Part shown: piece by piece, positions 1-64,000 of the stretch
How the letters are laid out: every line of letters begins with the position of its first letter
How positions within the stretch are numbered: position 1 is the stretch's first letter
Assembly (NCBI GenBank): GCA_030039755.1
Contig: JASHUY010000017.1
Location: 1 to 64,000, forward strand
DNA from: Acidimicrobiales bacterium
Lineage (GTDB): Bacteria; Actinomycetota; Acidimicrobiia; Acidimicrobiales; RAAP-2
Direction: 5' to 3'
DNA length: 64,000 nucleotides
Position numbers and translations under genes: made by a program
The notes under the pieces: generated by a model
The model's database searches: none
Seen by the model: the letters and a program-made list of their open reading frames with translations, nothing else
What the model was told of the DNA's origin: nothing

Positions 1-1
1 C

Positions 2-409
2 CTCGACACGCTCGTCGGCGAGCGCGGCTACCGGCTGTCGGGCGGCGAGAAGCAGCGGGTCGCGCTCGCACGGCTCATCCTGAAGGCGCCGGACATCGTC
101 GTGCTCGACGAGGCGACCGCGCACCTCGACTCCGAGTCGGAGGCGGCGGTGCAGGAGGCGCTGCGCCGCGCGCTCGTCGGGCGCACCTCGCTCGTGATCG
201 CGCACCGCCTCTCCACGGTGCGCGACGCCGACCAGCTGCTCGTGGTGGACGACGGCAGGATCGTGGAGCGGGGGACGCACCGCGAGCTCCTGGCCGAAGG
301 CGGCCTCTACACGCTCCTCTACCACACCCAGTTCGCCGACCAGGAGGGCGGGGGCCGCGGCTCGCCGGAGGTGCCCGCAGGCGCTCCGGTGCGTGGTCCC
401 ATCAACTGA
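2..409 (+). CDS. ABC transporter ATP-binding protein, C-terminal part (truncated by window start)
   Basis: [13 protein letters not shown] signature, Walker [14 protein letters not shown]-loop VIAHRLSTV; frame open to the window edge. Confidence 0.93.
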
Positions 410-434
410 GAACCATCAACTAAGAACTACCCCG

Positions 435-812
435 ATGGCCACCACGACCCCCACCAAACGCAGGCGGCTGCGCAAGCTGCGCGAACTGCCGGCCAGGTTC
501 ATCGGCCGCACGCCCTGGCTGCGTCGTCGGTACGCGCGCCGGATCCTGAGGACGATCGACAAGTTCCAGGACAAGGGCCGGCAGCTCCCGGACAACCTCA
601 GCAAGCTCGAGCGCCAGCTGCGCCGTGTCCCCAAGCCCAAGCGCCAGCAGATCGTCGAGCAGATGATGGAGATGGGGTCGGAGGACGACGTCTCGACGAA
701 CCGCGCGCTCCGGCGTGCGGCCGGCCGACAGGAGCGCCAGAAGGGCCAGCGGGGCGGCGGCCTCCGCCCCGGCACGCTCCCCGGGCAACCACGCCAGCGC
801 CCGCGGAACTAG
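435..812 (+). CDS. Hypothetical basic protein
   Basis: ORF MATTTPTKRRRLRKLRELPARFIG...; Arg/Lys rich; no recognised domain. Confidence 0.5.
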   Translation: MATTTPTKRRRLRKLRELPARFIGRTPWLRRRYARRILRTIDKFQDKGRQLPDNLSKLERQLRRVPKPKRQQIVEQMMEMGSEDDVSTNRALRRAAGRQERQKGQRGGGLRPGTLPGQPRQRPRN

Positions 813-878
813 TCCGGTGAGCGCAAGGGCTCTCCGACCTCCGCACACGTTGCACGACGCGGCAAAACCTCCGGCGCC

Positions 879-1415
879 GTGAGCGAGCCTCTCCCGTTCG
901 ACCCCATCGGCGAGGCGCGCCGCCAGTGGGGGCTCCACGGCTGGGACGACGTGGCGCCGGCGATGGCGGTCGTGACGTCGATCATGCGCGTCCAGCAGCT
1001 GCTGCTCGCGCGCGCGGACACCGCCCTGCGGCCGTTCGACCTCACCTTCGCCCGGTACGAGGTGTTGATGCTCCTGTCCTTCTCCTCGCGCGGCGCGCTC
1101 CCGCTCGGCAAGATCGGTGAGCGCCTCCAGGTGAACCCCGCGAGCGTGACCAACGCGATCGACCGGCTCGAGGAGCAAGGGCTCGTCGAACGCGTGCCGA
1201 ACCCGTCCGACGGGCGCGGCACGCTTGCGCGGCTCACCGACGAGGGACGCTCGAGGGCGGGTGCGGCGACCGCGGCCGTGAACGCCGACGTGTTCGGCGA
1301 CCTCGGCGTCGACGCCGACGGCATCGGGAAGCTCTTCGAGCTGCTCCGCGACGTCCGGCTCGCCGCGGGTGACTTCGCCGAGGTCAGGGCCGGCGGCGGA
1401 GCGAGCGGTCGGTGA
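879..1415 (+). CDS. MarR-family transcriptional regulator
   Basis: GTG start; winged-helix pattern RYEVLMLLSFSSRGALPLGKIGERLQVNPASVTNAIDRLEEQGLVER..DGRGTLARLTDEG. Confidence 0.9.
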   Translation: MSEPLPFDPIGEARRQWGLHGWDDVAPAMAVVTSIMRVQQLLLARADTALRPFDLTFARYEVLMLLSFSSRGALPLGKIGERLQVNPASVTNAIDRLEEQGLVERVPNPSDGRGTLARLTDEGRSRAGAATAAVNADVFGDLGVDADGIGKLFELLRDVRLAAGDFAEVRAGGGASGR

Positions 1416-2409
1416 TCGACGGGGGCTCCCAGCCGTTGTCCGGCGGGTTCAAGGTGGTGCCCGGCGGGACGATCTCGTCGATCGCGTCGAGGACGTCGTC
1501 GGAGAGGCTGACGTCGACGGCACCGAGCTGCGAGTCGAGTTGCTCCATGGTGCGAGGGCCGATGATCGCGGCCGTGACGGCGGGGTGGCGGATGACGAAG
1601 GCGATCGAGAGGTGGATGAGGCTCAGCCCCGCGCGCTCGGCCAGCTGCGCGAGTGCTTCCGCCGCGTCGAGCTTGCGCTGGTTCCCCGGCAAGCTCATGT
1701 CGTAGCGGAGGGGGACGCGGTCGGCGCGGCGGCTCACCGGGAGATCCCGCCCCTTGCGGAAGTTGCCGGTGAGCCAACCTCCTGCGAGCGGGCTCCACGG
1801 GATCACGCCCATGCCGTAGCGCTCGCACGTGGGGAGCACCTCGCGCTCGACGGCGCGCACGAGGAGGGAGTACGGCGGCTGCTCGCAGACGAACCGCTCC
1901 CTGCCGCGCCGCTCCGCCACCCACTGGGCCTCCACGATGTACGACGCCGGGAACGTCGAGCTGCCGAAGTAACGGATCTTCCCCTGATGCACGAGATCGC
2001 TGAGGGCACCGAGGGTCTCGTCGATCTCGCAGCTCGGGTCGGGGCGGTGGACCTGGTAGAGGTCGATCCAGTCGGTCCCGAGGCGCCGGAGGCTCGCCTC
2101 GCACTCGGAGACGACCCATCGTCTCGAGTTGCCCCGGGAGTTCGGCCCCGGCCCCATCGGCATGTGCACCTTGGTCGCGAGCACCACCTCGTCGCGCCTG
2201 CCGGCCAGGGCCTTCCCCACGATCTCCTCGGACTCCCCCGCGGAGTACGCGTCCGCGGTGTCCACGAAGTTGACCCCCGCGTCGAGGGCGCGCTGGATGA
2301 TGCGGACGGACTCGTCGTGGTCGGGATTGCCCCACGCCCCGAACATCATCGCGCCGAGGCACAGCGGGCTCACGCGGACGCCGGTCCGTCCGAGGGTGCG
2401 CAGTTCCAT
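1384..2409 (-). CDS. Aldo/keto reductase
   Basis: MELRTLGRTGVRVSPLCLGAMMFG..FVDTADAYSAGESEEIVGKAL..DLYQVHRPD; 32-nt tail-to-tail overlap with the MarR gene. Confidence 0.93.
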   Translation of the reverse strand: MELRTLGRTGVRVSPLCLGAMMFGAWGNPDHDESVRIIQRALDAGVNFVDTADAYSAGESEEIVGKALAGRRDEVVLATKVHMPMGPGPNSRGNSRRWVVSECEASLRRLGTDWIDLYQVHRPDPSCEIDETLGALSDLVHQGKIRYFGSSTFPASYIVEAQWVAERRGRERFVCEQPPYSLLVRAVEREVLPTCERYGMGVIPWSPLAGGWLTGNFRKGRDLPVSRRADRVPLRYDMSLPGNQRKLDAAEALAQLAERAGLSLIHLSIAFVIRHPAVTAAIIGPRTMEQLDSQLGAVDVSLSDDVLDAIDEIVPPGTTLNPPDNGWEPPSITDRSLRRRP

Positions 2410-2575
2410 GCCGGCAACCTACAGGTATGGCTCGACGCACGGGGCGGGGAAGGCTCTTCGGCGGGAAGGCTCGGGGTCCGACGTCGCCCGAACGAGCCGG
2501 CACTCCCCGCGCAGCCGTCGTTCGCCTGCCGATGCCGTTCCCCGCGGCCGCGCGGCCGCGCGGCATGATGCGTGG

Positions 2576-3772
2576 ATGGAGCAGCCTGACGAACCGACCT
2601 CGCGCGGCGCGCTGTCCGGCTGCCTCGTGGCGGACTTCAGCCGCGTTCTCGCCGGGCCGCTCTCGACGATGCTGCTCGGCGACCTCGGCGCGACGGTGGT
2701 GAAGGTCGAGCATTCCCGCGGCGACGACACGCGGCAGTGGGGACCGCCGTTCAAGGACGGCGAGAGCACCTACTTCCTGAGCGTCAATCGCAACAAGCGG
2801 AGCGTCGTGCTCGACCTGTCGACCGACGAGGGCGCCGCGGACGCACGGCGTCTCGCGGCGCGTGCGACAGTGCTCGTGGAGAACTTCCGTCCGGGCCGTC
2901 TCGCCGCGTTCGGCCTTGCGTACGGCCAGATCACGAGCGCGAACCCCGGTCTCGTCTACTGCTCGATCTCGGGGTTCGGAGGGCCGGGCACCCCTGGTGC
3001 GGACCTCGCGGGCTACGACTTCGTCGTCCAGGCGATGAGCGGGCTCATGGACATCACCGGCCCACCCGGCGGACCTCCCGCCAAGGTCGGAGTCGCGGTG
3101 GTCGACGTGCTCACGGGGCTCTACGCGACGATCGGGATCCTGGCGGCGCTGGGGGCGCGCCGGGTCAGCGGCCTCGGGCAGCTCGTGGAGGTGAACCTCA
3201 TGTCCAGCGCGCTCGCCTCGCTCGTGAACCAGGCGTCCGCCTACCTGAACACCGGCACCGTCCCGCACGCGATGGGAAACCGCCATCCGAGCATCACCCC
3301 GTACGAGACCCTCGCCACGATGGACGGGGTGCTCGCCGTGGCCGTGGGGAACGACGGGCAGTTCCGGGCGCTCTGCCGCGCGCTCGGCGCCGAGGCCCTC
3401 GCTGGCGACGAGCGGTTCGCGACCAATGCCGCCCGTGTCGCGCACAGGGACGCGCTCGCAGCCCTGCTCGAAGAGAGGCTGGCGATCCGTCCCGCAGCGG
3501 AATGGATGGGCCTGCTGGGGGCGGCGGGCGTGCCGTGCGGACCCGTGAACGACCTCGCCGCCGCCTTCGCCGACGCGAGCCGTCTCGGCCTCGACGTCGT
3601 CGTCGAGCAGCCGGGGGCGGAGGGGGACGTCCTCACCGTCGCGAACCCGCTGGGGCTCTCGACCACGCCGGTGGCGTACCGGCGCCCTCCCCCACCGCTC
3701 GGCCACGACACCGACGAGGTGCTCGCCTGGCTCCGCACACCGCGCCCAGCCGCGCCGCTCGGACCGGGGTAA
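2576..3772 (+). CDS. CaiB/BaiF family CoA-transferase (family III)
   Basis: LVADFSRVLAGPLSTMLLGDLGATVVKVEHSRGDDTRQWGPPF..NRNKRSVVLDL; start placed at MEQPDEP. Confidence 0.93.
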   Translation: MEQPDEPTSRGALSGCLVADFSRVLAGPLSTMLLGDLGATVVKVEHSRGDDTRQWGPPFKDGESTYFLSVNRNKRSVVLDLSTDEGAADARRLAARATVLVENFRPGRLAAFGLAYGQITSANPGLVYCSISGFGGPGTPGADLAGYDFVVQAMSGLMDITGPPGGPPAKVGVAVVDVLTGLYATIGILAALGARRVSGLGQLVEVNLMSSALASLVNQASAYLNTGTVPHAMGNRHPSITPYETLATMDGVLAVAVGNDGQFRALCRALGAEALAGDERFATNAARVAHRDALAALLEERLAIRPAAEWMGLLGAAGVPCGPVNDLAAAFADASRLGLDVVVEQPGAEGDVLTVANPLGLSTTPVAYRRPPPPLGHDTDEVLAWLRTPRPAAPLGPG

Positions 3773-3779
3773 CAGCGCG

Positions 3780-4181
3780 ATGACGCGGGGCCGCCTGCGT
3801 GCGGCCATCGCTGCGGTCGACGTCGTCGCCGTGGTGCTCTTCGTGGTGATCGGCCGCGCTGCGCACCACCACGGCGAGACCGTCCAGGGTTTCGCGTCGA
3901 CCGCATGGCCCTTCGCACTGGGTCTCGCCGCGGGTTGGGCCGTGGTCGTCGCAGCCGGCAGGTTGCGCGCCGTCCGCCAGGTCTCGCCGGCGTCCATCCC
4001 GGCGGGCGTCGCCGTCTGCCTCTGCGCGGTGGCGATCGGGATGGGGTTGCGCGTGGTCGCCGGTCAGGGCACCGCACCCGCGTTCGTCGCGGTCGCGGTG
4101 GGGTTCCTCGGCGCGGTGATGCTCACCGGTCGCGTCGTGCTCGTCGCGACCGCCCGGCGGCTCGCGCGTCGCGGGCGCTGA
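3780..4181 (+). CDS. DUF3054-like membrane protein
   Basis: AAIAAVDVVAVVLFVVIGRAAHHHG..ASTAWPFALGLAAGW; four predicted TM segments. Confidence 0.75.
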   Translation: MTRGRLRAAIAAVDVVAVVLFVVIGRAAHHHGETVQGFASTAWPFALGLAAGWAVVVAAGRLRAVRQVSPASIPAGVAVCLCAVAIGMGLRVVAGQGTAPAFVAVAVGFLGAVMLTGRVVLVATARRLARRGR

Positions 4182-4202
4182 CCCGCCCGGGAAGGCTTGC
4201 GA

Positions 4203-5357
4203 TCAAGCCGGGAAGGGCGCCGACGGCCGGTCCCCGTTCGCGACGCTCGTGGCGGCGCCGCGCCCGGGCGGCGCGGCCGTCCCGTCGCCGGACGCCATGC
4301 CCGGCTGGGAGCTCGCGCGTGCGCGAAGCACGATCGGGACGAGGTAGGCGCTGCCGGCGAAGACCGACCCCACGAACATGATGGCGACCCCCATGAACCT
4401 CACGGCCGAGTGTGGCTCGGTCAGCAGCCCCGCGGCGCCGGCGATGGCGATGGACACCGCTCCCGACCACGCCGAGATCCTGGCGATCCGTCCAAGCCTG
4501 CGGGCCTTCACCAAGAACGCGACGGCGCCGAGCGCGAGGAAGAGGCCCAGCGTCGCGTGGACCCCGTAGACCACCGTGCCACGATGCGGGACCCACCCGC
4601 TCGACCGGCCGAAGGGAACGAGCACCAAGGCGAGGATCCCCACGAGGAACTCGACGCCCGCCCCGGCCGCGAGCACCGCGGCCCACATGCCGGTCGACGG
4701 CTCGACGTCGGTGGGAAGCATCGAGGCCTGGGGAGCGGGCGCGCGCCCACGGCGATCGCGCGAGCGCCATCGTCGTGCGCGGTACGCGTCGGGGTTCTCG
4801 TGCACGAGGTGCCACCAACCGAGGAGGGCGAGACACGCGAAGATCGGCCACTCGACCGAGTACACCCAGCTCAACTCGTTGCCACCGAGTGCTCTCGTCG
4901 CCTGCCACCACCCGGCGAGCGCGCACCCCGGCGCGGCGACGAGGACTTCCACGTGGAGCAGCAGCGCCCGGGGTGAGAGCCACCGCTGCCGCATCGCAGC
5001 CAGCCGCGCCGAGTGGTCGGCGGTGGTGGCGGGGATCGGGGGCTTCTGCTGGGGGGGAACGAGCTCCTCGAAGCGGCGGGTCATCTTGCGTTCCGCCACG
5101 AACGCGCAGAACGGGACGGTGCCCGCAAGCAGCACGAGGAGCATTTTCAGCTTGGGGACCCCGAGCCTCCGCGTGAGCTGGAACGCAGTGACGAGGTACA
5201 CGATGTAGAGGAAGCCGTGGAGGGTTCCGACGACGTTCACCACGCCAGGCCGGCCGGCCGCGAGCTGGAGCGGGACACCCACGAAGACGAGCACGATGAG
5301 CAGGGTGGCGGTCGTGAAGGCCATGACCCGGTAGCGGACCAGCATTCCCCTGGACAC
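4203..5357 (-). CDS. Multi-domain integral membrane protein with N-terminal DUF3817-like domain
   Basis: RYRVMAFTTATLLIVLVFVGVPLQ..VGTLHGFLYIVYLVTAFQLTRRL (DUF3817-like), then two further hydrophobic modules. Confidence 0.7.
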   Translation of the reverse strand: MSRGMLVRYRVMAFTTATLLIVLVFVGVPLQLAAGRPGVVNVVGTLHGFLYIVYLVTAFQLTRRLGVPKLKMLLVLLAGTVPFCAFVAERKMTRRFEELVPPQQKPPIPATTADHSARLAAMRQRWLSPRALLLHVEVLVAAPGCALAGWWQATRALGGNELSWVYSVEWPIFACLALLGWWHLVHENPDAYRARRWRSRDRRGRAPAPQASMLPTDVEPSTGMWAAVLAAGAGVEFLVGILALVLVPFGRSSGWVPHRGTVVYGVHATLGLFLALGAVAFLVKARRLGRIARISAWSGAVSIAIAGAAGLLTEPHSAVRFMGVAIMFVGSVFAGSAYLVPIVLRARASSQPGMASGDGTAAPPGRGAATSVANGDRPSAPFPA

Positions 5358-5452
5358 CGGAGCCAGAGTACGCGGCAGGCTCAGCCCGCCGTCCGTCGCC
5401 GCCGGGTGCGACGAGCCGCCGTCGCCAGGTGCCGCAGGGGCTCGCTGTCTGT

Positions 5453-5977
5453 TCAGAAGACCGCTGAGCCGTACATCTCGCCCAGGGGGTCGCTGATGAG
5501 CTCCAATCGCGCCCCGTCGGGGTCGAGGAAGTAGAGCGACGAGCCGTCGACGTGCTGGTAGGGGATGCCGGCGGCATCCAGCTTGGTGCGCAGATGTGCC
5601 CAGCGCTCCGGCTCGACGGAGATCGCAAGGTGATGGAGGCCGCCGAGGACCTCGGCGTACCCACCGAGGTCGAGCCCCGGAAGGTCGAAGAAGGCCAGCG
5701 CGTTGCCGTTGCCGATGTCGAAGAAGAAGTGGGTCGAGCCGCCGTAGTCGCGGTTCTCGAACATCTCGGTGAGCGGAAACTCGAGAACTCCCTGGTAGAA
5801 GTCGATCGTCCGTTCGACGTCGCTGCTGATGAGGGCGACGTGGTGGACGCCCCTCGCCGAGGTCGCCGGTCGGTCCCCTCGACGACGGAGGTGTCGCGCG
5901 GCAAGCTCGGCGCGGCGTGCGGTCGCCTTCTCCCGTTCCTCGCCGTGGAGCCCCGCTGACGGTCCGCCGTCGGTCAC
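5453..5977 (-). CDS. VOC family (glyoxalase/dioxygenase-like) protein
   Basis: GVHHVALISSDVERTIDFYQGVLEFPL..YFLDPDGARLELI. Confidence 0.9.
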   Translation of the reverse strand: MTDGGPSAGLHGEEREKATARRAELAARHLRRRGDRPATSARGVHHVALISSDVERTIDFYQGVLEFPLTEMFENRDYGGSTHFFFDIGNGNALAFFDLPGLDLGGYAEVLGGLHHLAISVEPERWAHLRTKLDAAGIPYQHVDGSSLYFLDPDGARLELISDPLGEMYGSAVF

Positions 5978-6017
5978 CGCGCGAAGCGTACCGAGTCCAT
6001 GCGGATGCCGACCAGGG

Positions 6018-6821
6018 TCAACCTTCTTCGATTGTCCGGATGCGGTCGGCGAGAAACCCCTCCGGGTCGTTCGCCCGCTCGACGAACAGATCGTGCAGCT
6101 CGGGATGGGTGAGGACGAGGAACCGGTTGTGCCTGATGGCGTCGACCACCATCTCTCCGACCGCCATGGGGTCCGCGGGGCTCATGCCCCTGACCGGCGG
6201 ATGCATGCGGACTGGCGCGCCCGAGAAGGTGACGTGCTGGCGGATGTTGGTCGTGACCGGGCCCGGGCACAGGCAGGTGACCCCGATGTGCCGCGGACGG
6301 AGGTACAACGCGAGCGCCTCGCTGAGCGCGATGACGGCGGCCTTGCTCACCGAGTAGGGCATCCGCTCGTACTCGTACTGGAAGAGCCCCGTCGCCGACG
6401 CGGTGTTGACCACGTGACCGCTCGCCTGCTCGAGCAGGATCGGGAGGAAGGTGGCGTTGCTCCGCACGATGGAAAGGAGGTTCGTGCTCATGATGCGCTC
6501 CCACTCGTGGAGCGGGATCTCCTCGGGCAGGCCGGCGGCGACGACCCCGACGTTGTTCATGACGATGTCGATCCGCCCGAGCCGACGCATGATCATGTCT
6601 CGCGCGGTCTCGAACGCGGTCAGCTCGTTGACGTCGAGGGCCATCCCGAAGCAGTCGGTGCCGCGCCAGGACGCCTCGTCGGCCACAGCCATGGCTCGGT
6701 CCCGGTCGACGTCTGCGACCGCGACATGGGCACCCGCCGAGGCGAGCGCGACCGCGGTTCCTCGCCCGATCCCGCTCCCACCGCCGGTGATCAGCGCGAC
6801 CTTGCCCAACAGATCCTCCAT
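6018..6821 (-). CDS. SDR family oxidoreductase
   Basis: GKVALITGGGSGIGRGTAVALASAGA; NNVGV; YSVSKAAVIALSEAL; start at MEDLLGK. Confidence 0.93.
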   Translation of the reverse strand: MEDLLGKVALITGGGSGIGRGTAVALASAGAHVAVADVDRDRAMAVADEASWRGTDCFGMALDVNELTAFETARDMIMRRLGRIDIVMNNVGVVAAGLPEEIPLHEWERIMSTNLLSIVRSNATFLPILLEQASGHVVNTASATGLFQYEYERMPYSVSKAAVIALSEALALYLRPRHIGVTCLCPGPVTTNIRQHVTFSGAPVRMHPPVRGMSPADPMAVGEMVVDAIRHNRFLVLTHPELHDLFVERANDPEGFLADRIRTIEEG

Positions 6822-6916
6822 CAGCCGGCTCCGGCCGGGTGTTGCGACGTCATGGACGGCATCTTCGCAGGTCTCGGACACGACCGTGGCCGCGAGACAC
6901 CGGAGTGGCCGCGACC

Positions 6917-7663
6917 TCAAGCGGGCGTCCCCCGCTTTCGGGCGAGCACCTCGAGGTTCCAGGTCAGCACCTCGCGCAAGGCAGGGACCCGCACAAGGCC
7001 GCGAGCGGCCTCGGGCAGGTAGCGCGGGCGCGCGTCGACCACGTCCAGCCCCGGATGTCGGGCGAGACGCCTGAGCGTCCCGCCGACGTGGAGCGCGAAG
7101 AGCGACTCTCCGAAGACGTTCTTCGGGTCGCGCCCCGTGCGTGCCGCATAGCGGCGTCTCGCGCGTCCACCGCCGAGGTAGTGCCACGGCGACGTCTCGT
7201 GCCCGCCCCACGGTCCGTACCAATTGGTGAACGAGAGCCACAGGTGGCCTCCCGGGCGCAGGACCCGGGCCATCTCGTCGACGACCGCGAACGGCTCGGG
7301 GACGTGCTCGAGGACGTTGGAGGACACCACGAGGTCGACGGCCTCCGAGGGCACGGGAAGTGCGCGCGCGTCGGCCACGACGGACCCCTCCGCGGGTGGC
7401 CCGCGCCACGACAGCTCCCCGGTGTCCCCGTCGACGAGCAGGCAGCGGGCACCCGCCCTCCGCAGGGCGCGCGTCAGATACCCGGCGCCGCCTCCCACGT
7501 CAAGGGTGAGCGCGCCGGCAAGACGCACGTTCTTGCCCAGCATGGCGACCGCGTCGGCCGAGAGCAGGTCGTAGAACGCATCGGGGTCCCGTTGCTCGAG
7601 CCTGAAGCCGCGGATCAGTCGCCACGAACGCGCGATGGACCGGGTACAGTCCGCGACGGCCAC
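6917..7663 (-). CDS. Class I SAM-dependent methyltransferase
   Basis: LTLDVGGGAGYLTRALRRAG; SSNVLEHVPEPFAVVDEMARVLRPGGHLWLSFTNW. Confidence 0.88.
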   Translation of the reverse strand: MAVADCTRSIARSWRLIRGFRLEQRDPDAFYDLLSADAVAMLGKNVRLAGALTLDVGGGAGYLTRALRRAGARCLLVDGDTGELSWRGPPAEGSVVADARALPVPSEAVDLVVSSNVLEHVPEPFAVVDEMARVLRPGGHLWLSFTNWYGPWGGHETSPWHYLGGGRARRRYAARTGRDPKNVFGESLFALHVGGTLRRLARHPGLDVVDARPRYLPEAARGLVRVPALREVLTWNLEVLARKRGTPA

Positions 7664-7792
7664 GCCGCCATTCTGACGGAACGGGCTGTCGGCGCCCGGA
7701 CGGGACTTGAGCGGGCCTCCGATGGCCAGAGATCACGGGGGCGGAGTGCCGACCGGGGGGCGGAGAGCCGACCGAAGGGAAGGAGCGCCACC

Positions 7793-8359
7793 GTGGCCAC
7801 GCTCGAGGAACGCCCGAACACCGCACTTCTCGTCGTCGACGTCCAGAACGGAGTCGTCGCGGACGCTCACGATCGCGACGGGGTCGTTGCGAACATCGGC
7901 ACTCTCGTCGGCCGGGCCCGCGCCGGCGGCGTGCCGGTCGTGTGGGTGCAGCACTCGGACCAGGGCCTGCAACGAGGCTCGGAGGCATGGGAGATCGTCC
8001 CCGAGCTTGCTCCCGGAGAAGACGAACCTCTCGTCCACAAGCTCTACGGGGACTCGTTCGAGGGCACCGAGCTCGAGGAGATCCTCGCCGCCAGGGGCGT
8101 CGGGCGGCTCGTCGTCACCGGCGCCCAGACCGACATGTGCATCCGCTGCACCCTGCACGGCGCGTTCGTCCGAGGTTACGACGTGACACTCGTCGGCGAC
8201 GCGCACACCACCGAGGACCTCACGGAGCACGGTGCGCCACCCCCTCAACTGGTGATCGCGCACACGAACCTCTACTGGGACGAGCAAGCAGCTCCCGGGC
8301 GGCGAGGCCGCACCGTCGAAACGGCGGCGGTCGACTTCCTGACGACGGCACCCGGGTAG
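7793..8359 (+). CDS. Isochorismatase-family cysteine hydrolase
   Basis: GTG start after AAGGAG; TALLVVDVQNGVV; LVVTGAQTDMCIRCTLHGAFVRGYDVTLVGDAHTT. Confidence 0.92.
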   Translation: MATLEERPNTALLVVDVQNGVVADAHDRDGVVANIGTLVGRARAGGVPVVWVQHSDQGLQRGSEAWEIVPELAPGEDEPLVHKLYGDSFEGTELEEILAARGVGRLVVTGAQTDMCIRCTLHGAFVRGYDVTLVGDAHTTEDLTEHGAPPPQLVIAHTNLYWDEQAAPGRRGRTVETAAVDFLTTAPG

Positions 8360-8381
8360 GGCCGCCGCGCGGGGCACGCGG

Positions 8382-9167
8382 TCAGGTCTTCTGCCAGACC
8401 GAGATGTGTGCGTCGCTGTCAGAGGTGAACGGTTCCCGGCTCCAGTCGGCCCACCGCTCGCGCAACCGCATCCCTGCGATCCGCGCCATCAGGTCGAGCT
8501 CCGCCGGCCACGCGTACCGGAAGGGGATCGAGACCACCTCCATGCTGCCGTTCGAGAGGAGGTAGTGGTGGGACGTCAGCCTCTGGGTGGCCACGTCGAA
8601 CTCGTCGAAACCGAGATGGGTCGGGGTGACCGAGAAGGCTCGCACCGTCTCTCCGGGTGACAGCCGCTGGAGCTGGGGCACGCCGGCCTCGATGACGAAG
8701 CACCCTTCCGGCTCGAGGTGCTCTGCGACGTTGCAGAAGCAGGCGACCTGCGCGTCCTGCGTCGTCAGGTTGTCGATCGTGTTGTACACGAGGTACGCGA
8801 GCGAGAAACGCCTGCCGACCTTCGCGGTGGCGAAGTCGCCGATGGTGACGTCGACGTCACTGCCACCCGGCTTCTCGCGCAGGCGTGACACCATCTGCGG
8901 CGAGAGGTCGATCCCGTGCACGCGGATCCCCTTGCGGCTGAGCGGCAGGGCGATGCGGCCGGTGCCGATCCCGAGCTCGAGCGCGCTCGCACCCCAGGCG
9001 AGGCCTGCGAGGAACTCCACCGCCGGCTCCACCTGCTCCCGGGCGAACATCTCGGCTGAGGTCTCCTCGTAGCGAGCGGCGACCGGCTCGTCGAAGAAGT
9101 TCCTCGGCTGGCTCTGCTGTCCGGGCCGGTCGCCCTCCGCGTCCACGTGAGGATCCTCCCAGAACAT
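8382..9167 (-). CDS. Class I SAM-dependent methyltransferase
   Basis: ALELGIGTGRIALPLSRKGIRVHGIDLSPQMV; YNTIDNLTTQDAQVACF. Confidence 0.9.
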   Translation of the reverse strand: MFWEDPHVDAEGDRPGQQSQPRNFFDEPVAARYEETSAEMFAREQVEPAVEFLAGLAWGASALELGIGTGRIALPLSRKGIRVHGIDLSPQMVSRLREKPGGSDVDVTIGDFATAKVGRRFSLAYLVYNTIDNLTTQDAQVACFCNVAEHLEPEGCFVIEAGVPQLQRLSPGETVRAFSVTPTHLGFDEFDVATQRLTSHHYLLSNGSMEVVSIPFRYAWPAELDLMARIAGMRLRERWADWSREPFTSDSDAHISVWQKT

Positions 9168-9201
9168 CGGCGAAGGCTGCGTCGCCGAGGCCGTCCGGCG
9201 C

Positions 9202-10671
9202 TCACCCTTCGCTGACCGGTGCCGTCATCGGCTCGCAGGTACCGTGCGCCGGCGCGGAGGAACGGGCTCTACGGACCATCGTGGGTGCCGCGTCGACGTC
9301 GCTGACGGTGAGCGCGATCGCCGCGCCCAGGACCGCGACGATCGCCGACGCGACGAACCCGTAGCGGTAGGCGCCAAGGGCCGGCACGACGGTGGACCCC
9401 ACGTGGCGCGTCGGCCCCTCCGCCATCACGGTGGTCACGAGGGCGACGCCTACCGCACCGCCGAGCTGGCGGCACGCGTTGAACACCGCCGACGCGTCAC
9501 TCGTGCGTGTCGCGCCGATGGTCGTGAACGAAGACGCCTGGGAGACCATGAATATGTGGGACACCCCGTAGCCGAGGAACAACATGTCGAGACGGATCAA
9601 CCATTCGCTGGTCGCCGGGCCGATCTGGGTGAAGAGCACCATCGAGACCGCGATCGCGAGCAAGCCACCCGTGAGCAGTCGTCGGGGACCGAAGCGCGGG
9701 TAGAGGACCCGCGACACCACCTGTGAGCCGACCATGACCCCCAGCGCCTCCGGAAAGATCGTCAGACCGGCGCGCAGTGCGGACATGCCGAGGGCGTTCT
9801 GCAAGAAGAGGGAGACGAGGTACAAGGTCCCGAAGAATGCCATCGAGCCTGCGACCATCACGGACGTGGTCGACCTGAACAGCCGGTCGACGAACAGCGA
9901 CAAGTCGATCAGCGGATGGATTCGGCGCAGCTCGTACACGACGAAGCAGACCAAGAGGCTGCCCCCCGCCGAGACCGTCGCCACGACGTCCCCGCTCGAC
10001 CACCCTACGAGCGGCCCTTCCGAGATGCCGTACATGGCCAGTCCGAGCCCGGCACCCGAAAGAAGGAACCCGCAGACGTCGAGACGACTGATGCCGGACT
10101 GCCTGTGGTCCGAGAGGAAGACGAAGCCGAAGACCAAGGCGGCGATGCCGAAGGGGACGTTCACGTAGAAGACCCAGCGCCACGAGAGCTCGGTGGTGAA
10201 GAGGCCCCCGAGCACCGGGCCCAACGCGGGCGCCAACGCGGTCGGAGGCACCAGGATGCTCGCGGCGCGAACCCGTTGGGACGGCGGGAACACCCGGAAG
10301 AGCATCGCCAAGCCGACCGGGGTCATGAGCCCCCCACCGACCCCCTGGAGGATCCTGAACACCACGAGCTCGCCGAAGCTCGTGGACAGCCCGCAGAGCG
10401 CGGATGCGACCACGAAGACGAAGACGGCTCCGAGAAGCGTCCGCCGCCCCCCGAGACGGTCCCCCAACCAGCCGGAGATGGGGATGAACACCCCGTAGCT
10501 CACGAGGTAGCCGATCGAGACGGCGTCCACCGCGTCGGTGCTGACGTGGAAGTGACGTCCCAACGTGGGGAGTGCCAGGTTCACGATCGTGGTGTCCATG
10601 ACCGCCATGAACGTGGCGGCCACGTAGACGACCGGAACGGCCACCTTCTGGTCCAGGCTGCGCCCTCTCAT
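9202..10671 (-). CDS. MFS transporter, DHA2 (14-TM drug:H+ antiporter) family
   Basis: ATFMAVMDTTIVNLALPTLGRHF..GWLGDRLGGRRTLL..RILQGVGGGLMTPVG. Confidence 0.93.
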   Translation of the reverse strand: MRGRSLDQKVAVPVVYVAATFMAVMDTTIVNLALPTLGRHFHVSTDAVDAVSIGYLVSYGVFIPISGWLGDRLGGRRTLLGAVFVFVVASALCGLSTSFGELVVFRILQGVGGGLMTPVGLAMLFRVFPPSQRVRAASILVPPTALAPALGPVLGGLFTTELSWRWVFYVNVPFGIAALVFGFVFLSDHRQSGISRLDVCGFLLSGAGLGLAMYGISEGPLVGWSSGDVVATVSAGGSLLVCFVVYELRRIHPLIDLSLFVDRLFRSTTSVMVAGSMAFFGTLYLVSLFLQNALGMSALRAGLTIFPEALGVMVGSQVVSRVLYPRFGPRRLLTGGLLAIAVSMVLFTQIGPATSEWLIRLDMLFLGYGVSHIFMVSQASSFTTIGATRTSDASAVFNACRQLGGAVGVALVTTVMAEGPTRHVGSTVVPALGAYRYGFVASAIVAVLGAAIALTVSDVDAAPTMVRRARSSAPAHGTCEPMTAPVSEG

Positions 10672-10772
10672 CTGTCCTCACCTCGTCGCGAACAGACGAT
10701 CGTCGCGCACTTCCGGCTGCCCATCGCACGCTGCTGCTGGCAGCGGGTGGACGTCTCAGTCGTGCCACTTCT

Positions 10773-10792
10773 GGATTGTCTAGATTATTGAC
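10773..10792. promoter_or_regulatory. Candidate MarR operator in the divergent MFS/MarR intergenic region
   Basis: ttgtctagattattgacag: TGTC-N9-GACA inverted half-sites in an AT-rich patch between divergent genes. Confidence 0.4.
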
Positions 10793-10884
10793 AGTCTGCT
10801 CTTCGTAACGTACGATCTGGTGGTGCCGACAGGTGCGGTCGCCGGGATGCACGACGCGCTCGGCGAGCAGTCGTCGCCCGAGCC

Positions 10885-11433
10885 GTGAACGCGCCGGCGC
10901 GGTCACGCCCGTCGGGGGACCGTCCTTGGTACGAGGACGTCCCGCTGGCGCAACTGCTGCGCGTGGCGCGCGACGTCTACCGGGACGCCGTACGGCGGGC
11001 GCTGGACAGCGCCGGGTGCGACGACATTCCGCGCAACGGCACGTTCGTGCTCTCGAGCCTGGACCGCACGACACCAGAGCCGTCGTTCAGCCCCCAGGCC
11101 GAGGTCGTCGCCTCGCTCGGGTTGAGCAAGCAGGCAGCCAGCCAGCTGATCGACACCCTCGTGCTCCGGGACTATCTCGAACGCCGCAACGACCCGGAAG
11201 ACCGCAGGCGGATGGGCGTGCGGTTGACCGATCGCGGACGTACGGCGGCGACCGCGATCCAGGGTGCGTTCGACGAGGTCGAGACGTCGATTGCGCAGCT
11301 GGTCACCGCCGATGAGCTGCACGGGTTGCGAGCGGGCCTCGCAGCCTACCGATCGATCCGTGAGCGACCCGCGTTGTCCGCAGACGACACGTTCCACACG
11401 ACCGTCGCACCCGTCGCCGGCGAGCTCCGATGA
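10885..11433 (+). CDS. MarR-family transcriptional regulator
   Basis: VVASLGLSKQAASQLIDTLVLRDYLERRNDPEDRRRMGVRLTDRG; divergent from the MFS gene. Confidence 0.9.
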   Translation: MNAPARSRPSGDRPWYEDVPLAQLLRVARDVYRDAVRRALDSAGCDDIPRNGTFVLSSLDRTTPEPSFSPQAEVVASLGLSKQAASQLIDTLVLRDYLERRNDPEDRRRMGVRLTDRGRTAATAIQGAFDEVETSIAQLVTADELHGLRAGLAAYRSIRERPALSADDTFHTTVAPVAGELR

Positions 11434-12404
11434 CCGCAGCGGGACTCGTTCACCGAGCTCGACGGGTCGTGGCGGTCGGCACGGTGGCGCTGGTGGCGGT
11501 GGGCTTTGCCGCCTGGGGCCGGCCGGGGGCAGCCGGCGCGGCCGGCGCGGCCGGCGCGAGGACCCGGTCACCGACGACGTCACCGGGCACGTCTCGAGGG
11601 ATCACCTCGGTACGGGTCCAGGTGATCCGGACCTCGGACGGAGAGGTCGCCTACCGCCGACTCGGCAAGGGCACGCCGCTGCTGCTGATCATGGGCCTCG
11701 GAGGGAGCATCGACGACTGGCAGCCCACATTCGTGAACGCGCTCGCATCCCGCTACCGGGTCATCGTGTTCAACAACGCCGGCGTCGGGCGCACCTCGGC
11801 GCTGCCCTCACCGCTCACGATCACGGCCATGGCCGACCAGACGAGCGCGTTCATCACCGCACTCGGGCTTGGGCGTGTCGACGTGCTCGGTTGGTCGATG
11901 GGGGGCATGACGGCCCAGGCGCTGACCGTCCTGCACCCTGCCCAAGTGGCCAAGCTTGTGCTGGCCGCGACCCAGGCGGGAACGGGACGTGCGCTTCCGG
12001 TGCCGGCCGCGGCCGCCGCCGACGCGGTGAGCTCGAACCCGGCCGCCGTCCTTTCCGCGCTCTTCCCGGCCAGCCAGGTGGCGGCCGAGAAGAAGTACGT
12101 CACGGGGATCTTGTCCTACCCCGGCTACTACCAGGCGCCGAGAGACCTCGTCGGCTCCCAGGAAGCCGCGGTCGAAGCCTGGCTCCGCGGCACAGACCCC
12201 TCAGGTCACCTCGTCGGCGGCATCCGGGTGCCGACCCTTGTCGCCGACGGGAGCCTCGACGCCCTGGACCCGACCGCGAACGACCGGTCGCTGGCCGCGG
12301 CCATCCGCGGTGCCCAGCTCGTCGTGTACCCCGGCGCCGGTCATGCCTTCTTGTTCCAAGACGCCACGTCGTTCGTCCGTCGGCTCGAGACGTTCCTCGG
12401 ATAG
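11430..12404 (+). CDS. Secreted or membrane-anchored alpha/beta hydrolase
   Basis: ATGA overlap with MarR; N-terminal hydrophobic/Ala-rich leader; LLLIMGLGGSIDDW; nucleophile elbow GWSMGG; GAGHAFLFQD. Confidence 0.88.
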   Translation: MTAAGLVHRARRVVAVGTVALVAVGFAAWGRPGAAGAAGAAGARTRSPTTSPGTSRGITSVRVQVIRTSDGEVAYRRLGKGTPLLLIMGLGGSIDDWQPTFVNALASRYRVIVFNNAGVGRTSALPSPLTITAMADQTSAFITALGLGRVDVLGWSMGGMTAQALTVLHPAQVAKLVLAATQAGTGRALPVPAAAAADAVSSNPAAVLSALFPASQVAAEKKYVTGILSYPGYYQAPRDLVGSQEAAVEAWLRGTDPSGHLVGGIRVPTLVADGSLDALDPTANDRSLAAAIRGAQLVVYPGAGHAFLFQDATSFVRRLETFLG

Positions 12405-12474
12405 GAGGGTCCGGGCCGGGTCCTCTATCGTCGCGACGGCGGGCTCCGACTGAGCGGAGGACCGGGAGGAGAGC

Positions 12475-13611
12475 ATGGCGGACGCGGACTTGCTGGTGGT
12501 CGGAGCAGGGCCCTACGGCGTCGCCGTCGCCGCCCATGCCCTCGAACGGGGCATCGTCACCACGGTCGTCGGCCGTCCCATGGAGTTCTGGACGGAGCAC
12601 ATGCCTGCCGGCATGTTCCTCCGATCCGGGCTGGACTGGCACCTCGACGCGTCGGCGGAGCACACCTTCGAGGCGTTCGCCGAGGACAGGGGCATCACCC
12701 CGGCGGACGTGGACCCGGTGCCGATCGGCGTCTTCCTCGCGTACGCCGCGTGGTTCCAGCAACAGAAGAAAGTGACGGTCGTCGAACGTCTTGTCACCTC
12801 GCTCCACCACGAAGGCGACGTGTTCGTAGCCCGGCTCGACGATGACAGCCGGATCACCGCGGAGAGGGTGGTAGCCGCACCTGGAGCGGGGTATTTTCCG
12901 CAGTTGCCTCACTGGGCAGCGGTGGTCGGGAACAGTGGGGCGCACACCGCCGACGCGGTCCATTTCGAAGAGATGGCGGGGGCCCGCGTGCTCGTCGTCG
13001 GAGGTCGGCAGAGCGCCTACGAGTGGGCGGCGCTGCTGGGTGAGCACGGTGCCACACGGGTCGACATCGTCCACCGCCATCCCGTTCCGCAGTTCGACAG
13101 GGTCAGCTGGGCCTTCGTGAACCCGTACATCGAGGCGACCGTGGCCGTGCCCGGGTGGTGGCGTTCGCTTTCAGAGGGTGAGCGTCAAGCCATCGGGCAA
13201 CGCTTCTGGGAGGTCGGACGCCTCACGCTCGAGTGGTGGCTGGTGCCCCGCCTGCCTCGAGACCGGTTCAACCGCTGGCCCACAAGCACCGTCGAGATCG
13301 CGGAAGTGGCCGGCGACGGCACCGTGCAGGTGCGCTTGTCGAACGGCGAGCGGCTCGATGTCGACCGGGTCGTGTTCGCCACCGGGTATCGACCGGACGT
13401 CTCGAGGGTCCCTTACCTCCAGGGTCTGCTTCCGGACATCGAGACGTTCGACGGCTTCCCGGTGCTCGACGAGTGGTTCCGCACGAGCGTCCCGGGTCTT
13501 TCCATCCCGGGGTTCGCGGCCACCAGGGACTTCGGGCCGTTTTTCGGGTTCACCAAGGGATGCCCGGCCGCGGCACGGCTCGTCGTGGAAGGCCTGGTGC
13601 GGCAAGGCTGA
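12475..13611 (+). CDS. FAD/NAD(P)-binding oxidoreductase (flavin monooxygenase-like)
   Basis: ADLLVVGAGPYGVAVAAHALERG; second nucleotide-binding motif VLVVGGRQSAYEWA; VVFATGYRPD. Confidence 0.88.
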   Translation: MADADLLVVGAGPYGVAVAAHALERGIVTTVVGRPMEFWTEHMPAGMFLRSGLDWHLDASAEHTFEAFAEDRGITPADVDPVPIGVFLAYAAWFQQQKKVTVVERLVTSLHHEGDVFVARLDDDSRITAERVVAAPGAGYFPQLPHWAAVVGNSGAHTADAVHFEEMAGARVLVVGGRQSAYEWAALLGEHGATRVDIVHRHPVPQFDRVSWAFVNPYIEATVAVPGWWRSLSEGERQAIGQRFWEVGRLTLEWWLVPRLPRDRFNRWPTSTVEIAEVAGDGTVQVRLSNGERLDVDRVVFATGYRPDVSRVPYLQGLLPDIETFDGFPVLDEWFRTSVPGLSIPGFAATRDFGPFFGFTKGCPAAARLVVEGLVRQG

Positions 13612-13641
13612 AAGCGCGCTGAGCCGGAGTTTCGGGAGCTG

Positions 13642-15042
13642 TCAACGGCTGCGGAGGAGGTCGCGTTCGATCACGGGCCAGGTCTCCTCCGGCCACAAGG
13701 TCATCCCCGCCCAGTCCACCGTCGCGACCGTGCCGCCAATCGAGTGAAAGCGGACGAGCTCGCCGGGTGAGCCGTAGCTGCTCTGGTCGGCGATGCGAAA
13801 CGCCCCCGGCCCCGTGCGCTCCAAGCGGGGAGCGTCGGCGAACGGGTCCCACGTGTCCGGATCGCCGACTGCCACCGTCCCTGCGATCGCCACGACGTCG
13901 ATCGTAGAGAAGAGATTGAAATAGCGCCCCTCGAGGCGCCGCAGCGACGACGGCGCGTTCACGGTCGTAGGCGTGGGCCCTTGGAAGAGGTCGATCACCT
14001 TCACGATGCCCTTGGCGATCTCGGTGGCGGGTACATCCGTGCAGTTCGCCAGGACGGAGACGACGACGCCGTCCTCGGGGTCCGCGATCGTTCGACTGAC
14101 CTGCCCCGGGAACCCGCCGCTGTGCCCGATCGTGCATCGTTCCCCCACCCTGAGGAGCGAGAGCCCGAGCCCGTAGTCCTCTTCTCCCGCGGACGGTCGG
14201 TGGACCCGAAAGTGCACCCGTTGCATCTCGCGCTTGGACTCATCGCGAAGGAGCTTCCTCGACCCGCAGAAGAGCGCACTGTAGAACGCGCACAAGTCGG
14301 ACGCCGTGCTGGCGACGCCGGTCGCCGGCGCAAGGGCAGCCGTCGCCACTTCGGGGATCGCCGGACGCGCGCCGTCGAGCCCGCGACGCCCATGGCCCGT
14401 CACGGCACGTTCGCGCAGCGCCGGCGAGATCTCTGCGGCCGTGCCCGAGAGGCGCAACGGGTTGACGACGTGCTCGTCGAGGTAGGCGGCGTAGTCGAGG
14501 CCGCTCACCGCCTCGACAAGCAGACCGAGCAGTCCGTAGCCCACGTTCGAGTACTTCATCGAGACGTTGGGGTCGAAGACGAGATCGGCCGCGAGGACTT
14601 CCCCTTCCAGTTGCGCCCTGTCGGAGAACGGCCGCCCGAGCTGCCAGAAGTTGGCATCGAGGCCGTCACGGACGATGCCGGCACCGTGGTCGAGCAACTG
14701 GCGGGTCGTCACCGTCCGCATGCGCGGATCTCGATGGCCTGAGAGCCATCCGAGACGGTGCGCGATCGGTTCGTCGAGGCTCAGGTCCCCGCGCTCGACG
14801 AGCTGCAGGACAGCGGTGGCCGTGAACGACTTCGAGTGCGACGCGACACGGAAGACGTCGTCGTGGCGAAGAACCCTTCCCGATGAGGCGTCTGCGTACC
14901 CGTAGGCTCCCGAGAGGAGCACGTGCCCCCGCAGCGAGACCGCGACGGCGCATCCCGTGATGTCCGCGCGCGGGCAACGCCACCGGAGCCACGAGTCGAC
15001 GTAAGCGAGCGAACGATCGAGCGCGCGGCGGTCCACGTGCAC
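13642..15042 (-). CDS. Serine hydrolase, class C beta-lactamase family
   Basis: SHSKSFTATAVLQL (SxxK); YSNVGYGLLG (YxN); TIGHSGGFPG (HxG-like); start uncertain, GTG near 15042 preferred because the longer ORF overlaps the next gene. Confidence 0.85.
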   Translation of the reverse strand: MHVDRRALDRSLAYVDSWLRWRCPRADITGCAVAVSLRGHVLLSGAYGYADASSGRVLRHDDVFRVASHSKSFTATAVLQLVERGDLSLDEPIAHRLGWLSGHRDPRMRTVTTRQLLDHGAGIVRDGLDANFWQLGRPFSDRAQLEGEVLAADLVFDPNVSMKYSNVGYGLLGLLVEAVSGLDYAAYLDEHVVNPLRLSGTAAEISPALRERAVTGHGRRGLDGARPAIPEVATAALAPATGVASTASDLCAFYSALFCGSRKLLRDESKREMQRVHFRVHRPSAGEEDYGLGLSLLRVGERCTIGHSGGFPGQVSRTIADPEDGVVVSVLANCTDVPATEIAKGIVKVIDLFQGPTPTTVNAPSSLRRLEGRYFNLFSTIDVVAIAGTVAVGDPDTWDPFADAPRLERTGPGAFRIADQSSYGSPGELVRFHSIGGTVATVDWAGMTLWPEETWPVIERDLLRSR

Positions 15043-15082
15043 ATCGTACGAGAAGAAATGAACGCCGCTCTCGAGGCGAGGC

Positions 15083-15331
15083 CTACGGTCGCTCGTCGAC
15101 TTCGTCGACGTAATGCCAGTCGACCAAGCCGTACCGCTCCACGACGATCGGCTCTGCCGACGAGGTGGACAACTCCCGGGCTCGAGCGATCGCCGCCTCG
15201 TCGTCGCTGAATTGACCCTTCTCGACCTCGTCGCCTTCCGGCCTGGTGAAGCGGTAGCGGTGGGTTCCCTCTGAGGGTGGCGGGTCGTCGGGCACGGACC
15301 GACGATACGCACCTGCGGTGATGCCCGCCAC
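15083..15331 (-). CDS. Small hypothetical protein
   Basis: 82-aa ORF THRYRFTRPEGDEVEKGQFSDDEAAIARARELSTSSAEPIVVERYGLVDWHYVDEV; protein-like composition; start uncertain. Confidence 0.55.
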   Translation of the reverse strand: MAGITAGAYRRSVPDDPPPSEGTHRYRFTRPEGDEVEKGQFSDDEAAIARARELSTSSAEPIVVERYGLVDWHYVDEVDERP

Positions 15332-15378
15332 AACCTGTCACCCGAGGCGGCATTCGGCGTCCGCGCGTGCAGACGCTC

Positions 15379-16149
15379 CTACACGGTCGGCGTCAGGCCG
15401 CCGTCGATCCGCAGCGTCGTCCCCGTGATCGAGCCCGCTCGCGGGCTCGCCAGAAAGACAACGGCCGCGGCGATCTCTCGAGGAGTGGAGAAGCGACCGA
15501 GAGGGATCGCCCGCTCCGTCTCGGCGACGACCTCTTCTGGTTCTCCGCCCCCCAGCGCCGACACCTGTGCGGCGGCCCCGTAGGAACCGAGCCACAATGT
15601 GGTGCCGACCGGCCCCGGTGCGACGCCGACGACGCGCACCCCGCTCGGGGCGTATTCGCGCGCAAGGCCCACGGTCAGGTTGTCCATCGCCGCCTTGGTC
15701 GCGCTGTACGAGGGGATGCTCGACTCGGGCATCGATCCGTTCAGGCTCGAGACGTTGACGATCACTCCTTTGGCCTCGGTCAGAAACGGTAACGCCGCCC
15801 GACTCGTACGGACCGCAGACATGAAGTTGAGCTCCCAGAATCTCGTCCAGGCCTCGTCTGTCTCTGCAGCGAACCCGGACACGAGACGAGCGCTTCCGAC
15901 GTTGTTCACCAGGATGTCGAGTCTTCCCAGTCGTCCTACGCACGCCGACACCGCGCGATCGCCCGCCGCTGGTTCCTGCATGTCTTGGACGAGGTGCTCG
16001 AGCAGCTCGCGAGGTGGCGGCTCGGAGCGGCTCGTTCCCATGACCCGCACGCCTTCCGCCAGGAGTTCGTCGGCAACCGCGAGGCCGATGCCCCTGCTCA
16101 CGCCGGTTACCAGGGCGACGCGACCGGCCAGCCGCAGATCCACCGTCAA
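15379..16149 (-). CDS. SDR family oxidoreductase
   Basis: GRVALVTGVSRGIGLAVADELLAEG; NNVGS; YSATKAAMDNLTVGLAREYAPSGVRV. Confidence 0.93.
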   Translation of the reverse strand: MTVDLRLAGRVALVTGVSRGIGLAVADELLAEGVRVMGTSRSEPPPRELLEHLVQDMQEPAAGDRAVSACVGRLGRLDILVNNVGSARLVSGFAAETDEAWTRFWELNFMSAVRTSRAALPFLTEAKGVIVNVSSLNGSMPESSIPSYSATKAAMDNLTVGLAREYAPSGVRVVGVAPGPVGTTLWLGSYGAAAQVSALGGGEPEEVVAETERAIPLGRFSTPREIAAAVVFLASPRAGSITGTTLRIDGGLTPTV

Positions 16150-16163
16150 CCTCCGAATATGGC

Positions 16164-16200
16164 GTCACGCTCGAGAAGGCGTGACTCTATCTGGCCAGAT
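16164..16200. promoter_or_regulatory. Two adjacent inverted repeats upstream of the SDR gene
   Basis: GTCACGC-TCGAGAAG-GCGTGAC (16164-16185) and perfect palindrome ATCTGGCCAGAT (16189-16200). Confidence 0.45.
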
Positions 16201-16277
16201 CGGCACGTTCGTGGTGACCTCGCCGCTGCGATGCTCGTCCGGCGGCACGGGCGGGCGAACGGGCACCGTTCAGACGA

Positions 16278-16778
16278 TCACCCGCCCTGCAGTTCCACCT
16301 CATCCAGCCTGCCGGTCTTGACGTCGTACACGAAACCCCGGATGTTCTTGTGGGGCACGAACGGACTGGCGGCGATGCGGGCCGCGGTCTGGCGAACGTC
16401 GTCGAGCGCGCGCGAGAACGCCTCGAGCGCAAATGACGGCCGGATGCCGGTGTCTGCGAGGATCTGGTCCTTCACCTGATCGTCGCGAAACGTCTCCATG
16501 CCACAGTTCGTATGGTGGACGAGGACGATCTCTTTCGTTCCGAGCAGCCTCTGGGAGATCACCAGACTTCGGATGGCGTCGTCGGTGGCCACCCCTCCGG
16601 CGTTCCGAATGACGTGGGCGTCCCCCTCTTCGAGGCCGAGGGCCCGCGCGGGGTCGAGCCGGGCGTCCATGCAGGCCAGGATGGCCACCCCCTTCGCCGG
16701 GGGCATGGCCAATTCGCCCTTGCCGAATCCCTGGGCGTACCGGGCGTTGTTGGCGAGGAGCTGATCGGTTGCGCTCAT
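16278..16778 (-). CDS. Beta-carbonic anhydrase
   Basis: VAILACMDARLDP; VIRNAGGVATDDAIRSLVISQRLLGTKEIVLVHHTNCGM; start at MSATDQ. Confidence 0.93.
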   Translation of the reverse strand: MSATDQLLANNARYAQGFGKGELAMPPAKGVAILACMDARLDPARALGLEEGDAHVIRNAGGVATDDAIRSLVISQRLLGTKEIVLVHHTNCGMETFRDDQVKDQILADTGIRPSFALEAFSRALDDVRQTAARIAASPFVPHKNIRGFVYDVKTGRLDEVELQGG

Positions 16779-16946
16779 GGGCAATCCCTTCGTCGGAGCC
16801 ACGGACAAGATAGCCTACTTGACCGATCCGACATATGAGGATTTGCCCTGAACCGCGTCGACCAGGCTGTCCCGACGCCGGTCACAGGCGCCGTCAGCTC
16901 GACAGAGGAAGCGCTCGCTCGAGGCTGAGGCTGAGGCAGTACCGAC

Positions 16947-17105
16947 TCAGATATTCACACGACAGGCGAGCCGCTTCTCCTCGTGCAACTTCATCTCGTG
17001 ACGAGTTTCGCGTCCGCGGTGGCCGCCCTTGAGATGTTCAGCCTCTTCCTCGGTCTCCTCCAGGTCTTCCGCAAGCTCCCGCTCGTTGCCGTCGACATGG
17101 CTCAT
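16947..17105 (-). CDS. 52-aa highly charged hypothetical protein (not in supplied ORF track)
   Basis: Read by hand: MSHVDGNERELAEDLEETEEEAEHLKGGHRGRETRHEMKLHEEKRLACRVNI*; GAAGGAG RBS ends 5 nt before ATG. Confidence 0.6.
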   Translation of the reverse strand: MSHVDGNERELAEDLEETEEEAEHLKGGHRGRETRHEMKLHEEKRLACRVNI

Positions 17106-17287
17106 TGTGTCTCCTTCCCTACGGCCTCGATGCAGCTCGACCGAAGATCACCATGCAAGGCAAGGAGTGCGAGCGGGCACTGAGCACTCCCAGCCACCCT
17201 TCGTCGATCCCGGAGCAGCACTGCCCACCGACGCGCCGGTACCCTGCCTCCTTCGCAAGGCTGCTATCAGGTCCGAAGCAGAACCAC

Positions 17288-17299
17288 GGCCACGTGGCC
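17288..17299. repeat. Perfect 12-bp palindrome GGCCACGTGGCC
   Basis: Directly read; lies between the VWA gene stop and the 52-aa ORF. Confidence 0.5.
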
Positions 17300-17308
17300 A
17301 GTGTTTCG

Positions 17309-17959
17309 TCAGTCCCCTGCCGCCCTCCGCCGCTCCTCCTCGGTGTAGCCGAGGCGGTCGGACTCGCCCCGCCGCATCCGCCCGACGCTGGCAGACAGCG
17401 ACCCCATCGCCGCCCGTGAGGCTGCCGGTGACGCCGCGAATTTCATCGAGGCGTCCGGGCTCACTCCGAGACGTTCCCCCTCCCGGATGGCATCCTGGTT
17501 GGCTCCGATGAAGGTGAAGTGCCACCCCGCGTCGATACGCTCCTTCACCGCAGCCATCACGGCGTCGCGCGTCCACTCACGCGATGCGTTCTCCAGTCCA
17601 TCCGTCACGACGGCGAAGATCACGTTTGCCGGGCGCTCATCGCGCGGGAGCCCCACGAGCCGCGCGCTCACGGTCGAGATGGTGCGCCCCATGGCGTCGA
17701 GGAGCGCCGTCGATCCCCGAGGCACGAGGCGGTAATCGTCGAGCTCTGCGACCGGAACGCCGTCGTAGAGGACTTCGTACCCGCTGTCGAACTGGGCGAG
17801 GGTGACGAGGCACCGACCCGGTTCGTCGGCCTGGTCGGCGAGGAGCGCCTTGATGCCGCCTTCCATGTCCTCCCTGATGGTCTCCATCGATCCCGAGCGA
17901 TCGACCACGAGCACGAGGAGAGTCGTGTCGTTCTTCGTCTCGGTCTTCTTGGTGGTCAT
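17309..17959 (-). CDS. VWA-domain protein
   Basis: LLVLVVDRSGSMETI (MIDAS DxSxS); GSTALLDAMG; VIFAVVTDGLENAS. Confidence 0.9.
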   Translation of the reverse strand: MTTKKTETKNDTTLLVLVVDRSGSMETIREDMEGGIKALLADQADEPGRCLVTLAQFDSGYEVLYDGVPVAELDDYRLVPRGSTALLDAMGRTISTVSARLVGLPRDERPANVIFAVVTDGLENASREWTRDAVMAAVKERIDAGWHFTFIGANQDAIREGERLGVSPDASMKFAASPAASRAAMGSLSASVGRMRRGESDRLGYTEEERRRAAGD

Positions 17960-18291
17960 GATGGATCGGTCCCCTTCCTGCGCACTGGGCGCTTCGTGCC
18001 CGAGGGCTTCTTCTCTCGGGCTCTCGCTTCTTGGACCAGCTGATGCACTCGCTGGCGGCTCAGACCGAGAACCCTGGCGACCGAAGACAGCGAGTCCTCT
18101 TCGGCGGCATCGGCTGCCGCAGCGGCGCGCATGGCCGACAGCCGCTCCACCGCCCGCTGGTGGTCGGCAAGGGCTTCCGTAGCTCGCTGATAGCGGGTAA
18201 CCGGGTCGGGCACCTTCTCCAGCCAAGCCACGAAGGCGTCGGTGTCGGGATGTCCCGTCTTGTGATCGGGCTTTCGGGCTGCCATCGTCAA
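17956..18291 (-). CDS. Small helix-turn-helix DNA-binding protein
   Basis: EEDSLSSVARVLGLSRQRVHQLVQEAR resembles an HTH; ATGA overlap with the VWA gene. Confidence 0.75.
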   Translation of the reverse strand: MTMAARKPDHKTGHPDTDAFVAWLEKVPDPVTRYQRATEALADHQRAVERLSAMRAAAAADAAEEDSLSSVARVLGLSRQRVHQLVQEARAREKKPSGTKRPVRRKGTDPS

Positions 18292-18440
18292 GAGGGACTT
18301 TACAGTCGATCACCATCAGCGTCAAGAGGGGCTAGACAGCTAGACAGACAGCCCTGCGCGAGGCGAGGCCCGCCGGTGCCGCCGTCAATGCGGTTGGCTA
18401 CGATCCTTCCGGGACTGTCCTCGACTTTCCCGACAACCAA

Positions 18441-18848
18441 ATGACGATCGGAGGGACGATGTCGAACACGGCGGGTGTTCGTTCGTTGTGCCGGGCGAGT
18501 GGCGTGATGTTGGCCGCGTTTGCAGCGCTCGGTTTCGCAGGGAGCGCGACTGCGGCTCAACTCACCTCGATGGCGGCTGGACCGAAGGTCACGAGTTGGT
18601 CGCCGCACGCTGCCGCGAAGGGGGCCAAAGTCACTTTCAGAGGTATCGATCTGGGCGCGGTCACCGGCGTGACGTGGCTGATATACCCGGGGCCAAAGGA
18701 CTACAGCGCAAAGATATTCACCAAGTCGGCGACGTCAATCGTCGCCATCGCCCCGGTGACCTTCCCAACCAAAACCTCCGCTGGAGAGATCCAGTTCAAG
18801 AGCAAGAGCGGCACGACGATGGTCACGTGTTGGGGAGGGTGCGGCTAG
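18441..18848 (+). CDS. Secreted hypothetical protein with IPT/TIG-like domain
   Basis: Signal-peptide-like ASGVMLAAFAALGFAGSATAA; PKVTSWSPHAAAKGAKVTFRGIDLGAVTGV resembles IPT/TIG repeats. Confidence 0.6.
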   Translation: MTIGGTMSNTAGVRSLCRASGVMLAAFAALGFAGSATAAQLTSMAAGPKVTSWSPHAAAKGAKVTFRGIDLGAVTGVTWLIYPGPKDYSAKIFTKSATSIVAIAPVTFPTKTSAGEIQFKSKSGTTMVTCWGGCG

Positions 18849-18975
18849 CGACGACGGCTCGCAGCGTCGCGCCGGGGTGCGCTGCTCGGGTGCGGGACGG
18901 ACGAAGTTCGTGCACGTCGGCGCGTGCCACTGTCCGTAAACTGTCTACCAGGGAAAACTCGGTCGCTCGGTCCGG

Positions 18976-19049
18976 TGGGCGCTGGGGGACTTGAACCCTC
19001 GACCTCAGCCGTGTGAAGGCTGCGCTCTAACCAACTGAGCTAAGCGCCC
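18976..19049 (-). tRNA. tRNA-Val (anticodon CAC)
   Basis: Minus strand GGGCGCTTAGCTCAGTTGGTTAGAGCGCAGCCTTCACACGGCTGAGGTCGAGGGTTCAAGTCCCCCAGCGCCCA; 7-bp acceptor stem GGGCGCT/AGCGCCC; anticodon loop TTCACAC. Confidence 0.96.
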
Positions 19050-19172
19050 GGGGTGCCGCGCCGCGGTCCGGAGCGGTGGACGACGATAGCGCGCCGCGCG
19101 CCGGCGCAGGTCTCCGCCGAAGGAAGCCCCAGAGTGCCGCCGCGGGGTTCCGCCCAGTAGCCTTGCCACCGT

Positions 19173-19961
19173 ATGCCGCCGGGCAACACAGGACTGATCA
19201 CAATCGGCGACGACGGTTCAGGGCCGACGACGGCCTGGCAGCGGCTCTCCCAGACGTTCCTCAGACCCCCACCGCCCAAGCCGCCGCGCGAGCCCGAAGA
19301 CGTCGATTTCTCGCGCATGACCGACGACGAGAAGCGGGCGCGGATAACCGGCGTGGACCCGACCGAGCGCAAGGTGGGGATCGCCGCGGCGGTCCTCGGC
19401 ATCGCGCTCGCCATCTACGCCAACGTGCCCTACATGGTGTCGAAGACCTCGGTCGTCACGACAGTAAAGCCGAAGCACAAGTCGTGCGCTCAGGTGCTCG
19501 GGATCGCAGGTCTCCACTACGTCGCTTCGACGAAGTCCTGCGACGGCGTCTACCCGGCGAGCCACTACGTCCTCCCCTTCGTGGTGTCGCTCGTCCTCGC
19601 GACCGCCATCTACGTGACCGTGCGGATCCGCAGGCGTGCCCCACTCGCGTTCACCATGGTGATGACCGGACTCGCCTTCGGGTCGCTCCTCGTGCTCGTC
19701 CCGTACGGCGCCGCGGGCGGGTGGATCATGCTCCGCGCCTGGCGCACCCAGAAGTACGGCGCCCCTACCGCCAAGACCCCACTGACAGGCTGGACCCCGC
19801 CGGCCCCCCGGGGAACGACGCGCCGGGCGAAGTCGGCGACGCCGCGCAGCCACAAGGGGAAGGGGGCGGACACGGCCACAACGCGCAAGCCCCCGGCGGC
19901 GAACAAGCGCTACACCCCGAAGTCGCCGCCGAAGAAGAAGGTCGCGCCTCCGGCCAGCTGA
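19173..19961 (+). CDS. Hypothetical membrane protein with Lys/Pro-rich tail
   Basis: TM segments AAAVLGIALAIYANVPYMV, VLPFVVSLVLATAIYVTV; basic C-terminus. Confidence 0.7.
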   Translation: MPPGNTGLITIGDDGSGPTTAWQRLSQTFLRPPPPKPPREPEDVDFSRMTDDEKRARITGVDPTERKVGIAAAVLGIALAIYANVPYMVSKTSVVTTVKPKHKSCAQVLGIAGLHYVASTKSCDGVYPASHYVLPFVVSLVLATAIYVTVRIRRRAPLAFTMVMTGLAFGSLLVLVPYGAAGGWIMLRAWRTQKYGAPTAKTPLTGWTPPAPRGTTRRAKSATPRSHKGKGADTATTRKPPAANKRYTPKSPPKKKVAPPAS

Positions 19962-19993
19962 GCAGGCCGGACCCGCGTGCTCGGCACGACCGG

Positions 19994-20596
19994 TCACCCC
20001 GTCATGAGCGCAGACCGGAGCAGCTGGAGCACGTCGGTGCGTCGACGCACCAACGACCGTGCCGTCGGCTCCTCCCCGAGAGCCCGGAGCACGTCGACCT
20101 CGGTCACCATGCCGATCACGGTCGAATAGATCGCAAGCAGCAGCAGGTTCGGGTCGTGTCGCCGCATGTGGCCTGCGTCCATCTCCGCCTCGAGGAAGTC
20201 CGACGCCCGGCGGACGAGCGGCTGGAGCTCGAGGGTCATCTTCGTCGCGGCGGGAGGTCCGAGACGGGACACCTCCCGCAGGAGACCGAGCAGTTCGGGG
20301 CGGCGCGCCGCGAGGCGGAAGACCGATCGCACCACCGCTTCGACCTTCGCCCAGCCGTCCCCCGCGCCGTCGAGCGCGGACTGCATGGCCGACGCGAGCT
20401 CCTGCGCGCTGCGGGCGATCAACGCCTCGAGGAGTGCCTCCTTGCTCGGGAACCAGTAAAGGATCGACTGCTTGGTGATCCCGAGCCCCGCCGCCAGCAC
20501 GTCGAGCGAGGTCGCCTCGTACCCGCGGGTCCCCCACGCCCCGAGGGCCGCGTCCAGGATCCGTTCGCGCGTCGGCGCGGGCGCCGCAGCGGGCAC
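19994..20596 (-). CDS. TetR-family transcriptional regulator
   Basis: TRERILDAALGAWGTRGYEATSLDVLAAGLGITKQSILYWFPSKEALLEALI; GTG start. Confidence 0.92.
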   Translation of the reverse strand: MPAAAPAPTRERILDAALGAWGTRGYEATSLDVLAAGLGITKQSILYWFPSKEALLEALIARSAQELASAMQSALDGAGDGWAKVEAVVRSVFRLAARRPELLGLLREVSRLGPPAATKMTLELQPLVRRASDFLEAEMDAGHMRRHDPNLLLLAIYSTVIGMVTEVDVLRALGEEPTARSLVRRRTDVLQLLRSALMTG

Positions 20597-20619
20597 GCCC
20601 CGAAGACTACCCGGCTTCC

Positions 20620-20633
20620 CTACCAAATGGTAG
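20620..20633. promoter_or_regulatory. Perfect inverted repeat CTACCA-AA-TGGTAG, candidate TetR operator 1
   Basis: Read directly between divergent tetR and the acyl-CoA reductase gene. Confidence 0.8.
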
Positions 20634-20643
20634 ACAGCGGTGC

Positions 20644-20657
20644 CTACCAGGTGGTAG
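20644..20657. promoter_or_regulatory. Perfect inverted repeat CTACCA-GG-TGGTAG, candidate TetR operator 2
   Basis: Same arms as operator 1, 24 bp centre to centre; ends 9 bp before the ATG at 20667. Confidence 0.8.
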
Positions 20658-20666
20658 ACCAATGGG

Positions 20667-23021
20667 ATGCCGATCGCCGCCGCCCTCGCAGGCAAGCGGT
20701 TCTTCGTCACCGGTGGGACCGGGTTCCTCGGGACCGCGCTCGTCGAGCGGGTCCTGCGCACCGTCCCCGACGCCGAGGTCGTCGTGCTCGTGCGACCGGG
20801 ACGCAGGGCGAGCGCCGGCGAGCGGGCGACGCGCGAGATCGTTCGTAACGACTGCTTCGACCGTCTGCGCGAAGAGCTCGGCGACCGGTTCGAGGATGCG
20901 GCGAGCCGTGTCGTCGCGGTCGCGGGCGACGTGAGCCGCGACGGGCTCGGCCTCGACGCGGGGGGGAGGCGGCTTCTCGCCTCCTGCGACGTCGTCGTCC
21001 ACTCGGCCGCCACCGTCAGCTTCGACGCGCCTCTGGACCAAGCCGTGGAGATCAACATGCTCGGGCCCTCCCGGGTGGCGGCAGCCCTCCAGTACGCCCG
21101 CGCCGAGGCGGAGCGCACCGGGGGCGTCCACCTGATCGCCGTCTCGACCGCGTACGTGGCGGGCACGCACCAGGGCGAGGCGCACGAGGAGCTGCTCAGC
21201 GCCAACCGGTTCTCGCTCGAGGTGGACTGGCGCGCCGAGGTCGACTACGCGCGCAGGTTGCGTGAGGACTTCGAGGTCGAGTCGCGTCGAGCGGAGACGC
21301 TCGCGACGTTCGCCAAGAAAGCCCGCCAAGAGCTCGGCGCCGCCGGTGAGCACCTCCTCGCCGCACGCGCCGAAAGGCTGCGCGACGAGTGGATCAAGGA
21401 CCGGCTCGTCGACGCAGGCACCGCACGCGCCCAGTCGCTCGGCTGGCCCGACGCGTACCCCTTCACGAAGGCCATGGGCGAACGCGCCCTCATCGAGACC
21501 GTCGGCGTGCCGCTCAGCATCGTGCGGCCCTCCATCATCGAGTCCTCGCTCGCAGAGCCGGTTCCGGGGTGGATCCGGGGGTTCAGGATGGCCGAGCCGA
21601 TCATCATCTCCTTGGCGCGCGGGCTGCTCCGTGAGTTCCCCGGCGTGTCCGAAGGAGTGATCGACGTCATCCCTGTCGACATGGTCGTCGCCGCGATCCT
21701 GGCGATCGCCGCCGGGCCGCCGCCGGAGCAACCCGCGGTGTACCACGTCGCATCGGGGGTGGCGAACCCGTTGCGCTACGGCAGGCTCGTGGAGCTGATC
21801 CAGGAATGGTTCGCGCGCCACCCGCTCTACGACGACCGCGGTCAGCCGATCAGCCTGCCGGAATGGTCGTTCCCGGGCCGCGGGCGCGTCCAACGCCAGC
21901 TCCAGCGCGCGTCGAAGGCCATGGACGCAGCCGAGCGGTTGCTCACCGCGCTCCCACTGCGCGGGAGACAAGCCGCGCTCTCGGCGACGATCGAGGAACG
22001 CAACACGTTGGTGAAGCGCGCCCTCGACTACGTCGAGCTCTACGGCGCGTACACCGAGACCGAGGCGCGCTACCGCGTCGATCGGTTGCTCGAGGTCTGG
22101 CGCTCCCTCGACGAGGCGGACCGCGTGGCCTTCTGCTTCGACCCTTCGGCCATCGACTGGGACCACTACGTCCACGACATCCACCTGCCGTCGATCGTCG
22201 CCCACGCCCGGGTCAAGACGACGCCCGCGCGTCCCACGCTCGACAGCCGTCCGGAGCGTGCACGCCGGGCGATCCTCTCACCGGACCGCCACCTGGCCGC
22301 GTTCGACCTCGAGCACACCCTGATCGCTGCGAACGTCGTGGACAGCTACGCGTGGCTCGCGTCGCGACACCTCCCCGCGTCGCGCCGGCCCAAGCTCGTC
22401 GCGGAGCTGCTCGCGCAGGGACCCTCGCTCCTCGCGCTCGACCGGCGCGACCGCGGCGACTTCCTCAGGCTCTTCTACCGCCGGTACGACGGCGCCCCGG
22501 TCGCCCGGCTGGAGGAGGACGCGTGGGAGCTCTTCCACCGCCAGCTCCTCCCCCGGGCCTTCCCGGCAGGGCTCGCCCGGGTGCGCGCACACCGCAGGCT
22601 CGGTCACCGCACCCTCCTCATCACCGGGGCGCTCGACTTCGTGATCGCGCCGCTCCGTCCGCTGTTCGACGACATCGTCTGCGCACGCATGGCACAGGCG
22701 GGAGGGCGCTTCACGGGCCGACTCGACGAGCTGCCCCCCATCGGCGAAGCACGGGCGCAGCTCCTCGCCGACTACGCCGGCGCCCACGGCCTCGACCTCG
22801 CAGAGTCGGTCGCCTACGCGGACTCCGCGAGCGACCTCGCGATGCTCGAGGCCGTCGGGTTCCCCGTCGCGGTCAACCCCGAGACGCGACTCGCGGCGAT
22901 CGCCAGGCGGCGGGGATGGCACGTCGAGCACTGGTCCAAGGCGAAGGGAGGCGCCGAACGCCCGCTGCCGCTCGGGCCCCTCGACGTCCGGCCGCTGTCG
23001 CCCTCCCGGGTGAGAACGTGA
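20667..23021 (+). CDS. Fatty acyl-CoA reductase (NAD-binding 4 / male-sterility type) fused to HAD-IB phosphatase-like domain
   Basis: KRFFVTGGTGFLGTALVERVL; VVHSAATVSFD; YPFTKAMGERAL; SIVRPSIIESS; C-terminal AAFDLEHTLIAANVV..LLITGALDFVIAPL..AYADSASDLAMLEAVGFPVAVNPE. Confidence 0.9.
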   Translation: MPIAAALAGKRFFVTGGTGFLGTALVERVLRTVPDAEVVVLVRPGRRASAGERATREIVRNDCFDRLREELGDRFEDAASRVVAVAGDVSRDGLGLDAGGRRLLASCDVVVHSAATVSFDAPLDQAVEINMLGPSRVAAALQYARAEAERTGGVHLIAVSTAYVAGTHQGEAHEELLSANRFSLEVDWRAEVDYARRLREDFEVESRRAETLATFAKKARQELGAAGEHLLAARAERLRDEWIKDRLVDAGTARAQSLGWPDAYPFTKAMGERALIETVGVPLSIVRPSIIESSLAEPVPGWIRGFRMAEPIIISLARGLLREFPGVSEGVIDVIPVDMVVAAILAIAAGPPPEQPAVYHVASGVANPLRYGRLVELIQEWFARHPLYDDRGQPISLPEWSFPGRGRVQRQLQRASKAMDAAERLLTALPLRGRQAALSATIEERNTLVKRALDYVELYGAYTETEARYRVDRLLEVWRSLDEADRVAFCFDPSAIDWDHYVHDIHLPSIVAHARVKTTPARPTLDSRPERARRAILSPDRHLAAFDLEHTLIAANVVDSYAWLASRHLPASRRPKLVAELLAQGPSLLALDRRDRGDFLRLFYRRYDGAPVARLEEDAWELFHRQLLPRAFPAGLARVRAHRRLGHRTLLITGALDFVIAPLRPLFDDIVCARMAQAGGRFTGRLDELPPIGEARAQLLADYAGAHGLDLAESVAYADSASDLAMLEAVGFPVAVNPETRLAAIARRRGWHVEHWSKAKGGAERPLPLGPLDVRPLSPSRVRT

Positions 23022-24343
23022 AGTCGCTCGTCTTCGAGCGGAACCTCCCACGGTTCGCGGCCTCCAGGCTCGCGTCGACGTTCGGGTCCGGCCGCGGCGC
23101 GGGGATCGGCCCGTTGCGGCTCCTCGAGACCGAGCCGCCCGATCTGCCGGGCCCCGGGTGGGCACGGGTGACGCCGCTCCTCTCGGGCATCTGCGGCTCG
23201 GACCTCGCGACGCTCGACGGCAGGAGCTCGCGCTACTTCGAGCACATCGTGAGCTTCCCCTTCGTGCCCGGTCACGAAGTCGTGGGCGTGCTCGAGGCAG
23301 GCGGGCGCGTGGTGCTCGAGCCGGTTCTCGGTTGCGTCGCCCGCGGGATCGACCCGCCGTGCGTCGCCTGCGCGGGCGGGATGCTCGGCGGCTGTGAACG
23401 CATCGCCTTCGGTCATCTGAAGCCCGGCCTCCAGACGGGTTACTGCGCGGACACGGGCGGCGGCTGGTCCCACGCCGGGCTCGTCGCCCACGAGAGCCAG
23501 CTGCATCCGGTGCCCGACGCGTTCGGCGACGAGGACGCGGTGGTCGTCGAGCCGGTGGCGTGCGCCGTGCACGCGGTGTGCGCCGCAGCGCTGCACGACG
23601 GTGAGACGGTCGCGGTGCTCGGTGCCGGGACGCTCGGGCTCGCCGTGGTCGCGGCCGTGTCCGCGCTCTCGGCAACGGGGCGCGTCGAGGCACCCGACGC
23701 GCTGCTGGTCGGCGCGCGCTACGCGCACCAGCGCCACCTTGCGGCGGAGCTCGGCGCGACCGCGTCACTGGACCCGGAGCAGCTCGCGAGGGCCGTGCGC
23801 CGCAGGAGCAGCTCGCTCTCCCTGGTGGGCCCGCGGCCCGGCCGTCCCACCGGCCCGCTCACGGGCGGGGCGGACGTCGTCTTCGACTGCGTCGGGTCCG
23901 CCGACTCCCTCGCCCAGTCGCTCGACATGGTCCGCCCCCGCGGCCGCGTGGTGCTCGTCGGGATGCCCGGACGGGTGCACGTGGACCTTGCCCCCCTCTG
24001 GCAGCGCGAAGTCCGGCTCGTCGGCGCGTACGCCTACGGCACCGAGCCGCTCGCGTCGGGCGAGCGAGTCCGCACCTTCGACCTCGCCTTCGAGATCGTC
24101 GCCGCGCACGGCTTCGGACGGCTCGTCTCCGCGACGTACCCGATCGAGCGTTTCGAAGAGGCGGTGCAGCACGCGGGCGCCGCGGGCCGCAGGGGTGCGG
24201 TCAAGGTCGCCTTCGACCTTCGCCACGGCGGGACGCGGCACGGCGACGCGCCGTCGGCGAGCACCCGCCCGACGCGCCCCGCGCACCCGACGCGCCCCGC
24301 GCGCCCGACCATCGCCGGGACCAGCACAGGAGGCACATCATGA
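23018..24343 (+). CDS. Zinc-dependent alcohol dehydrogenase family protein
   Basis: GTGA overlap; GICGSDLATLDG; VPGHEVVGVLEAGGRVVLEP; VAVLGAGTLGLAVVAAV; VVFDCVGSADSLAQSLDMVRPRGRVVLVGMPG. Confidence 0.9.
   Translation: MKSLVFERNLPRFAASRLASTFGSGRGAGIGPLRLLETEPPDLPGPGWARVTPLLSGICGSDLATLDGRSSRYFEHIVSFPFVPGHEVVGVLEAGGRVVLEPVLGCVARGIDPPCVACAGGMLGGCERIAFGHLKPGLQTGYCADTGGGWSHAGLVAHESQLHPVPDAFGDEDAVVVEPVACAVHAVCAAALHDGETVAVLGAGTLGLAVVAAVSALSATGRVEAPDALLVGARYAHQRHLAAELGATASLDPEQLARAVRRRSSSLSLVGPRPGRPTGPLTGGADVVFDCVGSADSLAQSLDMVRPRGRVVLVGMPGRVHVDLAPLWQREVRLVGAYAYGTEPLASGERVRTFDLAFEIVAAHGFGRLVSATYPIERFEEAVQHAGAAGRRGAVKVAFDLRHGGTRHGDAPSASTRPTRPAHPTRPARPTIAGTSTGGTS
24268..24310 (+). repeat. 18-bp tandem repeat (about 2.4 copies) at the ADH 3' end
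   Basis: cccgacgcgccccgcgc(a/g) repeated; encodes the tail TRPTRPAHPTRPARPT. Confidence 0.75.
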
Positions 24344-25929
24344 CGCCCCGCCCAGGGCTCGTCCTCGAAGTGGACCGCTCCACCCCGCCCACCCTCTTCT
24401 GGCACGGCGAGCGCTTCGTCCTCGAACGCCTGCCGGAAGGGAGCCGCATCGTCTACGCACCCGAACCCCTCGCGCCGCTCGAGGACCCGGTCGCCGCGAT
24501 CCGCCGTGCGCTGCTCCACCCGCACGGCGACCGGGAGCCGCTTCCCGCGCTGCTGCGCGCGGGGATGCGCCTGACCATCTGCTTCGACGACGTCTCGCTG
24601 CCCCTTCCGCCGATGCAGTCGCCCGACGTCCGCCAGCTCGTGATCGAGCAGGTGCTCGACATGGCGGCCGAGGCGGGTGTCGACGACGTCGTCCTCGTCG
24701 CGGCGCTTGCGCTCCACCGCCGGATGACCGAAGCGGAGCTCCGCCATGCGCTCGGAGACCGCGTCTACGACGCCTTCGCGCCGCACGGTCTGCTCACCCA
24801 GCACGACGCGGAGGACCCCACGAACCTCATCCACCTCGGGTCGACGGAAAAGGGCGAGGACGTCGAGATCAACAAGCGCGCGGCGACGAGCGACCTCCTC
24901 GTCTACGTGAACATCAACTTGGTGGCGATGGACGGCGGGCACAAGAGCGTCGCAACGGGGCTCGCGAGCTACCGCAGCCTTCGCCACCACCACAACCCGA
25001 AGACGATGGTGCACAGCCGCTCGTTCATGGACGCGCCTTCTTCGGAGCTCCACTCGTCGAACTGGCGCATGGGCCGGCTCATCGCGGACTGCGGCGTGAG
25101 GATCTTCCAGATCGAGACGACGTTGAACACCGACACGTTCCCGTCGCAGTTCGGTTTCCTCCAGCGCCGGGAGTGGGAGTGGGGCCTTCGCGACCGCGCG
25201 ACCTACGTCGCGACCGCCGCCGCGCTCGACCGGACCCCGCCGCGTGTCGCCCGGCAGATCTTCCACTCGATCCGCGCCCCGCACGCGCTCGTCTCGGTCC
25301 AGGCGGGCGAGGTGGAAGCCGTGCACGCGGTCACCACGGCGAACATCTGGAAGCAGCAAGGCGTAGAGGTCGAGGGGCAGACCGACATCCTCACGATGGG
25401 CCTGCCGTACATCTGCCCGTACAACGTGAACTCGATCATGAACCCGATCCTCGTGGCGTGCCTCGGCCTCGGGTACTTCTTCAACCTCTACCGCGGCCGG
25501 CCGCTCGTGCGGAAGGGCGGTGTGGTGATCCTGCGCCACCCGACGCCCTGGGAGTTCCACCCCGGCCACCACCCGAGCTACATCGACTTCTTCGAAGAGG
25601 TGCTGAGCGACACGACCGACCCCGTCGAGATCTCCAAGACCTACGAGGAGTCCTTCGCGACCGATCCCTGGTACGTGCACCTCTACCGGACCGGCAACGC
25701 CTACCACGGCGTGCACCCCTTCTACATGTGGTACTGGTGCGCGCACGCGCTCGACCACCTCGGCCGCGTGATCGTGGTCGGCGGGGACCCGGCCGCCGTC
25801 CGGCGCATGGGCTTCTCCCCCGCCACCAGCCTCGACGACGCGCTCGAGATCGCGAGCGACGTCGTCGGACGCTCCCCGAGCCTCACCCATGTCCACACCC
25901 CGCCGCTGCTCATGGCGGACGTGCGATGA
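24340..25929 (+). CDS. LarA-like (DUF2088, nickel-dependent lactate racemase superfamily) protein, divergent
   Basis: ATGA overlap; LTICFDDVSLPLPPM; DDVVLVAALALHRRMTEAELRHALGD; MDGGHKSVATGL reminiscent of the LarA GGRKS region. Confidence 0.72.
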   Translation: MTPRPGLVLEVDRSTPPTLFWHGERFVLERLPEGSRIVYAPEPLAPLEDPVAAIRRALLHPHGDREPLPALLRAGMRLTICFDDVSLPLPPMQSPDVRQLVIEQVLDMAAEAGVDDVVLVAALALHRRMTEAELRHALGDRVYDAFAPHGLLTQHDAEDPTNLIHLGSTEKGEDVEINKRAATSDLLVYVNINLVAMDGGHKSVATGLASYRSLRHHHNPKTMVHSRSFMDAPSSELHSSNWRMGRLIADCGVRIFQIETTLNTDTFPSQFGFLQRREWEWGLRDRATYVATAAALDRTPPRVARQIFHSIRAPHALVSVQAGEVEAVHAVTTANIWKQQGVEVEGQTDILTMGLPYICPYNVNSIMNPILVACLGLGYFFNLYRGRPLVRKGGVVILRHPTPWEFHPGHHPSYIDFFEEVLSDTTDPVEISKTYEESFATDPWYVHLYRTGNAYHGVHPFYMWYWCAHALDHLGRVIVVGGDPAAVRRMGFSPATSLDDALEIASDVVGRSPSLTHVHTPPLLMADVR

Positions 25930-26813
25930 AGCCCGCAGGGTTCCCCTTCTCCAAGCCCACCTGGCCCACCGGGGTCCCGCGCCCGGCACCGGACCGTCGC
26001 GTCGGCGTGGACTACGACCACGAGTGGTCGCGCCGCTACCCGGTGCGCCTGGCGCGCGCGGTCGTGCTCGACAACGTCACGCGGCCTGCGGCCCGAATCG
26101 TCGCCCCGACCACGGTGCGCGGGACCGAGCACCTGCGTCACGTCGCCCCGCCGGCCATCTTCGCGGCCAACCACGCGAGCCACCTGGACACCCCGCTGCT
26201 GCTCACGACCCTTCCGGTCAGGTTCCGCCACCGCACCGTGGTGGCGGCTGCTGCGGACCACTTCTTCGACCGCCACTGGAAGGCGGTGCTGTGGTCGTTC
26301 GGCGTCGCGGCGATCCCCATCGAGCGCGCGAGGGTCAACCGGCGCTCCGCCGACGTCGCGGCCGCGCTGTTGGAGGAGGGGTGGAACCTCATCGTCTACC
26401 CCGAGGGTGGCCGTTCCCCCGATGGTTGGGCCCAGCCCTTCAGGGGCGGCGCCGCCTACCTCGCGCGGCGGTCCGGGCGCCCGGTCGTCCCGGTGCACGT
26501 CAACGGGACCCGTCACGTGCTCCCGAAGGGCGGTGGGCGCCGCCTGCCGCGCCGCTCCCCCGTGTCCGTCGTCTTCGGCCCGCCGCTCACCCCCGACGAG
26601 GGCGAAGACGCGCGCCGCTTCGGCGCACGCATCGAGACCGCCGTCGCGGTGCTCGCCGACGAGGTGTCGAGCGACTGGTGGCAAGCGCGCACCCGGGCGG
26701 CCCGCGGCGACACGCCGTCGCTCCGCGGCCCGGACGTCGCCGGATGGCGGCGGTCCTGGGCGCTCGACCCGCGGCCCGAGGCGCCAGGCCGCGACCCCTG
26801 GCCACGCGTCTAA
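25926..26813 (+). CDS. PlsC-family 1-acyl-glycerol-3-phosphate acyltransferase-like protein
   Basis: ATGA overlap; NHASHLDTPLL (HxxxxD); LIVYPEGGRSPDGWAQPFRGGAAYLARRSGRPVVPV. Confidence 0.9.
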   Translation: MKPAGFPFSKPTWPTGVPRPAPDRRVGVDYDHEWSRRYPVRLARAVVLDNVTRPAARIVAPTTVRGTEHLRHVAPPAIFAANHASHLDTPLLLTTLPVRFRHRTVVAAAADHFFDRHWKAVLWSFGVAAIPIERARVNRRSADVAAALLEEGWNLIVYPEGGRSPDGWAQPFRGGAAYLARRSGRPVVPVHVNGTRHVLPKGGGRRLPRRSPVSVVFGPPLTPDEGEDARRFGARIETAVAVLADEVSSDWWQARTRAARGDTPSLRGPDVAGWRRSWALDPRPEAPGRDPWPRV

Positions 26814-26832
26814 CCCTGTATGACTGTCAGGA

Positions 26833-27591
26833 GTGTCCCTCAGCGACGGCGCGACCCTCGACCTCACGGTCGTGGTCCCCTACTTCAACCCGGGTGACCG
26901 CGTCCGCGAGACCATCGACGAGCTCGTTCGCACGCTGTCGGGAACCGGCGCGACGTTCGAGGTGATCGCGGTCTCCGACGGGTCCACGGACGGGAGCGAG
27001 ATGGCGCTCGCAGACCTGCCGGCGGACCTGGTGCGGACCGTCCGGCTGCAGCACAACCACGGCAAGGGGGAGGCCCTGCGCGTGGGGTTCACCATGGGGC
27101 GGGGAAGGTTCCTCGGGTTCATCGACGGCGACGGCGACCTCCCCCCGGACCAGGTCGCGACCCTCGCCGCCATCGCCCACGAGGCCGACACCCCCGCGCC
27201 CGACGTCGTCTTGGGCTCGAAGCGCCATCCCGCCTCCCAGGTCGTCTACCCCCCGTTGCGGCGCCTCTACTCGTGGTCGTGGCAACAACTGGTGCTCGCG
27301 CTCTTCGGACTGCACGTGCGCGATACGCAGACCGGCCTCAAGCTCGTGCGCCGCGAGGTCCTCGCCGACGTCCTCCCGCGGATGCTCGAGAAGCGCTTCG
27401 CCTTCGACCTCGAGCTGCTCGTCGTGGCTCGCCGGCTCGGTTACCACCGCTTCGTCGAAGTGCCCGTGCGCATCCGGGAGCGGTTCGGCAGCACCGTCTC
27501 CCCTCGCGCCGTGGCGGGAATGCTCGTCGACCTGTTCGCGATCTTCTACCGACTCCGGGTCTCACGCCACTACGACGGGCCCGGCGCGTAG
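26833..27591 (+). CDS. Family 2 glycosyltransferase (dolichyl-phosphate-mannose/glucose synthase-like)
   Basis: DLTVVVPYFNPGDRVRETIDEL; VSDGSTDGS; HNHGKGEALRVGF; FIDGDGDLPPDQ; DTQTGLKLVRREVL. Confidence 0.9.
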   Translation: MSLSDGATLDLTVVVPYFNPGDRVRETIDELVRTLSGTGATFEVIAVSDGSTDGSEMALADLPADLVRTVRLQHNHGKGEALRVGFTMGRGRFLGFIDGDGDLPPDQVATLAAIAHEADTPAPDVVLGSKRHPASQVVYPPLRRLYSWSWQQLVLALFGLHVRDTQTGLKLVRREVLADVLPRMLEKRFAFDLELLVVARRLGYHRFVEVPVRIRERFGSTVSPRAVAGMLVDLFAIFYRLRVSRHYDGPGA

Positions 27592-28313
27592 CGCACCGTG
27601 CCGCCCGCCCGGCCGGCGCGCACCGCGGCGATCCTCTCCTTGCGCAGCGCCGCTTCCTCGGCGTCGTCGAGCGCATGCAGCACACGGCCCGTGGCCCACG
27701 AGATCAGCAGGTCCGCGAATCCGGGGTTGCGCGCGAGCACCGGACCGTGGAGGTAGGTGCCGACCACCCTTCCCGAGCGCGCCCCTTCCGTGCCGTCCCC
27801 GTTGCCCACGCCGGCCGTCACCCGGGCGAGTGGCGCGGTCGTGGGGCCGCGGGTGGTGAGCCCGCCGTGGTTCTCGAACCCGGTGAGCACGGGCAGCCCC
27901 TCGTCGAGCGGCTCGGCGAGGATCTCCCCCACCGCGCGACGCCCCCTCCCCTTGGTGGTCGTCACGTCGAGCAGGCCGAGCCCGGAGAGCGGGCGGCCGT
28001 CCGCCGCGGGGAAGCTGCGACCGACGATCTGGTAGCCCGCGCACACTGCGAGCAGGACCGCCCCCTGCCCGACTGCCCGCTCGAGCGTTCCCTCTTCGCG
28101 CAGGCGTTCGGCGGACGCCGTCTGCGCCGCATCCTCGCCGCCCCCGAGGCAGTAGAGGTCGCCGGTGGGCAGCGGCAGGTCCGACGTCGCGTCGACCAGC
28201 TCGGTCTCGATGCCGCGCCAGCGTGCGCGCTGTGCCAGCACGACGCCGTTGCCCCCGTCGCCGTAGGTGCCGAGGAGGTCGGGGTGGACCACGACCACCG
28301 TGAGGGCGCTCAC
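27570..28313 (-). CDS. gatD: GatD-type glutamine amidotransferase (CobB/CobQ-like), lipid II isoglutaminyl synthase subunit
   Basis: LTVVVVHPDLLGTYGDGGNGVVLAQRARWRGI; LLAVCAGYQIVG nucleophile; GFENHGG; GTYLHGPVLARNP; GTGA overlap with murT. Confidence 0.88.
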   Translation of the reverse strand: MSALTVVVVHPDLLGTYGDGGNGVVLAQRARWRGIETELVDATSDLPLPTGDLYCLGGGEDAAQTASAERLREEGTLERAVGQGAVLLAVCAGYQIVGRSFPAADGRPLSGLGLLDVTTTKGRGRRAVGEILAEPLDEGLPVLTGFENHGGLTTRGPTTAPLARVTAGVGNGDGTEGARSGRVVGTYLHGPVLARNPGFADLLISWATGRVLHALDDAEEAALRKERIAAVRAGRAGGTVRYAPGPS

Positions 28314-29587
28314 GCCCCGGTCCTCGTCGTGCGCGCCAGCAGGTCGGTGAAGGCGGTGTAGTTGCCGACGAAGTCGACGGGGCCACGAGCGGCCATCCAC
28401 GCGGCACGAACGGCCGCGACCTGGTCGCGTACGGTGCGATGGGGAACCTCTGCGTAGCGGAGCCGAACGGAGAGGTCGCGGCACCGCTCGCCCGTCGCGA
28501 CGACCGTCCGTCCCCGCAAACGCTCGAAGGGCACGTCCCAGAGCCACGACGGGTCCCTGCCGTCGGCGAGGCGCGCGTTGATCCCGACCACGACGGCACG
28601 GTCGCCGGGACAGACGAGGTCGAGCAGCTCGCCCCAGCCGGCAGGGTTCTTGGCGAGCATCACGCGCGCGGCGCAGCCGGCGACCTCGACCACGGCGAAC
28701 CGCCCCGCGACCTCGTCGACGTCTGCGATACGGCGAAGCGCGTCGTCCCAGTCGACACCTGCCGTCACTGCGGCGGCGGTGGCCATGACCGCGTTGGCGC
28801 GGTTGAAACGTCCCGGCAGGGCCAGCGCGAGGTCGAGCCGCCGGCCGTCGGCGGTCACGACGCAATCCCCGTCGAGGCGGACGTCGAGCCGAGGACGCGC
28901 GAAGCCGCACGTGCACCTCCAGCCGCCCTCTTCACCGGTTGCACCGGCCGCAAAGGCGATGCGACCCTCGCACGCCGGGCACCCCACCGCGTCCTGCCGC
29001 CACGGGAGCCCCGCGCCGACCCAGACCGGGTGCGCCGCGCGTTGGGCCGCCCAGGCGACGATCGGGTCGTCTGCGTTCGCGACCACGGTCGTGGAAGGCG
29101 CCTGCGCCTCCGACAGCGCGGCACGCCACTTGCCCGCCACCATGCGGACCTCGTTCGTCCGGTCGAGCTGGTCCCGCGAGAGGTTGAGCAGGACCACGGT
29201 CTCGGGGGCCAGCGACGCGACGAGATGCGGCAGGTACCCCTCGTCGACCTCGAGGACCGCAGGCGCGCCCGGAGGTGCGCCGGCCAGCGCGGTCACGTGC
29301 CCGGCCGGCATGTTCGAGCCGGTGGCGTTGGTGGCGGCGCGCCCGAGCGCCCCACCGACCGCGACGGCGAGCAGGCGGGTCGTCGTCGTCTTCCCGTTCG
29401 TGCCGCTCACGAGCGCCACCCGCCGGCCGGCGGCCAGGCGCTCGAGCAGGCGCGGGTCGAGCGCGAGGCCCACGTGACCACCGGCGACGGAGCCGCTGCC
29501 CGCGCCGAGCCGCCTGGAGAGCGCGTTCACCGCCCGGGTGGCTGCGACCGCCGCCCGGGCCCGGACCGGGAGCCGCCCGGTGGTCAC
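28310..29587 (-). CDS. murT: MurT, lipid II isoglutaminyl synthase Mur-ligase-like subunit
   Basis: VSGTNGKTTTTRLL; EVDEGYLPH; Cys pairs CPAC/CTC; PGRFNRANAVMA; start GTG (EPVTTG). Confidence 0.9.
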   Translation of the reverse strand: MTTGRLPVRARAAVAATRAVNALSRRLGAGSGSVAGGHVGLALDPRLLERLAAGRRVALVSGTNGKTTTTRLLAVAVGGALGRAATNATGSNMPAGHVTALAGAPPGAPAVLEVDEGYLPHLVASLAPETVVLLNLSRDQLDRTNEVRMVAGKWRAALSEAQAPSTTVVANADDPIVAWAAQRAAHPVWVGAGLPWRQDAVGCPACEGRIAFAAGATGEEGGWRCTCGFARPRLDVRLDGDCVVTADGRRLDLALALPGRFNRANAVMATAAAVTAGVDWDDALRRIADVDEVAGRFAVVEVAGCAARVMLAKNPAGWGELLDLVCPGDRAVVVGINARLADGRDPSWLWDVPFERLRGRTVVATGERCRDLSVRLRYAEVPHRTVRDQVAAVRAAWMAARGPVDFVGNYTAFTDLLARTTRTGA

Positions 29588-29779
29588 CGGTTCACGGAGC
29601 CCGGCTGGTCGAGGTCGAGGTCGAGGAAGGCGGTGCGTGCGCCGGCGATCGTGGACACGCCGGGAGGTTATCGATCGCCGAAACGGCGGGGACACGCCGC
29701 CCCCACGTCGGTCCCCTCCTCCTCGGGTACCTGCCAGGCGGGCACCCCGGCCTGGCCGCCTTCCCCGCGCCGGACGCGA

Positions 29780-29814
29780 CGAAGGGACCGCCGGGGGGGT
29801 AGGCGGTCCCTTCG
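29780..29814. terminator. Strong hairpin, 13-bp perfect arms
   Basis: CGAAGGGACCGCC-GGGGGGGTA-GGCGGTCCCTTCG; no clear T-tract. Confidence 0.6.
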
Positions 29815-29944
29815 ACTGACCAGCCAGGATCGGAGGGGGGGAATCCGGTATGCCTGAGGTCTTCGATCATTGTGGAGGATGCGGGTCGATCTGTCAATGC
29901 GTTTTACGAAGTGTTTACCATCTTTATTTCAGATAGTATCGATC

Positions 29945-29962
29945 GCATCGAGCTACCGATGC
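29945..29962. promoter_or_regulatory. Candidate LysR-type operator upstream of the LysR gene
   Basis: GCATCG-AGCTAC-CGATGC inverted repeat at the edge of an AT-rich stretch (about 29880-29950). Confidence 0.4.
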
Positions 29963-30003
29963 CGGCCGGCTCGCCCTGACGCGACGGAAAGATCGGAGGC
30001 CAC

Positions 30004-30948
30004 GTGGACCTGCGGCATCTCCAGGCGCTCCTCGGCATCGCGGACACCGGCAGCTTCTCCGCGGCCGCCGCGGCGCTCGGCACGGTCCAGTCCAACGTCT
30101 CCGCCCACGTCGCCCGTCTGGAGCGCGAGCTCGAGGTCGTGCTCGTCGACCGTTCCACCGGCCGGCTCACCGAGGAGGGGGAGGTCGTCGCCTCACGCGC
30201 CCGCAGGATGATCGGCGAGCTGGACGCCATGGTGGCGGACGTCGTCGCGATGCGCCACGAGGTGCGGGGCCTCGTCCGGCTGGGGATGATCGGGACCGCG
30301 GGGCGCTGGCTCGTGCCGCGGCTCTTCTCTGCCCTGCGTGCTCGTCATCCCCAGATCAGGTTGACGGTGACGGACGGCACCAACACCACCCTCGAAGCGC
30401 AGCTCGCCTCCGGCCAGCTCGACGTCGCCGCGGTGACCTTGCCCGTGCACAGCGACGAGCTCACCACCTCCCCGCTCTTCGAAGAGGACCTCGTCCTCGT
30501 GGTCCCCGCCGCGGATCCGCTGGCGGGCACGGCCGGCCCGCTCCCGCTCGCCGATCTTGCGAATTTCGAACTGCTGCTGCCCGCGCCCGGCACGGCGTTG
30601 CGCGAGGAGATGGATGCGGCGGCACGCGCGGTGGGAGTCGAGCTCGCCGCGTCCATGGAGCTCGACGGGCTGCGCATGATCGCGTCGCTCACGTTCGACG
30701 GTTACGGTCCGTCCATCCTCCCCGCGACCGCCGTGCCCTCGCACCTGCGCGCGCAATTCCACCTGCTCCCCATCGCAGGGCTGCCGCCCAGGCGGGTCGG
30801 CGTCGCGTTGCCCCTGCGCGGCGCACCCTCGGCGCCGAGCAGGGTCGTGATCGACCTGCTCCACTCGGTCGTGCAGGACCCGTCCGTCGCGCCGGAATGG
30901 CTCCACCCGGCTTCCTCGGCTCCGCACCGCGCGGCTCCGCGCCGATAA
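30004..30948 (+). CDS. LysR-family transcriptional regulator
   Basis: MDLRHLQALLGIADTGSFSAAAAALGTVQSNVSAHVARLERELEVVLVDRS; GTG start. Confidence 0.93.
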   Translation: MDLRHLQALLGIADTGSFSAAAAALGTVQSNVSAHVARLERELEVVLVDRSTGRLTEEGEVVASRARRMIGELDAMVADVVAMRHEVRGLVRLGMIGTAGRWLVPRLFSALRARHPQIRLTVTDGTNTTLEAQLASGQLDVAAVTLPVHSDELTTSPLFEEDLVLVVPAADPLAGTAGPLPLADLANFELLLPAPGTALREEMDAAARAVGVELAASMELDGLRMIASLTFDGYGPSILPATAVPSHLRAQFHLLPIAGLPPRRVGVALPLRGAPSAPSRVVIDLLHSVVQDPSVAPEWLHPASSAPHRAAPRR

Positions 30949-30959
30949 GGTCCACACCC

Positions 30960-32456
30960 GTGGACGGCCCCGTAGACGACGACCTGCTCGCCTCGGTCAC
31001 CGACGCCGCGCTCGGTGCCGCGACCGCGGCCGGGGTCTCACACGCCGCGATCAGGGTCGAACGCGTGCGGAGCCAGGTCGTGGTCCTGCGGGACGGCACG
31101 CTCGAGACCTCCATCGACGACACCGAGGTGGGAACCGGCGTCCAGCTCGTGCACGCGGGCTCCTTCGGCTTCGCCGGGAGCGTCTTCGTGGATCCCGCGT
31201 CCGCGGCAGAGCTCACCGCTCAGGCGGTCGACGCGGCGCGCGTGACCGCACCCGCACGCCCGCAGCGCGTCGCCCTCGCCGACGAGCCGTCGCACGGCCG
31301 GGTGGAGTGGTCGTCACCGTTCCGGCGCGACCCCGTCGAGGTCCCGCTCTCCGAGAAGGTGGACGTCCTGGCCGACTGGAGCCGCAGGCTCATGGCGGCG
31401 CCCGGGATCGACCACGTCACCGCCTACGTGCTGGTGGTCCGCGAGGACAAGTACCTCGCGGACCTCTCGGGAACGGTGGCCGTCCAGCGCAGGGTACGGG
31501 TCCATCCTCAGCTCGACGCGATCTCGGTGACCGACGAAGGCGATTTCGAGGAGATGCGCACCGTCGCGCCGCCGGTCGGGCGGGGCTGGGAGTACCTGGA
31601 GGGCGAGGGGTGGGACTTCGACGCGGAGCTCGCGCAGTTGCCGGGGCTCCTCGCGGAGAAGCTCCGGTCGCCGTCCGTCGACGCCGGCACGTACGACCTC
31701 GTCATCGACCCGACCAACCTGTGGCTCACGATCCACGAATCGATCGGCCACGCCACCGAGCTCGACCGGGCCATGGGCTACGAGGCGGCGTTCGCCGGGA
31801 CGTCGTTCGCGACCCCCGACGGCCTCGGCACGCTTCAGTACGGCTCGCCCGTCATGCACGTGATCGGCGACCGCACGACCGACCACGGTCTCGCGACCGT
31901 TGCCATCGACGACGAGGGGGTGTCCGCGCAGTCCTTCGACATCGTCCGCGACGGCATCCTCGCCGGTTACCAGCTCGACCGCACGATCGCGGCGTCGCAG
32001 GGCATCGGCAGGTCCAACGGCTGCGCGTTCGCCGACTCGCCGCTCCACGCGCCCATCCAGCGCATGGCGAACGTCTCGCTCCAACCAGCCCCGGGGGAGG
32101 GACCCTCGACCGAGGAGCTCATCGCGGGCGTCGACCGCGGCATCTACATCGTCGGGGACAAGAGCTGGTCGATCGACATGCAGCGATACAACTTCCAGTT
32201 CACGGGCCAGCGCTTCTATTCGATCCGGGACGGGAAGGTCGACGGGCAGCTGCGCGACGTCGCGTACCAGGCGACCACGACGGACTTCTGGAGGGCGATG
32301 GAAGCCGTCGGCGGTCGCGCCACCTTCCTCCTCGGCGGCGCCTTCAATTGCGGGAAGGGCCAGCCCGAGCAGGTGGCGGCTGTCAGCCACGGCTGCCCGT
32401 CGGTCCTCGTGCGGTCGGTGCGCGTGCTGAACACGCGGGAGGAGTCGGGGCGGTGA
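30960..32456 (+). CDS. tldD: TldD-type metallopeptidase subunit
   Basis: TIHESIGHATELDRAMGYEAAFAGTSF (HExxxH); AVSHGCPSVLVRSVRVLN. Confidence 0.9.
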   Translation: MDGPVDDDLLASVTDAALGAATAAGVSHAAIRVERVRSQVVVLRDGTLETSIDDTEVGTGVQLVHAGSFGFAGSVFVDPASAAELTAQAVDAARVTAPARPQRVALADEPSHGRVEWSSPFRRDPVEVPLSEKVDVLADWSRRLMAAPGIDHVTAYVLVVREDKYLADLSGTVAVQRRVRVHPQLDAISVTDEGDFEEMRTVAPPVGRGWEYLEGEGWDFDAELAQLPGLLAEKLRSPSVDAGTYDLVIDPTNLWLTIHESIGHATELDRAMGYEAAFAGTSFATPDGLGTLQYGSPVMHVIGDRTTDHGLATVAIDDEGVSAQSFDIVRDGILAGYQLDRTIAASQGIGRSNGCAFADSPLHAPIQRMANVSLQPAPGEGPSTEELIAGVDRGIYIVGDKSWSIDMQRYNFQFTGQRFYSIRDGKVDGQLRDVAYQATTTDFWRAMEAVGGRATFLLGGAFNCGKGQPEQVAAVSHGCPSVLVRSVRVLNTREESGR

Positions 32457-33835
32457 GCGGCGACCACCTCGCCCACCCTGCGGAGGTGGCCGAACAGGTC
32501 CTGCGCGCGGCGCACCGGCCGTGCATCGCCGTCGTGGAGGAGGCCCACGAGGCGGACGTGCGCTTCGCCAACAACACCGTCACCACCGACGGGGTGCGGG
32601 CCGATCGTCGTGTCACCGCGATCCTCGCCGAGCAACCCGCCGCGCCCGGGGAGCCGGGCCGCGCGGGCATCGCGCGCCGCAGCGGACGAGTCGACGTCGA
32701 CGCGCTCTTGGCAGAGGCGGGCGCGGCCATCGGCCAGGCGGACGACGCCGCCGCGCTCGTGGAGGGTGACGCAGACACGTACTTCGGCGAAGACGCGGCG
32801 GTCACCGGACTCGACCGGCTGTCGTCGGTCGTGCGGAGCCTCGCAGGGGCGTTCTCACGCGCGGACGGCTCTGGGACCGTGCTCTCGGGCTTCGCCGAGC
32901 ACGGCGTGACGACGACGTACCTCGCCTCGTCGACCGGGCTCCGGCGCCGGTACGTCCAGCCGACGGGAGCCCTGCAGCTGGTCGGCCGCAAGGACGGCGC
33001 CTCTGCCTGGGCAGGTGTCGGGAGCGCCGATTTCCTCGACGTCGAGCTCGAGGCCCTGGAGGAGACGGTCCGCCGCGGGCTCGGGTGGTCCGCCCGGCAC
33101 ATCGAGGTCGCGCCGGGCCGCCACGAGGTCGTCCTGCCGCCCAGCGCGGTGGCGGACCTCATGATCTTCCTCGCGTCGGCTGCGGGAGGCCGCGAATCCG
33201 AGGAGGGCCGGACGGTCTTCTCGAAGCCCGGCGGTGGTACCCGGATCGGCGAGTCGCTGACGCCGCTCTCCTTCGACCTGTGGAGCGATCCGGCGGAGCC
33301 GGGACTCGAGTGCGCTCCCTTCCTCGCCACGAGCGTCTCGACCGCGGACGTGTCGGTGTTCGACAATGGGCTCCCGCTGCAGCGGACCAACTGGCTTCGC
33401 GCGGGGAGTCTCGAGCGCCTCCTCTACCACCGCGCCGGAGCCGAACGTTCGCACGCGACGCCGACCGCACCCGTCGACAACCTCTCGCTCGCCCTCTCAG
33501 GGGCGGCGGGCACGCTCGAGGACGTGATCGCCACGACCGAGCGCGGTCTCTTGCTCACGTGCCTGTGGTACATCCGGGAGGTGGACCCCAAGACGCTCCT
33601 GCTCACCGGGCTCACGCGCGACGGCGTCTACGTCGTCGAGAACGGCAAGGTCGTCGGCGCGACGAACAACTTCCGCTTCAACGAGAGCCCCGTCGACGTG
33701 CTCGCACGCGTGACGCAGGCGACGTCGAGCTCGCGCACGTTCGGGCGCGAGACCGGGTCGTGGATGAACCGGACGGCGATGCCCGCACTGCGGGTCCCCG
33801 ACTGGAACATGTCGACGGTCAGCCAGGCGGTGTGA
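32453..33835 (+). CDS. TldE/PmbA-type subunit
   Basis: GTGA overlap with tld[12 protein letters not shown]-terminal [21 protein letters not shown]. Confidence 0.88.
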
Positions 33836-33879
33836 GCCGAAAGGGGTTCACGCCCCGGCGCACGGCCCCGGGGCGCGCG

Positions 33880-35127
33880 ATGACGGATGAGGCGCTCGGC
33901 GCGCGCCTCCGCAAGATCACGCCTGCCGTCCTCCGTGGCGAGAGCCGCGGCTGGTCGTACTTCGACGGGCCCTCCGGCACGCAGATGATCGAGCCTGCGA
34001 TCGCCGCGACCGCGGAGCTCTCCCGCACCGGGCTGGCCAACCGCTCCAACCCCTCCCCCGCCGGTGACGAGACCGAGTACGTCGTCGCGTCGGCGCGCGC
34101 CGAGCTGCAGGCGATGTTCCACGCGGACGCGTACGACGTCGCCTTCGGCCAGAACATGACGAGCCTCGCGTTCGCCCTTGGGCACGCCTTCGCCCGCCGA
34201 TGGCCCCGGGACGGTGGAACCGTGGTCGTCACGGTGCTCGAGCATTCCGGCAACGTCGACACGTGGGCACAGCCGTTCGCCGAACGGGGTGTGCGTACCG
34301 CCACGATCGACGTCGACGACCGGACGCTCGATCTGGAAGCGGGTGGCTACGACCGGGTTGACACCGGGGGAGGAGTCGCGCTCGTCGCGGTCACCGCCGC
34401 TGCGAACTCCGTGGGGGTGAAGCCGGACGTCGCCTCGGCCCACGACTTCGCACGCGCACACGACGCGCTGTTCGTCGTCGACGGCGTGCACGCGACCCCG
34501 CACGGCCCGCTGGACCTCGCCGACGCCGACCCGGACGTGTACCTGTGCTCCGCGTACAAGTTCTACGGGCCCCACGTCGGGATCGCGCTGATCAAAAGGG
34601 ACCTGCTCGACGAGCTGCGCCCCTTCAAGGTGGTCCCGGCACCTGACTCGGGCCCGGACAAGCTCGAGACGGGCACGCAGAACCACGAGGCGATCGCCGG
34701 TCTCTCCGCAGCCGTGTGCGCGCTCGGCGGGCTCGCCGGCCGACCTTCGGGCGAAGGAGCCCGGGACGTCCTGCACGCCCTGGGGGAGGTGGACGAAGAG
34801 GTGGCCCGCGGGCTGGCCGAGGACCTGCGTTCGCTCGCCGGCGTCCGGGTCTTCGGGCACGAAGACGACAAGACGACGTACGCGCCGACGATCGCCTTCA
34901 CGGTGGACGGCATCCCCCCCGACGAGGTCGGAGTGGCCTTGCGCCGGCACGGCGTCTTCGTCACGACCGGGGACTTCTACGCCACACGTCTCGCGCGGCG
35001 TCTCGGCGTCGACGCATCGGGCGGCTGGGTACGCGTCGGGCTGTCGGGCTACACGAGCAGAGAAGACGTGGACCGCCTGCTCGGGTCCCTCTCCCGTGTC
35101 GTCGGCGACCGGGCCGCCCGGGCATGA
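33880..35127 (+). CDS. Class V aminotransferase / cysteine desulfurase-like protein
   Basis: SYFDGPSGTQMIEPAI; VTVLEHSGNVDTW; FVVDGVHATPHGPLDL; DVYLCSAYKFYGPHVGI (SxxK PLP Lys). Confidence 0.9.
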   Translation: MTDEALGARLRKITPAVLRGESRGWSYFDGPSGTQMIEPAIAATAELSRTGLANRSNPSPAGDETEYVVASARAELQAMFHADAYDVAFGQNMTSLAFALGHAFARRWPRDGGTVVVTVLEHSGNVDTWAQPFAERGVRTATIDVDDRTLDLEAGGYDRVDTGGGVALVAVTAAANSVGVKPDVASAHDFARAHDALFVVDGVHATPHGPLDLADADPDVYLCSAYKFYGPHVGIALIKRDLLDELRPFKVVPAPDSGPDKLETGTQNHEAIAGLSAAVCALGGLAGRPSGEGARDVLHALGEVDEEVARGLAEDLRSLAGVRVFGHEDDKTTYAPTIAFTVDGIPPDEVGVALRRHGVFVTTGDFYATRLARRLGVDASGGWVRVGLSGYTSREDVDRLLGSLSRVVGDRAARA

Positions 35128-35154
35128 CGGCTCACGGGCCCGTGCGCCGAGCGG

Positions 35155-36051
35155 TCACTTGACGAAGAGCGGGTTCACGGGGCATCCCGAAGCTCCGACC
35201 AGCTTCAGCGGAGACGCGATGTACAGGCCCACGTAGCGCCCGTCCGCCGTGCAGTCGGCCGCCAGGTCCGCCAGCCAGAGCACCTCGTGGAACTGGAGTC
35301 CCCGATCGCGCAGCAGGTGGTGGTGGAGGCAGAACTGTTCTGTCGTCTCGGGGTCTCTCGGGAGCTCGTTGGCGAGCGTGTCGGTGCCGACGCCCAGCAC
35401 ACCGTGCGCGTCGACCCATTCGAAGAGCTCCTCGTCGTAGCTGAGGCCAGGTTCCGAGTACTCGGCGAAGAAGGCGGCGTTGCCTTCGTCTCGGTAGCGT
35501 TCGAGGCTCCCCGTGCGCAGGATCACCATGTCGCCCGGCTCGATCGCGACCTCCTCGTTCCGCAGGCACGACTCGATCTCGTCCAGGCCGATCTGATGGT
35601 CGCGCCGCAGCGGCGCGCCGCCGGTGCTCCGGCAGAGATCCACGAGAACCCCCCGGCAGAAGATGCCGACCCGCGCGATCGCGGCCACGTCCGCGTGGGC
35701 GAGCCCTCCCACGGTCGAGGATGCCGGAACCCCGCCGGTGATCGTCCCGTCGACGATGACGTGCCCCAGCGCGTCGAGGTGCGTGCCGCCGTGGCAGTTC
35801 AGCAGCACACCGTCGTCGACCCAGGCGACGTTGCCCGCGTCGGGGCGCACGATGCCTTTCTCGTAGTGCGACCAGTCCTGGTACATGATGTGCAGCGGGA
35901 CCGGGCTTCCCGGATAGCCGGGGGTGGGTGTCCGCCCGAAGAACTCGAGGCCGAGCGTGAAGACCCGTCCGTCACGGACCGAGCCGAGCGCCCGGAGGCG
36001 GTCCCTCGGGCGCAGATCCGCCAGCCGTCCGACGCCGTCGGTCGCCGTCAT
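35155..36051 (-). CDS. Cyclase-family (kynurenine formamidase-like) metal-dependent hydrolase
   Basis: NCHGGTHLDALGHVIVDG (HxGTHxDxxxH); GDMVILRTGS; start may extend to 36090. Confidence 0.87.
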   Translation of the reverse strand: MTATDGVGRLADLRPRDRLRALGSVRDGRVFTLGLEFFGRTPTPGYPGSPVPLHIMYQDWSHYEKGIVRPDAGNVAWVDDGVLLNCHGGTHLDALGHVIVDGTITGGVPASSTVGGLAHADVAAIARVGIFCRGVLVDLCRSTGGAPLRRDHQIGLDEIESCLRNEEVAIEPGDMVILRTGSLERYRDEGNAAFFAEYSEPGLSYDEELFEWVDAHGVLGVGTDTLANELPRDPETTEQFCLHHHLLRDRGLQFHEVLWLADLAADCTADGRYVGLYIASPLKLVGASGCPVNPLFVK

Positions 36052-36209
36052 CGCGATCGCGCACCCCTGCACATGGTCGCGATGTAGCACCGGCGTGGCT
36101 GACGGTCAAGCTTCCGGCACCGGGGGGAAGAAAACAAGGTGGACCGGGCGTCCGGGGGCGCCGGCTCCCGGGACGCGTCTTGCCGGTGCACGGCGGTAGC
36201 GTCGGTGCG

Positions 36210-37658
36210 ATGTCAGCCGACGCAACTCCATCTGCGCACGGCGGGACGCACGGGCTCCGTGCCGACGCCCACCGCCTCTGGGAAGGAGCCGTCCTCCCCA
36301 CCCTCTACCGGTACGCCACGATCCCGTGCCTCTCTCCGAACTTCGACGAGCACTGGGAGGCGGACGGCCACCTCGCAGAAGCCGCGTCGCTGCTCCAGAC
36401 CTGGTCGAAGGACCGGGCCGTCGACGGGCTGACGGCGGATGTGCTTGGCGGCGCCGGACGGACGCCGCTCCTCCTCGTCGACGCGCCCGCAACCAAGGGC
36501 GCGGCCGGGAACGTCCTCGTGTACGGCCATCTCGACAAGCAGCCCCCCCTGGGGGAGTGGCGCGAGGGCCTCGGTCCGTTCTCGCCCGTGCGGGAGGGGG
36601 ACCGCCTCTACGGCAGGGGTACCGCCGACGACGGCTACGCGCTGTTCGCCGCGCTGAGCGCGATCGAACTGCTGGACGGCGCGGGGATCCCCCGGCCGCG
36701 TGTCGTCGTCCTCGTCGAGGCGAGCGAGGAAAGCGGGAGCCCCGACCTTCCCGCGCACCTCTCGGAGATGGGTGGCCGTCTCGGGATCCCCGACCTCGTG
36801 GTGTGCCTCGACTCTGGCTGCCTCACGTACGACCGCCTGTGGCTCACCTCTTCCCTGCGGGGCAACCTCGTCGCGACCGTCTCCGTCCAGGTGCTCACCG
36901 AGGGGGTGCACAGCGGAAGCGCGGGCGGCATCGTCCCGACATCGTTCCGGTTGCTCCGGCTCCTCCTCGACCGCCTCGAGGACCCGCGCACGGGCGAGGT
37001 CCGCCTCGCCGCGCTCCACGCCGCGCCCACGGCGTCGGCGGCGTCACCGGGCTGGGAAGGCGCCGAGGTCTTCCCCGTGGTGCCGGGCCTCGAGCTCGAC
37101 GGCGCGTCGGACCGAGACCGTCTCGTCCGGCGAGCCTGGACACCCGTGTTGGCCGTCACGGGCATGGACGGGATCCCGGCCCTGCGCGACGGCGGGAACG
37201 TCCTGCGCCCCTTCACCACCGCCAAGATCTCGCTGCGGCTCCCTCCCTCGGTGGACGCCACCAAAGCGAAGGAAGCGGTCGAGTCCGCGCTCCTCGCCGA
37301 CCCTCCCTCCGGGGCGCGCGTCCGCGTCCACTTCGAGACGCCGGCCACAGGATGGGCATCGCCACCACTCGCCGACTGGGTCGACGCAGCGTTCACGCGT
37401 GCCTCCGAGGAGCTGTTCGGCACCGCTCCCGGAACCCTCGGAGAAGGCGGGACGATCCCGTTCCTGGCCATGCTCGGGGAGCGCTACCCGGGGGTGCCGC
37501 TGGTCGCGACCGGGGTCCTCGGCCCCGGGAGCAACGCGCACGGACCGAACGAGTTCCTCGACATCCCGACGGCCGAGGCGGTCACGATCGCGACCGCCCG
37601 CCTCGTCGAGGCCGCGGCGGCGGACGAGGCCGCGAGAGCCCCCGGCGACGCGCACTAG
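36210..37658 (+). CDS. M20 family metallopeptidase
   Basis: VLVYGHLDKQPPLGEW; LYGRGTADDGYALFAAL; VEASEESGSPDLP; GPNEFLDIPTAE. Confidence 0.92.
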   Translation: MSADATPSAHGGTHGLRADAHRLWEGAVLPTLYRYATIPCLSPNFDEHWEADGHLAEAASLLQTWSKDRAVDGLTADVLGGAGRTPLLLVDAPATKGAAGNVLVYGHLDKQPPLGEWREGLGPFSPVREGDRLYGRGTADDGYALFAALSAIELLDGAGIPRPRVVVLVEASEESGSPDLPAHLSEMGGRLGIPDLVVCLDSGCLTYDRLWLTSSLRGNLVATVSVQVLTEGVHSGSAGGIVPTSFRLLRLLLDRLEDPRTGEVRLAALHAAPTASAASPGWEGAEVFPVVPGLELDGASDRDRLVRRAWTPVLAVTGMDGIPALRDGGNVLRPFTTAKISLRLPPSVDATKAKEAVESALLADPPSGARVRVHFETPATGWASPPLADWVDAAFTRASEELFGTAPGTLGEGGTIPFLAMLGERYPGVPLVATGVLGPGSNAHGPNEFLDIPTAEAVTIATARLVEAAAADEAARAPGDAH

Positions 37659-37661
37659 GAC

Positions 37662-38564
37662 ATGGTGGGGCCCTCGGTCGACCCACCGGTGAACGCGGTG
37701 CGCGAGGCGGTCGCCTTGGCGCTCGCAGAGGACTTGCTGCCCCTCGGAGACCTGTCGGCGTCCCTCCTCGACGCGTCGTGCGGTGCGGAGACCGCGGTGG
37801 TCGCCCGTGCGGCAGGCGTCGTCGCGGGGCGTCTCTGCGCACTCGAGGCCTTCCACCAGGTCGACCCGACGGTCGACGTCGACTGGCGGGCCACGGACGG
37901 CACCGACGTCTTCCCCGGGACGGTCGTCGCCCAGGTGCGCGGCCCGCTGCGGTCGATCCTCACCGCTGAGCGGACCGCGCTGAACTTCCTCTGCCACCTT
38001 TCGGGGGTGGCGACCGCGACCCGTCGCGTCGTCGAGGCGGTCGCGGCGGCCAACCCCTCCACGCGGGTGGTGGACACCCGCAAGACGGTGCCCGGGTTGC
38101 GCGCACTGCAGAAGGCGGCCGTGCGCGCGGGCGGCGGCCGGAACCACCGCGGTTCGCTTTCCGACGGCGTCCTGCTGAAGGACAACCATCTCGGTGGCAT
38201 CCCGATCGCCGAGGCCGTCGCCAGAGCGCGCGCGCTGTTCCCGATGCGGACGGTAGAGGTCGAGTGCGACCGCCCCGACCAGGCGATGGAGGCGGCCGCC
38301 GCGGGAGCGCACATCGTCATGCTCGACAACATGACGCCCGACGGCGTCGCGGACACCGTCCGCGCGTTGCGCGCATCGGGCTACTCGGTGCTCGTCGAGG
38401 TCTCGGGCGGTCTCAGCGAGTCGACCGCTCCAGCCTTCGCTGCAGCCGGCGCCGACCTGCTCTCGGTCGGGGCGCTCACGCACTCCGCCCGGGCACTCGA
38501 CCTCGGCCTCGACCTCGGCACGGGCCCCGAGCTCGGCGCCGGCTTCGAACTCGGCGCGCGATGA
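37662..38564 (+). CDS. nadC: Nicotinate-nucleotide pyrophosphorylase (carboxylating)
   Basis: ALAEDLLPLGDLSASLL; TAERTALNFLCHLSGVAT; DTRKTVPGLRALQKAAVRAGGGRNHRGSLSDGVLLKDNHL. Confidence 0.95.
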   Translation: MVGPSVDPPVNAVREAVALALAEDLLPLGDLSASLLDASCGAETAVVARAAGVVAGRLCALEAFHQVDPTVDVDWRATDGTDVFPGTVVAQVRGPLRSILTAERTALNFLCHLSGVATATRRVVEAVAAANPSTRVVDTRKTVPGLRALQKAAVRAGGGRNHRGSLSDGVLLKDNHLGGIPIAEAVARARALFPMRTVEVECDRPDQAMEAAAAGAHIVMLDNMTPDGVADTVRALRASGYSVLVEVSGGLSESTAPAFAAAGADLLSVGALTHSARALDLGLDLGTGPELGAGFELGAR

Positions 38565-40888
38565 CAGAGTGCTCGGCCCCTGCACACGAGGGCGAGCCGA
38601 GGGCCGTAGTCCGGGGGCAACCCGACATCACGGAGCTGGTCGGGATCGAGCGGGCGGCCGCCCAGGTCGTAGAGCCCGTCACGCGCATGTGGCGTGACCT
38701 GACCGCCACCGTCGACCGAACGCTCAGCGCCCGCTCGCTCGACGCCGCGCTGCGCGACGCGCTCTCGGCGATCGGACGCATCTTGTCGGTGAACAGCGTC
38801 GCGATCCTGCTCGCGAACGAGGCTGGCGACGAGTTGATCGTGCGCGCCGCGGTCGGGCTCGGCGAGGAGGTTTCGATCGCTCCCGGGATACGTGCGGGAG
38901 ACGGGGTGGCGGGACACGTCCTCGAGACCCGCGAGCCGCTCGTCGTGGGTGACCTTTCGAAGATCCGCGTCGTCGACCCCGCCCTGCGCGACAGCGGCCT
39001 GCGTTCCGTCGCGGCGGTCCCGATGCTCAGCGAGGGGCATCCGCTGGGCGTGATGTGGGCCGGCAGCTACGAAGGAGACCGCTTCACCCTCGAGGACGCG
39101 GAGCTGCTGCAGGTCGCGGCTGACCGCCTTGCGGCCGCGCTCGACCGGGTCCGCGTCTTCGAACGGGAGCGGGCGGCCCGTCGCGAAGCGGAACGGCTCG
39201 CGGAGCGCATCGCGCGGATCCAGCGCGCGACCGCCGAGCTGGCCGCGACGTACGCACCGGCCGACGTCGCAGACGCCATCGTACGCGTCCTGGGATCCGA
39301 TCCCCCTGTCTGGCGGGCGGTGTGGCTGCTCCAGGACGACCGGCTCGAGATCCTGTCGCAGTCCGGCGATCCGCCGGCGGGCTGGGAGACCACGGTGGGT
39401 CTCGAGAGCGACGCCCCGCTCGCTGCAGCGTTGCGCAGCGGGGTCGCGACGTTCGGCGTGACCAGCGACGGTGGGACGGGGGAGCACAGTTGGGCGGCGC
39501 TGCCGATCGTCACCCGGGAGGGCCCGGTTGCTGCGCTCGTGGTCGTCGCAGGGCGCACCGACTGGTTCACCGCCGACGAGCGACTGCTGCTGGCGCTGAT
39601 CGTCGGGCAGGCCGGGCAGGCGTTCGAGCGGGCGCACCTGGTCGCCGCCGAACGCCAGGCCGCGGACCGCGCATCGTTCTTCGCGCGCGCCGCGCAGGTG
39701 CTCGCGGAGGCCGACGATCTCGGAGAGACCCTCGACCGGCTCGGGGATCTCGCGGTGACGGCGATCGGCGAGATCTGCCTCATCGACGTCGTCGCGGAGG
39801 ACGGACGCATCGTGCGGATGGTGGCCAAGCACCGCGACCCCGCCCTCCAACCGCTCGCGGAGCGGCTGCGCACGGATTTTCCTCCCGACCCACAGGGGAA
39901 GCATCCTGCGTTACGCACGATCAGCTCCGGCGAGCCGACCTGGGCCAGGACCATGTCGGACGAGTTCCTCCGCGCGACGACCGTGAGCGAGGAGCACTTC
40001 CGGCTCGTGCGCGAGCTCGGCTTCCGCTCCTACCTCACTGTCCCGCTCGTCGCGTCGGGTCGCGTGGTCGGGTCGGTGACGAGCGTCTCGACCAGCCGGT
40101 CCTTCCGACGCGACGACCTGTCCTTCACCGAAGAGCTCGCGCAGCACGTGGCCGCAGTGGTCGACAACGCTCGCCGCTACGAGACGGCGTTCCGCACGTC
40201 GCACATCCTCCAGTCGAGCCTCCTGCCCGCGCAGTTGCCGGAAGTCCGCGGCGTCACCGTCGAGACCCGCTACCTCACCGCCAACCGCGGCCTCGAAGTC
40301 GGCGGGGACTTCTACGACGTGCTCGCGCTCCCGGCTCACGGCGTGCTCTTCGTCGTCGGCGACGTGGCGGGGCACGACCGAGTTGCGGCTGCGTTGATGG
40401 GACACCTCCGGAGCGCCGTACGGGCGCTCGCGGGTCAGGCCCCGGAACCGTCCGCACTGATCGCTGCGCTGCGGTCCGCGTGGCGGCTGCTCGGCTTCGA
40501 GCGGATCGCGACCGCCCTCGTGGGCCTGCTCGACCCGTCGACCGGTGAGCTCGCCGTCGCGTCGGCCGGCCACTACCCTCCCCTCCTCGTCACGGCGACC
40601 GGGTCGGCGTTTCTCCCGATCGTCCCGGGCCCGCCGCTCGGCATGGAGGCACCGCCTGTCGCGGAGTGGCGCGGAAGGCTCGAAGTGGGCCAGGTCCTTC
40701 TCGGCTTTACGGACGGTGCCGTCGACGAACGCACCGCGGGCAGCGAATCGAGCATGGCGAACCTCGCCCGGGTCGCGACCGGCGGCACCGTCACGCCGGT
40801 CGACGTCTGCGACCGCGTGGTTGACGCTCTCGCTCCGGAGCGTGGCGACGACGTCGCGTTGATCGCGGTGGCGATCGAGCCGGGCTGA
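38561..40888 (+). CDS. GAF-domain SpoIIE-like PP2C phosphatase
   Basis: Multiple GAF-like modules; LQSSLLPAQLPEVRGVTVETRYL..GLEVGGDFYDV..GDVAGHDRVAAALMGHLR; GDDVALIAVAI; ATGA overlap with nadC. Confidence 0.92.
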   Translation: MTECSAPAHEGEPRAVVRGQPDITELVGIERAAAQVVEPVTRMWRDLTATVDRTLSARSLDAALRDALSAIGRILSVNSVAILLANEAGDELIVRAAVGLGEEVSIAPGIRAGDGVAGHVLETREPLVVGDLSKIRVVDPALRDSGLRSVAAVPMLSEGHPLGVMWAGSYEGDRFTLEDAELLQVAADRLAAALDRVRVFERERAARREAERLAERIARIQRATAELAATYAPADVADAIVRVLGSDPPVWRAVWLLQDDRLEILSQSGDPPAGWETTVGLESDAPLAAALRSGVATFGVTSDGGTGEHSWAALPIVTREGPVAALVVVAGRTDWFTADERLLLALIVGQAGQAFERAHLVAAERQAADRASFFARAAQVLAEADDLGETLDRLGDLAVTAIGEICLIDVVAEDGRIVRMVAKHRDPALQPLAERLRTDFPPDPQGKHPALRTISSGEPTWARTMSDEFLRATTVSEEHFRLVRELGFRSYLTVPLVASGRVVGSVTSVSTSRSFRRDDLSFTEELAQHVAAVVDNARRYETAFRTSHILQSSLLPAQLPEVRGVTVETRYLTANRGLEVGGDFYDVLALPAHGVLFVVGDVAGHDRVAAALMGHLRSAVRALAGQAPEPSALIAALRSAWRLLGFERIATALVGLLDPSTGELAVASAGHYPPLLVTATGSAFLPIVPGPPLGMEAPPVAEWRGRLEVGQVLLGFTDGAVDERTAGSESSMANLARVATGGTVTPVDVCDRVVDALAPERGDDVALIAVAIEPG

Positions 40889-40920
40889 GCACGACCGCAC
40901 CCGGTCGGCCCGCGGTCCAC

Positions 40921-40962
40921 CCTCCGCCGCCCGGTGGGCTGCCTCCGCCGCCCGGTGGGCTG
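40921..40962. repeat. Two perfect tandem copies of a 21-bp unit, followed by shorter degenerate copies
   Basis: cctccgccgcccggtgggctg x2 then ctaccggcgtgggctgctaccggcg. Confidence 0.85.
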
Positions 40963-40992
40963 CTACCGGCGTGGGCTGCTACCGGCGCGCGG

Positions 40993-41676
40993 TCAGGAAC
41001 CGCCGGCGACCCCGCCACCGATGAGGAGGGCGTGCACTGTCTGCTCGACCTCGGCGGTCACGAGCACGAGCACCTCGTCACCGGACTGGAGCACCGTGTC
41101 CCCGCGTGGCACGACGAGACGGTCCCGTCGCACCACGGCCACGACCGTGGCGTCCCGAGGGAACGCCAGCTCGACGATGGACTTCCCCTCGGCCGGCGAA
41201 TCGTCGGCCAGGGTCACCTCGACCAGGTGCGCGCTCCCCCCCTCGAACTCCAACAGGCGGACGAGAGCCCCCACCGAGACGGCCTCCTCGACGAGAGCGG
41301 TGAGGAGCTGCGGCGTCGAGACCGACACGTCGACGCCCCAGCTCTCGTTGAACAGCCACTGGTTCTTCGAGTTGTTCACCCGCGCGACGACTCTGGGCAC
41401 CGCGAACTCCTGCTTCGAGAGGAGCGAGGTGACGAGGTTGTCCTCGTCGTCCCCGGTCGCGGCGACGACCACGTCGACCGAGGCGAGCCCGGCCGCGTCG
41501 AGAGAGCTCACTTCGCACGCGTCGGCGGCGATCCAGTGGACGTCCGGCAACTCGAGACGGCGGCGTAGCACGAGGTCCGGATCCAGCTCGAGCACGAGGA
41601 CGTCGTGGCCGTCCTTGGCGAGATCCCGGGCGATGGCCGTGCCGACGCTGCCTGCTCCGGCGATCGCCACCCTCAC
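40993..41676 (-). CDS. TrkA-family potassium channel/transporter regulatory protein
   Basis: MRVAIAGAGSVGTAIARDLAKDGHDVLVLELD; ATGDDEDNLVTSLLSKQ; C-terminal TrkA_C-like region. Confidence 0.93.
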   Translation of the reverse strand: MRVAIAGAGSVGTAIARDLAKDGHDVLVLELDPDLVLRRRLELPDVHWIAADACEVSSLDAAGLASVDVVVAATGDDEDNLVTSLLSKQEFAVPRVVARVNNSKNQWLFNESWGVDVSVSTPQLLTALVEEAVSVGALVRLLEFEGGSAHLVEVTLADDSPAEGKSIVELAFPRDATVVAVVRRDRLVVPRGDTVLQSGDEVLVLVTAEVEQTVHALLIGGGVAGGS

Positions 41677-41686
41677 GCTCTCGTCC

Positions 41687-42367
41687 TCATCGCTTCCCGC
41701 CCGTGCCGCCGAACGCAGGTGCCACCCCGAGACGTTGATCCAGCTCGTCCAGGGCGTCTGCCGTCACCGCGAGGTGCAGCACGTCCCCCTCCTGACCGAT
41801 CAGGTCTTGCGCGTCGAGACGCGGGGTCCCTGCCCGCGTGACGGCGACCACCGAGACGCGCCCGGGCACGGCGAGCTCGCCGAGCCGGTGCCCGGCCCAG
41901 ACGTCGGGCACGGGACGTTCGACGAGCAGGAGCTTGCCGCTCGGGTCGGACCACTCGCGGCTCACCATGGAAGGCAGGAGCCGCCTGCGGACCTGGTCGA
42001 TCGTCCACGTGACCGTCGCAACGGTCGGGATGCCGAGCCGCTGGTAGATCTCCGCCCGCCTGGGGTCGTAGATACGTGCGACGACGCGGTCGATGGCGTA
42101 GGTCTCGCGCGCGATCCGGACCGTCAGGATGTTCGTGTTGTCGCCGCTCGTCACCGCCGCGAGCGCGTCGGCGCGTGTGGCTCCGGCACGTTCGAGGTCG
42201 TCGCGATCGAACCCCGAGCCCTCGACCTGCTGCCCGTTCCAGTCGTCGGGCAAGCGGCGGAACGCCTGCGGGTTGCGATCGAGAATCGCCACACTGTGGC
42301 CCTCGCGGGTGAGCGACATCCCGAGACCCGAGCCGACCCGGCCGCAGCCCACCACTACGACGTGCAT
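41687..42367 (-). CDS. TrkA-family potassium channel/transporter regulatory protein
   Basis: MHVVVVGCGRVGSGLGMSLTREGHSVAILDRNPQAF; VTSGDNTNILTVRIARE. Confidence 0.93.
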   Translation of the reverse strand: MHVVVVGCGRVGSGLGMSLTREGHSVAILDRNPQAFRRLPDDWNGQQVEGSGFDRDDLERAGATRADALAAVTSGDNTNILTVRIARETYAIDRVVARIYDPRRAEIYQRLGIPTVATVTWTIDQVRRRLLPSMVSREWSDPSGKLLLVERPVPDVWAGHRLGELAVPGRVSVVAVTRAGTPRLDAQDLIGQEGDVLHLAVTADALDELDQRLGVAPAFGGTGGKR

Positions 42368-42576
42368 TTTCAATGTGCTACACGGCTCGTCGCCGCATGT
42401 AAAGTACGGCGCGCCCCGCGTCAGCTCCGCCAGGAAGGCTCCATCTCGCCACCTCGGAGCACCGGACCGGGCCCGACGAGCCTTCCTTGCCCGTTCTACG
42501 CTTTGTCGATGAACCAGCAGGGCGCCACCCGGGACGAGCGCGACGGCCCGAGGTCGGGCCACGGCCCGGCCGGCGC

Positions 42577-45183
42577 ATGACGCCCTCGCTACCGGACCCC
42601 CCCGTGGACATCGAGCGGGAGGCGGCCCACGTCGACCAGTCCGGTCTGCCGATCTCGCCGCCTTCGGTGGCGAAGCCGCTCCCCGCATCCGTCGATGCGG
42701 CTGCCGCGTTCCCCGAGTCCTCGCGCTACAAGTTGAAGAACGCCCTCCTCGGCAGACCTCTGGTCTCCGAACAGCTGCGCCACGAGCGGCTGAACCGCGC
42801 GATCGCGCTCGGGGTGCTGGCCCCCGACTGCATCTCGTCCTCGGCATATGGAACCGAAGAGATGCTCACCCAGCTCGTCCCCTATGTCGGGCTCGCGGCC
42901 TTCACGCTCGTCGTGCCGATCACCCTCGCGATCCTGGGCGTCCTCTTCTTCGTCACGCTCTCGTACCTCGAGGTCATCCAGCTCTACACCAAAGCCGGCG
43001 GGTCCTACGTCGTCGCAAGGGACAACTTCGGGCCCAAGGTCGCCCAGGTCGCCGCCGTTGCGCTGCTCATCGACTACACGGTGACCGTCGCGGTGCAGAC
43101 CTCGGCGGGCACCGCGGCGCTCACGAGCGCAGTGCCTTCTCTCGTTCCCTGGACGGTCCCGATCACGGTGGCCGTCGTCCTCGTCCTCCTCTACGGGAAC
43201 CTGCGTGGCATCCGGGAGGCCGGGAAGTACTTCGCCTTCCCGACGTACTTCTTCATCTTCAGCCTGGGCGCAATCATCCTGGCCGGTTACGTGAAGGCGG
43301 CTCTCGGCGACCTCCACGCCGAGAAGCTCCCGCCCCAGCACCTGATCTACGGGGGGCACTTCGGGACGCCCGGGAGCGGACTGTTGATGGGGCTCGCCTT
43401 CATCACGCTTCTCCGCTCGTTCGCCAACGGCGGCTCGTCGCTGACGGGGCTCGAGGCGATCTCGAACGGAGTGAGTGCCTTTCGAAAGCCCGAGTCCTAC
43501 AACGCGCGCGTGACTCTCGTCGCGATGAGCTCGGTCCTCGCGTTCTTGGTGTTCGGGGTGACGATGCTCGCCCGCTGGACCCACGCCGTTCCCTACGCCG
43601 CGGGCTCGCCGACCGTGCTCTCCCAGGTGGTCCAGGCCGTCGCAGGCCACGGTGCCCTCTTCTACGTGGTGCAGATCGCGACCTTGCTGATCCTCTACAC
43701 CGGCGGCAACACGAGCTTCAACGGCTTTCCGTTCCTGGCGAGCTTCGTCGCCGCCGACTCGTTCCTCCCACGCCAGCTCACCCGGCGGGGTCATCGGCTC
43801 GCGTTCTCGAACGGCATCATCGTGCTCACCATCGTCGCCCTCGTGCTCATCATCACCTTCCGCGCCAGCGTCGACTCGCTCGTCGCCCTCTACGCGATCG
43901 GCGTCTTCACCGGCTTCTGCATGGCGGGGTCGGGCATGGTGAAGCACCACCTCACGCACAAGGGGCGACACTGGAGACGCAAGGTGGCCGTGAACGGCTT
44001 CGCGGCCGTGCTGACGGCGGCGGTCGTCCTCATCTTCGCGGTCGCCAAGTTCCTCGAAGGGGCCTGGGTCGTGGTGCTCGTAGGTCCGCTGCTCTATTGG
44101 GGGTTGATCCACATGAACCGTCAGTACGTCGAGGAAGAGCGGCAGCTGCAAGCCGGTGCGGCGGCCAAAGGGGCCGAGGCGCCGGCACTGCGGCGCCACG
44201 TGGTCATCGCTCTCGTGGACCGGCTCGACATGGCTGCCGCCCGCGCGATCCAGTACGCCCGCGCCCTCTCGCCCGACGAGCTGCGCGCCGTCCACTTCGA
44301 CATCGACAATCGCGCGACGCGTGCGCTGGTGGAGGACTGGAGCCGCCTGGGCCTGTCCCGTCTCCCGCTCGACATCGTCGAGGTACCCGATCGCCGCCTC
44401 ACCCGCGCCGCTCTCGAGCTGGTCGCCGAGGTCGTCGCCGACGGCGAGACCCAGTGCACGCTCCTGTTGCCACGCCGGGGCTACAACAACGCGTGGCAGC
44501 GGCTGCTCCACGACCGGACCGCCGACAAGATCGCGACGGTCGTGAGCCAAGTCCCCCACGTGGCTGCGACGATCGTGCCGTTCAACCTCGCGGCCAGGTC
44601 CAAGGGCCCGGCGCTGCCCCCGCCCGCGCGGGCCGACGGGACGGCTGCCGCGCCGGTCTCCGAGACGGGCGCAGCGAGGGCGGCGGGACACGACAAGACG
44701 CCGCGACACGAGGCGCAGGGGGTGCGCGACCTCGAGGACCGGGCGCGCTCGGCCAAGGGTGCAGGGAGGTGGAAGGCGTCGGCCACCCAGGAGCGCGGCG
44801 CGTCGGAGGGCCAGGCGGGAGACATGGACGCCGACCTGGCCCTCGCCAGACGTGCCGTCGACGCGCGCCCGATCGGAGAAGTCGAGTGGCGCCAGCGGGT
44901 CCAGGTCGCCGGCCGGATCAAGTCGGTGCGGGTGCAGCCGAGGGGGGGCGCGTCGAACCTCGAGTGCACCCTCGCCGACCGGACCGGGTCGATCCTCCTC
45001 GTCTTCCAGGGGCGTCCCCGGATCCCGGGCATCGAGCCGGGGGCACGCCTCGTGGCCGAAGGGATGGTCGGCGCTTGGGGGCGAATGCTCGCGATACTGA
45101 ACCCCGACTACGAGCTCGTCGGCGAGCGGGACGCCGAGGACCCGCTTGCAGCCGGGGCACCTGACGACGCGCGCGACCGCTAG
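42577..45183 (+). CDS. APC-family (KUP/amino acid-like) permease with long cytosolic tail and C-terminal OB-fold-like domain
   Basis: ALGVLAPDCISSSAYGTEEMLTQLV; about 12 TM helices; C-terminal EVEWRQRVQVAGRIKSVRVQPRGGASNLECTLADRTGSILLVFQGRPRIPGIEPGARLVAEGMVG. Confidence 0.87.
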   Translation: MTPSLPDPPVDIEREAAHVDQSGLPISPPSVAKPLPASVDAAAAFPESSRYKLKNALLGRPLVSEQLRHERLNRAIALGVLAPDCISSSAYGTEEMLTQLVPYVGLAAFTLVVPITLAILGVLFFVTLSYLEVIQLYTKAGGSYVVARDNFGPKVAQVAAVALLIDYTVTVAVQTSAGTAALTSAVPSLVPWTVPITVAVVLVLLYGNLRGIREAGKYFAFPTYFFIFSLGAIILAGYVKAALGDLHAEKLPPQHLIYGGHFGTPGSGLLMGLAFITLLRSFANGGSSLTGLEAISNGVSAFRKPESYNARVTLVAMSSVLAFLVFGVTMLARWTHAVPYAAGSPTVLSQVVQAVAGHGALFYVVQIATLLILYTGGNTSFNGFPFLASFVAADSFLPRQLTRRGHRLAFSNGIIVLTIVALVLIITFRASVDSLVALYAIGVFTGFCMAGSGMVKHHLTHKGRHWRRKVAVNGFAAVLTAAVVLIFAVAKFLEGAWVVVLVGPLLYWGLIHMNRQYVEEERQLQAGAAAKGAEAPALRRHVVIALVDRLDMAAARAIQYARALSPDELRAVHFDIDNRATRALVEDWSRLGLSRLPLDIVEVPDRRLTRAALELVAEVVADGETQCTLLLPRRGYNNAWQRLLHDRTADKIATVVSQVPHVAATIVPFNLAARSKGPALPPPARADGTAAAPVSETGAARAAGHDKTPRHEAQGVRDLEDRARSAKGAGRWKASATQERGASEGQAGDMDADLALARRAVDARPIGEVEWRQRVQVAGRIKSVRVQPRGGASNLECTLADRTGSILLVFQGRPRIPGIEPGARLVAEGMVGAWGRMLAILNPDYELVGERDAEDPLAAGAPDDARDR

Positions 45184-45208
45184 CCCGGGCTCGCGGGAGA
45201 GCTCGGGC
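45183..45208. terminator. Hairpin between convergent genes
   Basis: GCCCGGGCTC-GCGGGA-GAGCTCGGGC, 10-bp arms with one mismatch. Confidence 0.5.
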
Positions 45209-45241
45209 GGGCGCTCCCCCGGCGGGCGCCGTCGCCTCCGT

Positions 45242-46477
45242 TCAGCTGCGCGGTACGTCCTTCCACGGAACGTCGCGGTCGGCACGTGGCTCGCCCGGGA
45301 GACCGAGCACCCGCTCGCCGAGGATGTTGCGCATGACCTCCGAGGTGCCGCCCTCGATCGAGTTGGCCCGCGTCCTGAGGAACGACCCGCGGACGTCGTA
45401 GGCCGAGAACGTGAGCTCGGAGGGTCGCACCCTCGGGTAGTCGGAGGCGTAGAGCATCCCTTCTGCACCCATGAGGTCCACGCACAGCTCCATGGTCCGC
45501 TTGTTGTCCTCGGCGTACGCGAGCTTGGCGACCGAGCCCTCCGGTCCGGGGGTCCCCGCGCGACGGTTGTGCAGCGCGCGGAGGTTCGTGAGCCGGGAGA
45601 CTTCGTGCGCCACCCAACGTTGCACGAGCCGGTCGCGCAGCACGAGGGCCTGTGGCGAGCGATCGTCCGCCCAGCGGGCACGCCAGATCCGCACGGCTTC
45701 GGAGACGGGCCACGAGCCGCGCTCTGCGACGTTGCCACCGATGGCCACGCGCTCGTTCATGAGGGTCGTGAGCGCGACGTGCCAGCCTTCGCCGACCCCG
45801 CCGAGACGCGCGTCGTCGGGGACGCCGACCTCCGTGAAGAAGACCTCGTTGAACTCCGCCTCCCCCGTGAGCTGGTAGAGAGGGCGCACCTCGACGCCAG
45901 GTGCGTGCATGTCCACGAGGAAGCAGGTGATCCCGGCGTGCTTGGGCACGTCGGGGTCCGTCCGGGCGAGCAGCAGGCCGAAGCTCGCGAGGTGGGCGAC
46001 GGTGGTCCAGACCTTCTGCCCGTTCAGCACCCACTGGTCGCCGTCACGCTCCGCCCTCGTGCCGAGGCTCGCCACGTCGGACCCCGCACCGGGCTCGCTG
46101 AAGAGCTGGCACCAGATCTCCTCGCCGGTGAAGAGGGGACGCAGGTAGCGGCCCAACTGCGCCTCGGTGCCGTGCGCCAGCAGGGTCGGGGCGACCATGC
46201 CGTAGCCGATGACGTTCCGGAGCCCTGCTGACGGCGCACCCGCGGCACGCAGCCGTGCGAGCACCCGCTGCTGGAGGGACGGGGGAAGCCCCAAGCCACC
46301 TCGACCCTTCGGGTAGTGCACCCACGCGAGCCCGCGGTCGAACTGTTCGCCGAGAAAGACCTCGGGCGGCGTCGACGCAGGCGGGAGCTCCGCGAGGAGC
46401 TCGTCGACGAGCACGTCGATCGTCCCGCCTGTGCGCTCGCCGGCCTCGCCGAGCCGGGGGGTGGTCGGAGCGGCCAT
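45242..46477 (-). CDS. Acyl-CoA dehydrogenase
   Basis: QLFSEPGAGSDVASLGTRAERDGDQWVLNGQKVWTT; LGGVGEGWHVALTTL; IEGGTSEVMRNILGERVLGLP. Confidence 0.93.
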   Translation of the reverse strand: MAAPTTPRLGEAGERTGGTIDVLVDELLAELPPASTPPEVFLGEQFDRGLAWVHYPKGRGGLGLPPSLQQRVLARLRAAGAPSAGLRNVIGYGMVAPTLLAHGTEAQLGRYLRPLFTGEEIWCQLFSEPGAGSDVASLGTRAERDGDQWVLNGQKVWTTVAHLASFGLLLARTDPDVPKHAGITCFLVDMHAPGVEVRPLYQLTGEAEFNEVFFTEVGVPDDARLGGVGEGWHVALTTLMNERVAIGGNVAERGSWPVSEAVRIWRARWADDRSPQALVLRDRLVQRWVAHEVSRLTNLRALHNRRAGTPGPEGSVAKLAYAEDNKRTMELCVDLMGAEGMLYASDYPRVRPSELTFSAYDVRGSFLRTRANSIEGGTSEVMRNILGERVLGLPGEPRADRDVPWKDVPRS

Positions 46478-47697
46478 CAGGTGGGCTCCCCTCCCGCGTC
46501 TCCCTCCCGTGCCGCGCCTTCCCCGGCGCCGGGAGCCCGGTCGTCGGGCGTGGCCGGTTCGTGCAGCTCCCTGCGCGCGATGACGTGCACGTCGATGCCT
46601 TGCTCCGCCGCGGCGCGTAGCACCTTGCGCACGACGGAACCACGCTTGAGCTCGTCCCAGCGGCTCCGCTGCGTGGCCCCCACGACGATCTGGGTCACCT
46701 GGTTGTCCGCGGCCACCTTGACGACGGTGTCCGCCGGGTTGTCCCCGTCGACCTCGATCCACCTGCCGCCGACGTCCTCGGCGAGCCCTCGCAGATCGGC
46801 CAGCGCCTTCTTCGTGCCGGCCCCCTCGCTCTCGGGGTCCCTCACGTGGAGGACGATCAGCTCCCCTTTGGTCCGTTGGGCCATCCGGGCCGCACGCCGC
46901 ACCACCGCGTCGCTGCCGGGCGCGCTCGTCACGGCGACCAGGATCCGCTCGGTCGTGTCCCATATGGCTGCGGGCCGGTGGCCTTCGAGGAACCTGAGCA
47001 GCTCCTCTTCGGTCTCGTCGGCGACGAAGCGCAGCGCGAGCTCGCGCAGCGCCACGAGGTTCTCCGTGCGGAAGAAGCCGTTGAGCGCCGCCGGCACCTT
47101 GTCCGGGGGGTAGATGTTCCCGTGGAGCATCCGGCGGCGGAGCTGGTCCGCAGAGGAGTCGATGAGCTCGAGCTGATCTGCGCGCCGCACGACCCAATCC
47201 GGCACACGCTCGCGGATCTTCACGCCCGTGATCACCTCCACCGCGTCCGCCACGCTCTCCAGATGCTGGATGTTCACGGTGCTGATGACGGCGATGCCCG
47301 CTTCGAGGAGGTCGAGGACGTCTTCCCACCGCTTCTCGTGCGGGCCTGAACCCGGCACGTTCGTGTGGGCGAGCTCGTCGACGAGTGCGACCTCGGGGCG
47401 CCGCTTCAGGACGGCCTCGAGGTCCATCTCGTAGAACGTGCCGCCCCGGTACTCGACCTCTTCGCGCGGGACGATCTCGAGGTCACGGATCTCCTCGGCG
47501 GTCTTCGGCCTGCCGTGCGTCTCGACGAACCCGATCACCACGTCCGTGCCCCGTTCGTGGCGCCGCCACCCCTCGTCGAGCATGGCGACCGTCTTGCCGA
47601 CTCCGGCCGCCGCGCCGATGTAGAGACGGAACCGCCCGGCCGGTCGCACCCCCTGTACCGATTCCTCGTCGACCAAAGGAGCCTCTTGCACGATCAC
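46477..47697 (-). CDS. KdpD N-terminal sensory module (KdpD domain + USP-like domain) without histidine kinase
   Basis: RLYIGAAAGVGKTVAMLDEGWRRHERGTDVVIGFVETHGRP; VDELAHTNVPGS; RILVAVTSAPGSDAVVRRAARMA (USP); ends before any TM/HK region. Confidence 0.9.
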   Translation of the reverse strand: MIVQEAPLVDEESVQGVRPAGRFRLYIGAAAGVGKTVAMLDEGWRRHERGTDVVIGFVETHGRPKTAEEIRDLEIVPREEVEYRGGTFYEMDLEAVLKRRPEVALVDELAHTNVPGSGPHEKRWEDVLDLLEAGIAVISTVNIQHLESVADAVEVITGVKIRERVPDWVVRRADQLELIDSSADQLRRRMLHGNIYPPDKVPAALNGFFRTENLVALRELALRFVADETEEELLRFLEGHRPAAIWDTTERILVAVTSAPGSDAVVRRAARMAQRTKGELIVLHVRDPESEGAGTKKALADLRGLAEDVGGRWIEVDGDNPADTVVKVAADNQVTQIVVGATQRSRWDELKRGSVVRKVLRAAAEQGIDVHVIARRELHEPATPDDRAPGAGEGAAREGDAGGEPT

Positions 47698-47740
47698 ATT
47701 GTGCCGGACGGCCCGGGCACATTGTGCCGGACGGCTCGGG
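47695..47740. repeat. Tandem direct repeat, two abutting 23-bp copies
   Basis: CACATTGTGCCGGACGGC(C/T)CGGG at 47695-47717 and 47718-47740, one mismatch. Confidence 0.9.
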
Positions 47741-47831
47741 CGGGCCGTGCGAAGGGGACGCCGTCCCGGCCGCCGGGGCCTGCTTCGCTCGGAGCTCCCG
47801 CTGACTCCTTACACTCCAGTCGGGGAGGGAG

Positions 47832-49322
47832 GTGTCTCTGGTGAAGCGGTGGGTCCTCGGCACGCTCGTGGCCTTCGCCGGGATCGGGGCCCTCAGCGGG
47901 GTCATGGTGCCGCTGCGAGCGCACCTCTCCCTCGCAACCCCGGCGCTCGTCCTGGTGGTCCCCGTCGTCGCGGGGGTGGCGGTCGGCGGCCTCGTGAGCG
48001 GCGTGCTTGCGGTCGCTGCCGGTTTCATCACCTACGACGCCCTGTTCCTCCGCCCCTACGGCACCCTCACGGTGGGGGCGTCCCAGAACTGGATCGCCTT
48101 GATCGTCTACGCCGTCGTGATGCTCATCGTCGCGAGGGTCTTCGTCTTCCTCCAGCGCGCGCGTCTCGAAGCCCGCCGGGACGCGGACGCGACGCGGCGG
48201 CTGTACGAGCTCTCCGACCTCCTCATCGGCGACCAACCCGTGACCGGGGTGCTCGGGGGCATCGCTGCCACGCTGCACCAGGCGTTCGGCGCGCGGTGGG
48301 TGGCCGTCCTCATCCCCGATCCCGACGACGACGACCGTCTGAGCATCGCGGCGACCGCCGGCGACCCGCAGGACGACGACGTCACGTCTCTCGTTCCCGC
48401 AGGAGGCCGGACCGAGAGCTTGCAGCCGTGGGCGAGCACGGGGCCTCGGGCGGATGGCGTCGTGAGGATCGCCCTCGTCGCGCGCGGGCGCCCGGTCGGC
48501 CTCGTCGGGTTGGCGGGGGCGGCGCTCGACCGCCATGAGCTCGAGCTGGCGCGGACGTATGCGAACCAGGCCGCCCTCGCGCTGGAGGCGAGCCAGCTGA
48601 GGGAGCAGGCGATGCGCACCGAGCTGCTCGAGCAGGTCGACGCGTTGCGAGCGTCGCTCATGGGCGCGGTCTCCCACGACTTGCGGACGCCGCTCGCTTC
48701 CGTGAAGACCGCGGTGAGCGCGTTGCGGCGCGCAGGCGCGCAGGGATCGCTGACCGAGCAGGACCGCGAGGAGCTGCTGGCGCTGATCGAGGAGCGGTCC
48801 GACGCGCTGGACAGGCTCGTCGCGAACCTGCTCGACATGACGCGGATCCAGTCGGGCGCCCTGGAGCTGCGTCGCGGGATCACTCCCGTCTCGGACGTCG
48901 TCGACGGGGGCCTGCGCGCGAGCGCCGTCACACCGAACGGGGTCGTCGTCAGCCTGGCCGGGGACCTCCCTCCCGTCGACGTCGACGTGGTGCTCATGGA
49001 ACAGGTGCTCGCCAACCTGCTGGACAACGCCGCGCGGCACTCGCCCGACGGCACCCCGGTCAGCATCTCGGCCGAGGCGCGCGGCGACGTCGTGGTCCTG
49101 TCGGTGAGCGACCACGGTCCTGGTGTGCCGGCGTCCGAGCGCGAGCGCGTCTTCACGATGTTCAGCCGCCTCGGCGCGCAGGGCCGGGCGGGGCTCGGGC
49201 TCGCGATCGCCAAGGCGTTCGTCGACGCGCACGGCCAATCCATCCACGTCGATGACGCGCCCGGCGGGGGCGCCAGGTTCCTCGTGACGCTCCCGGCGGC
49301 CCAGGTGCCCGTGGAGGTCTGA
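47832..49322 (+). CDS. Sensor histidine kinase with DUF4118 (KdpD-type TM), GAF-like and HisKA/HATPase domains; lacks the KdpD N-terminal module
   Basis: Four TM helices; SHDLRTPLASVKTAVSAL; NLLDNAARHSPDGTPV; GLGLAIAKAFVDAHG. Confidence 0.92.
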   Translation: MSLVKRWVLGTLVAFAGIGALSGVMVPLRAHLSLATPALVLVVPVVAGVAVGGLVSGVLAVAAGFITYDALFLRPYGTLTVGASQNWIALIVYAVVMLIVARVFVFLQRARLEARRDADATRRLYELSDLLIGDQPVTGVLGGIAATLHQAFGARWVAVLIPDPDDDDRLSIAATAGDPQDDDVTSLVPAGGRTESLQPWASTGPRADGVVRIALVARGRPVGLVGLAGAALDRHELELARTYANQAALALEASQLREQAMRTELLEQVDALRASLMGAVSHDLRTPLASVKTAVSALRRAGAQGSLTEQDREELLALIEERSDALDRLVANLLDMTRIQSGALELRRGITPVSDVVDGGLRASAVTPNGVVVSLAGDLPPVDVDVVLMEQVLANLLDNAARHSPDGTPVSISAEARGDVVVLSVSDHGPGVPASERERVFTMFSRLGAQGRAGLGLAIAKAFVDAHGQSIHVDDAPGGGARFLVTLPAAQVPVEV

Positions 49323-49327
49323 AGGGC

Positions 49328-50008
49328 GTGGCACGGATCCTGGTGGTGGACGACGACCGCGCGCTCCTCCGCGCCCTCGAGATCGCGTTGAGCGCCCGGG
49401 GACACGAGGTGGTCATGGCGAGGACCGCCGCGGACGGGACCGCCCAGGTGTCCCTCACGTCTCCCGACGTGGTGATCCTGGACCTCGGCCTGCCGGACAT
49501 GGACGGCGTCGAGCTGGTGCGCAGGGTCCGCCAGTGGACGAAGGTCCCCGTCATCGTGCTCTCTGCTGCTGCCTCGGAGGGCAGGAAGGTGACGGCCCTC
49601 GACGCGGGCGCCGACGACTACGTGACCAAGCCCTTCGGGATGGCCGAGCTCGAGGCTCGGCTACGCGTCGCTCTCCGCCATCTCGGCGACGACGCGCCCG
49701 GCTCGCCGGCCACCATCGACGTCGGGGAGCTGGAGGTCGACCTCGTGCACCACATGGCGCGCCTCGCAGGGAAGGACCTGGAGCTCACCGGCCGGGAGTT
49801 CGACCTTCTCGCCTACCTCGCCCGTCACGCCGGCAAGGTCTGCACGCACCAGATGATCCTGCGCGACGTCTGGGGTTCCGCCTACGGCGCCGAGGCGCAC
49901 TACCTGCGGGTCTACGCCCACCGGCTGCGCCGCAAGCTCGGCCCTGCGGGCGGGATGCTGCGGACCCAGCCCGGGATCGGCTACCAGCTCGTCGAGGACT
50001 CCGCCTGA
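49328..50008 (+). CDS. kdpE: OmpR/PhoB-family response regulator, KdpE-like
   Basis: RILVVDDDRALLRALEIAL; VVILDLGLPDMDG; GADDYVTKPFGMAEL; winged helix LTGREFDLLAYLARHAGKVCTHQMILRDVWG. Confidence 0.9.
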   Translation: MARILVVDDDRALLRALEIALSARGHEVVMARTAADGTAQVSLTSPDVVILDLGLPDMDGVELVRRVRQWTKVPVIVLSAAASEGRKVTALDAGADDYVTKPFGMAELEARLRVALRHLGDDAPGSPATIDVGELEVDLVHHMARLAGKDLELTGREFDLLAYLARHAGKVCTHQMILRDVWGSAYGAEAHYLRVYAHRLRRKLGPAGGMLRTQPGIGYQLVEDSA

Positions 50009-50448
50009 ACGGCCGCGCCGCCGTCCTCCCCGCTTCGCGTCGCGGGCTCGGTGGCCGGCCGTGGCGTCGAACGTGCCTCGACCGCGGGTTCGGCCGGGGG
50101 GCCGGGAGCGGCGAAGCGGTAGAGCGGGTTCAGGATCAGGAGCCGGCCTGCCTCCTGGGACACGGTTCCCTCCACGTGCATGGCCGCACCGACGACGACG
50201 CCGCCGAGCGCCTGGCGGCCGAGCCACCGAAGGGTGATCGTCCCGGAACCGTCGTCGAGCCACGCGTCCAGCGCGCTGCCGCGGCCCCCGGGGTGCAGCC
50301 GTCCGTGCGAGGGGCGTCGGCGCTGCACGAAGACCGCACGCACCACGCCGGTGACCACCGCTCGCTGGCGCGGCGCGGCGTCGGCGACGCGCCTGGCGAC
50401 CGGCCGCCCCTGCCACTGCGCCGTGCCGTCGGGGACCCAGCCGCTCAC
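49981..50448 (-). CDS. Small OB-fold-like protein downstream of kdpC
   Basis: GTGA overlap with kdpC stop; RAVVTGVVRAVFVQRRRPSHGRLHPGGRGSALDAWLDDGSGTITLRWLGRQALGGVVVGAAMHVEGTVSQEAGRLLILNPLYRF. Confidence 0.75.
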   Translation of the reverse strand: MSGWVPDGTAQWQGRPVARRVADAAPRQRAVVTGVVRAVFVQRRRPSHGRLHPGGRGSALDAWLDDGSGTITLRWLGRQALGGVVVGAAMHVEGTVSQEAGRLLILNPLYRFAAPGPPAEPAVEARSTPRPATEPATRSGEDGGAAVQAESSTSW

Positions 50449-51032
50449 TTCTCGAGCTTCGCCAGCGCCTCGTTCAGCTGGAGGACCACGACGTAGCGGG
50501 ACCCGAGGAACCCGAGCTCGGCGCCTCGGGTCTCGTGCGAGATCAGCGCGCGCAGCCGCGCCGCGGAGACTCCCGTCGCCTTGGACACCATCGGGATCTG
50601 CACCAGTGCGTCCGCGGGCGAGATGTCCGGTGTGATGCCGCTCCCCGACGTGGTCACGAGGTCGGTCGTCGGGTCGACGCCCACCTTGTGCCAGGCGACG
50701 ACCAGCGCGTGCACGTCCTGTAAGAGCTCCTCGGAGCGCGGAGCGAGGTTCGCGCTCGCCGACTCGCCGGGCTTTCCTGTCGCGACCAGAGGATCGTCCG
50801 AGTCGGGGCGGCCGTGGAACCACTGCGGGTGGAGGATCCTCGTCGTGGAGTAGCCGTTCCAGTTCTGACCGATCAATGTCGAGCCTTCTGCGCTGACCGA
50901 GCCGTCGGCCTGGTGACGGAAGAAGAGCTGCGACACACCGGTCCCGGCGAACATGTAGACGAAGCCGAAGAAGACCGTGAACACGACCATCGCCACCAGG
51001 CTTCGCCGGATGTTCAAGAGCGCCGTTGCCAT
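50445..51032 (-). CDS. kdpC: K+-transporting ATPase subunit C
   Basis: STLIGQNWNGYSTTRILHPQWFHGRPD; SGSGITPDISPADALVQIPMVSKATGVSAARLRALI. Confidence 0.95.
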   Translation of the reverse strand: MATALLNIRRSLVAMVVFTVFFGFVYMFAGTGVSQLFFRHQADGSVSAEGSTLIGQNWNGYSTTRILHPQWFHGRPDSDDPLVATGKPGESASANLAPRSEELLQDVHALVVAWHKVGVDPTTDLVTTSGSGITPDISPADALVQIPMVSKATGVSAARLRALISHETRGAELGFLGSRYVVVLQLNEALAKLEK

Positions 51033-51048
51033 CTGGGAACGCCTCCTC

Positions 51049-53141
<2,093 letters not shown>

Positions 53142-53145
<4 letters not shown>

Positions 53146-54893
53146 CGGAGCACCGCCCACAGGTGGGAGAACGCCATGCCGGCGTGCGACAGAAGTGGCA
53201 TCACCGAATAGAACTTGTGGCTCAGCGCTGTGGCGATCGGACCGAGCGCGACGGCCGGGAAGAACGTGAGGCCTCCGACGATGATGATCACGCCGACCAC
53301 CAGTCCGACGAACATCGTGTTGTCGGTGCGGAACGTGCCGGCCGACGAAGACACGATGTTCTTCGCGGCGAGCGCGCCGGCCAAGGCGAGGCTCGGGACG
53401 ATGATCGCGAAGCGGCCCAGCAGCATGGCGATCGAGCCGACGACGTTGTAGAAGGCGTGGTTGCCTGTCAGGCCTGCGAAGGCGGAGCCGTTGTTGTTCG
53501 TCTGCGACGTGAACGCGTACAGGATCTCCGTGAACCCGTGGGGACCGCCGTTGAGCGGGCCGGCCCGCCCGGCATGGATGGACACGGCGATACCGGTCAG
53601 GACCAGCACGACGATGGGCATCACGAGGATCCCGAACCCTGCGAGCTTGACTTCGCGCGCCTGGATCTTCTTCCCGAGGTACTCCGGCGTGCGGCCGATC
53701 ATGAGGCCGCCGATGAACACCGCCACGATGGCGAAGAGCAGGATGGTGTAGAGCCCGCTCCCCACCCCCCCAGGCGTCACCTCACCCAGCATCATCCCGG
53801 ACAGCAGGCCGAAACCGCCGATCGCGTTGTAGGAGTCGTTCGCCCCGTCGACCGCACCGTCGGAGGTCTGCGTCATCGCGACGTCGAACAGGGCGCTGGT
53901 CGTGTCGCCGAAGCGGACCTCCTTGCCCTCCATGTTCCCCGTCGGCTGGGCCGTGACGCCGGCCGCCGCGACCGCGGGGTTCGGCTGGTGCTCGGAGTAG
54001 GACGTGAAGCCGACCCACACCCCGAAGATGATGACCATGGCCGCGAGGAGCGCCGCCCCGGCGCGGACGCTCTTCACCATCTTTCCGAAGGTGTAGGTGA
54101 GGGAGAACGGGATGGAGAGGGTGAGCACGATGTAGAGCAGGTTCGTGAGACCCGTCGGGTTCTCGAAGGGATGCGCCAGGTCGACGTCGAAGAAGCCGCC
54201 GCCGTTGGTTCCCAGCTGCATGATGGGTCCCATGAACCCCGCCGGTCCTCGTGGGATCGTCTGCGTCACGCCGTTCAACGAGTCGTGGACCGTGACCGTC
54301 CCGGCCAGCGTCATCACCGCGCCCTGGCTCACGACGATGATCCCGGCGACGAAGGCGATCGGCAGCAGGATGTAGAGCATGCAGCGGGTGATGTCCACCC
54401 AGAAGTTCCCGATCGTGTCGGAGCCCCTTCGGGAGAACCCGCGCACGAGGGCGATCGCGACCGCGATCCCGACCGCCGCGCTCACGAATTGCTGGACCGT
54501 CAGCACGCCGATCTGGGAGAAGTACGACATCGTCTCCTCGCCGCCGTAGTTCTGCCAGTTGGTGTTGGTCAGGAACGAGATGGCCGTGTTGAAGCTGAGC
54601 CCCGGCGGCACGGCTCCGAGGTGCTGGGGGTTCAGCGGCAGCGAGCCCTGGATGCGCAGGAGGAGGTACCCGAGCGCGGCGAACAGCGCCGAGAAGACGA
54701 TGAGCGAGGTCGCGTACCGCTTCCAGGTCTGCTCCTGGTCGGGACCGGTCCGGAGCAGCCGGTAGAACGGTCGCTCCGCCCAGGCCAGGAACTGGACGCG
54801 CCCGTCGAAGACCGCGGCCATGTAAGAGCCCAGGTACCGCCAGCTGATGGCGAGGACGACGACGAGGACGACGATGGTCCAGAGGAAGTCCAC
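53142..54893 (-). CDS. kdpA: K+-transporting ATPase subunit A
   Basis: [31 protein letters not shown] overlap with kdpB. Confidence 0.97.
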
Positions 54894-54907
54894 GGGCTAG
54901 CGCCGCC

Positions 54908-54997
54908 TCAGAACCACTCGGGCTTGAAGAGCGCGACGCCGATGTAGACGAACACGGCGATCGACAACGCGAGCAGGATGCCCTGGACGACGGTCAT
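54908..54997 (-). CDS. kdpF: KdpF small subunit (not in supplied ORF track)
   Basis: Read by hand: MTVVQGILLALSIAVFVYIGVALFKPEWF*; immediately upstream of kdpA; typical KdpF Yx..LFKPE(W/R)F ending. Confidence 0.9.
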   Translation of the reverse strand: MTVVQGILLALSIAVFVYIGVALFKPEWF

Positions 54998-55077
54998 ACC
55001 CGCTCCAACGCCCAGATCAGACCGAGCATGGCGACGACGAACGCCACGATGCCCACAACCGCGAGGAAGTCACCCAT
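54994..55077 (-). CDS. 27-aa single-TM micro-ORF overlapping kdpF start
   Basis: Read by hand: MGDFLAVVGIVAFVVAMLGLIWALERV*; stop overlaps kdpF start as ATGA. Confidence 0.65.
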   Translation of the reverse strand: MGDFLAVVGIVAFVVAMLGLIWALERV

Positions 55078-55098
55078 GTCCCCAGTGAAGTAAGGAGG

Positions 55099-55149
55099 AC
55101 GTAAACGCGGCGTCAACGTCGACTTCCCGGGCGTCAAGAAAACGTGAAC
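55099..55149. promoter_or_regulatory. Candidate KdpE (OmpR-family) binding region upstream of the kdp operon
   Basis: ACGTAAAC 55099, GCGTCAAC 55110, GCGTCAAG 55131, ACGTGAAC 55142; spacing 11/21/11 bp. Confidence 0.55.
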
Positions 55150-55205
55150 ACGCACTGGATCGACCATGCGGCCGGCACGGGCATCGGTTTCGTAGGCTCT
55201 CGTCC

Positions 55206-55811
55206 ATGCGCGGACCGGGGCGCCAGCCGTTGGACCGGCGGGTGTGGCCGCTCCCCCGTCTCGCCGCCCGTCCCGTCCCGCGTCTCGTGGCCGCGCTCGT
55301 CGCGGTACTCGCGGCCGCTGCGTTCGTCGCCTGGGAGGCGGTCCAGGCGCGGCTCTCGACGTCGTCGCACGCGGGCATCCTCTCCGCCATCGGGGTGCTG
55401 CTCGTCCTCGCGCTGGCCTGCGGTCACGGCCGGCAGCGCGAGCGCAGCCGCACCTGGTCGCTCGGCGTGGCCCGTGCGCTCAGGTCGGTCTTCGCAGCGG
55501 GGCGTGTCCGAACCGCCGCGGTGGGGGGGGCGCTCGTGTGGGTGCTGCTGATCGCGGCGACCGCCGGGTGGGACGCGACCAGCTTCTCGGAGCAGAGGCA
55601 CGACCTTCCGACCCTCAGCCGTCTCTTCGGCGACGTCACCGATCACGACTGGGGCCGGGCCCTCCTGTTCGCCGCGTGGCTGGCCCTCGGGGCCTATCTC
55701 GCGACCGGGTGGCGGCGTCGGTCACGGGACCCCGCCGCGGACGTGGACCACGCGAACGGACGTACAGGACCGCGGCCCGGTGGCTCGCCCGGCGAGGACG
55801 GCCGCAGGTGA
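55206..55811 (+). CDS. Hypothetical membrane protein
   Basis: TM segments LVAALVAVLAAAAFVAWEAV, AGILSAIGVLLVLALACG, VGGALVWVLLIAATAGW. Confidence 0.7.
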   Translation: MRGPGRQPLDRRVWPLPRLAARPVPRLVAALVAVLAAAAFVAWEAVQARLSTSSHAGILSAIGVLLVLALACGHGRQRERSRTWSLGVARALRSVFAAGRVRTAAVGGALVWVLLIAATAGWDATSFSEQRHDLPTLSRLFGDVTDHDWGRALLFAAWLALGAYLATGWRRRSRDPAADVDHANGRTGPRPGGSPGEDGRR

Positions 55812-56002
55812 CGGTCGGGGCGACCGTGTGGGCGGTCATCGGAACGGGGTGGGTCGTGTGGCTCGTCCTGACCGGGCTCGTTCGGAGGCTTCCGGGGATC
55901 GACTCGGTGGTGCACGCCTTCCTCGGCTCGTGGCTCGGGAGGCTGCTCGCGCTGGCTGCGTGGGCGGAGGCGGGCTGGCACCTCTTCGGGCAGCGGCCCT
56001 GA
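55808..56002 (+). CDS. Small two-TM hypothetical membrane protein
   Basis: GTGA overlap; VTVGATVWAVIGTGWVVWLVLTGLVRRLPGIDSVVHAFLGSWLGRLLALAAWAEAGWHLFGQRP. Confidence 0.75.
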   Translation: MTVGATVWAVIGTGWVVWLVLTGLVRRLPGIDSVVHAFLGSWLGRLLALAAWAEAGWHLFGQRP

Positions 56003-56061
56003 CGCCGGAGCCGCCCGAGCCCCGGAGCCCGCCCGCCGTCCGGGAGCCGCCCGATCCCCGG

Positions 56062-56086
56062 GGCCGCCCGGAGCCCCGGGGCGGCC
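56062..56086. terminator. GC-rich hairpin between convergent genes
   Basis: GGCCGCCC-GGAGCCCCG-GGGCGGCC, 8-bp perfect arms. Confidence 0.5.
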
Positions 56087-57508
56087 TCAGTGACGATGGA
56101 GCTCGTCGAGCGCGGCGAGCACGGCGCGGTGGAACGTGGGGTACGCGTAGATCATCCGCGAGAGCTCCTCGGTCCGGACCCGCGCGTGCACGGCGAGCGC
56201 GACGAGGCCGAGCATCTCGCCGCCCATCGGACCTGCGGTCGTCGCGCCGACGAGGACCCGGCGCGCCCGGTCCGAGACCAGCTTCACGAAGCCCGCATTG
56301 CCCGGTCCGTGGATCCAGCCGCGTGCCGAGCTCGGGAGCTCCGTGCACGCCACCGCGACGTCAATGCCGTCTGCGCGCGCCTGCGCCTCGGTCATCCCAA
56401 CCGCGCCGACCTCGGGATCGGTGAAGGTCACCCGAGGCAGCGCGTGGTACGAGGCCTCGGCGGGGGCGCGGCCCAGGATGTCGTCAGCCGCGATCCTCGC
56501 GTGGTACATGGAGAGATGCGTGAACGCGCCGATGCCGGTCACGTCCCCGATCGCCCAGACCCCCGGCCGCACGCGGCAGCGCCCGTCGATGGGGATCCCC
56601 CGGGCCTGCACGTCCACCCCCAGCGAGCCCGCGCCGATCGCGGCGAGGTCCGGCCGGCGGCCGGCCGCGACGAGGAGGCGTTCCCCCGAGACCGCACCAA
56701 CCGGCCCAGCCGAGAGCCGCAGGGTGAAGCCGCCCGTACCGGCCCGGACGGCGGCGACCTTGGCGCCGGTGTGCACCCGGACGCCGTCGGCGACGAGTGC
56801 GGCGTGGACGACCTGCGACGACTCCGGTTCCTCCATGGAGAGAAGCCGCGCTCCGCTCTCCACGATCTGGACCTCCACGCCGAAGCGTGCGAACACCTGG
56901 CCCAGCTCGACGCCGATCGCGCCGCCTCCGAGCACCACCAGCGACGCGGGGAGCTCCTCGCACTCGATCGCCTCACGGTTCGTCCAGTACGGGGTCTCGG
57001 CGAGCCCGGGCACCGGGGGTGCCGAGGGCAAGGATCCGGTCGCCACGACCAGCGCCGAACCTGCTTCGATCAGTTCGTCGCCCACCCGGACACGGCCGGG
57101 CCCCTCGATCACGCCCCAGCCGCGGACGAGGTGGCCGCCTCTCGAGCGGAACCGCTCCACCGCCACCGCGTCTCCCCAGTGGTCCGTCGCCGTCGCGACG
57201 CGGCTCGCGACCGGTCCCCAGTCGGGGACGGTCGTCGCCGACCCGGCCATCCCCGGAATACGCGCCGCCTCCGCGAGGAGCCCCGCGGCGCGGACCATCA
57301 TCTTGGAGGGGATGCATCCCCAGTAGGGACACTCGCCACCGACGAGATTCGCGTCGATGCCGACGACGGACATCCCGGCGTCGGCGAGACGCCCCGCGAC
57401 TTCTTCGCCGCCGGGCCCCATGCCGAGGACGATCGCGTCCACCTTGCCCGGGACCGCGAGCCCGTCGTCCGTCTGCGGCCGGAGGCTCACGCTCCGACGT
57501 CCGTGCAA
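56087..57508 (-). CDS. Class I pyridine nucleotide-disulfide oxidoreductase (mercuric reductase/Lpd-like)
   Basis: GECPYWGCIPSK redox CxxxxC; VVLGGGAIGVELGQVFARFG; VWAIGDVTG; C-terminal dimerisation domain. Confidence 0.92.
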   Translation of the reverse strand: MHGRRSVSLRPQTDDGLAVPGKVDAIVLGMGPGGEEVAGRLADAGMSVVGIDANLVGGECPYWGCIPSKMMVRAAGLLAEAARIPGMAGSATTVPDWGPVASRVATATDHWGDAVAVERFRSRGGHLVRGWGVIEGPGRVRVGDELIEAGSALVVATGSLPSAPPVPGLAETPYWTNREAIECEELPASLVVLGGGAIGVELGQVFARFGVEVQIVESGARLLSMEEPESSQVVHAALVADGVRVHTGAKVAAVRAGTGGFTLRLSAGPVGAVSGERLLVAAGRRPDLAAIGAGSLGVDVQARGIPIDGRCRVRPGVWAIGDVTGIGAFTHLSMYHARIAADDILGRAPAEASYHALPRVTFTDPEVGAVGMTEAQARADGIDVAVACTELPSSARGWIHGPGNAGFVKLVSDRARRVLVGATTAGPMGGEMLGLVALAVHARVRTEELSRMIYAYPTFHRAVLAALDELHRH

Positions 57509-57526
57509 CGGCTCAACTGGACGTGG

Positions 57527-58192
57527 TCACTCGCGGGTCAGCGCCGCACGGGACTTCTCGACACCGGCTGCGACGCTCTCGACCTCCCGTACCGCGTCCG
57601 ATGCCAGCTCTCCGGCCCTCGCACCGGTGGTCGTGCTCGCGGAGGCCAGCGCGGCCCGCCGGATGGCCGACGACGCGGCGAGCGCGTCGGCGACCTGGCG
57701 GCGCAGCTCCGCGACCTCCGGCGTCGCGGACGGCATCCCCGATGCCATGCCGAGCAGCCGGTCCAACTCGTCGGCCGTGCCCCGCAATCGGCGATTCAGG
57801 CTGCGCAGCTCGCCGAGCGGGCTGCCGGACGCCACTTCGGCTTCCCGGAGCGCGCGTGTCGCGTCCGCGACGCCCTGCCACAGCTCGTAGCGCCACCGTG
57901 CCGCGCCGCTGCCGCCCGCCTTCCGCCATGAGCCGATCCAAGAGAGGCCGACCCGGATGTCGGCACGGGCGCGGAACGCACGCCAACGCGCTCGGATCCG
58001 GTGCACGACGACGATCGCTCCGCCCACGACCAGGACACCCAATACCGCGACCACGATCCCGGCCTCGGAGCCGCTCTGCGCCACGACCGCGCCCACCGGC
58101 GGAGTATACGGCCGTGCTCCGTCCCGGAAGCCGGCGCATCCACCCCGTCGAACGCCAGCGGGGGAAGACTCGGAGGCATGCTCGGCGAGCAA
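57527..58192 (-). CDS. Hypothetical single-TM protein with long helical tail
   Basis: TM AGIVVAVLGVLVVGGAIVVVHRIRA; start uncertain (internal GTG near VGAVVAQSG plausible). Confidence 0.6.
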   Translation of the reverse strand: MLAEHASESSPAGVRRGGCAGFRDGARPYTPPVGAVVAQSGSEAGIVVAVLGVLVVGGAIVVVHRIRARWRAFRARADIRVGLSWIGSWRKAGGSGAARWRYELWQGVADATRALREAEVASGSPLGELRSLNRRLRGTADELDRLLGMASGMPSATPEVAELRRQVADALAASSAIRRAALASASTTTGARAGELASDAVREVESVAAGVEKSRAALTRE

Positions 58193-58375
58193 CGTCCGGC
58201 AGCTGCCCCCGGCGGCGCACCCGAGCCGTCCGGCGCCACCGGCGAGGCGCGCGCCGGCGGCCGGTCACGCCATGGGACGTTTGCGTGGTGCCCGATGTGC
58301 GACGGGCGCCTCGAGCCAGAGCACGCCCACTTCCGCTGCGTCGACTGCGGGTGGCGCGACAGCTGCTGCGACTGA
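58178..58375 (+). CDS. Small zinc-ribbon-like protein
   Basis: CGGAGG RBS then MLGEQRP...; C-terminal WCPMCDGRLEPEHAHFRCVDCGWRDSCCD (CxxC..CxxC). Confidence 0.7.
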   Translation: MLGEQRPAAAPGGAPEPSGATGEARAGGRSRHGTFAWCPMCDGRLEPEHAHFRCVDCGWRDSCCD

Positions 58376-58421
58376 TCCGGCTCTCCGCTCCCGTGGGCCC
58401 CGGCGGGCACGTGGGCGCCCG

Positions 58422-58967
58422 CTACAGGTGCGGCAGTGGCTCGGTATGGGCGGGGGGCGAACCGTGCTCCCCGGGAGCGTGCAGCCCGAGCCGCTCCTGG
58501 CGCTCGAGACGCGCGCGGCGGGCGGGCACGACGATCGACTCGTTGCGGACGTGGACGAACCACGCCGTCATGGCGAGGACGCCTTGGACGCCCATGCCCG
58601 CGAATCCGAGGAAGATGAGGAGGCCCAGCGTGAGGTAGGCGTTGTTGTCGCCCACGGAGCGCTTGCCGAGCACCCAGGTGACGAGCGCCATGATGAAGAA
58701 CTCGAGCCCCCACCACGAGCTCGCGGCGACCACCGCGGTGCGCGCGGTGCGGCGCGCACCACCGGACAACGAACGCAGGGGCCCGGGGATCACGGCGCCG
58801 CCGACCGCGAGAAAGACCAGCAGGATGCCCGCGGCCACCACCCCCGGCCACCAGGTGTCGGTGTACACGGCGAGCGTCGCAAAGCACATCGCACAGGCGA
58901 AAACCAGGGTCAACCCGATCAGCGTCAGGTAAAGCGTCCGCACCGCGTGCTCACCTCGCTTCCTCAC
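58422..58967 (-). CDS. Hypothetical four-TM membrane protein
   Basis: TLYLTLIGLTLVFACAMCFATLAVY; GVVAAGILLVFLAVGGAVI; start GTG 58967 or 58943. Confidence 0.7.
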   Translation of the reverse strand: MRKRGEHAVRTLYLTLIGLTLVFACAMCFATLAVYTDTWWPGVVAAGILLVFLAVGGAVIPGPLRSLSGGARRTARTAVVAASSWWGLEFFIMALVTWVLGKRSVGDNNAYLTLGLLIFLGFAGMGVQGVLAMTAWFVHVRNESIVVPARRARLERQERLGLHAPGEHGSPPAHTEPLPHL

Positions 58968-59135
58968 CGGCGTCGGCGCGCCGGGGCTTCACGCACTCTT
59001 CCCGCCACAGCTTGCCCCACTCGCCGCCGTCGGGCACATCCTCGTGGCGGTGGCGCAACGGCCCAGGACGGCGACGTGCAGGGGGAGACCCTCGACGGCG
59101 GGGCGGACCGTGTCGACGCGGACGTGGTGCGCGGA

Positions 59136-59804
59136 TCAACCCGTCACGAGCGCAACGGCGAACCCGTCGTACCCCTTCGAGCCCACGGTCTGGAGCGCCG
59201 TCGCGAGGAGGCGCGGCTCAGCGCCCATGATCTCCAGCGCGCTGCGGGTCCCCGCGACCATGGGGTCGTCCGACCCGGCTTCGAGGATCTCGCCGCCGCG
59301 CACCACGTTGTCGACCACGATCAGCGCTCCAGGTCTCGCGAGCCGGAGCGCCCAGCGGATGTATTCGGGGTACGCCGGCTTGTCCGCGTCGACGAACACG
59401 AAGTCGAAAGGACCGCGGTTCTCCTCTTCGATCGCGACGAGCGACTCGAGCGCCCGACCGAGCCGCAGTTCGACGACGCGGTCCACCCCGGCGCGCTCGA
59501 AGTTGCGCCGCGCGACCTCCGCGTGGTGCGGGTCGAGCTCGAGGGTGACGAGCGTGCCCCCCTCGGGGAGGGCCCGCGCCATCCAGATGGTGCTGTACCC
59601 CGCGAGGGTCCCGATCTCGAGCACCCGGTGGGCGCCGAGCGAGCGCACGAGAACCTGGAGGAGCATGCCTTGCAGCGGGGACACGTTGATCGGCGGCAGG
59701 CCGGCGGCGTCCCCCGCGCGGAGCGTCTCGGCGAAGACGGGGTCGTCCGGGAGAAGCGTGTCGGTGAAGAATCGGTCGACGTCTGTCCAGATGGTGTCGT
59801 TCAC
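59136..59804 (-). CDS. O-methyltransferase (CCoAMT-like SAM methyltransferase)
   Basis: RVLEIGTLAGYSTIWMARALPEGGTLVTLELDPHHAEVARRNFERAG; FDFVFVDADKPAYPEYIRWALRLARPGALIVVDNVV. Confidence 0.94.
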   Translation of the reverse strand: MNDTIWTDVDRFFTDTLLPDDPVFAETLRAGDAAGLPPINVSPLQGMLLQVLVRSLGAHRVLEIGTLAGYSTIWMARALPEGGTLVTLELDPHHAEVARRNFERAGVDRVVELRLGRALESLVAIEEENRGPFDFVFVDADKPAYPEYIRWALRLARPGALIVVDNVVRGGEILEAGSDDPMVAGTRSALEIMGAEPRLLATALQTVGSKGYDGFAVALVTG

Positions 59805-59853
59805 GAGACCCCTTCGTAGCCGATCCGCACCGCGCGCCGCAGCCCCTCGGGTG

Positions 59854-61215
59854 TCAGCTCGCCGCGTCCGCCGGGGTGACCCGCACGAGCGCCCGCACCC
59901 GCCCCGGCACGCGACGCCACAAGAGCGCGACCAGGACGACCATCAGGCCGCAGCAGATGGCGCCCGAATCGAACGGCACCCAGGGGGCGACGCCGAAGAG
60001 CGCACCCGCGGCCAAGGCCGCGAGCGCCGTGGTCCCTGTCTGGCTCGCGGCGAAGAGCCCTTGTGCGTGGCCTTGGCGCTCGGCCGCCGTGCCTTCCCCG
60101 AGCAGCGACTGGGTCGCGGGCAGCGCGAGCGCGAAGCCGGCCGACTCCCAGATGCCCAGCACCATGAGGGCGATGACCCCGGGGACGAACGGGTAGGCCG
60201 CGCAGAAGCAGGCCATCCAGCAGAGTGAGGCCACACCCAGCCATCGCCGGTCGAAGTGGTCCGCCAGCCAGCCCGCAGGCCGCGACAGCAGCACGAACGG
60301 CAGCGCGAAGAGCGTCCAGCTCACGCCCACCTCCCAGGTGGCGGCGCCGTGGCGCGTCATGAGCAGCGTCCAGCAGGTCTCGTAGACGCCGGCGGTGACG
60401 CCGAGGGCCGCCGAGGCGAGGAACGCGCCCCACACCGCGCGCTCCGCAGCGCTCCGCGGGAACGCCGTCCCTCCCACCCACCGGTCGCCCGGGGGGACCG
60501 GCGGGTCCGCAGCTCGTGCCGGCGCGCCGCCTCCCCCCGTGCTCGGCGCCTCGACCCCGAGCATCCGGGCGTTCGGGATCGAGCCGCCCTGCCTGATCCC
60601 GTCCAATGTCCTCGCGGCGCGGCTCGCGGCGAGGACCGGCCCGATCGCGACCACCGAGGCGACGCCGGCTGCGACGAAGAGCCAGTGCATGGCGCCGACA
60701 CCCGCGAGGCTCCCGATCACGGGCCCGACCGCCAGACCACCGAGCTTGGCGCCGTAGATGAGCCCGGTCGCGCGGCCGCGGTAGGCGATCGGGACCGCGT
60801 GCGACAGCATCGCAAGAGCCGCGACCATCGACGCCCCGGCGCCGGCGCCTTGGAGGGCCCGGAAGACGATGTCCAACGCCGCAGGGCCGGGCACGAGGAA
60901 GAGCAGGCTGCCCCCCGTGTAGAGAAGGAGGCCGCCCACGAGCACCGGCAGCCGCCCGAGGCTGTCGGAGAGCCGTCCGGACCCGTACTGGAAGACGAAG
61001 GCCGTGACGAAGTACGAGGCCATGACGGCGCCGACGATCGTGTCCGAGCCGCCGTGCACCTTCACGTAAAGAGGGAGGAGCGGGAGGATGGCGCCGGCTC
61101 CGACCCATTGCAGCACCACCGCCACCGAGAGCGACCGGACGAGGCCCGCGACGCTCGGGGAGTAGGACCCCGGGCCGCCGAACGCGCCGGAGCGGAGCTG
61201 GTGGGACGCGTCCAT
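59854..61215 (-). CDS. MFS transporter
   Basis: ILPLLPLYVKVHGGSDTIVGAVMASYFVTAFVFQYGSGRLSDSLGRLPVLVGGLL; start at MDASHQL. Confidence 0.9.
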   Translation of the reverse strand: MDASHQLRSGAFGGPGSYSPSVAGLVRSLSVAVVLQWVGAGAILPLLPLYVKVHGGSDTIVGAVMASYFVTAFVFQYGSGRLSDSLGRLPVLVGGLLLYTGGSLLFLVPGPAALDIVFRALQGAGAGASMVAALAMLSHAVPIAYRGRATGLIYGAKLGGLAVGPVIGSLAGVGAMHWLFVAAGVASVVAIGPVLAASRAARTLDGIRQGGSIPNARMLGVEAPSTGGGGAPARAADPPVPPGDRWVGGTAFPRSAAERAVWGAFLASAALGVTAGVYETCWTLLMTRHGAATWEVGVSWTLFALPFVLLSRPAGWLADHFDRRWLGVASLCWMACFCAAYPFVPGVIALMVLGIWESAGFALALPATQSLLGEGTAAERQGHAQGLFAASQTGTTALAALAAGALFGVAPWVPFDSGAICCGLMVVLVALLWRRVPGRVRALVRVTPADAAS

Positions 61216-61250
61216 CCACCCATCATGCCTGCCGGCAGTCACGCCTCCGA

Positions 61251-61283
61251 CGCCCCGACCGCGCCCCGACCGCGCCCCGACCG
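61251..61283. repeat. 11-bp tandem repeat, 3 perfect copies
   Basis: cgccccgaccg x3 upstream of the MFS gene. Confidence 0.85.
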
Positions 61284-61342
61284 CGCTCAGGTCCTTCGAG
61301 GAGGGGCGCGGTACGCTCGAACGCGCCGTCCATGGCAGCCCG

Positions 61343-61376
61343 ACGACATTCGCACCAGGACGACGTTCGCACCAGG
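61343..61376. repeat. 17-bp tandem repeat, 2 copies
   Basis: ACGAC(A/G)TTCGCACCAGG twice, abutting, just upstream of the M48 peptidase start. Confidence 0.9.
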
Positions 61377-61384
61377 GAGGGGCG

Positions 61385-62413
61385 ATGACCATCGAGACGT
61401 CGTACCGCTACGAGCAGATCAGCCCCAAGGCCTACGAGCACCCTGCGGACCGCGCGGCGACCTCCGCGCTCCACGCGGTGCCGTTGCTCGACAAGGTCAT
61501 CAAGCGGCTCATCGACCTCGGGCACGAGAAGCGGCTGCGCCAGATCGTCCTGGGCAACGCGGTGAAGCTGGGGCCCGAGCAGCTCGACGAGATCTGGCGC
61601 CGCTACATCCAGGCGGCGACGATCCTCGACCTGCCCTACGTGCCCGATCTCTACGTCTACAACCAGTCCGAGGTCAACGCGATGACGCTCGGCGCCAACA
61701 AGCCGATCGTCGTCATGAACTCCTCGCTCGTGTCGGGCTACACGATCGACGAGGTCCAGACGGTCCTCGCGCACGAGGCCGGCCACGTGCTGTCCGAGCA
61801 CTACTACTACACGACGGCGCTCGTCCTGCTCGGCCAGTTCCTCAACGGCTCGCTCCCCAAGTCGCTCCTGCTCGGCCTTCCCGCGCGGGGCATCTACTAC
61901 GCCCTGTTGGAGTGGGCACGCGCAGCCGAGCTCTCCTCGGACCGGGCGGCTGCGCTCGTGCGGGCCGACCCGCTCGACCCCTGCCGGGTGATGATGCGGC
62001 TCGCGGGGGGCGCGCTGCCCGGCATGAATTTCGAAGCGTTCCTGAAGCAGGCGACCGAGTACCAGGGGCAGGACGACCTCTTCTCACGTCACGCCCGCTT
62101 CTGGGCGGAGCTCCGGAGGAACCACCCGTTCGCCGTACGACGTGTGAAAGAACTGGTCGACTGGGTTCAATCGGGCGACTACGACCGCATCCGCTCGGGG
62201 TCGTACCCGCGACGCGGGCAGGAACCACCGCCCTCCGCGGAGTTCGACGCGGCGGTCGCCATGTACCGTGCGAAGTTCTCCGCGTTCTTGGATCGCACCG
62301 CCGGCGACGTCCAGCGCCTCGGGCGGCAGTTCAGCGATTGGCTGAGAGCGCGCGCCCCGGGCGCCGGAGCGGCCGACGAGGACGCGGAGGACGACGAGGA
62401 AGAGCCCGAGTAG
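61385..62413 (+). CDS. M48-family zinc metallopeptidase
   Basis: TVLAHEAGHVLSEH (HExxH); YNQSEVNAMTLGANKPIVVMNSSLV; acidic C-terminal tail. Confidence 0.92.
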   Translation: MTIETSYRYEQISPKAYEHPADRAATSALHAVPLLDKVIKRLIDLGHEKRLRQIVLGNAVKLGPEQLDEIWRRYIQAATILDLPYVPDLYVYNQSEVNAMTLGANKPIVVMNSSLVSGYTIDEVQTVLAHEAGHVLSEHYYYTTALVLLGQFLNGSLPKSLLLGLPARGIYYALLEWARAAELSSDRAAALVRADPLDPCRVMMRLAGGALPGMNFEAFLKQATEYQGQDDLFSRHARFWAELRRNHPFAVRRVKELVDWVQSGDYDRIRSGSYPRRGQEPPPSAEFDAAVAMYRAKFSAFLDRTAGDVQRLGRQFSDWLRARAPGAGAADEDAEDDEEEPE

Positions 62414-62424
62414 GACTCGCACGG

Positions 62425-62451
62425 GGCGCGGCCTGTACCCGGTGCCGCGCC
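62425..62451. terminator. Hairpin between convergent genes
   Basis: GGCGCGGC-N11-GCCGCGCC, 8-bp perfect arms. Confidence 0.55.
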
Positions 62452-62462
62452 GCCCGTAGAGC

Positions 62463-64000
62463 TCAGGCGCTCACCTGTGCCGCCCCGTGCTCCACCTCGC
62501 CCGGCTGCACGGTGCCGACGTACTGGTCGACTCTGGCCGTGTCGAGGCGCCGGTAGATGGCCATGTAGTAGATGAACAGGCTCCAGGCGGCCACGATGAC
62601 GAGGTCCCACCAGAGCGGGATCATGCCGTCAGCCCCGTTCCAGACTGTCTTGAAGATCCCCGTGCCGCCGATCATGCCGCCCGCCCCGAAGTTGCCGAAG
62701 TAGCAGAGGATGCCCATCCCGATGAGCCACGGGAATACCCATACCGCCGCCGCCCAGTCGAGCTTCGGCCGGTTCGGGTTGAGCTTGAACGCGTACGAGG
62801 CGCCGATCAGGATGAAGCCGATGACGAGTCCCGCGTACACGGCCGTGATCGTCGACCAGCCTGCCCAGTAGATGATGAAGTTGCCGAACACGAAGGCGAG
62901 CGGTGCGAGCACCCCGCCCATGGGCAGCAGGTACGGGCGCCGGAGCTCCGGCTTGGACTTGCGGAGCGCACCGAGAGCGAGAGGAGCGCCGCAGTACATC
63001 AGGACCGCCGAGGTGGTCACCGCTGTGACCAGCCTGTACCAGCTCGGGAACGGAAGGAGGAAGAGGATGCCGAAGACGAAGGCGACGGCGACCGCGATTA
63101 GGGGCACCTTCGTGTTGCGGGTCGTCTTCTCGAACGCATTCGGGATGTAGCCGTTCCTCGAGAGCCCGTAGGAGACACGGGACGCCGACGTGATGTAGAT
63201 GAGCCCGGTGCCCGACGGGGAGACCACTGCGTCGAGCCGGAGGATCCACGCCAGCCACGCGAGACCCGCCACCTTCGCCACCGTGTAATAGGGCGAGCTC
63301 GAGAGGAGCGTTGTCTTCATCAGACCGGCCCATGTGTGCGCATGGGCGATCGTCGCCGGGCTCAGCGCGCCGACGAAGGCGAACTGGACCAGGATGTAGA
63401 TCACGCAGCCGATGAGGACCGCCCCGATGACCGAGCGTGGAAGGTCGCGTTGCGGGTTGCGGCTCTCGGCACCGAGCTGGACGGCCTGCTCGAAGCCGAG
63501 CAGGGCGAACACGATGCCGGCGTGCGGGATCGCCTCCATGATCGCTTCGGGGATCGATTTCGTTGTGCCCTTGAACCAGAACCCGCCGTCGGCGCTGAAG
63601 TTGCCCGAGTGGAACTTGAACCCCAGGAACACGATGATCGCCAGGATCGGGATGAGCACCTTCCACGTGGTGACCGTCGTGTTCGTGTGGGCGAACCAAC
63701 GGATGCCGACCACGTTGATGACGACGAAGACCAGCATGAGCCCGATGGCGATCAGCACCCCGTCGGTGGTGAGGATCGCTGTCTTCGCGTTGTACATGAA
63801 GCCACCCCAAGAGGTGGTCGACATGTAGGTGACCGCGGCGATCGCTTCGATCGGCGCGACGGCCGCAGCCTGCAGGTAGGAGAACCACCCGAAGGTCGCG
63901 CCGGCCACGCTGCCGTACGCGTAGTGCGGGTACCGGGCGGTCCCTCCGGAAACGGCGAACATGCCACCGAGCTCCGCGTGGACCAGGGCGATGACGATCA
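62463..64000 (-). CDS. APC-family amino acid permease (N-terminus beyond window end)
   Basis: HAELGGMFAVSGGTARYPHYAYGSVAGATFGWFSYLQAAAVAPIEAIAAVTY; HAGIVFALLGFEQAVQLGAESRNPQRDLPRSVI; frame open through 64000. Confidence 0.92.
   Translation of the reverse strand, partial: IVIALVHAELGGMFAVSGGTARYPHYAYGSVAGATFGWFSYLQAAAVAPIEAIAAVTYMSTTSWGGFMYNAKTAILTTDGVLIAIGLMLVFVVINVVGIRWFAHTNTTVTTWKVLIPILAIIVFLGFKFHSGNFSADGGFWFKGTTKSIPEAIMEAIPHAGIVFALLGFEQAVQLGAESRNPQRDLPRSVIGAVLIGCVIYILVQFAFVGALSPATIAHAHTWAGLMKTTLLSSSPYYTVAKVAGLAWLAWILRLDAVVSPSGTGLIYITSASRVSYGLSRNGYIPNAFEKTTRNTKVPLIAVAVAFVFGILFLLPFPSWYRLVTAVTTSAVLMYCGAPLALGALRKSKPELRRPYLLPMGGVLAPLAFVFGNFIIYWAGWSTITAVYAGLVIGFILIGASYAFKLNPNRPKLDWAAAVWVFPWLIGMGILCYFGNFGAGGMIGGTGIFKTVWNGADGMIPLWWDLVIVAAWSLFIYYMAIYRRLDTARVDQYVGTVQPGEVEHGAAQVSA

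Follow-up and report, generated by a model that had tools for sequence, protein, structure and literature searches.

A four-gene cassette encoding an acyl-CoA reductase fused to a HAD domain (FAR-HAD), an alcohol dehydrogenase (ADH), a LarA homologue (LarAH) and a PlsC-type acyltransferase was analysed in a 64,000-nt stretch of DNA from an Acidimicrobiales bacterium, referred to here as the window. These genes are conserved and inherited together in several Actinomycetota families and are tied to glycerol-phosphate acylation, by either PlsC or PlsY. It appears fairly likely that the cassette provides actinobacteria with a TetR-regulated alternative route to 1-O-alkyl glycerophospholipids of the mixed ether/ester type. 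It is a candidate for the genetic basis of ether lipids in aerobic actinobacteria devoid of known ether-bond enzymes.

Organization of the locus

The following features were defined in the window:

19994-20596, minus strand: tetR, gene of a TetR-family repressor, divergent from the cassette (Pfam TetR_N, 2.4e-12)
20620-20633, no strand: putative TetR operator 1, CTACCAAATGGTAG, a perfect palindrome (0.01 expected in the window)
20644-20657, no strand: putative TetR operator 2, CTACCAGGTGGTAG
20667-23021, plus strand: FAR-HAD fusion, 784 aa, NAD_binding_4, Sterile and HAD-IB domains (Pfam, NCBIfam)
23018-24343, plus strand: Zn-dependent MDR alcohol dehydrogenase (ADH), GTG start at 23018 (Pfam, NCBIfam)
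24340-25929, plus strand: enzyme of the LarAH14/15/16 nickel-pincer-nucleotide (NPN) group, 529 aa (Lar_N; NF052592)
25926-26813, plus strand: PlsC-type acyltransferase (Pfam PF01553, 7e-21; PDB PlsC 5kym)
26833-27591, plus strand: GT2 glycosyltransferase, co-oriented neighbour outside the conserved cassette (Pfam/NCBIfam GT2)

As originally observed, tetR diverges from FAR-HAD, ADH, LarAH and PlsC, which are joined by 4-nt overlaps. For tetR, the GTG at 20596 is the likelier start, because a longer ORF starting with TTG extends back through the operators. The GT2 gene, separated from PlsC by 19 nt, had suggested that the product might be glycosylated. This arrangement is found only in the genus of the window and one sister genus, and GT2 was therefore ruled out as a member of the cassette.

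Conservation of the cassette and of a putative operator

The original prediction depended on a gene order conserved outside this strain, and a neighbourhood check detected the order FAR-HAD/ADH/LarAH/PlsC in Acidimicrobiia and several other families of Actinomycetota. Order and strand are identical in all 80 LarAH loci of genome contigs, wherever the contig reaches. Since they recur in all these loci and in other actinobacterial families, the arrangement is far beyond chance. Among 397 genomes, FAR-HAD and LarAH are common to 79 of 83 carriers (79 genomes with both genes, of 80 and 82 carriers; Fisher p about 1e-78, uncorrected for shared ancestry); three of the four exceptions are located at contig ends and one is real. 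FAR and HAD form a single ORF in 101 of 101 loci, the -4 junctions are recurrent, and ADH is missing from a few loci (L173, L174, L183). Distant LarAHs (41-44% identical; L159-L161, L168, L169) lie outside a cassette context, and no LarAH relatives were detected on plasmids by tblastn or in viral contigs. In the other actinobacterial families, for which gene calls were crude, no sixth conserved gene except tetR was widespread.

Most Acidimicrobiia carry a tetR homologue next to the cassette, and in some other families it lies downstream of PlsC. Of 58 loci with tetR, 56 have the putative operator CTACCANNTGGTAG upstream of FAR, as against 1 of 36 without tetR, so that the operator occurs almost only alongside tetR. 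In the window, the centres of the two operators are 24 nt apart and operator 2 ends 9 nt short of the start codon of FAR-HAD. A palindromic operator that tracks tetR supports the predicted control of the operon by TetR, which would presumably sense an acyl or alkyl intermediate.

The FAR-HAD fusion and ADH

In the fusion protein, FAR with its Sterile domain is N-terminal, and the HAD domain is C-terminal (about 22296-22889). Comparison with PDB matched the FAR part to 7eoz (E=5e-62) and the HAD part to 3fvv, with additional support from Foldseek. NAD_binding_4 and Sterile domains as well as the GxxGFxG and YxxxK motifs are present, as expected for FAR, and the catalytic residues Y264 and K268 are invariant in aligned homologues. 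Motif I of the HAD domain, which is similar to phosphoserine/histidinol-phosphate phosphatases, reads DxE in 91 of 105 sequences. No ACS or ACP domain was found in the fusion by Pfam. Judged from K/R after the second beta strand, ADH likely prefers an NADP-type cofactor.

LarAH is a conserved member of an orphan NPN group

By its full-length match to NCBIfam NF052592 (888 bits, cut-off 740), the LarA-like protein belongs to the orphan NPN group LarAH14/15/16. Its presence in such a cassette had been regarded as unexpected. Far from being an oddity of the strain, it is the most conserved member of the cassette, with at least 98% identity at 143 of 529 positions across 115 sequences, and FAR-HAD has it as an obligate partner.

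Residues were assigned by alignment with LarA structures, and NPN-dependent LarA enzymes were defined by the NPN-anchoring Lys, the Ni-ligand His, the ribose-binding Asp and the equivalent of the catalytic His108. The NPN-site residues K202, H217/H218 and D83/D84, plus H126, are kept in 115 of 115 LarAH sequences. The second catalytic His (His174 in LarA Lp) is missing and replaced by Asn193 (112/115) or Asn191 (115/115); the equivalent of Arg75, which binds the substrate carboxylate, is missing as well, with Ser86 in 115/115. Having lost one catalytic His and the carboxylate Arg, LarAH is unlikely to act as a simple hydroxyacid racemase, and its active-site residues led to rejection of an ordinary lactate/malate/gluconate isomerase. 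The top Foldseek match was 9q3k, a single-histidine LarA. Genes for LarB, LarC and LarE are all present in the genome of the window, LarC being split over contig ends. LarB and LarC were detected together in 48 of 52 LarAH genomes (exceptions G030, G048, G053 and G055), and their co-occurrence with the cassette gave counts of 48/4/3/6 (p=3e-4).

These properties bear on the possibility that LarAH provides, or epimerises, a small hydroxyacid serving as headgroup or backbone, as in a glycerate-type lipid, with the HAD domain dephosphorylating a phosphoglycerate-like precursor. The resemblance of HAD to phosphatases of such small molecules would fit, and glycerate or aldonates serve as substrates for several LarAHs (PMC11770544), but the single-His site argues against it, and LarAH14 from Frankia was inactive in seven assays, none of them with lipids and glycerate not included (PMC7583248). 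Leaving the proximity of AGPS described below unexplained, this function is quite unlikely.

Acyltransferases of the cassette

The NHxSHxD and PEGxR motifs of PlsC are intact and invariant in 104 sequences. PlsC is absent from the cassettes of Rubrobacteraceae, which were assigned by 100% plasmid matches to R. radiotolerans, R. tropicus, R. marinus and R. indicoceani. Instead, all 12 genomes examined encode PlsY immediately upstream of FAR-HAD, and in eight of these it is the sole PlsY of the genome. Rubrobacterales are reportedly dominated by mixed ether/ester lipids, according to a title cited in PMC11150832.

The acyltransferases also help to judge two further functions. In wax ester storage, FAR would make the fatty alcohol, as it does for bacterial wax esters, and the PlsC-like enzyme would esterify it; a WS/DGAT-like ORF was indeed seen by eye near one locus (L074). 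However, the conserved unit is devoid of a wax synthase, the NHxSHxD motif and the exchange for PlsY indicate phosphate-bearing acceptors, and LarAH, the most conserved member, would have no place, making wax esters the least likely reading of all. Alternatively, the operon could be induced via TetR to degrade or detoxify alkyl lipids or fatty aldehydes instead of being biosynthetic. Repressors of the TetR family frequently sense their operon's substrate, and the ADH and FAR families are able to run toward oxidation or detoxification. The recurrence of PlsC or PlsY, including the sole PlsY in eight of the 12 Rubrobacteraceae tested, points away from degradation, and no hydrolase or beta-oxidation gene recurs beside the cassette; a catabolic role is accordingly very unlikely.

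AGPS and other ether-bond enzymes

In L074, L080, L082 and L178, AGPS (PDB E=1e-67) is encoded about 0.7-6 kb away from the cassette, and in G050 and G356 it likewise lies nearby. In the single FAR-HAD genome without LarAH, PlsC, a true AGPS (E=8e-105) and DAG kinase adjoin FAR-HAD, so that AGPS stands in for LarAH there. Of the 80 LarAH genomes, 9 contain AGPS and 71 do not; it is also present in G399. Because nine LarAH genomes hold both, LarAH is not simply a replacement of AGPS. Strict alternation was rejected too, the negative association being weak and confounded by phylogeny (9 genomes with both, 71 and 85 with one alone, p=0.003). In the genome of the window, a MAG that is 70% complete, no AGPS was detected, the best match (6e-49) being weaker even than the sub-AGPS class. 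No AGPS-class protein was detected in 23 genomes of Rubrobacteraceae. The FAD-oxidase_C proteins of R. radiotolerans were rejected as AGPS, since they represent GlcD and an FAD-FeS dehydrogenase and are closer to glycolate/lactate oxidases. Of 17 cassette genomes tested, 16, all six Rubrobacteraceae included, contain no multidomain HGD-D protein (PF06050) of the Ger/PlsA type; in the genome of the window, HGD-D is represented solely by two stand-alone proteins of ordinary size that are encoded side by side.

AGPS in the neighbourhood indicates dihydroxyacetone-phosphate chemistry, which speaks against lipids with long-chain 1,2-diols or hydroxylated chains. For these, LarAH would isomerise or oxidise a long-chain 2-hydroxyacid, FAR and ADH would produce the diol, and PlsC would acylate the diol or diol-phosphate. 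FAR together with an acyltransferase suits diol lipids of the kind found in Thermomicrobium. Furthermore, 2-hydroxyacids are the substrates of LarA enzymes (PMC7583248, PMC11770544). Yet LarAH is without the second catalytic His and the carboxylate-binding Arg, PlsY in place of PlsC indicates glycerol-3-phosphate, and no reports of diol lipids were found for these taxa. Diol lipids are thus considered unlikely.

A possible pathway to ether lipids

For the favoured product, 1-O-alkyl glycerophospholipids, the following steps can be envisaged. FAR would yield a fatty alcohol (or aldehyde) from acyl-CoA, PlsC or PlsY would acylate glycerol- or dihydroxyacetone-phosphate, ADH could reduce a keto group in the slot of alkyl-DHAP-reductase, and the HAD domain may remove phosphate at some point. 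LarAH might use NPN as a hydride carrier on the C2 carbinol or ketone of a three-carbon intermediate, by which the sn-1 chain would become an ether, the slot of AGPS, or a keto intermediate would be handled. That LarAH performs an ether-forming or C2-redox step is a tentative assignment in which the exact reaction is inferred. Known LarA chemistry is confined to alpha-hydroxyacids. More speculative still is a specific version in which LarAH14 would be a new kind of nickel-pincer enzyme that creates the sn-1 ether bond, or makes it possible, by borrowing a hydride: the C2 hydride of 1-acylglycerol(one)-phosphate would be taken, the acyl group swapped for the fatty alcohol, and the hydride returned on the same face. 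One catalytic His would suffice for removal and return on one face, which fits the residue loss in LarAH, and ether lipids would arise without AGPS, ElbD or Ger.

The original prediction of a fatty-alcohol-derived, ether- or wax-type lipid, possibly glycosylated, is thus strengthened for the ether by the lipid record of Rubrobacter, PlsY in place of PlsC and the AGPS neighbours; glycosylation by GT2 as part of the system is not supported. No documentation of ether lipids in Acidimicrobiia was found in the literature examined; the cassette predicts them there and in other environmental actinobacteria. For aerobic actinobacteria devoid of the known ether-bond enzymes, a candidate genetic basis addresses a gap both in the debate on the 'lipid divide' and in the interpretation of ether lipids of bacteria as biomarkers. 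The orphan group LarAH14/15/16 gains a concrete metabolic setting with substrates that can be tested, and, if true, the pathway would provide the first role for the nickel-pincer cofactor in lipid synthesis.

Comparison with known systems

Among the closest known systems is the myxobacterial elb operon (ElbA-E), in which disruption of elbD reduces alkyl and vinyl ether lipids (PMC9131029). Both combine, in one operon of aerobes, a FAR1-like domain, an AGPAT-like acyltransferase, a HAD phosphohydrolase and NAD-type oxidoreductases (PMC9131029). However, ElbD is a FAR-ACS-ACP-acyltransferase whereas FAR is fused to HAD here, the oxidoreductase is an SDR there and an MDR ADH here, and the cassette contains LarAH; ElbC is described as a protein of unknown function. 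The animal-type FAR1/GNPAT/AGPS/alkyl-DHAP-reductase pathway shares FAR, a PlsC-superfamily acyltransferase and a ketone-type reductase, and AGPS is found beside some cassettes, but it differs by LarAH and by the lack of AGPS in most LarAH-cassette genomes. Ger/PlsA represents another bacterial route to sn-1 ether bonds, whose HGD-D family is largely missing from cassette genomes. With the single-histidine LarA proteins of Streptococcus plurextorum (9q3k) and Blautia wexlerae (9q3j), LarAH shares the NPN-binding Asp, Lys and His; it is about 23% identical to 9q3k, has Ser in place of the Arg/Lys of the phosphate/carboxylate site, and resides in a lipid-type instead of a glycolytic neighbourhood.

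For Rubrobacter, Sinninghe Damste et al. reportedly proposed in 2023 a putative operon for 1-O-alkylglycerol-phosphate that is similar to one in other aerobes. This operon probably overlaps the Rubrobacteraceae version of the cassette. The system can therefore be called undescribed only in part: the literature search found no paper joining LarA or NPN with ether lipids, but an ether-lipid operon had reportedly already been put forward for Rubrobacter. The present analysis contributes the occurrence in Acidimicrobiia and further families, the operator of TetR, and the link to NPN.

Gene organization and conservation of the cassette

The window corresponds to contig C177 in a MAG of the Acidimicrobiia (G000; 2.98 Mb, 247 contigs, 70% complete). 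Those of its relatives that have names are Acidimicrobiaceae and unclassified Actinomycetes MAGs. All genes of the original prediction are present, with tetR on the minus strand and the following on the plus strand:

20667-23021, plus strand: fatty acyl-CoA reductase (FAR)-HAD fusion
23018-24343, plus strand: Zn-ADH
24340-25929, plus strand: LarA homologue (LarAH)
25926-26813, plus strand: PlsC acyltransferase

The predicted 4-nt overlaps at 23018, 24340, and 25926 were also seen, as was the start of a GT2 gene 19 nt past PlsC. The tetR gene most plausibly starts with GTG at 20596, which leaves a divergent region of 70 nt upstream of FAR-HAD.

The gene order is not restricted to this strain. 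The arrangement (tetR) FAR-HAD/ADH/LarAH/PlsC holds in 80 LarAH loci of the searched contigs, as far as these reach, and every LarAH above cut-off that was fetched from another family of the phylum likewise sits in the cassette. FAR and HAD form a single ORF in 101/101 loci. In the systematic search, covering a sample of 397 genomes of one phylum, a full LarAH14 gene was detected in 80, FAR-HAD in 82, and both in 79. Contig ends cut the locus in the unpaired genomes G253, G099, and G282; the sole real exception is G399, which has FAR-HAD and no LarAH. LarAH is the best-conserved member, 143 of 529 positions being at least 98% identical among 115 sequences.

Adjacency is not absolute. In Rubrobacteraceae (family f51; the assignment rests on plasmid contigs that match plasmids from R. 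radiotolerans, R. tropicus, R. marinus, and R. indicoceani at 100% identity), LarAH is found up to about 6 kb from ADH, and in G122 on a different contig. A few loci lack ADH, a weak point of the reading. LarAHs of 41-44% identity occur outside the cassette (L159-L161, L168, L169). Glycosylation by the GT2 product had been considered possible, but no genus other than the window's own and a single sister genus has GT2 after PlsC, and the gene was therefore dropped from the system.

Several neighbouring genes were recorded separately. A protoglobin gene lies between ADH and LarAH in several Rubrobacteraceae (L156:10804-11394, L166:5522-6112, L221:8667-9323). The distant LarAHs of L159, L160, L168, and L169 come from other actinobacterial families (f55, f68), and by eye a CoA-transferase-like gene adjoins those of L160 and L168. 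A divergent MurT/GatD pair (lipid II amidation; window 27570-29695) is a common neighbour downstream of PlsC in Acidimicrobiaceae. Many Acidimicrobiia carry a separate HAD-acyltransferase fusion near LysR or MurT/GatD genes (L178:3594-5015, L082:19115-20497), which was not found at the corresponding place in the window.

Evidence for regulation by TetR

Two perfect palindromes are present in the divergent tetR/FAR-HAD region, while 0.01 are expected by chance in the whole window:

20620-20633: palindrome 1, CTACCAAATGGTAG
20644-20657: palindrome 2, CTACCAGGTGGTAG

Sequence upstream of FAR was available for 94 loci; here, TACCANNTGGTA with at most one mismatch was detected in 56 of 58 loci with a tetR homologue versus 1 of 36 without; the other two tetR loci carry the variant CTACCGNNCGGTAG. 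The operator stays upstream of FAR even where tetR is located downstream of PlsC (e.g. L151 and L153; in variant form, L144 and L165). This coupling to tetR is strong sequence evidence that the cassette is regulated by TetR, as originally proposed. TetR would presumably act as a repressor responding to a ligand.

The LarA homologue

LarAH scores 888 bits against the NCBIfam LarAH14/15/16 model (cut-off 740) and is the only PF09861 protein in G000. No variation was seen at D83/D84, H126, K202, and H217/H218. The second catalytic histidine, reported missing in LarA groups 14 and 15 (PMC12611868), is replaced by Asn193 (or Asn191; the alignment may be off by one or two residues). In all sequences, Ser86 takes the place of the arginine that binds the phosphate of the nickel-pincer nucleotide (NPN) and the substrate carboxylate. 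The AlphaFold model (pLDDT 80) best matches the single-histidine LarA 9q3k (E=8.5e-30). A purified Frankia LarAH14 representative supplied with NPN was inactive in seven assays (PMC7583248).

G000 encodes the NPN synthesis proteins LarB, LarE, and LarC, the latter split over two contig ends. In 61 relatives, LarAH and LarB+LarC occur together in 48, LarAH alone in 4, LarB/C alone in 3 (incomplete MAGs), and neither in 6 (p=3e-4, inflated, like all co-occurrence p-values here, by relatedness of the genomes). From the retained NPN residues, the lost histidine and arginine, and this co-occurrence, LarAH most likely uses NPN, and a role as a classical hydroxyacid racemase is improbable. LarB and LarC were not found in G030, G048, G053, and G055 (loci L026, L184, L183, L182), nor LarE above cut-off in G030, G053, and G055; cassette and NPN-binding residues are intact in all four. 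These four genomes are a further weak point; they may scavenge the cofactor, have LarB/LarC genes that were missed, or possess a LarAH that works independently of NPN.

Ether glycerolipids as candidate product

Ether glycerolipids are suggested by three independent lines of evidence: the Rubrobacteraceae context, missing known enzymes, and nearby AGPS genes. The Rubrobacteraceae cassette lacks PlsC, and PlsY is located directly upstream of FAR-HAD in 12/12 genomes checked, being the genome's sole PlsY in eight. According to a title cited in PMC11150832, membrane lipids of Rubrobacterales are mainly mixed ether/ester. No AGPS-class protein, with the class boundary set at a score gap (E about 1e-111 to 1e-93), was found in 23 Rubrobacteraceae genomes; two FAD-oxidase_C proteins of R. 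radiotolerans were rejected as glycolate/lactate-oxidase-like. Ger/PlsA-type HGD-D proteins were absent from the six Rubrobacteraceae tested. G000 itself has two adjacent HGD-D (2-hydroxyglutaryl-CoA dehydratase D-type) proteins (C245:85754-88052), not seen in 16 other genomes tested, which could reflect an anaerobic trait or contamination.

Where AGPS co-occurs with the cassette, it is often nearby, at about 0.7-6 kb in L082, L080, L074, and L178 and within a few kb in G050 and G356. That nine LarAH genomes, G055 among them, have AGPS as well is a weak point. In G399, FAR-HAD is accompanied by PlsC, diacylglycerol kinase, and a true AGPS (E=8e-105 to the Dictyostelium enzyme). This locus (L217:6993-15743), which also shows a weak ferritin-like/desaturase match, is a candidate ether-lipid cluster of the AGPS type.

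Proposed mechanism and comparison with known systems

LarAH might act as LarA does on lactate, with NPN taking up the C2 hydride, here from the glycerol-phosphate intermediate. The sn-1 chain would be exchanged or reduced while NPN holds the hydride, which would then be given back to the same face; one histidine would be enough and a substrate carboxylate unneeded. This borrowed-hydride step is tentative and rather doubtful. In the HAD domain the nucleophile Asp is kept, with the motif DxE in 91 of 105 sequences.

A putative 1-O-alkylglycerol-phosphate operon was reportedly proposed for Rubrobacter in 2023. It may be the Rubrobacteraceae form of the cassette. The parts list matches that of the animal pathway (FAR1, DHAP acyltransferase, AGPS, alkyl-DHAP reductase), but with LarAH in the AGPS slot and ADH in the reductase slot. 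A further resemblance is to the elb operon of myxobacteria (PMC9131029), in which FAR, acyltransferase, HAD, and oxidoreductase components likewise occur.
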